The notes below the pieces were generated by a model. It was given only the letters and a program-made list of their open reading frames with translations. It did no database searches and was not told where the DNA came from. Shown piece by piece: positions 1 to 41,020 of a stretch of 41,020 nucleotides of DNA. The DNA comes from Asaia bogorensis (GTDB lineage Bacteria > Pseudomonadota > Alphaproteobacteria > Reyranellales > Reyranellaceae). Positions within the stretch are counted from its first letter, which is position 1; every line of letters begins with the position of its first letter. The translations under genes were made by a program, and so were the position numbers. The stretch spans positions 1 through 41,020 of the forward strand of contig CAMDQJ010000024.1 in assembly GCA_945905835.1 (NCBI GenBank), in the 5' to 3' direction.

Positions 1-93
1 CGAGATCAATCCCCACTCCGCATCCGTCAGATCGCTTGCGTAGCGCAAGGCCTCGCACCGATACTGCAGGCGGGTGGTTTCAGTCCAAGCCAT
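1..93 (-). CDS. IS5-family transposase, N-terminal 31 codons (partial)
   Basis: ATG at 93 (minus strand) opens a frame with no stop to the window edge. The 31 residues include the ETTR and YASDLTDAEW segments that characterise the N-terminal DUF4096-type domain of IS5-family DDE transposases. The catalytic DDE residues lie outside the window, so it cannot be said whether the transposase is intact. It is transcribed away from the truncated acyl-CoA dehydrogenase. Confidence 0.75.
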   Translation of the reverse strand, partial: MAWTETTRLQYRCEALRYASDLTDAEWGLIS

Positions 94-171
94 CGTCACC
101 TCCATTGAGCTTCGCAACCCAACGGAATAACAGCCGATTGAAATCACCCGACTTCTTTTTCAGTCAGCCTC
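1..171 (-). mobile_element. IS5-family insertion sequence, one end (partial)
   Basis: The minus strand from 93 down to 1 reads as an open frame beginning MAWTETTRLQYRCEALRYAS and continuing DLTDAEWGLIS off the window edge. This is the typical N-terminus of IS5-family (IS427/IS1031-like) transposases. The non-coding end of the element would lie between 94 and about 171. A plausible terminus is the minus-strand start GAGGCTGACTGAAAAAG at 171-155, next to TGA at 172-174 as a possible short target duplication; that boundary is inferred, since the other end is not in the window. The acyl-CoA dehydrogenase frame resumes immediately beyond it, so the element appears inserted in that gene. Confidence 0.75.
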
Positions 172-190
172 TGAGACGAAGACCGCCGGT

Positions 191-1279
191 TTGTGGAATC
201 TCTTTCTCCCTCATTCCGACCAGGGTGCCGGCCTCACGAACCTCGAGTATGCGCCGATGTGCGAAATGATGGGGCATTCGCACTTGGCGCCCGAGGTGTT
301 CAACTGCTCGGCGCCTGATACCGGCAACATGGAAGTGCTTGCCCGCTACGGAACGGCCGAGCAAAGAAAGATGTGGTTGGAGCCCCTGTTGGCGGGCAGC
401 ATCCGTTCGGCGTTTGCCATGACGGAGCCGGCCGTTGGCTCCAGCGACGCCACCAATATCGAAAGTCAGATCCTGCGCGACGGCGATGAGTACGTCATCA
501 ACGGCCACAAGTGGTTCACCACGGGCGCAACGGACCCGCGCTGCAAGATCATCATTTTCATGGGCAAGACCGATCCCGGCAACCCGAACCGGCATCTGCA
601 GCAGTCCATGGTCCTGGTGCCGAAAGACACGCCGGGCGTGCGCGTCGTTCGACCCTTACCGGTGTTCAATTTCTACGGCATGCCCGATCGGGCGGCGGAA
701 GTTGTCTTTGAGAATGTCCGCGTCCCGGTCGCAAATGTCCTGTTGGGTGAAGGGCGCGGCTTCGAAATCGCCCAGGGACGCCTCGGACCAGGGCGCATCC
801 ATCATTGCATGCGCCTCATTGGCCTGGCCGAACGGGCCTTGGAAAGAATGTGTGTCCGGACCCGGCAGCGGGTCACCTTTGGCAAGGCCATCGCCGAACG
901 CAGTGTGACCCTTGAGCGGATTGCGGAAGCGCGGATCCTCATCGAGCAGTCGCGACTGCTGACCCTCAAGGCGGCCCATATGATGGATACGGTTGGCAAT
1001 AAGGCCGCCCGAACCGAAATTGCCATGATCAAGGTCGCCGTCCCAAGCATGGCCTGCAAGGTGATCGACTATGCCATCCAGGCCTTTGGCGGCGCCGGGG
1101 TCACCAACGACTATGGACTGGCGGCTGCCTATGCGACCGCGCGTCTGCTGCGCATTGCGGACGGCCCCGACGAAGTCCATCGTAGTCAGATTGGCCGCTG
1201 GGAGCTTCAGCGTCATGCCAACAAGGCCCTCCTGAAACCGGACCCGCCCTATTCACCATCGAATCGCGCCGTCGGATGA
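191..1279 (+). CDS. Acyl-CoA dehydrogenase, 5'-truncated by the IS
   Basis: Flavin-dependent acyl-CoA dehydrogenase of the ACAD10/11-like group, which makes the 2,3-double bond in an acyl-CoA. Visible segments are [16 protein letters not shown] (FAD/substrate-binding), [23 protein letters not shown], the flavin-binding [14 protein letters not shown] and the C-terminal loop [15 protein letters not shown]. Only about 362-369 residues remain against roughly 400-430 for the family. Homology ([13 protein letters not shown]) begins at about 173, right at the presumed IS end, and a TAA at 128-130 closes the frame upstream. The N-terminal helical segment is therefore missing. TTG at 191 is only a formal start; no convincing ribosome site precedes it. 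It is probably a pseudogene, unless translation starts from IS sequence. The ligase and crotonase genes downstream suggest it was the dehydrogenation step of the same pathway. Confidence 0.8.
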
Positions 1280-1304
1280 GACCGTTGCGATGGTCAACAA
1301 GCCA

Positions 1305-2021
1305 TCAGTCGTTCGAAAGCGCCTTGGCAAGCATGATGAGATAGTCAGAGAAATTGCTGCGCTGAATATCCATATGGCTTCGCATGCTCATTTCGGCAGC
1401 CTGGGAGTCGCCGTCGAGAATCAGCTTCACGATTTGCCCATGCTCTGCGTGGGATTCCTGGATTCGATTCGGAAGATGGAAGCTGTAGTTACGATAGGGT
1501 TCCAATCGCCGGCGGAGCGCTCGAACTTGATTCTGCAGAATCTCGTTCTGGCATCCGCGATAGAGAGTGTCGTGGAACGCCAAATTGTGCCGGCTGTACT
1601 CCGTCGCATCACCGCTCGCCGCCGCCGTGCCCCCGAGTTCCTCCATTCTGGCGAGTTCGGCTTTGTCCTTCGCAGACATGCGGCGAGCACACAGTTGCGC
1701 ACACAGGCCCTCAAGATGGCACATCACTTCGTACATCTGCGTGAACTGCGACAGGGACATCGCCGCGGTGAACATGCCCTGGTTCGGGCGATACCCCACG
1801 AGTCCCGAGGTCACGAGGCGATTCAGGACCTCTCTGATTGGCGTTCGCGATACGCCGAACCGAACCGCGAGTTCTCGCTCGTCGAGGCGCCGGTTTCCCA
1901 GGATTCGCCCGCTGACGATGTCCTGTTCAATGGCCGCAATGATCTCTGATTGTGTCGAAGCGGCCTTTTCTGGAACTCGCGGGGTGCGGCTCTGGGTTCG
2001 CGCTGCAGATGAGGCTTTCAT
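1305..2021 (-). CDS. GntR-family transcriptional regulator (FCD domain)
   Basis: 238-residue FadR-type GntR regulator. The N-terminal winged helix (about residues 25-90) contains RLDERELAVRFGVSRTPIRE and a wing ending GLVGYRPNQGMF. The all-helical FCD ligand-binding domain follows, with the conserved HNLAFHDTLYRG and the late HAEHGQIVKLILDGD histidine segment that usually form the metal or acid effector site. It is transcribed divergently from the acyl-CoA ligase at 2248. The 226 bp between them carries a spaced GTATAC/GCATAC motif that is the likely operator. The second GntR gene at 4775-5491 has exactly the same length (717 nt), so the two are probably paralogues. The effector is unknown; a CoA-pathway organic acid is the natural guess. 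Confidence 0.9.
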   Translation of the reverse strand: MKASSAARTQSRTPRVPEKAASTQSEIIAAIEQDIVSGRILGNRRLDERELAVRFGVSRTPIREVLNRLVTSGLVGYRPNQGMFTAAMSLSQFTQMYEVMCHLEGLCAQLCARRMSAKDKAELARMEELGGTAAASGDATEYSRHNLAFHDTLYRGCQNEILQNQVRALRRRLEPYRNYSFHLPNRIQESHAEHGQIVKLILDGDSQAAEMSMRSHMDIQRSNFSDYLIMLAKALSND

Positions 2022-2126
2022 AGAGGGGACCGAGCTGACGCGAGAGGATGAAGAAACCTTAGTGAGGCTATGCGCACCTGCCGGTCAACCTGACGGGGCC
2101 AGAGAACTCAAGCCATCATCAGCATA

Positions 2127-2153
2127 GTATACGGTGCAGTGCATATTGCATAC
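2127..2153. promoter_or_regulatory. Putative GntR operator, copy 1
   Basis: GTATAC, 15 bp, then GCATAC (inverted GTATRC arms), containing TATACG at 2128 and GTGCATATTGCATAC at 2139-2153. A near-identical arrangement lies at 5710-5736 with the same 11-bp offset between the two blocks. Its location between the divergent GntR and acyl-CoA ligase genes supports an operator role. Inference from sequence only. Confidence 0.6.
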
Positions 2154-2247
2154 AATATTGGTGTCGTGGCATTCTCAGGTTGTTGCGGCAATCGACTGAT
2201 CCGAGGGGCCATGGCCCGCCGCAAGCTGCCTCAGGTGAACAGCCAGG

Positions 2248-3849
2248 ATGTTGTCTTTGGAACTTGAAAATTGGACCTTGGTGGAGGCTCTGCGCGCGCA
2301 AGCCGAACGACGGGGCGGCGCTGTCTTTTGCCAATTTGCCGAGGGGAGGTCGCACACCTTCCGCGAGGTGGAGAGCGCCAGCGATGCCTTCGCTGTCGGG
2401 CTCGCCCAACGCGGGATCGGCCCCGGCGATCGCGTGATGATCGTGGCCGCCAACAGTTTCGAATTCGTCGTTGCATTTTTCGGCGTTCAGAAGCGGCGCG
2501 CGGTGTTTGTCCCGATCAACACTGAATTGCGCGGTAGCTTGTTGGAACATCAAATTCGCGATGCAAAGCCGAAGCTGATCGTTACGGACCGCGACCTGAC
2601 CGCTGGCTTGGCCATACAGGACCTTCCTGACTGTCGAGTTGTCGGCTTGCGTGATGGTGTTCTCCCAATTGGCGCAGGCAGCCTGGAACCGTTCGCGGAT
2701 CTTTGTGTGGCGCACGACCAGAACGCGCTATTGCGTCCAATGGCTCACGACATCGGGCTCATCCTCTACACGTCAGGCACCACCGGGCCGTCCAAAGGAG
2801 TGCTTGTTCCGCAGGCGCACGCCTGTCTCTTCGGCATCCAGCAGGCGCGGGCGCTGGATGTAGGCGAAGGAGATCGCTTTCTCATCGCTTTGCCGATGTT
2901 TCACGTGAACGCTCTTCTCATGTCTCTCGGCGCATGTGTTCTCAGCGGTGCATCGGCCTACGTTCTGGCACGCTTTTCGGCATCGCGCTGGCTCGAGGAT
3001 GTCAGGACCGCGCGGGCAACGGTGACCAACATGCTGGGCGTGATGGCCGAATTCGTCCTGCAGCAACCGCCGTCTTCGGGCGATAGGACCCATCAACTCA
3101 CGCGCGTCCTGGCGGTGCCTGTATCGGCCCAATGGGCTGACCACTTTCAGGATCGCTTCGGCGTTCAGCTCGTACAGACGTACGGCATGACGGAATGCAA
3201 CATGATTTCTTTCAGCCGGCGAGACGAAGAACTCATACCGGGCTGCGTCGGACCCGTGAGCGACGCGTATTTCGAAGTATCGATCGTCGATCCAGAAAGC
3301 GACCGGACGCTTGACGCGGGGGAAGTTGGCGAAATCGTCGTCCGCCCGCGCGTACCCTTCGGCGTCATGCAGGGTTACCTGAATCGGCCTGAAGTCACCC
3401 TCCGGGCGTGGCGGAACCTGTGGTTCCACACCGGCGATGCCGGAAAGATCGACCCGAGAGGCCGGCTGCATTTTGTCGATCGCATGGGCGATGTGATTCG
3501 GCGGCGCGGCGAGAACATTTCTGCCTTCGAGATCGAGCAGGTCTTGAACACGCATCCTGCAGTAGTCGAGTGCGTGGTGTTGGGCCTCAAAGTGGAAGGC
3601 GCGGGTGGCGAGCACGAAGTGTGCACCTATCTTGTCCTGCGGACGGCGTCGTTCGATCCAGGCCACTTCATTGATTGGTGCGTCTCGCGCCTTCCTCGCT
3701 ACGCCATTCCCCGATTCCTGTGCGTAGTGCCGGAGATAGAGAAGACGGCGACGGGCAAGACGCGAAAACAGGACTTACGCAACCGCGGGGTCACCCCGGA
3801 GATGTGGGACAGGGAAAAGGCGGGGCTTCGCCTGGCCCGTGGGGCCTAG
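2248..3849 (+). CDS. AMP-forming acyl-CoA ligase (CaiC/FadD-like)
   Basis: 533-residue ANL-superfamily acyl-CoA synthetase that activates a carboxylic acid to its CoA thioester via an acyl-adenylate. Core motifs are intact: the P-loop YTSGTTGPSKG (about 174-184), YGMTE (about 312), WFHTGDAG (about 392-399) with the ribose-binding Asp, and the C-terminal catalytic lysine in ATGKTRKQ (Lys about 504). The overall pattern resembles crotonobetaine/carnitine-CoA ligase-like enzymes, but the substrate cannot be read from sequence. It starts at ATG 2248, downstream of the shared operator and divergent from a GntR gene. A lactonase-like gene follows about 50 bp later on the same strand, probably in the same operon. 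Confidence 0.9.
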   Translation: MLSLELENWTLVEALRAQAERRGGAVFCQFAEGRSHTFREVESASDAFAVGLAQRGIGPGDRVMIVAANSFEFVVAFFGVQKRRAVFVPINTELRGSLLEHQIRDAKPKLIVTDRDLTAGLAIQDLPDCRVVGLRDGVLPIGAGSLEPFADLCVAHDQNALLRPMAHDIGLILYTSGTTGPSKGVLVPQAHACLFGIQQARALDVGEGDRFLIALPMFHVNALLMSLGACVLSGASAYVLARFSASRWLEDVRTARATVTNMLGVMAEFVLQQPPSSGDRTHQLTRVLAVPVSAQWADHFQDRFGVQLVQTYGMTECNMISFSRRDEELIPGCVGPVSDAYFEVSIVDPESDRTLDAGEVGEIVVRPRVPFGVMQGYLNRPEVTLRAWRNLWFHTGDAGKIDPRGRLHFVDRMGDVIRRRGENISAFEIEQVLNTHPAVVECVVLGLKVEGAGGEHEVCTYLVLRTASFDPGHFIDWCVSRLPRYAIPRFLCVVPEIEKTATGKTRKQDLRNRGVTPEMWDREKAGLRLARGA

Positions 3850-3899
3850 GCGGCAACATCCGCGGCCGTGTTTGCCCCGTCAGGAAAGCGAGGAGTTCG

Positions 3900-4763
3900 A
3901 TGGAGACCTTGTGCAGCGGCTTTGGGCTTCTCGAAGGTCCGGTCTGGGATCCAGCCCGTGGCCTGCTGTTTGCCGATGCGGATCGCGGCGGAGTCTATTG
4001 CCTTGATAGAGGAGGAGAGGTTTCCACCGTCGAGCCGCACCGTCGCGGCATCGGTGGCATGGTTCGCCATGCGCGCGGCGGCCTTATCGTGTCGGGCCGC
4101 AATGTCGGATACAAAGGGCCTCTCGCGCCGACGACGATGGTGCTGTTGGACAAGGATCCCGCAAACGGCGTCGTTGGCTTCAATGATATCACCACCGATA
4201 GCAGGGGCCGGATCTTTGCCGGTGCGTTGGGCTTCATTCCCACCGAAACGGAGCTTTCTGGGATCGGGCAGGAAGGCCGTGCCGCACCGCTCTTCCTCAT
4301 CGAACTCGATGGTTCGTGCCGCCAAGTGTATCCCACCATCCAGCTCTCCAACGGCATGGGCTTCAGCCCGGATGGCACGCTATTTTACCATGCCGATTCG
4401 GGCGATCGCACAGTCTACGTCTATGACGTGGAGACAGACGGCGGCCTCAGCGGCCGGCGCGCGTTCGCGAGTGTGACCGAAGGCCTGCCAGATGGGCTTG
4501 CCGTCGATGCGGCAGGATCGATATGGCTGGCTGTGGCTCACGGCGGCCAGGTTGTCGTTTTTGCGCCCGATGGCTCCCTCGAGCGGCGGCTTGATTTTCC
4601 CGTGCCGATGGTGACCAGCTTGTGTTTCGGCGGCGACGATATGCGCGACCTCTATGTCGTCTCCGGTTCCGAGGGGACCGGACGTCGTGATGCCGGCGCC
4701 ATTTTCCGTTTGCGCTGCGCCGTGCCGGGCCTTGCCATTGCCGCGGCCCAGGTGAAAATCTAG
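3900..4763 (+). CDS. SMP-30/gluconolactonase-family hydrolase
   Basis: 287-residue six-bladed beta-propeller of the SMP-30/gluconolaconase/LRE family, calcium- or zinc-dependent enzymes that mostly open lactones. Candidate metal ligands are visible: Glu in LLEGPVWDPA (about residue 12), Asn in GFNDITTDSRG, Asn in LSNGMGFSPDG and Asp in LPDGLAVDAAG. The start at 3900 is chosen because AGGAG at 3891-3895 precedes it and homology begins at LEGP. The frame is open further upstream but overlaps the ligase end without homology. Lying directly after the acyl-CoA ligase and convergent with the second GntR gene, it may hydrolyse a lactone intermediate before CoA activation. Confidence 0.85.
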   Translation: METLCSGFGLLEGPVWDPARGLLFADADRGGVYCLDRGGEVSTVEPHRRGIGGMVRHARGGLIVSGRNVGYKGPLAPTTMVLLDKDPANGVVGFNDITTDSRGRIFAGALGFIPTETELSGIGQEGRAAPLFLIELDGSCRQVYPTIQLSNGMGFSPDGTLFYHADSGDRTVYVYDVETDGGLSGRRAFASVTEGLPDGLAVDAAGSIWLAVAHGGQVVVFAPDGSLERRLDFPVPMVTSLCFGGDDMRDLYVVSGSEGTGRRDAGAIFRLRCAVPGLAIAAAQVKI

Positions 4764-4774
4764 AGGCCGTCCGT

Positions 4775-5491
4775 CTATTTGGCAGGCGTCGCGAAGGCGT
4801 CTGAAGGCAGGTTTTCAAGCGCGCTGCTTATTTGGCGAACATGTCGCCGTGCGGCCGTTTCCGCATCTCTGCCACTTCCCGCAAGAACAGCTTCTGCGGT
4901 TTTTCGGTAATCCGAGAAGCGTTCAGCCTCCGTCTCGAGATGGTACGGCCGGAACTGCACGCGCAACAGGTGCACATGATAGCGAACGAGAATCTGTCGC
5001 AGGGCGCTGTTTCCGCCGATGTCGATCAGCGTTCTGTAGAAGCGATTTCGCGCGCGGACCAATTCGAAGGAGTCCGGTTTGCCCTCGTAGGACGCCACTT
5101 CCTCGAGACTTGTCTTGAGAAGCGCTGCGTTGTTCGCATGATCGATATGTTCGGCGGCAGACCGCGCGGCGAACCCAATCAACACTTCGAGGAGTGCCAT
5201 CATATCGCGGGCTTCCGCGCGAGTGAGTCGGCGGATCTCGGCGCCGCGATGGAGGTTGAGAGTGACGATACCTTCCGCGCTCAGGAATCTGAGGGCTTCT
5301 CGGATGGTTCCTCGGCTCGTCTCGAATTCGCGCGTGAGGTCCGCTTCTATCAAACGCTGCCCGCTGACATAGCGGCCGAGATAGAGACCCTCGACGATGT
5401 GGCGGAAGATTTGCTCGGATGAACTCAGGGTACGTCGATTCAGCACGGTCCGAGCGGTCATCGGACCGGTTGGTTTTTTCAGGCGCGCCAT
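4775..5491 (-). CDS. GntR-family transcriptional regulator (FCD domain), second copy
   Basis: 238 residues from ATG 5491 (MARLKKPTGPM). The frame is open to 5638 but the extra 49 residues look non-coding. The winged helix contains RLIEADLTREFETSRGTIRE followed by RFLSAEGIVTLNLHRGAEI. The C-terminal FCD domain is helical with the RNRFYRTLIDIGG segment. It is transcribed divergently from the crotonase gene at 5799, and the gap carries operator copy 2 at 5710-5736. Same length as the GntR at 1305-2021, and both flank the same cluster, so the pair may bind the same sites with different effectors. Convergent with the lactonase gene, with an 11-bp gap. Confidence 0.9.
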   Translation of the reverse strand: MARLKKPTGPMTARTVLNRRTLSSSEQIFRHIVEGLYLGRYVSGQRLIEADLTREFETSRGTIREALRFLSAEGIVTLNLHRGAEIRRLTRAEARDMMALLEVLIGFAARSAAEHIDHANNAALLKTSLEEVASYEGKPDSFELVRARNRFYRTLIDIGGNSALRQILVRYHVHLLRVQFRPYHLETEAERFSDYRKTAEAVLAGSGRDAETAARRHVRQISSALENLPSDAFATPAK

Positions 5492-5709
5492 CAGGCGAAG
5501 CCCCTGGGTGGAATGACAACGAACTGCACCGGCAAACCTCATCTGCGAAGGGCTGCCCATGGAAGGGGAGGACACCCTGTTCGATTTTGTTGGGCAATTT
5601 TGTCCTGTTAAGGCGTCGAGGCAAGAGGCCGCGAGCATTGCTGGGGATATCCCAGATCCTCGGAACTCCCCGCCTTCAAGGCGGCCAAGCTACCGCATTT
5701 TCAGAGTAG

Positions 5710-5736
5710 ATATACGTTTACATGCGCATTGCATAC
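5710..5736. promoter_or_regulatory. Putative GntR operator, copy 2
   Basis: TATACG at 5711-5716 and ATGCGCATTGCATAC at 5722-5736. The offset between the blocks is 11 bp, identical to copy 1, and the second block matches copy 1 at 12 of 15 positions. It lies between the divergent GntR and crotonase genes, 60-90 bp ahead of the crotonase start, where a repressor site would be expected. Confidence 0.6.
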
Positions 5737-5798
5737 CAAACTAAGACAACGGTATTATGAATAGGAAGCATGAAGTTCTGCCCTGGAGGAAGCTTCGC

Positions 5799-6572
5799 GT
5801 GAACGAACTCCGTCTGGATGTCCGAGGCAACGTTGGCTGGCTCACGATCGATCGGCCGGCGAGACGAAATGCGATGTCGCTCGCGATGTGGCGCGGCCTT
5901 CCAGGCTTGATCAAGCGCATCCAGGATGACGAAAGCGTTCGCGTGCTTGTGCTCCAGGGCGCACAAGCGCGCGTGTTCTCAGCAGGTGCTGACATTGAGG
6001 AGATTGAACAACACGCAACTGACGAGGCGGCCGCGGCCCGTTTCATGGATGCAGTAGAGGGCGGTACTGAAGCGTTGGCGCGGTGTCCAAAGCCGACCAT
6101 CGCCATGATCCGGGGAGACTGCATCGGCGGCGGCGTCGAACTGGCGATGGCGTGCGACATTCGGTTCGCGAGTCGCTTCAGTGGGTTCTCCGTCCCTCCT
6201 TCCAAGATCGGCGTGCTTTATGGCTTCGGTTCGACCAAGCGTTTGGTGGAGTTGGTCGGGCCAGGCTGCGCGAAGGATCTTCTGTTCAGCGGTCGGATGT
6301 TCGATGCAACCGAAGCCCTGGCCGTCGGGCTGGTGGAGCGCGTGTACGCCCTCGAAGACATCGTCGCCATGAGCTCGGCGTATGCCGACCTACTCACCCA
6401 GCGCTCGCGCGCCTCGATCGCGGGCGGAAAGCAAATGGTCTCAGGAGTGCTAAGCGGCCTCACGGTCGACGACCCTGAACTCCGCCGTGTGCGAATGGAA
6501 AACTTTCTTGGCAGCGATCTCAAGGAAGGCGTTCGGGCCTTCCTGGAAAAGCGCGCGCCATCCTTCTCCTGA
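5799..6572 (+). CDS. Enoyl-CoA hydratase/isomerase (crotonase) family protein
   Basis: 257-residue crotonase-fold enzyme from GTG 5799, preferred because GGAGGA at 5785-5790 sits 8 bp upstream; ATG 5757 in frame is the alternative. Oxyanion-hole segments are present: SAGADIEEIEQ and GDCIGGGVELAMACDIRFAS. The two positions that hold catalytic glutamates in classical enoyl-CoA hydratase do not: the PE of the first is PS here (PPSKIGVLYG), and the second aligns with Asp in CAKDLLFSG. It may therefore be an isomerase, lyase or dehalogenase-like member rather than a simple hydratase. It is followed 18 bp later by the VOC gene, so the two likely form an operon under operator copy 2. Confidence 0.88.
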   Translation: MNELRLDVRGNVGWLTIDRPARRNAMSLAMWRGLPGLIKRIQDDESVRVLVLQGAQARVFSAGADIEEIEQHATDEAAAARFMDAVEGGTEALARCPKPTIAMIRGDCIGGGVELAMACDIRFASRFSGFSVPPSKIGVLYGFGSTKRLVELVGPGCAKDLLFSGRMFDATEALAVGLVERVYALEDIVAMSSAYADLLTQRSRASIAGGKQMVSGVLSGLTVDDPELRRVRMENFLGSDLKEGVRAFLEKRAPSFS

Positions 6573-6590
6573 CAGATCGAGAGGTCAAAG

Positions 6591-7559
6591 ATGTCTGTAT
6601 CGCCGTTAGTACCTGCCATTGGCGAAGTCGAGCATGTCGGCGTTTCTTTTGAGAATGTTGAAGCCGCCCGCGAGTTGTTCAGTCGAAAATTGCGCCTCCC
6701 GGTGGCCAGCTATGAGGATGGCGACAAGGACGCCTTTGCGGTTCGGGCGGGTGGAACAACACTTCGTGTGGTCTCGTCAGAGGCACCAGAAGCGTCGCTC
6801 GGTCGCCGAGGGGTGAACCACGTGGCCATTCGGGTCGCATCACTGGAGCAGGCGAAAAAGCGCCTGTCGGAGATCGGCGTCCGCTTGGCCGAATCACCGC
6901 CGCGGGGATCGAACGGACGAAAAGCGTTGTGGAGCGATCCGGCGACGACCGTTGGCATCCCTCTGCAGTTTGTCGAACAGGAAGCCAAACTTGACTTCCC
7001 CCCGCTGTCGCCGGACGCCTTCATAGAGCGCGTCGACCATCTTGGCGTGGCGGCTCACAATCATGAGCAGGCGCGCAATCTCTACGTGAACAGCATGGGC
7101 TTTCCGGTCGAATGCTTGCAGATCGATTCGGAGGTTCTGGTGCCTGTCGAGACCACGTCCAATGACAAGTATGGCTCCAAGACCCACGTCAGGCCGCCGA
7201 TCTCGGCAATCGGCTCGGGGCTGATTGCGTTGTTCGTCACAGTCGGCGATTTCGATCTGGAGATCATGCAGCCGCTCGGCGACGCCACCGTAAGAGTGCA
7301 ACTTGGCACAGTTCCCGGCACGGTTGGCCAGGATCAAGGAGCTGTCGCGCGCTTCCTCGAAAAGCGTGGCGAAGGACTACTGCATATTTCCTTCAAGACC
7401 TTGGACATCAAGAAGGCGATCGAAGGCGTTTCATCTGCCGGCATCAGAATGATCGATGCCGTCGCCCGTCCAGGTGGCCGAGCCGGTGTGATCGCCTTCA
7501 TGGATCGGCGAAGTACCGAAGGGATGCTCATGCATTTCTCCGAGCGCACGCCGCTGTAG
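6591..7559 (+). CDS. VOC-superfamily protein, two domains
   Basis: 322 residues containing two vicinal-oxygen-chelate (glyoxalase/dioxygenase) modules. The first begins EVEHVGVSFENVEAAREL and includes GVNHVAIRV; the second begins RVDHLGVAAHNHEQARNL and includes LLHISFKTLDIKKA. The histidines of HVG, HVA, HLG and LHI are plausible metal ligands, and a late Glu (STEGMLMHF) could complete a site. VOC proteins include methylmalonyl-CoA epimerases, glyoxalases and extradiol or 4-hydroxyphenylpyruvate dioxygenases. The pattern with a C-terminal region like HPPD or epimerase does not single one out. GAGAGG lies just upstream of ATG 6591. It is the last gene of the crotonase transcription unit. Confidence 0.82.
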   Translation: MSVSPLVPAIGEVEHVGVSFENVEAARELFSRKLRLPVASYEDGDKDAFAVRAGGTTLRVVSSEAPEASLGRRGVNHVAIRVASLEQAKKRLSEIGVRLAESPPRGSNGRKALWSDPATTVGIPLQFVEQEAKLDFPPLSPDAFIERVDHLGVAAHNHEQARNLYVNSMGFPVECLQIDSEVLVPVETTSNDKYGSKTHVRPPISAIGSGLIALFVTVGDFDLEIMQPLGDATVRVQLGTVPGTVGQDQGAVARFLEKRGEGLLHISFKTLDIKKAIEGVSSAGIRMIDAVARPGGRAGVIAFMDRRSTEGMLMHFSERTPL

Positions 7560-7680
7560 CACCAGCACCGATTGCCTCAAGTCATCACAGAGCGGACGGG
7601 AATTCCGGTTGGCCACGACAGTGTCAACGCCGGATAAAAGATACATCGGCGGCTGGAGTAAAAATGCTTCACGGCTAATT

Positions 7681-7712
7681 GCAGGAAGGCCCCCCGCGGG
7701 GGGCCTTCCTGC
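7681..7712. terminator. 32-bp perfect palindrome, probable terminator
   Basis: Two exact 16-base arms: the left arm is GCAGGAAGGCCCCCCG, and the right arm is its reverse complement with no spacer. Transcripts from either strand would form a very stable GC-rich hairpin. On the plus strand it is followed by GTCTTGGTTC, only mildly T-rich. It lies 121 bp beyond the VOC stop and is the best candidate terminator for that operon, though it may also belong to a repeat element. Confidence 0.6.
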
Positions 7713-7734
7713 GTCTTGGTTCATTCCTCGGGTG

Positions 7735-7866
7735 GGCATTGTCACGTTGGCGCTTGTGAGCCATTTCTGGCCTCTGCCCGAGCCTGCCACGTCATTGGAA
7801 ATGCTACAGCGCCATGAAGCGAAGCGGCCGGAGTTTGGGGGTGAACTCTGCCAACGTGACAATGCC
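7735..7866. repeat. MITE-like element with 17-bp terminal inverted repeats
   Basis: GGCATTGTCACGTTGGC at 7735-7751 is repeated exactly in inverse orientation at 7850-7866, separated by 98 bp with no convincing gene. Size and structure fit a small non-autonomous palindromic element. No second copy is present in this window and no target duplication is obvious, so the mobile nature is inferred. Confidence 0.5.
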
Positions 7867-7881
7867 GGTGCTTGGGACGAC

Positions 7882-7909
7882 CGGGACGCCGCCCGCAGGC
7901 AGCGTCCCG
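7882..7909 (-). terminator. Stem-loop after the solute-binding protein gene
   Basis: CGGGACGCC at 7882-7890 pairs with the 7901-7909 region (stem of about 13 bp with two wobble or mismatch positions and a very short loop). It lies 17 bp beyond the stop of the minus-strand ABC binding protein. No T-run follows, so termination would be imperfect or Rho-assisted. Confidence 0.45.
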
Positions 7910-7925
7910 TTCAGCCGTTTCATGC

Positions 7926-9203
7926 TCAGTTGTGCGTGAAGCCTTCGAGTTCTCTGGCCGCCCAGGCCAGCGTCTTTTCCAAGGCCTCGCCCTTGTAGTA
8001 GCGGACGGCCATCTGGGTATGAATACCCTGGTTGTAGATCTGCTCGGCGATCTTGTGCGGCGCGGGCGCCGCGGCGACCGAGAGGATCTGATGGTTGTGC
8101 GGATTCGGGTAGTGATAGAGCGTACCCGTCGGCGGGCCTTCCGTAGCCCAGGTCTTGAAGGCCGTCAGGTTGGCGAACGACGGCAGGTCGTAGCCACCCG
8201 ATGCGATGACCATCTTCTCGGCCGACGAGGCCTGCGACAGGTGCGTCAGCAGGCTCTTGGCCGCTGACTGGTTCTTGCTGAAGTTCCAGGTGCCCCAGAA
8301 GAACGGCAGGAAGGGTCCGAAGCGGCCCTTCGGACCGGCCGGGAAGCCGTGCGTCCAGCACTGCTCGGCGACCTTCGGCGCGTCGCGCTTGGCGACGGCC
8401 CAGGCGCTCGGCGGATTCATGATCAACGAGGCCTGGCCGGAGACCAGGTACTTGTTGTTCGACGCGTCGTCCCAGGCCGCGACGTCGGGCGGCAGGAACT
8501 GCATCAGCTTCTTGTAGTAGTCGAGCGCCTCGCGGACGGCGTCGGTCTTGACCGTGATCTCGCCCTTGGCATCGACCAGCATGGCGCCGAACGAATGGAA
8601 GATCGCGCCGATGGTGTCGACGTTGTCCGACGTCGTGCCGAGGCCGATGCCGAACGGATTGCCGCCCTTATGGCAGGCTTCAGCGGCCTTGAGGAACGTG
8701 GCGAGGTTCCAGTCGTCGGCCTTGGGCGCCGAACCGGCCGGGTACATCGCCTGGATGTCGATACCGGCATGCTTCTTCAGGAGGTCGATGCGCGAGCACG
8801 GGCCCTTGATCTGGCTGCCGACGGTCGCTGGAATCGCGAGCCACTTACCGCCGATCTTGCCGAGATACTCGACGGTGCCGTTGACCGAGCCGTTCTGCTT
8901 AATCAGCGCATCCATCACGTCGTTCATCGGCACGAGCAGCTCGGAGTAGCGCGCCGGCAGGAAGGTATTCATCGCGAGGATGTCGTGGCCCGACTTGGCC
9001 TGCGCCTCGGCGGCGATGGTAAGCAGGAGCTTGTTGCCCTGCGACGTGATGAAGTCGATCGTGACCTCGACTTTTTCCTTGTCAGCCCACTCCATGATGA
9101 GCGTCTTCGTCGCGTTGTTGGCGTTGGGAACCCAATGGTCCCAGAAGCCGATCGACAGCTTGCCTGCCGCGTAGGCGCCGCGGACGAACGGTGCGGCCAC
9201 CAT
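7926..9203 (-). CDS. ABC transporter family 1 solute-binding protein (5' frame disrupted)
   Basis: 425 residues in the open frame; extracellular solute-binding protein family 1 (sugar/polyol-type). Recognisable features are the N-terminal lobe KLSIGFWDHWVPNANNATK, LTIAAEAQAKSGHDILAM, WNLATFLKAAEACHKGGNPFGI, and the C-terminal lobe with VSGQASLIMNPPSAWAVAK and FLPFFWGTWNFSKNQSAAK. The natural start is probably ATG 9270: removing one C from the C4 run at 9263-9266 would give MRAFKKVSRRRFVAG, a clear twin-arginine signal peptide in frame with the rest. As written, the ATG at 9270 is out of frame, and in-frame ATG 9203 would lose the export signal. No permease or ATPase genes adjoin it, so it is an orphan binding protein here. 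It may be a real lesion or a homopolymer sequence error. Confidence 0.85.
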   Translation of the reverse strand: MVAAPFVRGAYAAGKLSIGFWDHWVPNANNATKTLIMEWADKEKVEVTIDFITSQGNKLLLTIAAEAQAKSGHDILAMNTFLPARYSELLVPMNDVMDALIKQNGSVNGTVEYLGKIGGKWLAIPATVGSQIKGPCSRIDLLKKHAGIDIQAMYPAGSAPKADDWNLATFLKAAEACHKGGNPFGIGLGTTSDNVDTIGAIFHSFGAMLVDAKGEITVKTDAVREALDYYKKLMQFLPPDVAAWDDASNNKYLVSGQASLIMNPPSAWAVAKRDAPKVAEQCWTHGFPAGPKGRFGPFLPFFWGTWNFSKNQSAAKSLLTHLSQASSAEKMVIASGGYDLPSFANLTAFKTWATEGPPTGTLYHYPNPHNHQILSVAAAPAPHKIAEQIYNQGIHTQMAVRYYKGEALEKTLAWAARELEGFTHN

Positions 9204-9270
9204 CGCGGTGGACAGCGCGGCCGTGCCGGCGACAAAACGGCGACGACTGACCTTCTTGAAAGCCCCTCAT

Positions 9271-9880
9271 GCGCCGTCCTGAGCCAACGGCTGGTGATTG
9301 CCCGCGAAGCGGCGGTACGGTGGCCCTCAACGGGGCCTCTGCCAAGATGCTAAGCGGAAGGAGCCATGCGGGCAACGCATTTCCGGCTTCGGTCAACTGA
9401 TCGACCTTGCCCGGTCCGCGCCGGTCGCGGTGTCCAAGCATGTCCGCTTTGGGTCATTCGCGTCGTCCGGAGGGTGCGTCGATCACTTCCGGTCTGGCCC
9501 CAATAGCGGACCTCCGAGGGTCGGCCTCAACGGTTCTGAAGGTGCGACACCTCATGGTAGGAAACCTTGCAATACTGTACGACTTTTGTTTGTCGCACCT
9601 GCTGCTAAGTGCTTGATCTGACTCGCTTGCAGCAGTCCGTCTCGGGGCACCATTCCAATCCAGGCCGCAGCGAAATCAATGGCTTAGAGCCGGGAATGTG
9701 CCACGCCGGTGGTTTTCCGCGAAAGGTGCGACACCCTACGCGCGGTCTTTGTTCTTCTCGCGCGGCGCGCCGAGGTGCATCACTTGCACAGCGAGCAAAA
9801 CCTTTGTTGGCTTGGCAGGCATACAGCTCGGCCTGCCCCAGCAGATTTCCAAGCTCGCGAAGCAGATGAGGAACCGCATC
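9271..9880. other. 610-bp non-coding, repeat-bearing region
   Basis: No credible gene. It holds a palindromic repeat at 9442-9511, three copies of AGGTGCGACA (9540-9549 direct, 9591-9600 inverted, 9724-9733 direct), and CCGTCTCGGGGCACCAT at 9637-9653, which recurs at 17127-17143. The promoter of the CoA transferase should lie near the right end but no convincing -35/-10 pair is readable. Confidence 0.5.
9442..9511. repeat. Palindromic intergenic repeat
   Basis: The left end GTCCGCTTTGGG and the right end CCCCAATAGCGGAC are imperfect inverted repeats around a 44-bp GC-rich centre. Sequences of this type (GTCCGCTTTGGGTCATTCGC) are, from general knowledge, a frequently repeated intergenic element in Bradyrhizobium-like genomes. 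Only one copy occurs in this window. Confidence 0.5.
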
Positions 9881-11095
9881 GTGTCCGACAGTGCTCCAGG
9901 CAATCGTCCGCTCGCCGGGCTCCGCGTGATCGACATAGCCACCTACATCGCGGCACCGTATTGCGCGACCATCATGGCGGAGTTCGGCGCGGAGGTAATC
10001 AAGGTCGAGCAGCCCAAGGTCGGTGACCCATGCCGCAGGCTCGGTACGGTCAGTGAGTGCGGCGACACGCTGGTTTGGCTATCGGAAGCGCGCAACAAGA
10101 AATCGGTGACGCTCAATCTCAAGTCGCCCAAGGGTGCGGCAATTCTCCAGCAACTCGTCGCCAAGGCCGACGCGCTGACCGAGAACTTCCAGCCGGGTAC
10201 GCTGGAAGGCTGGGGCCTCGGTTGGGACGTGCTGAGCGGCGCCAACCCGCGCCTCGTGATGCTGCGCGTCTCGGGCTACGGCCAGACCGGGCCCTACAGC
10301 CACAAGCCCGGATTCGGGCGTATCGGCAACGCTTTCGGCGGCATCTCTTTCCTGGCCGGCGATCCCGACGGGCCGCCCGTGACACCGGGCTCGGCGACGC
10401 TTGCCGACTACATGGCCGGACTCTACGGCGCGCTCGGCGTGATGATGGCGCTGCGTTCGCGCGACGCCACCGGCCGCGGCCAGCAGATCGACATCGGGCT
10501 TTACGAGCCGATCTTCCGTATCCTCGACGAGATGGCGCCCGCCTACGACAAGGTCGGATTCATCCGCCAGCGCATGGGTGCTGCGGCCCCCAACGTCTGT
10601 CCGCACAGCCATTACCAGACCGGCGACGGGCGGTGGATCGCCATTGCCTGCACCAACGACAAGATTTTCGCGCGCATGGCCCGGCTGGCGGGCCGGCCCG
10701 AGGTGGCCGGCGACGGCATCTACGGCACCATCGCCCAGCGTGAGAAGCAGCGCCCCGCGGTCGACGGCCTCGTCGCCGACTGGGCGAAGAAGCATACGCA
10801 ACAGGAGGCGGTCAGCCTTTGTGACGTTGCGGAAGTCCCGTGCGGCATCGTGGCGTCGGTCGACGAGATCTTCCTCGACCCGCACTACGCGGCGCGCGGC
10901 AACATCGTGCGCGTGAGCGACCCGCGCGCCGGCGACCTCGCCGTTCCGAACGTGGTTCCTCGCCTCACCGGCACGCCGGGCGGTGTCGACACGCTTGGTC
11001 CCGGCCTCGGCCAGCACAACGCAGAGGTCTACGGCAGGCTGCTGGGAATGACCGCCGGGGACCTGCGCGGCCTGGAAGACGAAGGCGTGATCTGA
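9881..11095 (+). CDS. CaiB/BaiF (class III) CoA transferase
   Basis: 404 residues from GTG 9881, chosen because GAGGAA at 9868-9873 is well spaced; ATG 9866 is an in-frame alternative. Family III CoA transferases move CoA from a donor thioester to an acceptor acid through an aspartyl-CoA intermediate. Seen are the N-terminal PLAGLRVIDIATYIAAPYCA, AEFGAEVIKVEQP, RNKKSVTLNLKSPKG, NFQPGTLEGWGLG, SGYGQTGPY and the catalytic Asp of TLADYMAGLYG (Asp about 176). The open frame extends upstream to 9698 without homology. It is convergent with a CitE-like lyase gene with no intergenic base between the stops. Such a transferase plus lyase pair is known from itaconate and citramalate-type routes, though no mesaconyl hydratase is nearby. 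Confidence 0.92.
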   Translation: MSDSAPGNRPLAGLRVIDIATYIAAPYCATIMAEFGAEVIKVEQPKVGDPCRRLGTVSECGDTLVWLSEARNKKSVTLNLKSPKGAAILQQLVAKADALTENFQPGTLEGWGLGWDVLSGANPRLVMLRVSGYGQTGPYSHKPGFGRIGNAFGGISFLAGDPDGPPVTPGSATLADYMAGLYGALGVMMALRSRDATGRGQQIDIGLYEPIFRILDEMAPAYDKVGFIRQRMGAAAPNVCPHSHYQTGDGRWIAIACTNDKIFARMARLAGRPEVAGDGIYGTIAQREKQRPAVDGLVADWAKKHTQQEAVSLCDVAEVPCGIVASVDEIFLDPHYAARGNIVRVSDPRAGDLAVPNVVPRLTGTPGGVDTLGPGLGQHNAEVYGRLLGMTAGDLRGLEDEGVI

Positions 11096-11965
11096 CTAAG
11101 CCTCTTCGGTGGCGCGGGCCAGCTCGAGCGTGCGGCGCGCCTTGTAGACGATCGGATAGTCGATGAAGAAGCCGTCGAGCTGGATCGACGAGGAGCCCTC
11201 GCGCTCCGCCGCCTCGAAGGCCGCGACGACGCGTCTGGCAAAGGCGACTTCCGTTTCGGTCGGCATGAACGCGCCATGCACCACCGCGACCTGCGGCGGG
11301 TAGATGCACATCTTGCCCTGGAAACCGAGCTGCTTTGCCCGCTTCGCCGAGCTCGCAAGACCCTCGAGGTCCTTGATGTGCACCCACACGGTGTCGATCG
11401 GCGCTTCGAGGCCGGCGGCGCGGGACGCCACGGTCATCTCCGCCCGGGCATGCTCCAGCTCGCTCTCGGCCAGTGTCCACTCCATGTTCATGTCGAGGGT
11501 GTAGTCGCCGGCGCCGAAGGCCATGCGCTTGGCCCGCGTGCCGGCGGCGGCAATGGCCCGTGCATGGGCGATACCCTTTGCCGTTTCGATGATCGGGATG
11601 ATGTCGATACCGCCGGGCGGCAGGCCGCGCTCGCGCTCAAGCGAGCCCACCAACCAGTCGAAGGCGACGATCTGCTCGCGGCTCTCGACCATCGGCAGGA
11701 TGATGCCGTCGAGCCTGGGACCGACCACCGCCACCGCGTCACCGTAACAGAACTCGGTGTTGAAGGCGTTGACCCGAATGTAAGCACCGCCTTTGCGCGG
11801 CCTTTTCAGCGCTTCCACCACGAGAGCACGCGTAGCGACCTTCTCGGCCTTGGCGACCGCATCCTCGAGGTCGAGGATCACATGGTCGGCGCCACAGCCG
11901 AAGACCTTCTCAACCTTGCGCGCATGGTTGCCGGGCGCGAAGAGAAAGCTGCGATACGCGGGCAT
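11096..11965 (-). CDS. CitE-like CoA ester lyase (HpcH/HpaI aldolase family)
   Basis: 289 residues; a TIM-barrel enzyme related to the citrate lyase beta subunit and to malyl- or citramalyl-CoA lyases, which cleave 3-hydroxyacyl-CoA esters. Features: YRSFLFAPGNHARKVEKVFG, HVILDLEDAVAKAEK (metal/substrate Asp-Glu), IRVNAFNTEFCYGD, IIPIIETAKGI (metal Glu), FGAGDYTLDM (metal Asp) and GKMCIYPPQVAVVH. The start at 11965 overlaps the stop of the upstream dehydrogenase as ATGA, so the two are translationally coupled. It is the last gene of a three-gene minus-strand operon with the oxidoreductase at 12960-13946. Confidence 0.88.
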   Translation of the reverse strand: MPAYRSFLFAPGNHARKVEKVFGCGADHVILDLEDAVAKAEKVATRALVVEALKRPRKGGAYIRVNAFNTEFCYGDAVAVVGPRLDGIILPMVESREQIVAFDWLVGSLERERGLPPGGIDIIPIIETAKGIAHARAIAAAGTRAKRMAFGAGDYTLDMNMEWTLAESELEHARAEMTVASRAAGLEAPIDTVWVHIKDLEGLASSAKRAKQLGFQGKMCIYPPQVAVVHGAFMPTETEVAFARRVVAAFEAAEREGSSSIQLDGFFIDYPIVYKARRTLELARATEEA

Positions 11966-12900
11966 CAGTACCCCTGTTTGACGTCGATTTCCTGCAGCAG
12001 CCGTCCGCCGGCCTTGAGGCTGCGGATGTTCGCGGCGACCTCGCTCACCAGCTGGCTCACAGTCGGCCGCCGCGCCACGTGCGGCATGATCGTGACCTTG
12101 GGGTGCAGCCACAGCGGGTTCTCCGGCGGCAGTGGCTCGGGGTAGAGCGCGTCCAGGGCGGCGTATGACAACTGCCCCGAATCGAGTGCGGCGATCAGAT
12201 CCTTTTCCACCAAATGCTTGCCGCGTCCGACATTCACCAGCATGGCCCCCTTCGGCATCATGGCAAAGGTGCGCGCGCAGAAGATGCCTTCGGTTTCCGG
12301 CGTCAGCGGCAGCAGGCAGACGGCGATGTCGGTCTGGGCGAGAAACGACGCGAGCTGATCGTTACCGTGGAAGAGCGGGACCTCCGCCGCCGGCCGCGGC
12401 GAGCGCACCCAGGCGGAGACCTTGAAGCCTAGCGACTGCAGCACCAGCGCCGGCGCGGTGGCCATCATGCCGAAGCCCAGGAAACCGACGCGCCGTTGCT
12501 CGGGCCGGACGATCGGCACCCGGCTCCATTCCCGCCTCGCCTGGGCCGCCTGGTAGCCCGGCATGTCGCGATGGAGGCGCAGGACGTGCATGATGACGTA
12601 CTCCGTCATCATCGGATCGCCGCCCGACGGTTCCACCTTGCCGAGCGGTACCTTCGGCATCTTGGGATGCTGGACGAAGCTCTCGACGCCGGCGGAACGG
12701 CTGAACATGGCCTTCAGGTTCGGGAGGGCGGGCAACTTGTCGAAATCCGGATGCATGAAGGCGAGGTACTCGATGTCCTTCAGCTCGCCCGCGTCGGGCC
12801 AGACGCGAATCTCCAGATCGGGAAGCTGCTCCCTGAAGGCAGCGCGAAAGGCGTCGAAACTGCCGATGACCTTGTCGAGATTGACGATGAGTAGCGCCAT
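11965..12900 (-). CDS. NAD(P)-dependent D-2-hydroxyacid dehydrogenase (GhrA-like)
   Basis: 311 residues resembling glyoxylate/hydroxypyruvate reductase A. Order of features: substrate domain with KAMFSRSAGVESF, Rossmann segment RRVGFLGFGMMATAPALVLQ, catalytic Arg in NVGRGKHLVEKDL, and the catalytic His in TIMPHVARRPTVSQLV. GGAGG five bases before ATG 12900 fixes the start. It overlaps the lyase gene by ATGA and follows the Gfo/Idh gene by 59 bp. It would reduce a 2-oxoacid such as glyoxylate or hydroxypyruvate, or oxidise the 2-hydroxyacid, which fits a lyase that releases glyoxylate or pyruvate-type products. Confidence 0.88.
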   Translation of the reverse strand: MALLIVNLDKVIGSFDAFRAAFREQLPDLEIRVWPDAGELKDIEYLAFMHPDFDKLPALPNLKAMFSRSAGVESFVQHPKMPKVPLGKVEPSGGDPMMTEYVIMHVLRLHRDMPGYQAAQARREWSRVPIVRPEQRRVGFLGFGMMATAPALVLQSLGFKVSAWVRSPRPAAEVPLFHGNDQLASFLAQTDIAVCLLPLTPETEGIFCARTFAMMPKGAMLVNVGRGKHLVEKDLIAALDSGQLSYAALDALYPEPLPPENPLWLHPKVTIMPHVARRPTVSQLVSEVAANIRSLKAGGRLLQEIDVKQGY

Positions 12901-12959
12901 GCAGCCTCCGGAGCGACGCCATTGGCGGCCTGTCGCTCTCCAGGATGATAGGGGAGAAG

Positions 12960-13946
12960 TCAGCCGGCGAGAATGCCTTCGACGATCTCCTGTACGTTCA
13001 GCGCGTCCGCCAGCGTCGCGAGATGATGCGGCTCGCCGCGGGCGAGCTTTGCCACGCCTTCGAGCTGGCGCTTCAGGGCGAGCGGCCGGGCCTGTGCCTG
13101 GGGCAGGGCATCCGGCGCCTGCTGCCATGTGCCGTCCGCCATGCGCCGTTGCGCGATCGACCAGTCGCAAAGCCGTACCGCGCCCTTGTCGCCTTCCAGC
13201 ATCCAGATGTTGTGATCGTCCTTCGCCGTCTCGCCGACCGCTCCCGCGAGCGTGACCGGCAGGTCGCCTGCCTGCAGAGTCGCCGCGATACGTCGTTCGG
13301 ACTTGCCGGCTTCCGGGAAGGACGCCTTGCCGACGAGGCCCTGCCCACTCAGGCCATGCAAGGGCCCGGCGAGCCGCCGCGACAAAAAGAGGAAATGCGA
13401 GACGACCTCGCGCGTGAAGCCGCCCTGCGCCGGCTTGTCCAGCCAGCCCACCGCATCCGCCTGCCACGAGCGCGGCCACTTGGCGAAGCCCACCTCGATG
13501 GCGATGCGCCGTGGCGTGCCGATCTCGCCCTTCTCGATCCAGCTGCGGATCGTCGACACGGCAGGAGAAGAGGCGAAAGGAAAGTTTACCGCGCCGCGAT
13601 TGCCGGCCTCCGCCACGAACGCCCGTGCATCGGCGACATCGACTGCCAGCGGCTTCTCGCTGAACACGCTCTTGCCGGCCGCCAAGGCCGTGCGGGCGTG
13701 CTGAAGATGCGAGGCTGGCGGCGAGGCGATGTAGGTGCAGTCGCTCGCTGCAATGACGGCCGCCGCATCGGCCAGTCGCGGCACCTGAGGAAAGGTCTTC
13801 GCCATGCGCTGCATCGCGGCAGGTGCTGGATCCCAGATGCCGCAGGCATGCAACAGCTTGGGATCCTGCTGGAGAATCGCGTTGAGCAGCCGCTCTCCCA
13901 TGATGCCGGCGCCGATGATGCCGATCGCAACGCTACCGTTCTTCAT
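12960..13946 (-). CDS. Gfo/Idh/MocA-family oxidoreductase
   Basis: 328 residues. The N-terminal Rossmann domain has VAIGIIGAGIMGERLL (about 7-21), YIASPPASHLQHA and the diagnostic EKP (97-99) in FSEKPLAVDVADA. The C-terminal alpha/beta substrate domain includes GWLDKPAQGGFTREVVSHF, where family members carry the catalytic His/Lys region. These enzymes oxidise or reduce sugars, inositols and related cyclic hydroxy compounds with NAD(P). First gene of the minus-strand operon; divergent from the PF04392 binding protein, with an inverted repeat at 13998-14016 between them. Confidence 0.88.
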   Translation of the reverse strand: MKNGSVAIGIIGAGIMGERLLNAILQQDPKLLHACGIWDPAPAAMQRMAKTFPQVPRLADAAAVIAASDCTYIASPPASHLQHARTALAAGKSVFSEKPLAVDVADARAFVAEAGNRGAVNFPFASSPAVSTIRSWIEKGEIGTPRRIAIEVGFAKWPRSWQADAVGWLDKPAQGGFTREVVSHFLFLSRRLAGPLHGLSGQGLVGKASFPEAGKSERRIAATLQAGDLPVTLAGAVGETAKDDHNIWMLEGDKGAVRLCDWSIAQRRMADGTWQQAPDALPQAQARPLALKRQLEGVAKLARGEPHHLATLADALNVQEIVEGILAG

Positions 13947-13997
13947 ACCTGTGACCGGGGCCCCTCTTGCCGTTGGTTGTCGTGAATGTTGTACGTC

Positions 13998-14016
13998 GTG
14001 ACCGGGAAGCGGTCAC
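13998..14016. promoter_or_regulatory. Inverted repeat, candidate operator
   Basis: GTGACCG, 5 bp, CGGTCAC: exact 7-bp arms. Another GTGACCGGG begins at 13951. It lies between the divergent oxidoreductase and binding-protein genes, where a regulator could control both. No regulator gene is adjacent, so the factor is unknown. Confidence 0.4.
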
Positions 14017-14145
14017 TTCCCAAGGATGACGGCGAGGAATAGCCGGCCAAGCGTGGGACACGTCGTTCGGAAAGCTATGGTAGGCTATGGAAAGTTCCGG
14101 CGTCCTACTTCGCCCAGAATGAGCACGCACCGACGAGGTGCGGGA

Positions 14146-15336
14146 ATGAGGCGGTGTTTCGGCGTCACGGTACGGACTCTCCTTATCCTGATGGCCTGCT
14201 CGGCGGCCGTGTGCGCGCAGCCGTCCGGCCCGCTTCGTCGTGTGGGTTTTCTTTGGATCGGAGCGTCGGACGGCGGCGTTTCGCCCAGCCTGGCGCCGTT
14301 TCGCGAGGGTATGCGTGAGCGCGGGTATGTCGAGGGCAAGAACCTCGTTATCGAGGTTCGCGACGGTCGCGGGGATGCCACGCGGCTGGGCGCCGAGGCT
14401 GCTGCGCTCGTCGCTTCGGGAATCGAGGTCATCGTGACCCAGGGAAGCGGGCCAACGGCGGTTGCCAAGCAGGCGTCGAGCCGTGTTCCCATCGTTTTCG
14501 GGGCCGCCGCCGATCCTGTTGGGCACGGGCTGGTCACGAGCCTCGCGCGGCCCGGCGGCAACGTGACAGGGCGCGCCATCGATCTGGGGTGGAACAAGGC
14601 ATACGAGCTTTTGCGGGGGGCCGTGCCGGCATCGCGCCGCGTCGGCCTTCTCTATCATTCGCAGAGCTTTCCGCCAGGCTATCTGCCGGTCTTCCTCGCC
14701 GAGCGCCAAGCGGTAGCGGCGGCGCTTGGTTTGGAGTTGGCGCCATTGCCTGTCAGCTCTCTCGATGAAGTCGAACCGGCACTGGCAGGGTTTGCGAAGG
14801 CACGCCGAGAAGCACTGTTCATCAACGGCGAACCGCTTCTGGTGACAGGTCGAGGGGTCGTGCACGCGCTGGCGCTCCGGTGCCGGCTGGCTTCCGTGCG
14901 CAGCGATCCTCGTTTCGCCGAGGCAGGATGCTTGCTGACGTATGGCGACGACGTGGGTGAGAGCTTCCGGCAAGCCGCAGGGATGGTCGATAGAATTTTG
15001 AAAGGCGCAAAGCCCGCCGATCTGCCTGTCGAGCAACCGACCAAGTTCACGCTTATTATCCACGCAAAGACGGCAAACGCCCTCGGCCTCACGATCCCGC
15101 CGTCGGTCCTCGCCCGCGCAGACGAGGTGATCGAGTCAGCGCGCGCTGCTAGAATGCGGCGTGTCACGGGGGAGATGCCAAGGCCATGGTCAAGACGGTG
15201 CTCTACGCGGAGAAGCTGTACGAAGATGACAAGGTCGAGCGCGAGATGTTCGGGCCCGACGTGCGCGTGGTGTGGCGCAACGTCACCGACCTGTCGCAGC
15301 TCGAGGAGCGCGACTGCGCCGACGTCGACGGCCTGA
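14146..15336 (+). CDS. PF04392-family periplasmic substrate-binding protein with lost stop codon
   Basis: The signal segment MRRCFGVTVRTLLILMACSA (possible lipobox LMAC, or cleavage after VCA) precedes a two-lobed binding domain: RRVGFLWIGASD, FREGMRERGYVEGKNLVIE, VTQGSGPTAVAKQ, VPIVFGAAADPVGHGLV and the terminal TANALGLTIPPSVLARADEV. The family normally stops right after ADEVIE. Here GAG (15133-15135) is followed by TCA instead of the usual TGA, and the frame runs on 66 codons to 15336, overlapping the next gene by 151 bp in another frame. The paralogue at 36265-37243 ends GAA TGA. The start is supported by GAGG at 14134-14137. Substrate unknown; no ABC permease is adjacent. Confidence 0.85.
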   Translation: MRRCFGVTVRTLLILMACSAAVCAQPSGPLRRVGFLWIGASDGGVSPSLAPFREGMRERGYVEGKNLVIEVRDGRGDATRLGAEAAALVASGIEVIVTQGSGPTAVAKQASSRVPIVFGAAADPVGHGLVTSLARPGGNVTGRAIDLGWNKAYELLRGAVPASRRVGLLYHSQSFPPGYLPVFLAERQAVAAALGLELAPLPVSSLDEVEPALAGFAKARREALFINGEPLLVTGRGVVHALALRCRLASVRSDPRFAEAGCLLTYGDDVGESFRQAAGMVDRILKGAKPADLPVEQPTKFTLIIHAKTANALGLTIPPSVLARADEVIESARAARMRRVTGEMPRPWSRRCSTRRSCTKMTRSSARCSGPTCAWCGATSPTCRSSRSATAPTSTA

Positions 15337-16193
15337 TGATATTGCGCCACGCGGTGACCGCCGAACATTTAGCCAAGTTCCCCAAGCTCGCCTGCGTCGT
15401 GCGCATGGGCGTCGGCTACGACAAGATCGATCGCAAGGCCGCGGCCGCGCGCAAGGTGATGGTGTGCAATCTGCCGGACTACGGCACCACCGAGGTGGCC
15501 GACCACGCGCTGGCGCTCGCCTTGTCGCTCCGCCGCGGCATCGCGCTCCACTTCGAGGCGCAGCGCCGGCCGCAGCCTGCGCCGTGGCGCTACCTGCAGG
15601 ATCCGCTGCTGCGGCGCAACGGCGTACAGACCTTCGGCATCGTCGGTTTGGGCCGCATCGGCACGGCAGCGGCGCTGCGGGCCAAGGCGTTCCAGTTCCG
15701 CGTCGTCGTCTACGATCCGTACATGCCGAACGGCACCGAGCTCGGCGTCGGTGTCGAGCGCGTGCGCTCGCTCGAGGAGCTGATGGAGCAAACCGACACT
15801 TTGTCGATCCACGCACCTCTCACTCCGGAAACGCGCGGGATGATCTCGCAAGCCATGCTGGAGCGCATGCCGAAGGGGGGCGTGGTGGTGAACACCGCGC
15901 GCGGGCCGATCGTCGATGTCGATGCGCTCGCCGACCTCCTGAAGCGCGGCCATCTCGCCGGCGTCGGGCTCGACGTCCTTCCCGTGGAGCCGCCGGTCGA
16001 GCCCATTCCCGAGCTGCTGCGCGCCTACCGCACGCGCGAGCCGTGGTGCGAGGGGCGCCTGATCATCACCCCGCACTCCGCTTTCTTCACACCCGAGGCC
16101 TGGGACGACATCAGGCGCAAGGGGGCGGAAACCATGCGCGCGGCGATGGTCGGACCGCGACCGCAGAACGTCATCACGCCGGAGATGTTCTGA
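15186..16193 (+). CDS. D-isomer-specific 2-hydroxyacid dehydrogenase (CtBP-like)
   Basis: 335 residues. Substrate domain: MILRHAVTAEHLAKFPKLAC and VRMGVGYDKIDRKAA. Rossmann domain: TFGIVGLGRIGTAAALRAKAF, with Asp of VVYDPYMPNG selecting NAD. Catalytic residues: Arg in NTARGPIVDVDALADLLK, Glu in DVLPVEPPVEP and His in IITPHSAFFTPEAW. The closest known type is the C-terminal-binding-protein/phosphoglycerate dehydrogenase-like group; the substrate is not readable. It overlaps the extended binding-protein frame and precedes an aldolase gene by 102 bp, suggesting reduction of a 2-oxoacid released by that aldolase. Confidence 0.9.
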   Translation: MVKTVLYAEKLYEDDKVEREMFGPDVRVVWRNVTDLSQLEERDCADVDGLMILRHAVTAEHLAKFPKLACVVRMGVGYDKIDRKAAAARKVMVCNLPDYGTTEVADHALALALSLRRGIALHFEAQRRPQPAPWRYLQDPLLRRNGVQTFGIVGLGRIGTAAALRAKAFQFRVVVYDPYMPNGTELGVGVERVRSLEELMEQTDTLSIHAPLTPETRGMISQAMLERMPKGGVVVNTARGPIVDVDALADLLKRGHLAGVGLDVLPVEPPVEPIPELLRAYRTREPWCEGRLIITPHSAFFTPEAWDDIRRKGAETMRAAMVGPRPQNVITPEMF

Positions 16194-16295
16194 GGGCGAA
16201 ACCGGCGGTTCGGCGGCCCTTGATTCGAGGGACCGTTTGGGTTTGATGGAGACCAACCCGTTCGCGGGACCGATGGAAAAACGAGGGGAACGACC

Positions 16296-17063
16296 ATGCG
16301 ACCGAACAAGATCAAGCAGATGTGGCGTGACAAGAAATGCGTGACGCTGGGTTGGCTCTCGGTGTCCCACGGAATGACCGCCGAGGTCATGGCGCGCCAG
16401 GGCTTCGATGCCCTGTGCGTCGACCTGCAGCACGGCACCGCCGAAATGAAGGACGTCGCGCCGATGCTGCAGGCGATCTCGCAGACCGAGACGGTCCCGG
16501 TCGTGCGCGTCGCCTGGAACGAGCCGGCGGCCATCATGAAGGCCCTCGACCTCGGCGCCTACGCCATTATCGTGCCGCTGGTGAATACCGCCAAGGAAGC
16601 AGCGATGGCGGTGGCGGCGTGCCGCTACCCGCCCGTCGGCATGCGCTCCAACGGCCCGGTGCGCGCCGTGTACTACGGCGGCGCCGACTACGTGGCCAAA
16701 GCCAACGACGAGATCGTCGTCATGGCGATGATCGAGACCAAGGAGGGCCTCGCCAATCTCGATGCCATCTGCGCCGTGCCCGGCCTCGATGCCGTCTACA
16801 TCGGGCCGGCCGACCTGTCGTTCGCCCTGGGGCTGGCCCCGCGCGGCGACAACCCGGACCCGCTGCATATGGCCACCTGCGACAAGATCCTGGCGGCGGC
16901 GCACAAGGCCGGCATCAAGTGCGTCATGCACTGCGCCGGCGCTGCGTTCGCGGCGGGCGCGGTGAAGCGCGGCTTCGACATGATCATGCTGACGTCCGAT
17001 CTGTCGTGCATGATCGCCGGCGCGCGGATTCAACTCGATGAGCTCAAGGCCAAGACGGCCTGA
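16296..17063 (+). CDS. HpaI/HpcH-type class II aldolase
   Basis: 255 residues of the 2-keto-3-deoxy-sugar-acid/4-hydroxy-2-oxoheptanedioate aldolase family, which cleaves hydroxy-oxoacids to pyruvate and an aldehyde. Seen: VTLGWLSVSHGMTAEVMARQG, FDALCVDLQHGTAEMKD (catalytic His), VPVVRVAWNEPAAIMKALDLGA (Arg for pyruvate binding), RSNGPVRAVYYGG, VMAMIETKEGLANLD (metal Glu) and AVYIGPADLSFALGL (metal Asp). GAGGGGAACG just upstream of ATG 16296 is a good ribosome site. Downstream partner of the 2-hydroxyacid dehydrogenase. Confidence 0.92.
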   Translation: MRPNKIKQMWRDKKCVTLGWLSVSHGMTAEVMARQGFDALCVDLQHGTAEMKDVAPMLQAISQTETVPVVRVAWNEPAAIMKALDLGAYAIIVPLVNTAKEAAMAVAACRYPPVGMRSNGPVRAVYYGGADYVAKANDEIVVMAMIETKEGLANLDAICAVPGLDAVYIGPADLSFALGLAPRGDNPDPLHMATCDKILAAAHKAGIKCVMHCAGAAFAAGAVKRGFDMIMLTSDLSCMIAGARIQLDELKAKTA

Positions 17064-17126
17064 GGCGGGCGACGAACGCAGCATTGTGGTTCTGACGTCG
17101 CAGCGAGAACGAGGCTGAGCAGGCCA

Positions 17127-17143
17127 CCGTCTCGGGGCACCAT
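17127..17143. repeat. Second copy of a 17-bp intergenic repeat
   Basis: CCGTCTCGGGGCACCAT is identical to 9637-9653. Both copies are intergenic, in the same orientation, and lie 27-42 bp after TCTGAC. Seventeen identical bases 7.5 kb apart is unlikely by chance, so both probably belong to one small repeat family. Confidence 0.5.
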
Positions 17144-17229
17144 CCGCTCTTTTCTGTCCAAGGCATGCAGTCGCTACATTGCTATTGTGGCGGCATGAAC
17201 CGAGACCAGAACTAGAGGCAAGAGATCCA

Positions 17230-17649
17230 ATGACTCCATCGGAAAAGATCGACCGGCTGATCGCGGGCATCACCGACTGGCGCAGCAATACCTTCGCCGG
17301 CGTCCGCAAGGCCATCCTTGCGGCCGACCGCGAGATCGTCGAGGAATGGAAGTGGATGGGAAGCCCGGCGTGGTCTCGCGACGGCATGATCGCTGTCGCC
17401 AACGCCCACAAGAGGAAGGTGAAGCTCACCTTTGCCTGCGGGGCGAAATTCCCAGATCCCGACAAGCTCTTCAACGCGGGCTTCGAAGGCAACCTGAGAC
17501 GAGCGATCGATTTTCTCGAAGGCGACAAGATCGATGAGCGCGCCCTGAAAAATCCCGTCCGTGCCGCTATCGATTACAATCAAAGCAAGTCGAAGAAGAA
17601 AGCGCCGGCGGGTGCTCGAGCGAAAGTACGCAAGAGCAAGAAGGCATGA
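17230..17649 (+). CDS. DUF1801 (YdhG-like) domain protein
   Basis: 139 residues from ATG 17230 (MTPSEKIDRLIAGITDWR); the frame is open to 17179, but homology starts here. The DUF1801 core is clear: VRKAILAADREIVEEWKWMG, RDGMIAVANAHKRKVKLTF, GAKFPDPDKLFNAGFEGN and RRAIDFLEGDKI. The C-terminus is a basic tail rich in Lys and Ser (SKSKKK, KVRKSKKA). The family is small and cytoplasmic, and its biochemical role is not settled (iron-chaperone-like or DNA-associated have been proposed). Convergent with the TRAP binding-protein gene, with a shared hairpin between the stops. Confidence 0.88.
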   Translation: MTPSEKIDRLIAGITDWRSNTFAGVRKAILAADREIVEEWKWMGSPAWSRDGMIAVANAHKRKVKLTFACGAKFPDPDKLFNAGFEGNLRRAIDFLEGDKIDERALKNPVRAAIDYNQSKSKKKAPAGARAKVRKSKKA

Positions 17650-17654
17650 AGCCT

Positions 17655-17682
17655 GTCCTCCCCGGTCGAAGCCGGGGAGGAC
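17655..17682. terminator. Bidirectional terminator hairpin
   Basis: Exact 11-bp arms GTCCTCCCCGG and CCGGGGAGGAC around the loop TCGAAG, in the 39-bp gap between the convergent DUF1801 and dctP stops. It probably ends both transcripts; no strong T-run follows. Confidence 0.75.
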
Positions 17683-17688
17683 CGCCGA

Positions 17689-18738
17689 TCAGTTCGTGGC
17701 CGCCTTCTTCGCCAGCGACAGCACCATCTCGAGCGCTTCCTTGCCCGGCAGCCCCTTCTTTTCCGTTTCGGCCACCCACTGGTCCCACACCGGCCGTCCG
17801 GCGATGGTGATCAGCTGGGCGCGCATCTCGGGCGTCACCTTGATGACTTCGAGCTTGCGCTTCTCGAAGAGCGGGAAAGCCTTCGTGTCCGCTTCGGCAT
17901 AGGCCTCGCGCTGGAGGCGATAGGCTTCCTGCTTGGCCTCTTCCAGGATCTTCTTGTACTCGTCGGGCAGCGCCTTCCATGCCGTCTGGTTCAGCACCAC
18001 CGAATTGTGGATGATGCCGAACTGCAAGCCGAGCGTGTACCATTTCGAGACTTCATGCAGCTTGTAGGCCGTGAAGCTGTAGGTGAAGGGGAACGATGCC
18101 GCTTGGAACGTGCCGCGCTCCAGCGCTGTGTAGACTTCCGGCGCCGACACCGAGGTCGGCACCGCGCCAAGGAGCTTCATGGCGTCGCCAAGGCCGCCCA
18201 GCGCGCGCACCCGCATGCCCTTCCAGTCCTCGAGGTTGCGCGGCGGCTTGCCCGTGCCCATGAACTCGTATTGCGGCAGCAGCACGGTCATGAAGTGCAT
18301 GGAATCCCATTTCGCGAGCTCGTCGGACACCGGCTTCCAGGCCTGGTAGGCGTCCTGCACCTTCGCAGATGCCACCAGGTCGGAGATCGGCAGGAACGGC
18401 ATGTCGAGAACGCCCTGCAGCGGCGTCTTCGCTGGCGCGTAGGAATAGGCGACGAACGCGCCTTGGAAGGAGTTGACCTTCAGCCCGTCGAGGAAGTCCT
18501 TCGCCTCGCCGAGCTGCTCGTTGTACTTGAGGTTGATGGTGAAATTGCCGCCGCTCTTTTCCTTGGCCATCTTCGCGAGATGCTCGAAGGTCACGGTCAC
18601 AGCCCGTGGCGGCCCATAGAGCGAGAAGGTCCAGGTGACCTTTTCGGCGGCCCTGGCCGGTATCGCGGCCGGTAGCGCGGCGGCGGCGCCAAACCCAAGT
18701 CCGGTGGACAGCAACGCACGTTTCGTAAGACGCTTCAT
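17689..18738 (-). CDS. dctP: TRAP transporter substrate-binding protein (DctP)
   Basis: 349 residues. The signal peptide MKRLTKRALLSTGLGFGAAA leads to probable cleavage around IPARA/AEK. The mature domain shows TRAP P-subunit features: FEHLAKMAKEKSGGNFTINL, GEAKDFLDGLKVNSFQGAF, the MGTGKPPRNLEDWKGMRVRA segment with the carboxylate-binding Arg, and ALERGTFQAASFPFTYSF. It captures an organic acid in the periplasm for the DctQM membrane subunits encoded just upstream. dctM ends 18 bp before this start, so the three genes form one operon in the order dctQ-dctM-dctP. The divergent MmgE/PrpD gene hints at a tricarboxylic or related substrate, which is inference. Confidence 0.92.
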   Translation of the reverse strand: MKRLTKRALLSTGLGFGAAAALPAAIPARAAEKVTWTFSLYGPPRAVTVTFEHLAKMAKEKSGGNFTINLKYNEQLGEAKDFLDGLKVNSFQGAFVAYSYAPAKTPLQGVLDMPFLPISDLVASAKVQDAYQAWKPVSDELAKWDSMHFMTVLLPQYEFMGTGKPPRNLEDWKGMRVRALGGLGDAMKLLGAVPTSVSAPEVYTALERGTFQAASFPFTYSFTAYKLHEVSKWYTLGLQFGIIHNSVVLNQTAWKALPDEYKKILEEAKQEAYRLQREAYAEADTKAFPLFEKRKLEVIKVTPEMRAQLITIAGRPVWDQWVAETEKKGLPGKEALEMVLSLAKKAATN

Positions 18739-18756
18739 GACGACTTTCCTCCCTGG

Positions 18757-20064
18757 TCAGTCTGCGGTTTCGACAATGAAGGTGACGATCTCGGGGAACG
18801 CGGTCAGCACAGCCAGCGTGATGACGTCGGCGAAGATGAACGGCCAGACGCCCTTGAAGATGTCGCGCACGGAGATGTCCGGCCGCACGCCGTTCACCAC
18901 GAACACCACCAGGCCGACAGGCGGCGACAGAGAGGCGATGCCGCTGAGCTTGACCAGCACGATGCCGAACCAGATCGGATCGTAGCCCAGCGACATGATC
19001 ACGGGGAAGACCACCGGAAGCGTCAGGAGGAACATGCCGATGCCCTCGAGGACGGTGCCGAGGATGAAGTACAGCATGTAGATCGCGAGCAGGATCGCAA
19101 TCGGCGGCATGTTGAGGCCGGTCACCCAACGCGAGACTTCCTCGGGCATGCCGGAGAATCCGAGGAAGCGCACGAAGATCAGCACGCCCCAGATCACCGT
19201 GAAGATCATAACGGTGAGCTTCGCGGAATCGAGCAGGCATTGGCGCAGCTCGCCGCGCTTGATGCCGGCCTTGAGTGCGAAGGCGAAGACCGAGAAGGCG
19301 CCGAGCGCGCCCGCCTCGGTGGGCGTCGCCCAGCCGAAGTACATGCTGAAGAAGATGATCAGGATGACGAGGAAGATCGGCGTGGTGCCGGGCAGCGACT
19401 GGAAGCGCTGCGGCCAGCTGTAGCCCGTGACGCGCGGGCCGAGCTCGGGCTTTCGCCAGCAGCGCCAGGTAATGATCAGGGCATAGACGAACGCCGACAC
19501 GATGCCGGGCACGAAGCCGGCGATCAGCAGCTTGCCAATCGACTGCTCGGTGATGATGCCGTAGACAACGAGGAGCGTGCTGGGCGGGATCAGCGAATCG
19601 AGCGTGGCCCCCGCCGCGCAGACGCCGGCGGCCAGGCGCTTGTCGTATTTCGCACGCAGCATCTCGGGGATCGCCACCTTGGCGAAGACGGCGGCGGCGG
19701 CGCTGCTCGCGCCCGAGACCGCCGAGAAGCCCGCGACCGCGAAGACCGTGCCGGTGGCAAGCCCGCCGGGCAGCCAGCCGAACCAGCGGCGGGCCGCCTC
19801 GAAGGCGCTCTGGGTGATGCCGGCGTAGTAGGCCAGGTAGCCGATCAGGATGAACATCGGCAGGACGGACAAGGTGTAGTTGGCGCCCGACGTGTAGGGC
19901 GCGATGCCGGCGGTCCGGATCCCGGCCTCCCAGCCGATGAGCCACACCAGGCCCCCGGTGCCGACGATCGCGCCTGCGAAGGCGAAGCGCACGCCGGCGA
20001 AGCACAGCGCTAACAGGGCTGCCACGCCAATTCCGCCGACCGCCATGGGACTGAGCTCGATCAT
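18757..20064 (-). CDS. dctM: TRAP transporter large permease (DctM)
   Basis: 435 residues from ATG 20064 (MIELSPMAVGGIGVAALLAL), overlapping the dctQ stop as ATGA. Strongly hydrophobic with about a dozen membrane segments, typical of the sodium-driven M subunit. Family-like stretches are SVLPMFILIGYLAYYAGIT, AAAVFAKVAIPEMLRAKYD, GATLDSLIPPSTLLVVYGII, ILAIYMLYFILGTVLEGIGM and the end segment LAVLTAFPEIVTFIVETAD. The frame is open upstream to 20253 but that part overlaps dctQ without homology. It carries the solute across the inner membrane. Confidence 0.93.
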   Translation of the reverse strand: MIELSPMAVGGIGVAALLALCFAGVRFAFAGAIVGTGGLVWLIGWEAGIRTAGIAPYTSGANYTLSVLPMFILIGYLAYYAGITQSAFEAARRWFGWLPGGLATGTVFAVAGFSAVSGASSAAAAVFAKVAIPEMLRAKYDKRLAAGVCAAGATLDSLIPPSTLLVVYGIITEQSIGKLLIAGFVPGIVSAFVYALIITWRCWRKPELGPRVTGYSWPQRFQSLPGTTPIFLVILIIFFSMYFGWATPTEAGALGAFSVFAFALKAGIKRGELRQCLLDSAKLTVMIFTVIWGVLIFVRFLGFSGMPEEVSRWVTGLNMPPIAILLAIYMLYFILGTVLEGIGMFLLTLPVVFPVIMSLGYDPIWFGIVLVKLSGIASLSPPVGLVVFVVNGVRPDISVRDIFKGVWPFIFADVITLAVLTAFPEIVTFIVETAD

Positions 20065-20678
20065 CGCGGCGCGTCCTTGCCGAGAGCCTCGGCGATTTCG
20101 TTCTGCACCTGCGTCTCCAGGGTGATCAGCTTCGGTACCGCCACGGGCTCGGCGTCGGGATGGGCGATCATGCGGATGTAGCCGCAAATCTGCAGCGAGA
20201 GACGCAGCCACAGGAAGCTCAGCGCCAGCGGCACCATGAACTTGGCGGGCCAAGTCGGAAGCTTGATGTCCATGGTCGAATCGCCGATCGAATAGGCCCG
20301 CTGGAAATTGCTGAAGCTGGCGAAGATCAGAATGGTGATGATGCCGAGCGCCATAGCGACGCCGAACAGCTCTATTTTCCAGCGTATCGACGTCCGCCAG
20401 CCCATCGTCAGGTCCATGCCGATATGACTGCCCAGGCGCTGGGCGTAGGCGATGCCCAGGAAGGCAAATAGCGCCGAGGACTGCTCGATCCAGTCGATAT
20501 AGCCGTAGATCGCGAAGTCGAAGATGGTGCGGCCGACGATCTGCGCCACACCCACGAACATCAGGAAGAACACGGCCAGCGCCGCAATCAGGTTGAGGCC
20601 GTCTTCGAGGTGCGACAGGATTGCGTCGGCCTGACGCAACCAGTTTTCAGACGATTGGGCGGGTCCGACGGCAAGCAT
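20061..20678 (-). CDS. dctQ: TRAP transporter small permease (DctQ)
   Basis: 205 residues with four predicted membrane segments, including NLIAALAVFFLMFVGVAQIV, SSALFAFLGIAYAQRLGSHI and LFGVAMALGIITILIFASFS. The DctQ-type IDWIEQSSALFAFLGIAYA region is recognisable. First gene of the TRAP operon, coupled to dctM by an ATGA overlap. The C-terminal tail (about residues 175-205) is hydrophilic and longer than in minimal DctQ proteins. The promoter should lie in the 225-bp divergent gap to 20904; no clear -35/-10 is readable there. Confidence 0.9.
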   Translation of the reverse strand: MLAVGPAQSSENWLRQADAILSHLEDGLNLIAALAVFFLMFVGVAQIVGRTIFDFAIYGYIDWIEQSSALFAFLGIAYAQRLGSHIGMDLTMGWRTSIRWKIELFGVAMALGIITILIFASFSNFQRAYSIGDSTMDIKLPTWPAKFMVPLALSFLWLRLSLQICGYIRMIAHPDAEPVAVPKLITLETQVQNEIAEALGKDAPR

Positions 20679-20903
20679 TTAGCGCAGCCCCGGACCGGCG
20701 CCGCAGGGGCGTGATCCCATCTTGTGTTCCCCAGAGCGGCGCGGGGTCTCTAACTGGACCACCATCGACTCCGCGCCCGTGCACACGTTATGCTAAGCGG
20801 CCGCCGACGATCAACCCTGTCGGATAGCCCATTTCGCAGACGGCGACGCATTTGCCGATGTACGTTCTGGGTCATGAGCCGAAGTGACAGCCTGCCGGCC
20901 TGA

Positions 20904-22280
20904 ATGGGATCCTTGAGCATGACTGCTGCCGCACGCTTCGCTGCACATGCGCTCGACACGCAATTCACCGACCTGCCGGCGGCAGCGGTTCAGAGAGCCA
21001 AGGTATTCGTTCTGGATAGTCTTGGTGTCGGCATTGCCGGCTCATCGGTCGAAGGCGGCGAGGGGCTTTTGCGCGTTGCCTCGGGATGGGGTGACCCGCT
21101 GGTGCCTGTATGGGGCCGCGCCGTGCGCCTGTCCGCGCCGGCTGCCGCCTTCATCAATGCCTGGCAGATGCATAATCAGGAGTTCGACTGCCTTCACGAG
21201 GGCGCCGTCGTGCACGCCATGGCGACGGCTCTGCCCGCGGCGTTGGCGGCCGCCGAATTGCGCGGTGGCGTGAGTGGTGCCGAGCTGATCGCGGCGATCG
21301 CCGTTGGTGTGGACATCGCTGCGGGGCTGGGTCTGGCCTCGCACGCCGGATTTCGCTTTTTTCGTCCCGGCACGGCCGGAGGGTTCGGTGCGGTGGCGGC
21401 AGCCGCGCGCGTGCTGGGCCTGGACAAGAGGAGGCTGGAGGCGGCGTTTGCCTGGCAGTTGGCACAAGCCAGCGGCACGATGCAGGCGCACGTGGAGGGA
21501 AGCCCGATTTTGCCGGCGCAGCTCGCGTTCAACGCTCGAGCGGCCGTGCAATCCTGTGAGCTGGCGACGCTTGATTTCAGCCCGCCAGCTTCGGTGTTCG
21601 AGGGGCCGTACGGATACCTCACCTTGTTCGAGGGTGCCTTTGCACTCGAGCCGATCCTGGAGAGCCTTGGCCACGATTGGCGAATCACGGAATTCAGTCA
21701 CAAGCCATTTCCTGCCGGTCGCGCCACCCATGGCGGTGTTGAAGGCGTCATGTCGCTTCAAACGCAACATGCTTTCACGGCGGCGGATGTCGGTCATATC
21801 GAGATCAGTGCTCCGCCCTTGATTGTCCGCTTGGTTGGCCGGCCACTGCTGCCCGACCCCGGCGCGAGCTATGCGCGGTTGTGCATGGCCTATACCGTGG
21901 CGAAAGTTCTCAAGAACGGAGCGCTCGATCTGGCAGATTTTCGCGGCGATGCGCTGACAGATCGCGAAACGCATGAGTTGGCGGCCCGCGTGAAAATACG
22001 CCATGACACCAATACCGACCCGAACGCCTTGGCGCCGCAAAGTCTCGTCATAACTCTTCAGAACGGCAGGAAGCTAAGCTGGTCTTGCGAAACAATGCTC
22101 GCAAACCCGGCGCGTCCCCTGACAGAGGGTCAGCATCTTGCCAAATTCCGCCGATGCCTCGATTTCTCCGCCACCGAGATGCCCGCCAACACGACCGCGC
22201 GGCTGGTCGATGCGGTCGATCGCCTGGAAGAGCTCGAGGACGTTCGTCCGCTTTCCAGACTGGCCGCCAACTTGGGTTAG
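20904..22280 (+). CDS. MmgE/PrpD family protein
   Basis: 458 residues. The family includes 2-methylcitrate dehydratase (PrpD), cis-aconitate decarboxylase and immune-responsive gene 1. Seen: AKVFVLDSLGVGIAGSSVEG, AFINAWQMHNQEFDCLHEGA (PrpD-type His/Asp region), AAIAVGVDIAAGLGLASHAG, RPGTAGGFGAVAAAARVLGL, EGPYGYLTLFEGAF and KPFPAGRATHGGVEGVMSL. The DCLHEGAVVHA histidine pattern matches the active-site entrance of the family. ATG 20919 (MTAAARFAAHALDTQF) is an alternative start. Divergent from the TRAP operon, so the transporter may bring in its substrate, possibly a methylated or unsaturated tricarboxylate. Confidence 0.9.
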   Translation: MGSLSMTAAARFAAHALDTQFTDLPAAAVQRAKVFVLDSLGVGIAGSSVEGGEGLLRVASGWGDPLVPVWGRAVRLSAPAAAFINAWQMHNQEFDCLHEGAVVHAMATALPAALAAAELRGGVSGAELIAAIAVGVDIAAGLGLASHAGFRFFRPGTAGGFGAVAAAARVLGLDKRRLEAAFAWQLAQASGTMQAHVEGSPILPAQLAFNARAAVQSCELATLDFSPPASVFEGPYGYLTLFEGAFALEPILESLGHDWRITEFSHKPFPAGRATHGGVEGVMSLQTQHAFTAADVGHIEISAPPLIVRLVGRPLLPDPGASYARLCMAYTVAKVLKNGALDLADFRGDALTDRETHELAARVKIRHDTNTDPNALAPQSLVITLQNGRKLSWSCETMLANPARPLTEGQHLAKFRRCLDFSATEMPANTTARLVDAVDRLEELEDVRPLSRLAANLG

Positions 22281-22480
22281 AATTAGCGGCAAGGCGCGCG
22301 TTTAAGCGGGTCCAAGCGAACATCCTGCGCGGCCAGGTCGTCAGCCATTGTTGCAGCGCAGCACGCCCGTTCCGCAGCGCGCCTGTTTTCCCTGTCGCTC
22401 ACGGCCGTCCTGACGAATAGTGGCATCCGCAGTTTCCGTAGGAACGCGGCTCAATAACAATAACAATCTGACTGCATCGA

Positions 22481-24001
22481 ATGACTGCCATCGCCACCGA
22501 AGTGAAAGGCGGCATCTTCACGATCAGCGGGCGCCAGTGGCTCATCTTGCTGATGGTGCAGATCGCCAACATGCTGTTCGGCATGACCATCACGCTGGCC
22601 AATCTGGTGTTGCCGCAGATGCGAGGCAACCTGTCGGCGACGCAGGAAGAGATTTCCTGGGTGATCACGCTCAATCTGATCGCCACCGCCGTTGCGACGC
22701 CGATGACGGGCTGGCTGGCGAGCCGGCTCGGCTGGCGCAACCTGATGTTCTTCACCGTGCTCGGTTTCACCGCCAGCGCCGTGCTCTGCGGCATCGCGAA
22801 CAGCCTGGAGAGCCTGATCTTTGCCCGCGTCCTGCAGGGCATGTTCGGCGCGCCGATCATGCCGCTCGGCCAGGCCGTCCTGCTGGCGACCTTTCCCAAG
22901 CACCTGCAGCCGATCGCCCTGGTGATGTGGGGCGTCGGCGCGGTGTTCGGTCCCGTGCTCGGCCCCATCGTCGGCAGCATCGCGACGGAAGCCTATGACT
23001 GGCGTGCCGCCTTCTTCATCATCGTTCCGCCGGGGATCTGCGCCCTGGTCTGCATCTGGTTCGCGTTGCGCGGCCATACTGCGCGCATTGCCGTGAAGTT
23101 CGACTGGATCGGCTTCATCGCCTTGTCGGTGGCGATCACGGCGGCACAGCTGATCCTCGACCGCGGCCATCGGCTGGACTGGTTCGACTCGACGGAGATC
23201 ATGCTTTTCGCCTTCACCGGCGCGCTCGCGGCCTGGGTCTTCGTCGTGCACTGCCTGACCGTGCCAGAGCCGTTCCTCAATCCGCGCCTGCTGCTCGACC
23301 GCAACTTCTGCATCGGCGTGATGTTGGCCTTCGTCATGGGCATGCTGAACTTCACCAGCATCGTGCTGTTTCCGACCCTGCTGCACGACCTGCGCGGCTA
23401 CCCCGACAATGCCATCGCCACGCTGATCGCCGCGCGCGGCATCGGCAACTGGGCGGCCTTCCTGTTCATCGCCCAGTTCACCCGCATCGCCCCGCGGCTG
23501 GCCATCGTCTGCGGCATGGCGATCCAGGCAGCGGCGGGGTTCTGGATGGCCGAGCTCGACATCAATCTCACCGACTCGCATATCTTCTGGAGCAACCTGC
23601 TGCTGGGCCTCGGCCAGTCGATCGCCTTCACGCCGATGACGGTGATGGCCTTTTCCACCCTGCCGCCGGGTCAGGTGACGGAAGGTTCATCCGTCTTCAC
23701 CCTGATGCGCAATTTCGGTTCCAGCCTGTTCATCTCCATCGTCGTGCTGGTCGTCAGCCGCTCGACCGCGTCCAACTATTCGCGGCTGACGGAAGTCATC
23801 ACGCCCTACAACAAGTCCCTGTCGGACCTGCCGCCGCAATGGAGCCTCGACAACCTGGGCGGCCTGCTCAACCTGTCGAACGAGGTGCTGCGACAGGCGG
23901 CGATGATCGGTTACCTGAACGCCTTCTACCTCATGGCCCTGGTGTCGCTGGCCGCGACGCCGCTTGCCGTTTTCATGCGCCGGGTTAAGCGGGAACAGTG
24001 A
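22481..24001 (+). CDS. DHA2-family MFS drug exporter (EmrB/QacA-like)
   Basis: 506 residues, about 14 membrane segments. N-terminal segment RQWLILLMVQIANMLFGMTI leads into motif C-like and motif A regions: ITLNLIATAVATPMTGWLAS, RLGWRNLMFFTVLGFTASA, RVLQGMFGAPIMPLGQAVLL and MWGVGAVFGPVLGPIVGSIA. The C-terminal half has TPMTVMAFSTLPPGQVTEGS and NFGSSLFISIVVLVVSR. These are proton-driven exporters of hydrophobic compounds, usually paired with an EmrA adaptor; no emrA is adjacent. It is preceded by 200 bp of sequence in which I see no gene, repeat or clear promoter. A GTGGCCC/GGGCCAC stem at 24003-24027 follows the stop and may terminate it. Confidence 0.9.
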   Translation: MTAIATEVKGGIFTISGRQWLILLMVQIANMLFGMTITLANLVLPQMRGNLSATQEEISWVITLNLIATAVATPMTGWLASRLGWRNLMFFTVLGFTASAVLCGIANSLESLIFARVLQGMFGAPIMPLGQAVLLATFPKHLQPIALVMWGVGAVFGPVLGPIVGSIATEAYDWRAAFFIIVPPGICALVCIWFALRGHTARIAVKFDWIGFIALSVAITAAQLILDRGHRLDWFDSTEIMLFAFTGALAAWVFVVHCLTVPEPFLNPRLLLDRNFCIGVMLAFVMGMLNFTSIVLFPTLLHDLRGYPDNAIATLIAARGIGNWAAFLFIAQFTRIAPRLAIVCGMAIQAAAGFWMAELDINLTDSHIFWSNLLLGLGQSIAFTPMTVMAFSTLPPGQVTEGSSVFTLMRNFGSSLFISIVVLVVSRSTASNYSRLTEVITPYNKSLSDLPPQWSLDNLGGLLNLSNEVLRQAAMIGYLNAFYLMALVSLAATPLAVFMRRVKREQ

Positions 24002-24002
24002 T

Positions 24003-24027
24003 GTGGCCCACGCTCGTGGCGGGCCAC
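24003..24027 (+). terminator. Hairpin after the exporter gene
   Basis: GTGGCCC at 24003-24009 pairs with GGGCCAC at 24021-24027 around an 11-base loop, immediately after the exporter stop at 24001. No T-run follows; a weak candidate. Confidence 0.4.
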
Positions 24028-24030
24028 GGT

Positions 24031-24120
24031 CTATTCGATGACGTCGTCGGCGATCGCCAGTAGCCGCGGCGGGACGTCGAGGCCGAGCGCCTTCGCCGTC
24101 TTGAAGTTGGCCTCATGCTC
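24031..24120 (-). pseudogene. C-terminal relic of a PF04392 substrate-binding protein gene
   Basis: The minus strand from 24120 to the TAG at 24031-24033 reads EHEANFKTAKALGLDVPPRL followed by LAIADDVIE. This matches the C-terminus of PF04392 binding proteins; the copy at 36265 reads TRTAKALGLTIPPSILARAD followed by EVIE. An in-frame TGA lies a few codons upstream and nothing further of the gene is present. It is a 30-codon fossil of a third family member, next to the broken nitric oxide reductase gene. Confidence 0.75.
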
Positions 24121-24152
24121 GCTCCTTCAGGCCGCGGCCCCGTGAGAAGCTC

Positions 24153-26440
24153 CTACTCTGCTGAAACCGGCGATGGTGCGGCGGCCGGCTCGCGCCTCAT
24201 CCATAGGTCGAGATAGCCGAGACACATTGCGATCGCGATCGGCAGCGCGCCCAGTAAGATGAACACCAGGTCACCCGGCATGCGAAGCCATTCGAGCAGC
24301 CGCGGAACCGTGCCCGCCGTATAGGCGAGGCTGCGCGCGTGCCAATAGCCGTTGGTGATGACGTCGTGCAATTGCAGGATTCCAGCGGGAAACAGGCTGA
24401 ACACCACCATCATCGCGAGCCCGATGTTGAGCCCCCAGAACCCGCAGCGAATGTATCGCTCGAGGCGCGGCCAGGCCGCTTCGCTGGTGGTCTGGCGCAG
24501 AACGAACACCATCAGCCCGATAGCCAGCATGCCGAACACCCCCATCATCGCGGCATGGCCGTGAGTGGGTGTGAGGTTGGTGCCCATCTCGAAGTAGCTG
24601 ACGATCGGCATGTTGATGAGAAATTCGAAGATGCCGGCGCCGGTGAAATTCCAGAAGCCCACGGCCATCAGGAAATAGAACGTCCATTTGTGCCGAAACG
24701 GCGGGCTGCCCTCGCCCCGGGTCACTCTGACGAAGTCCCAGGCATCGAGTGTGATGAGCGTCAGCGGAACCACCTCGAGCGCCGAGAATGCCGACGACAG
24801 CGCCATGTTGATCTCGGTCTGGCCATTGAAGTACCAGTGATGCCCGGTGCCGATCAGTCCGCCACCGAAAACCAGGATGAGATCGAGGTAAATGACGCGC
24901 AGCGCCGTGTCGCGCTCCACCAGTCCGAGTTCGTAGAAAATGATGCCGACGATGACGGTGACGAACAGCTCGAAGAAGCCCTCGACCCACAGATGGATGA
25001 TCCAGAACCGCCAGGTATCGACGATCGTGAAATGGGTGGTGCCGTCGTAGAAAAGCGCCGGGAGATAGAACACCAGGATTGCCGCGGCGGCGATCAGGAA
25101 GAACCCGATGAGCCCGCAGCGCTCGGCATCATGGCGCGCCGGCGCCACGTTGCGCCAGAGCAGGCCGAACCAGAAGACGAGGCCAATGGCGAGCAGGATC
25201 TGCCAGGCGCGGCCGAGCTCGAGATATTCCCAGCCCTGTTGCCGAACCAGAACCAGGCGTTGCCCAGCAACTGGGCGATCCCGGCCCATTCGCCGAGCAG
25301 ACTTCCAACCGCGACGAAGACGATGGCGCCGAACAGAACGTGAATGGCAAGGCGCTGCCCGGGCGGCTCGTTGCGGCCCAGCATGCCGGCGACGAACAGC
25401 GCGCCGCCGACATAGGAGGTCGCAATCCAGAAGATAGCGAGCTGCAGATGCCAGGTGCGCAGCAGATTGCTCGGCAGGAACGCCGACAGATCGAAGCCGA
25501 AGAAATCGCCGGGCTCGGCACGGTAATGTGCGACGCCAGCGCCGACGAGGACTTGAGTGAGGAAGAGCAGCGCGGCGACGGCCATGAATTTGAGCGCGGC
25601 TCTTTGCGGTTGCGTCGTCTCGAAGACCGCAGCGAGCGGCGGCCGCGACGGACTATGCTATCCGAGATATGCGAACTTGCCGAAGGCGAGCAGCACGATG
25701 GCGGTGCCGGCAAGCAGGAACACCAGGCTGAGCACGCTGTAGATCACGGCCCCGCCGGTCAGCACGTTGCCGGCGAGTGGATCGTAGGGAAAGTTATTCG
25801 TGTAGGAATGAGACGTGCCGGGCCGGGTCGCTGTCGAGGCCCATGCGGTCCAGGCAAAGAACGCGGTCAGCTCGCGCAATTCCCGGGGATCGGAGACCGC
25901 CTTCACGGCCAACCCGCCGTTGCTGGCGGGCGTCACGAAATAGTTCGTCCAATAGCCGATCTGGCGCTTGAACGAGTCGGCGTCTGCCGCGCTCAGGGTC
26001 AAGGTCCCGGTCGAGGGGTCGTAACGGTTCTGCTTCATCGTCCGGGCGCCGCCGCCATCGATCTCGGCTTGCTGATCGGGAACGAGTTCGACATAGGGGC
26101 GTCGGAACCGCTCCTGCGCGGCACGATCGGCGACGTCGAGCGCCCAGTTGTGCAGGTATTGGGCCGAGAAGTCCGGGCCGAGATAGGCGCCATGGCCCCA
26201 TATCGTGCCGTTGTTCATGAGGCCGTGTTTGAGGAAGACTTGTTGGCCCGCGGCTACGTCATCGCTCGTAAAGAGGACGGCACCCCCGGCTTCGACGGTC
26301 CGTGCGGGGATGGGCGGTGCCTTGCGGTAGGCCTCGACGGTCACTCCGATCAGAACCGAAAAGCCGAACACCATCGTCGCGATGGCCGCAACCTTTCACC
26401 AGAGCGAAAGGCCGCCGCTACGAGCCTGTGCTGCCGCCAT
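24153..26440 (-). pseudogene. norB: Quinol-dependent nitric oxide reductase (qNOR, NorB/NorZ type), broken
   Basis: Read through, the gene spans about 762 codons, the full length of qNOR, which reduces NO to N2O in the inner membrane with quinol electrons. ATG 26440 begins MAAAQARSGGLSLW, then TGA (26396-26398), then KVAAIATMVFGFSVLIGVTV. Then come VFLKHGLMNNGTIWGHGAYL, WASTATRPGTSHSYTNNFPY, TAG at 25658-25660 after KFAYLG, LRTWHLQLAIFWIATSYVGG, a one-base deletion near 25240 between NAWFWFGN and QGWEYLELGRAWQ, HLWVEGFFELFVTVIVG (Fe-B Glu region) and GTGHHWYFNGQTEINM. Both nonsense codons stand where Trp is expected or plausible (TGG to TGA or TAG). Three independent lesions make a true pseudogene likely. 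The adjoining gap to 26642 holds the palindrome CCGATCTGCGATCGG at 26471-26485. Confidence 0.88.
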
Positions 26441-26470
26441 GCGTCGATCTCCCCGGGTTGGTTTATCGAG

Positions 26471-26485
26471 CCGATCTGCGATCGG
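26471..26485. promoter_or_regulatory. Palindrome in the qNOR/TPP-enzyme divergent gap
   Basis: CCGATC, TGC, GATCGG: exact 6-bp arms, 31 bp from the qNOR start and 157 bp from the TPP-enzyme start. A candidate regulator site. It does not resemble an FNR/NnrR box (TTGAT-N4-ATCAA), which I did not find in this gap. Confidence 0.35.
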
Positions 26486-26641
26486 TCACGATTACGCCCT
26501 CGACGGCACACCGCGGGACATCGTCTTCCTGTGCGCGGCACCTGGAAAGCATTAATTTGCCCTCCGCCGGACAAACTGAAGAAGTGGCGGCCGGAACGTG
26601 ACAAGATCGGCCGCAAGAACAGAGAGAGGAAACGCAAACCC

Positions 26642-28261
26642 ATGGCTCGCATGACCGGCGGTGACGCCATCGTCGATTCCCTGCTGCGTCACGGCATCGA
26701 CATGATCTTCGGACTGCCGGGCGTGCAGATGTACGGCCTGTTCGATGCCTTTGCCCGCAACGCCAACCGGCTGAAAGTGATCAACGCCCGGCACGAGCAG
26801 ACCACCGCCTACATGGCGATGGGCTATGCCCAGTCGACGGGCAAGCCGTCGGCCTTCACGGTGGTGCCGGGTCCCGGGGTGATGAACACCATGGGCGCGC
26901 TGACCACGGCCTGGGGCACCAACGCGCCCATCATGTGCATCACCGGCCAGGTGCCGAGCGCCATGATCGGCCGCGGCCGCGGCCAGCTCCATGAGATGCC
27001 CGACCAGCTCGCCACCCTGAAGACGCTGGTGAAATTCGCCGAGCGCATCGAGCATCCGACCGAGGCGCCGCAGGTCATGGCGCGCGCCTTCCAGGCGATG
27101 GTGTCGGGCCGTCCCGGTCCGGTCGCGGTCGAGATGCCGTGGGACATGTTCTCCGCCACCGCCGACGTCACACCGATGGACCCGCTCGGCAAGCGCGAGA
27201 ATCCCGTGCCCGATGCCGACAAGATCGCCGCCCTTGCCAAGCTGGTCGATGGCGCCCGGGCGCCGATGATCTGGGTGGGCGGCGGCGCGGTCGATGCCGG
27301 GCCGGAGATCCTGGCGCTGGCCGAGAAGATCGGAGCACCCGTCGTGTCGTTCCGCATGGGCAAGGGCGTGGTCGATTCGCGCCACCCGCTGTCGCTGGGC
27401 ACGGTCGGCGGCTTCGAGCTCTGGGACAAGACCGACCTGCTGATCGGCATCGGCACGCGGCTCGACGTGCCGATCGCGCGCTGGGCGCCGGCGCCTGCCG
27501 GCCTGAAGACGGCGCGCATCGATATCGACCCGATCGAGCATCGCCGGCAGCACGTCGACGTGGCGATCGTGGCCGATGCGGCCGACGGGGCACGCGCGCT
27601 CACAGCACTTGTGAAGAGCAAGGGCGCTGCCGCATGGCGGGCGGCAGTGGCCGCGGCCCGGGCGGCGGCAGATGCGGCGATCGCGAAAGCCGACCCGCAA
27701 TACTCCTTCATGAAGGTGTTGCGCGAGGTGCTGCCCGACGACGGCATCGTGGTCGATGAGGTCACGCAGCTCGGTTACATGATCTGGTACGGCTATCCCG
27801 TTCACCAGCCGCGCCGCCTGATCTCCTCGGGCTTCTCTGGCACGCTGGGCTACGGCTTTCCGACGGCGCTGGGCGTCAAGATAGCCAATCCCGACCGGCC
27901 GGTGATCTCGGTCGCCGGCGACGGCGGCTTCCTGTTCGGCGGCTCCGATCTCGCCACCGCCAAGCAGTTCGGCATCAACCTGGTGACGGTGGTGGTGAAC
28001 AACGCCTCGTACGGCAACGTGCTGCGCGACCAGCAGCGGCTCTACGAAGGCCGCCATTCCGGCTCGCTCCTGACCAACCCGGACTTCCAGGCCTACGCCA
28101 AGTCCTTCGGCATCGCCGCTTGGCGGGTCGATACCGCCGACGGCCTGCGCGGCGCGCTGCGCGAGGCGCTGGCCAGCGACGCGCCGGCGCTGATCGAGGT
28201 CATGTCCGACATCGCCAAGGACTATCCGCCGTACAAGTTTCATCAGCCGCGGCTGCCCTAG
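26642..28261 (+). CDS. Thiamine pyrophosphate-binding enzyme (acetolactate synthase-like)
   Basis: 539 residues from ATG 26642, preceded by AGAGAGGAAA; the frame is open far upstream, opposite the qNOR gene, without homology. Three-domain TPP enzyme: N-terminal PYR domain with GLPGVQMYGLFDAFAR and the cofactor-activating Glu52 (ARHEQTTAYMAMGYA), a central domain with APMIWVGGGAVDAG, and the PP domain with AGDGGFLFGGSDLATAKQFG and NNASYGN (about 426-458), the Mg-TPP motif. This group includes acetolactate synthase, oxalyl-CoA decarboxylase and benzoylformate decarboxylase-like proteins; the exact reaction is not readable. No regulatory small subunit is adjacent, so it is probably catabolic. 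It overlaps the nitronate monooxygenase gene (TAGTG), implying coupling. Confidence 0.9.
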   Translation: MARMTGGDAIVDSLLRHGIDMIFGLPGVQMYGLFDAFARNANRLKVINARHEQTTAYMAMGYAQSTGKPSAFTVVPGPGVMNTMGALTTAWGTNAPIMCITGQVPSAMIGRGRGQLHEMPDQLATLKTLVKFAERIEHPTEAPQVMARAFQAMVSGRPGPVAVEMPWDMFSATADVTPMDPLGKRENPVPDADKIAALAKLVDGARAPMIWVGGGAVDAGPEILALAEKIGAPVVSFRMGKGVVDSRHPLSLGTVGGFELWDKTDLLIGIGTRLDVPIARWAPAPAGLKTARIDIDPIEHRRQHVDVAIVADAADGARALTALVKSKGAAAWRAAVAAARAAADAAIAKADPQYSFMKVLREVLPDDGIVVDEVTQLGYMIWYGYPVHQPRRLISSGFSGTLGYGFPTALGVKIANPDRPVISVAGDGGFLFGGSDLATAKQFGINLVTVVVNNASYGNVLRDQQRLYEGRHSGSLLTNPDFQAYAKSFGIAAWRVDTADGLRGALREALASDAPALIEVMSDIAKDYPPYKFHQPRLP

Positions 28262-29229
28262 TGGCAACCATCGAGACGACGCTGACGCGTCTGCTGGGCA
28301 TCCAGCACCCGATCCTGCTTGCTCCGATGGGCGCGGCCGCCGGCGGAAAACTGGCCGCTGCGGTGACCCATGCCGGCGGCCTCGGCCTGCTCGGCTCAGG
28401 CTATGCCGACGAGAAGAAGATCCAGCAGGAGCTGGCGGCGGCGGGCAATGCTCGCATCGGCATCGGATTCATTCTCTGGGCGCTGGACAAGAATCCCTTG
28501 GCGCTCGATGTCGCGCTCGATGCCAAGCCGGCGGCGGTCATGCTGTCGTTTGGCGACCCGCTGCCCTACACCGCCCGCATCAAGGCGGCGGGCAGCCGGA
28601 TCATCTGCCAGGTGCAGACGCTGGAACAGGCGAGACAAGCGGCAGCGGCCGGTGCCGACATCATCATCGCGCAGGGGCGCGACGCCGGCGGGCATTCCGG
28701 GATGGCGCGCGGCACGATCGGACTGGTGCCGGCGGTCGTCGATGCCGTGGGTCCAATCCCCGTGGTCGCCGCCGGCGGCATTGCCGATGGCCGCGGGCTC
28801 GCCGCCGCCCTGTCGCTGGGTGCTGCCGGCGTGTTGATGGGTACGCGCTTCACCGCCACGGTCGAATCGCTGTGGGACCAGGCGATGAAGGAAAAGGCCG
28901 TGGCGTCCGGCGGCGACCAGACGGCGCAGACCCGGGTCTTCGACATCGTCCGCGGCCTCGCCTGGCCCGCCATCTATCCGGGGCGGGCGCTGCGCAACGA
29001 CTTCTCCGAGCAATGGCACGGCAAGGAAGAAGCGCTGCAAGGCCAGCAGAAGCAGGCGGAAGCCGGCTACCTGGCAAGCCCCGCCAATGATTTCGGCCAG
29101 CGCGTGGTCTGGGCCGGAGAGAGCGTCGATCTCGTGCGCGACATTCCTACCGCCCGCGAGGTGATCGAGCGGATCGTCGATGAGGCGGCAGCGGTCCTGC
29201 ATGGCGGCGCGGCGCTGGTGCGCGGGTGA
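28261..29229 (+). CDS. Nitronate monooxygenase (2-nitropropane dioxygenase family)
   Basis: 322 residues from GTG 28261, whose first base is the last base of the upstream stop (TAGTG). FMN-dependent TIM barrel. Family features: TRLLGIQHPILLAPMGAAAG, THAGGLGLLGSGYADEKKI, GADIIIAQGRDAGGHSG (His of the active site), VVAAGGIADGRGLAAALSLG and AAGVLMGTRFTATVE (phosphate-binding). It oxidises alkyl nitronates to carbonyl compounds and nitrite, or acts as an FMN oxidoreductase on related substrates. Co-translated with the TPP enzyme and convergent with the M20 peptidase gene. A long in-frame extension to 28120 lies inside the TPP gene and is rejected. Confidence 0.9.
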   Translation: MATIETTLTRLLGIQHPILLAPMGAAAGGKLAAAVTHAGGLGLLGSGYADEKKIQQELAAAGNARIGIGFILWALDKNPLALDVALDAKPAAVMLSFGDPLPYTARIKAAGSRIICQVQTLEQARQAAAAGADIIIAQGRDAGGHSGMARGTIGLVPAVVDAVGPIPVVAAGGIADGRGLAAALSLGAAGVLMGTRFTATVESLWDQAMKEKAVASGGDQTAQTRVFDIVRGLAWPAIYPGRALRNDFSEQWHGKEEALQGQQKQAEAGYLASPANDFGQRVVWAGESVDLVRDIPTAREVIERIVDEAAAVLHGGAALVRG

Positions 29230-29233
29230 CGCT

Positions 29234-30655
29234 CTAACTTGCCTTCCGCTCGTGGTGCGCCGCGATCATGCGCGCCACCGCCATGGTCACGCGCTTGCCG
29301 GTCGGAATGTGCAGGAACTCGTTGGGGCCGTGCGCATTGGAGTGGGGCCCGAGCACGCCGGTGACGACGAACTGGGTGTTGGGGAATTTCTCGCCCAGCA
29401 TGCCCATGAAGGGAATCGTTCCGCCTTCGCCCATATAGGCTGCCGGCCTGCCGAAGGCTTCCTGCGAGGCCTGGCCCACGGCCGTCTCGAGCCAGGGTGC
29501 GAGCGGTGGGGCGTGCCAGCCGCTCTGCCCGCCGTCGCTCTCGAACCTGACCTCCGCGACGTTGGGCGGATCGGCCTCGAGGGTGCGCTTGATCGCCGCC
29601 AGCGCCGCCGTGCCGTCGAGCGTCGGTGGGATGCGGACGCTGAGCTTGGCGGTCGAGTAGGGCAACAGCACGTTGCCGGCATCGCCCGGAACCGGATAGC
29701 CGTCCATGCCGATGGTCGCGAGCTGCGGCCGCCAGGTGCGGTTCAGCACCAGGTCGCCGAGCTCGCTCGCCATCGGCTTGGTCGTGCCGGCGAAGGGGAA
29801 ACGATCGTAGACGGCATTGCCCAGCACCTTGGCCGCAGCCTTGGCCTGTTCGATGCGTTGCGGCGGGATCTGCACGTAAAGGTCCTGCAGCTTGATCTCG
29901 CCCGTCGCCTCGTCCTCGATGCGCGACAGCAGCCCGCGCATCAGGCGGAAGGAGGAGGGCACGATGCCGGAGGCGTCGCCCGAGTGCACGCCTTCGGTCA
30001 GCACGCGGACCGTGAGCGTGCCGGCCGCGATGCCGCGCAGCGAAGTGGTGAGCCACAGCCGCTCGTAATCGCCGCAGCCGGAGTCGAGGCAGACGACCAG
30101 CGAGGGGTTGCCGATGCGCTCGATCAGGTGATCGACGTAGAACGGCAGGTCGTAGCTGCCCGATTCCTCGCAGGCCTCGATCATGATGACGCAGCGGGCG
30201 CGCGGCACGTTCTGCTCGCTGAGCGCGCGCAGCGCACACAGTCAGGCGTACATCGCATAGCCGTCGTCGGCGCCGCCGCGGCCATAGAGCTTGTCGTCCT
30301 TGCGCAGCGGGATCCACGGACCGAAGCCCTCGAACCAGCCCTTCATCTCGGGCTGCTTGTCGAGATGGCCGTAGAGCAGCACGGTGTCCTTGCCGTCGCC
30401 CGGGATGTCCATGAGGATCAGCGGCGTCCGGCCGGGCAGCCGCACCACCTCCAGCGTGGCTCCGGCGAAGGAGGCGAGCTCGCGGCGCGCCCATGCCTCC
30501 ATCAACTTGACGGCATCTTCCATGTAGCCGTGCTCGGCCCATTGCGGATCGAAGGCCGGCGACTTGTTGGGGATGCGGATGTAGTCGGTGATCGAGGGCA
30601 GGATGGCGTCGTCCCAGAACGTGCCGACGAACTGCTCGAGGCGGGTAGTGTCCAT
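29234..30655 (-). pseudogene. M20-family metallopeptidase (ArgE/DapE/ACY1 type), nonsense-interrupted
   Basis: One frame from ATG 30655 to 29234 (473 codons) is interrupted only by TGA at 30242-30244. The N-terminal part carries LLYGHLDKQPEMKGW (metal His and catalytic Asp) and LYGRGGADDGYAMYA (bridging Asp). The stop comes next, then LCALRALSEQNVPRARCVIM, EACEESGSYDLP (catalytic Glu and metal Glu), the dimerisation domain with EGVHSGDASGIVPSSFRLM, and the final metal His in GPHSNAHGPNEFLHI. Relatives usually have Ser or another small residue at the TGA position. Everything else looks conserved, so the loss is recent, is a sequence error, or is read through. The family hydrolyses dipeptides or N-acylated amino acids; the D-aminoacylase-like gene nearby acts on similar compounds. 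Confidence 0.85.
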
Positions 30656-30724
30656 GGCCCCATGTTATGCCATCGTTGACGCCGAATGAGTAGACTGACG
30701 AAAACGACAGCGGAGGGACGAGAC

Positions 30725-31564
30725 ATGAAGATCGGCATCACGATGTTTCCGACGGACTACGCAATCGCGCCGCACGAGCTCGCCATCGAGGCGGAGGCGC
30801 GCGGCTTCGAGTCGGTCTGGTTCCCCGAGCACAGCCACATCCCGACCAGCCGCAAGTCGCCGTGGCCGGGCGGCGCCGACCTGCCGAAATGGTACTACGA
30901 CACCTACGACCCCTTCGTGGCGATGGGTGCAGCCGCCGTCGTCACCAAGACGATCAAGCTCGGCACCGGCGTTTGCCTCGTGGTGCAGCGCGATCCCATC
31001 CACACCGCCAAGGAAGTCTCGACCGTCGACCGGTTGTCGAACGGTCGCCTGCTGTTCGGCATCGGCGGCGGCTGGAACGCCGAGGAGATGGCCGACCACG
31101 GCACTGAATTCGCCACGCGCTTCAAGCTGGTGCGCGAGCGCATCGAGGCGATGAAGGAAATCTGGACGCACTCCAAGCCGAAATACTCAGGCGAGCTCGT
31201 GAAGTTCGACGAGATGATGCAATGGCCCAAGCCGGTGCAGAAGCCGCATCCGCCGATCATCGTCGGCGGCGGCTTCCCGCAGGGCGCGCGCCGCGCCATC
31301 GCCTATGGCAACGGCTGGATGCCGATCGGCGGCCGCGGTGGCGACACGCTGGCGATGCTGCCGCCGTTCCGCGAGATGCTGAAGGCGGCCGGCCGCGACG
31401 CCGCCGAGGTGCCGGTCACGCTGTTCGGCACCGGCATGAATGGCGATGCGCTCAAACAAGCCCGCGACGCCGGCGTCGACCGTGTCGTGTTCGGCGTGCC
31501 GACCGAGGCCAAGGACAAGGTCCTTCCCCTGCTCGACAAGGGCGCCGCGCTCCTGCGCGGTTGA
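30725..31564 (+). CDS. Luciferase-like (LLM class) F420/FMN-dependent oxidoreductase
   Basis: 279 residues, start fixed by GGAGGGACGAG just before ATG 30725. TIM barrel of the bacterial luciferase superfamily: MKIGITMFPTDYAIAPHELA, EARGFESVWFPEHSHIPTSR, TKTIKLGTGVCLVVQRDPIH, KEVSTVDRLSNGRLLFGIGG, WNAEEMADHGTEFATRFKLV and KPHPPIIVGGGFPQGARRAI. The TIGR03619-like F420 pattern is plausible, but FMNH2 use is equally possible. It lies 70 bp from the divergent M20 gene and 51 bp ahead of the amidohydrolase gene, so it is probably co-transcribed with the latter. Confidence 0.9.
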   Translation: MKIGITMFPTDYAIAPHELAIEAEARGFESVWFPEHSHIPTSRKSPWPGGADLPKWYYDTYDPFVAMGAAAVVTKTIKLGTGVCLVVQRDPIHTAKEVSTVDRLSNGRLLFGIGGGWNAEEMADHGTEFATRFKLVRERIEAMKEIWTHSKPKYSGELVKFDEMMQWPKPVQKPHPPIIVGGGFPQGARRAIAYGNGWMPIGGRGGDTLAMLPPFREMLKAAGRDAAEVPVTLFGTGMNGDALKQARDAGVDRVVFGVPTEAKDKVLPLLDKGAALLRG

Positions 31565-31614
31565 TGGTCTCATCCCCTGCCGGTACTATTCAGGCCGCAC
31601 CCCGGAGTATCCGC

Positions 31615-33330
31615 ATGTCGTCCCCCAGCCTTGTGATTCGCAACGGCACCATCGTCGACGGGTCCGGCGGCGATCCCTATGAGGCCGACCTCGCCGTGAT
31701 CGACGGCAAGATCGCGGCGATCGGCGGCAGCATTCCCAAGGGAGTCGAGGAAATCGACGCGCGCGGCAAGCTCGTCACGCCGGGCTTCGTCGACGTGCAC
31801 ACGCACTACGACGCGCAGGCGACCTGGTCAGACCGGCTGTCGCCGTCCTCGTGGAACGGCGCCACGACCGTCCTGTTCGGCAATTGCGGCGTGGGTTTCG
31901 CGCCCTGCCATGCCGACCAGCACGCGATGCTGATCAACCTGATGGAGGGCGTGGAGGACATTCCCGAGGTCGTGCTGAGCGAAGGCCTGCCGTGGAACTG
32001 GCACAGCTTCCCCGATTTCCTCGATGCCATCGCTGCCCGCCGCTACGATGTCGATGTCGCCGCGCAGGTGCCGCATGCAGCACTGCGGGTCTATGTCATG
32101 GGCCAGCGCGGCGCCGACCGCGAGCCGGCGACCGAACAGGACCGCCGGCGCATGGCCGAGCTCACGGCCGAGGGCTTGCGCGCCGGCGCACTGGGCTTCT
32201 CGACCTCGCGCACGCTCAATCACCGCTCGGCCGACGGCAAGCACATCCCGACCCTGCGCGCCGAGGAGGCCGAGCTCACCGCCATCGCCCACGCGATGCG
32301 CGCTGAAGGCACGGGCTGGATGCAGATCGTCTCGGATTTCGAGCAGGCCGGCGAGATCCACCTGTTCCGCCGTCTGGCGAAGGAATCTGGGCGCCCCGTC
32401 ACCATCAGCCTGCTGCAGCGCGACAACCATCCCGAGGGCTGGCGCGAGCTGATGGCCGAGATCGACGCGGCCAATGCCGAGGGGCTGCGCATCACCGCCC
32501 AGGTCCGCTCGCGTCCGACCAGTGTGCTGCTGGGCCTCGAACTGTCGCAAAACCCGTTCGGCGGCCGGCCGAGCTATAAGCGCATCGCCCATCTGCCGTT
32601 TGCCGAACGCCTCGCGCTGCTGCGCCAGCCCGAGATGCGCGCGCGGATCCTGTCGGAGAGCTTCGAGGGCGACCGGCGCGGCCAGCTGATCGACCGCTGG
32701 GATCGCATGTACCCCTTCGGCGATCCGCCGGACTACGAGCCCAAGGCCGAGGACAGCGTTGCCGCCCGTGCGGCCCGCGCCGGCCGGCCGCCCGCCGAAC
32801 TCGCCTACGACCTGATGATCGAGGGCGACGGCAAGGGGATGCTGTATCTGCCGGTCACCAACTATGCCGCCGGCAATCTCGACGTGGTGCGCGACATGAT
32901 GGATGCGCCGAATTCATTGATCGGTCTCGGCGACGGCGGCGCCCATGTCGGCGTCATGTGCGACGCCACCTCCACCAGTTATCTGCTGACGCATTGGACG
33001 CGCGACCGCGGGCGAGGGTCGCTGTTTCCGGTATCCTGGGCGATCAAGCGGCTGGCGGCAGACAACGCCGCGGCGATCGGGCTTGGCGATCGCGGCCTGC
33101 TGCGGGTCAGCATGAAGGCCGATATCAATATCCTGGACTACGACAACCTGCGCCTGCGCCGGCCGGAGATCGTCTACGACCTGCCGGCCGGCGGCAAGCG
33201 GCTGCTCCAGCGCACGGACGGCTTCGATGCGACCATCGTGTCCGGTGCCGTCGTCTATCGGCACGGCGAGGCAACCGGTGCCTTGCCCGGTCGCCTGATC
33301 CGCGGCGCGCGCGGCAACGCCATCCTTTAA
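31615..33330 (+). CDS. N-acyl-D-amino-acid deacylase family amidohydrolase
   Basis: 571 residues from ATG 31615. Composite amidohydrolase: N-terminal beta-sandwich (SLVIRNGTIVDGSGGDPYEA, RGKLVTPGFVDVHTHYDAQA with the HxH metal pair), the barrel with TTVLFGNCGVGFAP (Cys ligand), GFSTSRTLNHRSADGKHIPT, and GLGDGGAHVGVMCDATSTSY (metal Asp), then LKADINILDYDNLRLRRPEI-like C-terminal sandwich. This is the D-aminoacylase group that deacylates N-acyl-D-amino acids, with some members acting on hydantoin-like or other amides. Longer than typical D-aminoacylase (about 480-500), with extra sequence around 290-370. Its stop overlaps the stop of the convergent membrane-protein gene by 4 bp. Confidence 0.9.
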   Translation: MSSPSLVIRNGTIVDGSGGDPYEADLAVIDGKIAAIGGSIPKGVEEIDARGKLVTPGFVDVHTHYDAQATWSDRLSPSSWNGATTVLFGNCGVGFAPCHADQHAMLINLMEGVEDIPEVVLSEGLPWNWHSFPDFLDAIAARRYDVDVAAQVPHAALRVYVMGQRGADREPATEQDRRRMAELTAEGLRAGALGFSTSRTLNHRSADGKHIPTLRAEEAELTAIAHAMRAEGTGWMQIVSDFEQAGEIHLFRRLAKESGRPVTISLLQRDNHPEGWRELMAEIDAANAEGLRITAQVRSRPTSVLLGLELSQNPFGGRPSYKRIAHLPFAERLALLRQPEMRARILSESFEGDRRGQLIDRWDRMYPFGDPPDYEPKAEDSVAARAARAGRPPAELAYDLMIEGDGKGMLYLPVTNYAAGNLDVVRDMMDAPNSLIGLGDGGAHVGVMCDATSTSYLLTHWTRDRGRGSLFPVSWAIKRLAADNAAAIGLGDRGLLRVSMKADINILDYDNLRLRRPEIVYDLPAGGKRLLQRTDGFDATIVSGAVVYRHGEATGALPGRLIRGARGNAIL

Positions 33331-33890
33331 AACCGGGCAATCACTTTCTCCGCGAAGTCGCCGAGGTTGCGGCGCGCCTGCGAAGTGCTTGATCCCTGGG
33401 CGGTCGTCTGCGGGTGGAAGCGCTTTACGGCGAGCACCCCCAGGACGACGAAGACCGCCAGGACGACAAGTTGTGTCCCGACGAGCGGCAGGGCGGTCGG
33501 ACTTGGCGCCAGCGGGAGCAGAAAGTCGATCTTTGCGAACGCCTGCCGGACTGCGATGACGCCGTTGAAATAGAGTTGGGTCGTGACGCCGGTCACGTAG
33601 ATCCACCGCCACGGCCCGGTCAGCCGGTGCTGGTAGAGCGCCAGCAGCGTCGGCACCAGCGCCACCAGCGACACGGCGCCGATCACGTGGCCCGGACGAA
33701 TGTGCGTGAAGGGAAACAGGAAGCCGGTCACGTCGGTGGCAATCGTACTCAGCAGGAAGACGGCAGTGAGCCCCGCCGGCTGTCGCGAGCGCAGCATGCC
33801 CAGCAGGGTGAACGCCCCGCTCGCGATTGCGATCAGGCTTATGGCCACATGCACGGCCGTGAAGGCCGACAGCGACATGCCGAGTATCAC
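33327..33890 (-). CDS. Small multi-spanning membrane protein, unknown function
   Basis: 187 residues with about five hydrophobic segments: VHVAISLIAIASGAFTLLGM, LTAVFLLSTIATDVTGFLFP, VIGAVSLVALVPTLLALYQH, a segment around IYVTGVTTQLYFNGVIAV, and LVGTQLVVLAVFVVLGVLAV. Conserved-looking His and Phe-Pro residues (TGFLFPFTHIRPGHVIG, YQHRLTGPWRWIY) recall heme- or quinone-associated DUF2306-like proteins, but I do not recognise the family with certainty. The C-terminal 35 residues are hydrophilic. Last gene of the minus-strand run after the methyltransferase, 12 bp away, so probably in the same transcript. Confidence 0.75.
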   Translation of the reverse strand: MILGMSLSAFTAVHVAISLIAIASGAFTLLGMLRSRQPAGLTAVFLLSTIATDVTGFLFPFTHIRPGHVIGAVSLVALVPTLLALYQHRLTGPWRWIYVTGVTTQLYFNGVIAVRQAFAKIDFLLPLAPSPTALPLVGTQLVVLAVFVVLGVLAVKRFHPQTTAQGSSTSQARRNLGDFAEKVIARF

Positions 33891-33902
33891 GACGCCCTCC
33901 TG

Positions 33903-34967
33903 CTAGGGCCGGGCTTCCAGCACCATGTTGAACGGTCCTTCGGTGGCGCGCCGCACGCGGCTGAAACCGGCGCCGGTCAGCACCTCGGTGAGTTTCGTCT
34001 CGCCGGCCTGCGCACCCAACGCTTCGCCGACTTCCTGGGACAGGGACGTGGGGACACAGATCATCGTCGAGGCGTTGTAGTAGAGCCGGCTGACGGGGTT
34101 GGCGACATCGTCGCCCGGCCGGTCGGCGGCCAGCGGCTCGACGATCATCCAGGCGCCGTCGGGCTTCAGCAGCTTGCGCATCTGCGCCGCGCAGCCCCGG
34201 GGATCACCCATGTCGTGCAGGCAATCGAACATGGTGATGAGGTCGAAGTCGCGCGCGGCGATGTCCTTGGCGGCGGCCGTCTCGAAGCTGACGCGGTCGG
34301 CAAGCCCGTGCGATCGCGCGTGGGCGTTCGCCTGTTCGATGGAAGGCGCGTGGAAATCGTAGCCGACGAAGCGGCTGTCGGGGAAAGCCTCGGCCATCAG
34401 CAGGGTCGAGAAGCCGACGCCGCAGCCGATGTCGGCCACCTTGGCGCTCGCCTTCAGGCGCGGCAGCATGCCGTCGAGCGCCGGCAGCCAGGCCTGCACG
34501 ACGGCATTGACGTAGCCCGGGCGGAAGAACGCGCCGACGGCGCAGAACAGGCAGCCGGTGCTGTCGCCCCAGGCGACGCCGCCGCCGTGGCGGAAGGCGG
34601 CCTCGACCTTGGGCTGGCCCTCGACCATCGCGGCACTGAGATCGAAGGCGCCGGCGAGATAGACCGGGCTGTCCTTCACTGCGAAGACCATCGCCTGCTC
34701 GGGCGTCAGGCTGAAACGCTCGCCGTCGCGCTCATAGGCGACGTAGCCGTTGGCGGCCTGGGCGAGCGCCCATTCCCGCACGTAGCGCGGCGCCAGTCCG
34801 GTTCGTGTGGCGAGGTCGGCGGCAGTGGTGGCGCCATGACGATGGAGCGCGTCGAACAGGCCGAGCCGGAAGCCGATCCGCACCGTCGGCACGCTGAAGG
34901 CGCCGCCGAGATCGCCCAGCATCTTGCCGACCAGGGCATTGAGTTTGTCATTGTCTATCGTGGCCAT
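33903..34967 (-). CDS. Class I SAM-dependent methyltransferase with winged-helix N-terminus
   Basis: 354 residues from ATG 34967, with GGAGG just upstream; the frame is open to 35069 but those residues lack homology. The N-terminal winged-helix (TVRIGFRLGLFDALHRHGAT, ATRTGLAPRYVREWALAQAA) resembles O-methyltransferase dimerisation domains. The SAM-binding motif I VADIGCGVGFSTLLMAEAFP lies at about residue 177, with acidic motif II SRFVGYDFHAPSIEQANAHA and the FDLITMFDCLHDMGDPRG segment. It matches the Rv2258c-like group of uncharacterised methyltransferases. Substrate unknown. Neighbours are a SnoaL-like protein and a nitroreductase, suggesting modification of a small aromatic or polyketide-like molecule, but this is only context. 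Confidence 0.9.
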   Translation of the reverse strand: MATIDNDKLNALVGKMLGDLGGAFSVPTVRIGFRLGLFDALHRHGATTAADLATRTGLAPRYVREWALAQAANGYVAYERDGERFSLTPEQAMVFAVKDSPVYLAGAFDLSAAMVEGQPKVEAAFRHGGGVAWGDSTGCLFCAVGAFFRPGYVNAVVQAWLPALDGMLPRLKASAKVADIGCGVGFSTLLMAEAFPDSRFVGYDFHAPSIEQANAHARSHGLADRVSFETAAAKDIAARDFDLITMFDCLHDMGDPRGCAAQMRKLLKPDGAWMIVEPLAADRPGDDVANPVSRLYYNASTMICVPTSLSQEVGEALGAQAGETKLTEVLTGAGFSRVRRATEGPFNMVLEARP

Positions 34968-35089
34968 TGCAGCCTCCTCGAGTGGTATCCGTGCAGTGGC
35001 CGGAGGCTTGCGCCCGCGCCGAAAACGGCACAAACGAATGTCTCGCGGTCCGACATGAATTCCGCTCATGTCGGAGGACCAGCCAACCG

Positions 35090-35461
35090 TTACTCGACGA
35101 CCTTCCGGTAAGAGCGCTTCGCAGCCACCTTGCCGTCCTCGACGGTCATGACATCGCAGGCGTGGAACTTCGCCCGCTTGCCGCCGGCGAGAGTGGCGCT
35201 CACCAGCAGCTCGACCACCACGAGATCGGGGCCGAAGCTGCTGCGCACCAGCTCATAGCGGACGTCCGGCAGGGCCTCGAAGGCAGCGGCGATCGCCGTT
35301 CGCACGGCCTGCGATCCCTTGAAGGCGGTGCCGTGCGGCTCGGCGCCCCGGGGAATCTCCCACAGGCGATCTTCCGTCATCAGGGCCATCGCGCCGCCGA
35401 CGTCATGCGCGTTCCACGGTTTTAGAAACCGCGTCACGAAAGCCTCGTCGTAAACTCTCAT
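35090..35461 (-). CDS. SnoaL-like / NTF2-like protein
   Basis: 123 residues from ATG 35461 with AGGAG five bases upstream; the frame is open to 35566 without homology. The NTF2-like cone fold is indicated by FVTRFLKPWNAHDVGGAMAL, the FKGSQAVRTAIAAAFEALPD helix, and strands VRYELVRSSFGPDLVVVELL and FHACDVMTVEDGKVAAKRSY. The family covers small polyketide cyclases, ketosteroid-isomerase-like enzymes and stress-related binding proteins; no catalytic assignment is possible. It sits 73 bp after the nitroreductase gene and 122 bp before the methyltransferase gene on the same strand. Confidence 0.85.
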   Translation of the reverse strand: MRVYDEAFVTRFLKPWNAHDVGGAMALMTEDRLWEIPRGAEPHGTAFKGSQAVRTAIAAAFEALPDVRYELVRSSFGPDLVVVELLVSATLAGGKRAKFHACDVMTVEDGKVAAKRSYRKVVE

Positions 35462-35534
35462 ATCGGCTCCTGTGCTCGACCGGCCAACGGTCTCGCACGC
35501 GCGCTTGGGGATGTCTGGCCGGTTTTGGACGCCA

Positions 35535-36254
35535 TCACGGCCAGGCGTTGCCCCAACTATCGGCAAAGGTGACCTCGGCCACCGGCTTGCGGGTGAGGGG
35601 CCCGTATTTTTTCGTCGGATACCCGATCGGCATCAGGGCGAAGGTGGCTGCATGGGCCGGCATGCCGAGCACCTGCTTGACCTCGTCCTCGTAGAGGATG
35701 TGGTTGGTCGTGATCACCGTGCCGAGGCCGAGCGCGCGGCAGGCGAGGATGATGTTCTGGACCGCGGGGTAGATGCTCGACCCGCTGAGGCGCTGCACAT
35801 TGGCGAGATGGTCGGCGTAGCGCGCCTGCACGACATCCGGCAGGCCCGCGCGCTCGGGCGGCTCGCGCTTCGTGAGGCACGGCACCAGGATCACCGGCGC
35901 ATCGGCCATGTGGTCCCAGAGATAGCCGCTGTTGGCCAGGAACTGCTCGTATTGCGCCTGGGTCAGGTGGACGGGCTTGGGTCGCGCGGCATAGACCGCG
36001 CTCTGATAGTCGGAGGCCTTGCGATAGAGTGCTGCGAGCTGGCGACGTTTCTCCGCGTCGCGCACGATGATGAAGCTCCAGTGCTGCGTGTTGCCGCCGC
36101 TCGAGGCGCGGATGGCCGCGTCGAGCACGCGCGTGATCAGCTCGGGCGGCACCGGATCGGGCTTGAAATGCCGCAATGAGCGGGCGGTGTACATCGCCTC
36201 GAATAGGTCGATGCCGGCCGAGGGCCTCGCCGGCGCCGGTGGGGCTGTCGTCAT
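35535..36254 (-). CDS. Nitroreductase-family FMN oxidoreductase
   Basis: 239 residues from ATG 36254, preferred over GTG 36263 because a GAGGTGG ribosome site lies just upstream. FMN-dependent NAD(P)H oxidoreductase. Seen: FEAMYTARSLRHFKPDPVPP (FMN phosphate Arg residues), AIRASSGGNTQHWSFIIVRD, the long helical insertion YRKASDYQSAVYAARPKPVH, SSIYPAVQNIILACRALGLG and the C-terminal ALMPIGYPTKKYGPLTRKPV. Such enzymes reduce nitroaromatics, quinones or, in some subfamilies, carry out dehalogenation or ring formation. The presence of a nitronate monooxygenase 7 kb away makes nitro-compound metabolism conceivable but unproven. Confidence 0.9.
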   Translation of the reverse strand: MTTAPPAPARPSAGIDLFEAMYTARSLRHFKPDPVPPELITRVLDAAIRASSGGNTQHWSFIIVRDAEKRRQLAALYRKASDYQSAVYAARPKPVHLTQAQYEQFLANSGYLWDHMADAPVILVPCLTKREPPERAGLPDVVQARYADHLANVQRLSGSSIYPAVQNIILACRALGLGTVITTNHILYEDEVKQVLGMPAHAATFALMPIGYPTKKYGPLTRKPVAEVTFADSWGNAWP

Positions 36255-36264
36255 GTGGGCCACC

Positions 36265-37243
36265 TCATTCGATCACCTCATCGGCGCGGGCGAGGATCGA
36301 CGGCGGGATGGTGAGGCCGAGCGCCTTCGCCGTCCTGGTGTTGACGATCAGCTCGAACTTGGTCGGCTGTTCGACCGGAAGATCGGCAGGCTTGGTGCCG
36401 CGCAGGATCTTGCTGGCCAGTTCGGCGGCGCGCCGGAAGAGATCGACACGATCGGGTCTGGAGGAGAGCAGGCCATCCGCCGCGACGCCGGCGCGAAAGC
36501 CGTGCACGGCCGGCAGCCGCGCGGCCAGCGCCAGCGCGTTGATGCGCGCCCAATGGGCGATCACCAGCGGGTCGATGCAGACATAGAGCGCTTCCGCCCG
36601 GCCGCCAAGCGACTGGATCGCCGGCTCGATCTCCTCGATGCGTTGAAAGAAAGAGTGGGATGGTCTCGACACCATATCCGCGCGCCTCCGCCTGCACGAT
36701 GGCGAGTTCCAGGCCGACGGCCCGGTTGGAGAAATTGCCCAGGATCGCCAGCCGGCGCAGACCGGGAACGATTTCACGCAGGAATTCGAGGCGCTTGCCG
36801 GCGGTGTCGGTGTTCGCCGTCGACAGGCCGGTGATGATGCCGCCGGGCCGCGCCAGGCTCGCGGCCAGGCCGTTGCCGACCGGATCGCCTGCCGCCACGA
36901 AGACGACGGGGATCGCCGGCGCGGCGCGCTTGGCGGCGAGGACCTGGGCACCGCCGGTCGTCACGATGATGTCGACCTTGAGCTGGGCGAACTCGGCCGC
37001 GATCTCGCCGGCGCGTTCGACGAGCCCTTTGGCCGCGCGATACTCGATCGCGACGCTGCGGCCCTCGACCCAGCCGAGCTCGGTCAGCCGGTGCATGAAA
37101 ACGGTGCGCTCCGGACGATTGATCGTCTCGGTATTCGCGCCGATATAGCCGATGATCGGCATCTTGCCGGCCGGCTGGGCGCGTGCAGAGGCAGGAGGAA
37201 GGGCGGCAGCGGCCATCGATGCAAGGAGGATGCGTCGTCTCAT
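36265..37243 (-). pseudogene. PF04392-family substrate-binding protein, frameshifted
   Basis: ATG 37243 starts MRRRILLASMAAAALPPASA, a signal peptide ending near ARAQ. The first lobe follows: GKMPIIGYIGANTETINRPE, FMHRLTELGWVEGRSVAIEY, VVFVAAGDPVGNGLAASLAR, NFSNRAVGLELAIVQAEARG. After GVETIPLF, at about 36640-36660, the coding frame shifts by one base (an extra base, or two missing). The second half continues in the new frame: QRIEEIEPAIQSLGGRAEAL, KILRGTKPADLPVEQPTKFE and LTIPPSILARADEVIE, ending TGA at 36265. Read through it would have the family's usual length of about 325 residues. It is a paralogue of the genes at 14146 and 24031. It was presumably a lipophilic or amino-acid-type ligand binder; no ABC partners are nearby. 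Confidence 0.82.
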
Positions 37244-37267
37244 CGGATCACCTTACGCGCGCACCCT

Positions 37268-37894
37268 TTAGCCGCACAGCCAGATATTCACCGCGAAGCG
37301 GCCGTCGGCGAAGGCGCCGCCGGGACAGGCGATCGTCTCGACCTCATGGCGCGCCGACGACGGGAAGACGAGCAGGCTGTCGTGTGCGGGCTCGATCTCG
37401 ATCGACTGCTCGCCGCCAAGATCGAAGAGTCGCAAGCGTCCGCCAGTGAAGCGGCATGGCCGGCGATGGAGATAGTAGACCATCGTCAGCCGCCGCCGGC
37501 CGCCCGGTGTGTATTCGTCGCCCGTGTAGGTGTCGACATGCGGCCGGTAGAAGGCGCCATCGCCATGCGCCACCATCTCGATCTGCGTGCTGTTGGCCGG
37601 CGTGTGCGGCATGTCGAAGGCGGTCTCGAGGCCGGCCTGCAGGGCGAGCGCCTTGCGGCGCAACGGGCCGGCGAAGGCGCCGAGGTCCTTGAGGACCGAG
37701 GACTGGCGCACCACTGAATCGCGGCGACCTCTATTTTGATGATCGGTGCCGTGGTCGTTGAGTTTGGTCGGCGTGAAGCGCGCCTCGGCGGCCAGGGTAT
37801 AGGCCAGCAGGCGGGCGGCCTGCGCCTCGCCCAACCAGCCGGTAAGGATGCGATGGGGCAGGAACCGGCCGGCGAGGAAAGACGGCTCCGACAT
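37268..37894 (-). CDS. 2-oxoglutarate/Fe(II)-dependent dioxygenase (prolyl-hydroxylase-like)
   Basis: 208 residues from ATG 37894 (MSEPSFLAGRFLPHRILTGW). The double-stranded beta-helix core is visible: FYRPHVDTYTGDEYTPGGRR supplies the iron His and Asp (about 119 and 121), FPSSARHEVETIACPGGAF the second iron His (about 183), and DGRFAVNIWLCG the 2-oxoglutarate Arg (about 199). GDEYTPGGRRRLTMVYYLHR and GGRLRLFDLG are typical of the PiuC/P4Hc-like group, which includes PKHD-type hydroxylases linked to iron metabolism. The substrate may be a protein or small molecule. It lies 24 bp upstream of the broken binding-protein gene and on the same strand. Confidence 0.87.
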   Translation of the reverse strand: MSEPSFLAGRFLPHRILTGWLGEAQAARLLAYTLAAEARFTPTKLNDHGTDHQNRGRRDSVVRQSSVLKDLGAFAGPLRRKALALQAGLETAFDMPHTPANSTQIEMVAHGDGAFYRPHVDTYTGDEYTPGGRRRLTMVYYLHRRPCRFTGGRLRLFDLGGEQSIEIEPAHDSLLVFPSSARHEVETIACPGGAFADGRFAVNIWLCG

Positions 37895-37939
37895 GGCCAA
37901 GCTGTCGGCGTCTTCGCCGCGGCGGGCAAGGACTCATTG

Positions 37940-38012
37940 CTGGGGGCACGCGACTCCAGTCGCGCGTTCATGAGCCACGAGAAGACGCGCCACTGGAGTG
38001 GCGCGCCCCCAG
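37940..38012. repeat. REP-like imperfect inverted repeat
   Basis: CTGGGGGCACGCGACTCCAG at 37940-37959 is mirrored by CTGGAGTGGCGCGCCCCCAG at 37993-38012 (18 of 20 positions pair). Each arm holds a smaller palindrome (GCGACTCCAGTCGC; GCGCCACTGGAGTGGCGC). It fills the gap between the divergent dioxygenase and glutathione peroxidase genes and resembles REP/BIME-type elements. Confidence 0.65.
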
Positions 38013-38028
38013 CGGCTAAAGGTTCGAT

Positions 38029-38598
38029 ATGAAAATCATACGCATGCTGGCTTTTGCCGCGCTGGGCGCCCTGCTGTCGGCGGCCGGAATCGCCTGGGCC
38101 CAGGCCGGCCGGCAGCCGATCGACTGGTCGGCGGTTTCCCTGGAATCGATCGGCGGCGGACCGATGCCGACCGGCGACTACCGGGGCCAAGTGGTCCTGC
38201 TGGTCAACACCGCGTCGTTCTGCGGCTTCACCGGCCAGTACAAGGGGCTCGAGGAACTGTGGCGCCGCTACAAGGACCGGGGCCTGATCGTACTGGGCGT
38301 GCCGTCGAACGATTTCGGCGAGCAGGAGCCCGGCACCAGGGAAGAGATCAAGCGCTTCTGCCAAGCCAGTTTCGACGTGACCTTTCCGCTGGCCGACAAG
38401 CAGGTCGTCTCCGGCCCCGCCGCGCACCCGCTCTATCGCTGGGCCGCGGCCCAGACCGGCGCGCTCGGCACGCCGAGCTGGAACTTCCACAAGATCCTGA
38501 TCGGCCGCGACGGCCGCATCATCGACTGGTTCGCGGCGGCAAGCGGCATCGGCCCCAAGCTCGACCGCGCCATCGAGGCGGCGCTGGCGGGAGGCTAG
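38029..38598 (+). CDS. Glutathione peroxidase-family protein (Cys type, exported)
   Basis: 189 residues with an N-terminal signal peptide (MKIIRMLAFAALGALLSAAG, cleavage near AWAQA). The thioredoxin-fold peroxidase core follows: VVLLVNTASFCGFTGQYKGL with the peroxidatic Cys (about 64), LGVPSNDFGEQEPGTREEIK with the conserved Gln region, FPLADKQVVSGPAAHPLYRW and the catalytic Trp-Asn of PSWNFHKILIGRDGRIIDWF. It reduces hydroperoxides, probably with thioredoxin rather than glutathione as in other bacterial Cys-GPx. Export to the periplasm is unusual compared with typical cytoplasmic BtuE-like members but is seen in alphaproteobacteria. It is preceded by the inverted repeat at 37940-38012. Confidence 0.9.
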   Translation: MKIIRMLAFAALGALLSAAGIAWAQAGRQPIDWSAVSLESIGGGPMPTGDYRGQVVLLVNTASFCGFTGQYKGLEELWRRYKDRGLIVLGVPSNDFGEQEPGTREEIKRFCQASFDVTFPLADKQVVSGPAAHPLYRWAAAQTGALGTPSWNFHKILIGRDGRIIDWFAAASGIGPKLDRAIEAALAGG

Positions 38599-38608
38599 AA
38601 GGGATTTT

Positions 38609-38649
38609 GTAAGCAGGTAGTTGACGCCTGTAAGTCGATTGCTTACATT
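38609..38649 (+). promoter_or_regulatory. higBA promoter with TGTAAG operator sites
   Basis: TTGACG (38621-38626), a 17-bp spacer and TACATT (38644-38649) form a good sigma-70-type promoter 9 bp before the higB start. Three TGTAAG half-sites surround it: TGTAAGCA at 38609-38616, TGTAAG at 38629-38634 and the inverted TGCTTACA at 38640-38647. The last two form a dyad across the -10 box. This fits autorepression by the HigA/HigB complex; inference. Confidence 0.7.
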
Positions 38650-38657
38650 ACGCATCG

Positions 38658-38936
38658 ATGATCCGGACTTTCAGGAGCAAGGCCCTCGCCGATCTGTGGG
38701 AGAAGGGCCGGATCGCGAAGATCGACGCCAAGATGCAGGAACGCATCCTGCGCCGGCTGGACCGGTTAGATGCCGCTGCGAGGCCGGAGGAGATGAGACT
38801 TCCCGGGTTCGATTTTTATCCGTTGCGAGGCTTTAACCCGACGCGCTATTCGGTCCACGTCAACGGGCCGTGGTGCATCACCTTCGAATTCGAAAGCGGC
38901 GACGCCTGCCGTGTCGATTTCGAGCAGTATCACTGA
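38658..38936 (+). CDS. higB: HigB-type toxin (RelE/ParE superfamily)
   Basis: 92 residues. It has the hallmarks of HigB ribosome-dependent mRNA interferases: MIRTFRSKALADLWEKGRIA, KIDAKMQERILRRLDRLDAA, RLPGFDFYPLRGFNPTRYSV and the C-terminal strand WCITFEFESGDACRVDFEQY, the usual GPWRITFxFxxGDAxxVDxxDYH region with CI in place of RI. The toxin gene precedes the antitoxin gene, as is usual for higBA and the reverse of most toxin-antitoxin pairs. It starts 9 bp after the predicted -10 box, so the transcript may be nearly leaderless. The antitoxin starts 11 bp after its stop. Confidence 0.93.
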   Translation: MIRTFRSKALADLWEKGRIAKIDAKMQERILRRLDRLDAAARPEEMRLPGFDFYPLRGFNPTRYSVHVNGPWCITFEFESGDACRVDFEQYH

Positions 38937-38946
38937 GGAGAGAGAC

Positions 38947-39261
38947 ATGGCCCACGTCTCCCGGCGCAACCCGAACCGGTGTCCGATCCATCCCGGCGCG
39001 CTTCTACGCGAGGACGTGATCCCGGCGACGGGCAGGAGCAAGACCGAAATCGCCCATCTGCTCGGCATTTCCCGTCAGCATCTCTACGACATCCTGCGCG
39101 AGCACAAGCCGGTATCGCCGGCCGTCGCGGTTCGCCTCGGCAAGCTGTTCGGAGATGGCGCGGGCGTATGGACGCGGATGCAGGCAGCCTATGACACCTG
39201 GCACGCGGAACGTGACGAGGACGTGAGCGGGATTCCCACGATCCGCGCCAAGGCGGCGTAG
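38947..39261 (+). CDS. higA: HigA-type antitoxin (XRE HTH)
   Basis: 104 residues from ATG 38947 with GAGGAGAG upstream. HigA signature PNRCPIHPGALLREDVIPAT (usually HPGExLxEdxLp), the helix-turn-helix RSKTEIAHLLGISRQHLYDI and the ILREHKPVSPAVAVRLGKLF helix, then WTRMQAAYDTWHAERDEDVS. It neutralises HigB and represses the operon through the TGTAAG sites. Tail-to-tail with selO, 6 bp apart. Confidence 0.93.
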   Translation: MAHVSRRNPNRCPIHPGALLREDVIPATGRSKTEIAHLLGISRQHLYDILREHKPVSPAVAVRLGKLFGDGAGVWTRMQAAYDTWHAERDEDVSGIPTIRAKAA

Positions 39262-39267
39262 GCCGTT

Positions 39268-40761
39268 TTACGTGCCGCAGAACGTCCGGTAGTTCGCACT
39301 CTGCCCGGCGATCGGCGGGTCGGCGTAGGCGGCGGCGCCGGGCTTGTCCTCGTACGGCCGCGCAAGCACCGCGATAAGTTTCTCGAAGGGTGCGAAGTCG
39401 TCGTCGTTCACCGCTGCCGCAAGGGCTGCTTCGACGAGATGATTGCGTGGGATATAGGCCGGGTTGACCGTCTTCATCGCCGCCTGCCGCGTCGGGCCGT
39501 CCTGCGGTTCCTGCGCCAGCCGCAGCCGCCAGCGCATGGCCCAACCGTCGTAGGCCGAGCGATCGGTGAAGAGGTCGCGCATCGCGGCGTCGGCCTCGGG
39601 AGTCGCGGCGGCGTCGCAGAGGCGGCGGAAGGTGAGGGTGAAGTCGGCCTGGTTTTCGGCCATCGCGGTCAGCAGGTCCTGTGCGAGTGCGGCATCGCCC
39701 TCGGCCTCGGTGAAGAGGCCGAGCTTGCCGCGGAAGCCTTTCAGCAACTCCGCGGCGAAGCGGACGGGGAAAGTGCCGAGCGCCTCGTTGGCGAGCGCCA
39801 GCGCACGATCCTCGTCGTCGGAGATCAATCCCAATAGCGTCTCGCCGAAGCGCGCCATGTTCCAGCCGGCGATGTCGGGCTGGTTGCCGTAGGCGTAGCG
39901 CTTGCCGTGGTCGATAGAGCTGAAGGCGGTGCCGGGATGATAATCGTCCATGAAGGCGCAGGGGCCGTAGTCGATGGTCTCGCCGGCGACCGAGACATTG
40001 TCGGTGTTCATCACGCCATGGATGAAGCCCACGCCTTGCCAGCGTGCGACGAGGGCGGCCTGGCGCGCCATGACCTGCTCGAACAGCGCGAGGTAGGGAT
40101 TCTCCGTCGCCCGTGCCTCGGGGTAGTGACGGTCGATGACGTGGTCGGCCAGAAGCTTCAGGCCCTCGACGTCGCGGCGCGCGGCGAAGAACTGGAAGGT
40201 GCCGACCCGGATGTGGCTGGACGCGACGCGCGTCAGCACCGCACCCGGCAGCGTCGTCTCGCGGAACACCATCTCGCCCGTAGCCACGGCGGCCAGCGAG
40301 CGCGTGGTCGGGACGCCGAGGGCGGACATCGCCTCGCTCACTATATATTCCCGCAGCACCGGACTCATCGCCGCGCGGCCATCGCCATTGCGCGAGAAGG
40401 GAGTGGGGCCGGAGCCCTTGAGCTGGATGTCGCGGCGCGTGCCGGTCGTGTCGACGACCTCGCCCAGCAGCAGGGCGCGGCCATCGCCCAGTTGCGGCAC
40501 GAAATTGCCGAACTGGTGGCCGGCATAGGCGAGCGCGATCGGCTGCGAGGCGTCGGCTGCCCGATTGCCCGCCAGGATCTCGATGCCGGCCGGCGAGGCC
40601 AGGGCCTGCGGATCGAGCCCGAGCTGCAGCGCCAGCGGCCGGTTGAGCTTCAGCAGGCGCGGGGCGGCGACCGGCGTGGCGGCCAGCCGGGCAAAGAAGC
40701 GGTCCGGCAGCCGTGCATAGCTGTTATCGAAGGGTATCCGCAGGGGCGTATCGGGGGTCAT
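39268..40761 (-). CDS. selO: Protein adenylyltransferase SelO (YdiU/UPF0061)
   Basis: 497 residues from ATG 40761 (MTPDTPLRIPFDNSYARLPD); the frame is open to 40959 but homology begins here. SelO is a pseudokinase that transfers AMP to Ser, Thr or Tyr of target proteins in redox stress. Seen: LAYAGHQFGNFVPQLGDGRA, the ATP-loop LKGSGPTPFSRNGDGRAAMS, GVPTTRSLAAVATGE, HIRVGTFQFFAARRD, the catalytic-loop-like GFIHGVMNTDNVSVAGETID and the metal motif DYGPCAFMDDYHPG. The C-terminus ANYRTFCGT keeps a cysteine where eukaryotic SelO has selenocysteine, the likely partner in a regulatory disulfide. An intervening gap of 118 bp separates it from the divergent molybdenum subunit gene. Confidence 0.95.
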   Translation of the reverse strand: MTPDTPLRIPFDNSYARLPDRFFARLAATPVAAPRLLKLNRPLALQLGLDPQALASPAGIEILAGNRAADASQPIALAYAGHQFGNFVPQLGDGRALLLGEVVDTTGTRRDIQLKGSGPTPFSRNGDGRAAMSPVLREYIVSEAMSALGVPTTRSLAAVATGEMVFRETTLPGAVLTRVASSHIRVGTFQFFAARRDVEGLKLLADHVIDRHYPEARATENPYLALFEQVMARQAALVARWQGVGFIHGVMNTDNVSVAGETIDYGPCAFMDDYHPGTAFSSIDHGKRYAYGNQPDIAGWNMARFGETLLGLISDDEDRALALANEALGTFPVRFAAELLKGFRGKLGLFTEAEGDAALAQDLLTAMAENQADFTLTFRRLCDAAATPEADAAMRDLFTDRSAYDGWAMRWRLRLAQEPQDGPTRQAAMKTVNPAYIPRNHLVEAALAAAVNDDDFAPFEKLIAVLARPYEDKPGAAAYADPPIAGQSANYRTFCGT

Positions 40762-40879
40762 GCTTGATTTCGTGGCAGTTTCCGCGATCCGAAGCAATGA
40801 CGGCAGTCTTGCCGCCAACCCCCGGCCTGCCATACCTTGCGGTACCGAACATTCCCCGAACCGAGCAGGACGCACCGCC

Positions 40880-41020
40880 ATGACCAACGACAATCCCGAC
40901 AACAAGTGGATCGGCAAGCGCACCCCCCGTCCCGATGGCGCCGACAAGGTCACCGGCAAGGCGGCCTATGCCGCCGACACCAACATGACCGGCATGATCT
41001 GGGGCAAGGTTCTGCGCAGC
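40880..41020 (+). CDS. Xanthine dehydrogenase-family molybdopterin subunit, N-terminus (partial)
   Basis: ATG 40880 opens a frame that runs off the window: MTNDNPDNKWIGKRTPRPDG, ADKVTGKAAYAADTNMTGMI, WGKVLRS. The VTGKAAYAADxxxxGMxWGKVLRS stretch is the N-terminal alpha/beta hammerhead start of the large molybdenum-binding subunit (CoxL/XdhB class) of molybdenum hydroxylases. The substrate and completeness cannot be judged from 47 residues. Divergent from selO. Confidence 0.88.
   Translation, partial: MTNDNPDNKWIGKRTPRPDGADKVTGKAAYAADTNMTGMIWGKVLRS

Follow-up and report, generated by a model that had tools for sequence, protein, structure and literature searches.

The window analysed here, 41,020 nucleotides long, corresponds to the complete contig C24 in a draft genome of 185 contigs (4.07 Mb, 96.5% complete), and it begins inside an insertion sequence (IS) repeat. 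The end of an IS5-family element is joined there to the remainder of an acyl-CoA dehydrogenase (ACAD) gene, which is followed by genes for regulators and CoA-related enzymes. The features are:

1–171, minus strand: IS5-family element, transposase-5' end, interrupted by the contig start (from copies in the same genome and a copy in the congeneric genome G021)
1–93, minus strand: first 31 codons of an IS5-family transposase (from the translation and a plasmid-borne relative)
128–130, plus strand: TAA inside the IS, in frame with the ACAD gene and closing its frame upstream (read from the sequence)
155–171, minus strand: terminal inverted repeat, reading GAGGCTGACTGAAAAAG from the outside inwards (five exact copies in the genome, all of them IS ends)
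172–174: TGA, presumably one copy of a duplicated 3-bp TNA target (TNA follows the IS at 6/6 junctions in the genome)
173–1279, plus strand: ACAD gene that lacks its first 52 codons but is open in the rest of its frame (from Pfam, the ORF list and the N-termini of relatives)
1305–2021, minus strand: GntR/FCD regulator, convergent with the ACAD gene
2248–3849: acyl-CoA ligase, read separately behind the GntR gene
Other neighbours: an SMP-30 gene, a second GntR/FCD regulator, an enoyl-CoA hydratase, a glyoxalase-superfamily protein and a solute-binding protein

Judged by its sequence, window 1–171 represents an IS5-family element, of which it contains the transposase-5' end. Translation of the minus strand from 93 to 1 gives MAWTETTRLQYRCEALRYASDLTDAEWGLIS, and residues 1–30 of a full-length, plasmid-borne IS5 transposase match this fragment at 80%. 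This relative scores 258 bits with NF033580 (transpos_IS5_3, NCBIfam; cut-off 110), which bears out the IS5-type transposase N-terminus reported in the initial annotation. The same protein matches an 85-residue C-terminal fragment on contig C35 at 75%, so that an IS5-type DDE transposase is represented by its two ends; the middle was absent from the matches of the transposase search in this assembly. Terminal inverted repeats are present as well, with the end starting GAGGCTGACTG in the window (171–155, minus strand; exact-copy search of the genome) and a distal end, GAGTCTGACTC, on C35. Both ends stand together in a complete copy in G021, which has GAGTCTGACTC at one end and CAGTCAGCCTC at the other and a length of about 932 bp; window 1–171 is 88% identical to the end of this copy; the partner end GAGTCTGACTC was also found in complete copies outside this genome.

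The element resembles IS5-family elements with NF033580 transposases, some of them annotated as "IS5-like element ISRl2" in Rhizobium plasmids: the end is 72.5–78.6% identical at 95–100% query cover (30 listed of 193 matching records), and the likeness extends to the length of about 930 bp (in G021) and to the TNA flanks, whereas here just 171 bp and other fragments were assembled. In plasmids, near matches to window 1–1400 were limited to the IS end. The IS1031 subgroup of IS5 is described as having a TNA target preference, ends starting with GA and 3-bp direct repeats, which are TGA in that paper's own case (PMC12016507). The element may be akin to this subgroup, with which it has TNA sites and ends starting with GA in common.

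The window's first 171 bases recur at four other places in the genome with 96–99% identity: at or near the starts of contigs C41, C23 and C146, and internally and partially on C37. All five copies, the window's included, agree as far as base 171 (...CAGTCAGCCTC), and beyond it their flanks diverge, save for 1–8 common bases:

C24: TGAGACGAAG
C41: TGAGATAGAT
C23: TGAGACGACA
C146: TAAGGTCGCC
C37: TCAGGGGGTT

Because the five copies agree to this base and then differ, the IS junction is placed at 171/172, exactly where it had been proposed to lie. The bases immediately after it are TGA, TGA, TGA, TAA and TCA, all of them of the TNA type; together with the distal end on C35, which is followed by TCA, this makes six of six junctions in the genome. 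The beginning of the contig in a multi-copy repeat could speak for a chimeric join made during assembly, but position 150 is G in the C24 copy alone and A in the other four. This private base, at a distance of 21 bases from the junction, ties the IS end to the C24 flank and argues against such a join. The junction also follows the TNA rule, and we regard a chimera as the least credible of the readings considered. The internal copy on C37 (9128–9289; L005 1501–1662) is a solo remnant of the same IS end, about 160 bp long, with unrelated DNA on its inside and TCA on its outside, a decayed copy.

Eleven related copies elsewhere, namely ten from the 193 matching plasmid records and the one in G021, were inspected by reading their flanks by eye, and TNA follows the transposase-side end in all of them. 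Equal 3-bp TNA sequences stand on both sides in five of the nine complete copies (L131, L194, L195, L198 and L199), and the flanks are unequal in the other four (L130, L193, L196 and L132), so that TNA on one side alone is no proof of a duplication. The TGA at 172–174 is a plausible target duplication, as suggested earlier: it agrees with the TNA type of all six junctions, whereas the partner TGA was not found in the assembly. The complete G021 copy (L132 829–1760) is flanked by TTA and TGA, a pair that looks like the product of recombination after transposition.

On the other side of the junction, the ACAD homology sets in at codon 173–175, the match starting from query residue 1–6 in each locus kept (the best 80 of 595), and the TAA at 128–130 is in frame with position 173; both observations confirm what had been read from the sequence initially. 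The frame is open over 131–1279, and its earliest in-frame ATG, GTG or TTG is the TTG at 191 (ORF list). The product from this TTG matches PF02771, PF02770 and PF00441, with the middle and C-terminal domains complete and the N-terminal domain partial, since the PF02771 match begins only at model position 48 of 113; it is a truncated member of the family. Among the matches listed, the best relative is that of Mesorhizobium sp. L-8-3 (80% identity), and the best within the genus is that of G041 (78%).

The gene belongs with an accessory ACAD group for which a count by eye gave members in 24 of 64 further genomes of the genus (at least 69% identity, E≤1e-100); these members are 69–78% identical over the retained part of the window gene. 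In this group the frame runs upstream to an N-terminus of conserved length (20 of 24 examined), whereas here it is cut by the IS. The frame extends upstream of a common LWNLFL motif in each of the 20 same-genus regions inspected, and an ATG lies exactly 58 codons before this motif in 18 of them; L178 and L189 have V at that position, possibly GTG, and L189 also has M 64 codons before the motif. The window retains six of these 58 codons, which means that 52 are missing and that the IS interrupts the coding sequence rather than the promoter. The initial figure of about 55 lost codons was therefore close, and the gene has indeed been cut off from its native start. The accompanying idea that the element replaced the promoter is not supported, given a junction 52 codons inside the coding sequence and the lack of any sigma-70-like site in 1–400 (consensus scan for sigma-70-type sites only; 0.1 expected by chance).

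Of 125 columns with at least 97% conservation, the remainder of the gene differs from the consensus at 2; the 90 relatives compared differ at 0–4 of these columns, and 20 of the relatives at two or more (10 of 100 loci were left out because they had a stop or matched over a short length only). An open frame and such conservation suggest that the insertion is recent. They might also be taken as signs of a shortened, working dehydrogenase made from the TTG at 191 or from a transcript starting in the IS, but the conservation fits a recent insertion equally well, the first 58 residues of such a protein would be missing, its N-terminal domain is matched only from model position 48 of 113, and no consensus sigma-70-like promoter was seen in 1–400; we consider a working product very improbable. 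The insertion most likely switched the ACAD gene off, because the sole common start upstream of the conserved domains is a TTG inside the N-terminal domain.

Taken together, these observations point to transposition of an IS5-family element with a TNA target preference into codon 52/53 of an accessory ACAD gene, a reading to which we assign a probability of about 0.9. The element would have inserted at a TNA site within the gene and duplicated TGA in the process; the N-terminal 52 codons would lie, or have lain, past its far end; and the gene would be inactive as a result. Such an insertion explains the 5'-truncated dehydrogenase at the contig start. Disruption of an accessory gene by an insertion sequence is an ordinary event, and this would be a routine inactivation.

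The far side of the element was sought in the assembly. The initial annotation had expected a second IS end with a matching TGA and the missing N-terminal codons beyond it, and neither was found. Searches with the transposase, with the end pattern (≤2 mismatches) and at the DNA level gave no far end flanked by TGA; the distal end was found only once, on C35, and its TCA flank means that it is not the partner of the TGA at 172–174. N-terminal queries from Bradyrhizobium and from G041 did not find the missing ACAD N-terminus in the assembly: the former matched only the ACAD loci on C31, C41 and C22 and C24 itself, the latter only those on C31 and C41, and C35 was matched by neither. The Bradyrhizobium query was sensitive enough to detect a 33-residue stretch of the C24 ACAD, 67% identical, at E=9e-11.

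This result could be explained if, after the insertion, the IS mediated a deletion or rearrangement in which the N-terminus and the upstream DNA were lost and the TGA was left without its partner. Such an event is a sub-case of the insertion into codon 52/53, which covers both courses, and we hold it to be possible but unlikely. The N-terminus is missing from a 96.5% complete assembly in which the same search detected the short ACAD stretch; five transposase-side ends were found against one distal end; a solo remnant of the same end exists on C37; and four of the nine complete copies elsewhere have unequal flanks. On the other hand, the first 149 bases are exactly common to C24 and C41, and likewise to C23 and C146, as expected if contigs are cut at repeat branches. 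These four contigs look as if the assembly had broken them at branch points within the repeat, in which case missing partner contigs are unsurprising. Since C24 starts inside the repeat, the absence of the far side fits a simple insertion and an insertion with deletion alike. The five contigs cut inside the IS (C23, C24, C41, C146 and C35; four with the transposase-5' end, one with the distal end) all start in it, and no contig of the assembly was found to end in it, which weakens the case for deletion if, as may be, the assembler trimmed contig ends one-sidedly. A full-text literature search gave no paper on insertion sequences that lie at the ends of contigs in metagenome-assembled genomes. 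The other end of C24 has no match to the same IS, so that no composite transposon was seen on this contig.

A broader version, in which the element deleted adjoining DNA, and with it the beginning of an accessory catabolic locus, during a more general IS-driven loss from the genome of this lineage, appears less probable still. Of the 64 same-genus relatives, 62 have a larger genome than this one (4.07 Mb; rounded sizes), and the other two reach a completeness of only 74% and 78%.

The dehydrogenase had been proposed as the first step of an adjoining CoA pathway, which finds no support in the gene arrangement: the ACAD gene is convergent with the GntR gene, the ligase is read separately, and the pairing was not seen elsewhere. 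Among 65 genomes of the genus, the CoA-ligase was found at E≤1e-120 in this one only; since none of the 64 others has it at this threshold, the catabolic-looking block with the ligase at 2248–3849 may have been acquired horizontally. Eight window proteins were searched for in 80 loci of named records and in 20 same-genus ACAD regions, a few of which are curtailed by the end of their contig. The neighbourhood was present in none of these 20 regions, where the sole match other than ACAD was an enoyl-CoA hydratase (30%, in G041), and the 80 loci gave CoA-ligase matches of 24–33%, enoyl-CoA hydratase matches of 24–35%, one SMP-30 match of 28% and two weak matches of the first GntR. With the ligase found in this genome only at E≤1e-120 and the neighbourhood in none of the 20 regions, adjacency is all that links the dehydrogenase to the adjoining pathway. 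An annotation of the truncated ACAD as a functional enzyme, or as one that opens the pathway of the neighbouring genes, should be avoided.

A GntR protein like that at 4775–5638 lies near the ACAD gene in L009 (47%) and L019 (43%); the former, at L009 2881–3534, is from Mesorhizobium sp. L-8-3, near the closest ACAD relative among the named records. The genome also has two intact ACAD paralogues, on C31 (58%) and C22 (53%), whose frames are open through the N-terminal region and whose TGA stops, at residues 355 (C31) and 347 (C22) of the matched stretch, are natural ends.
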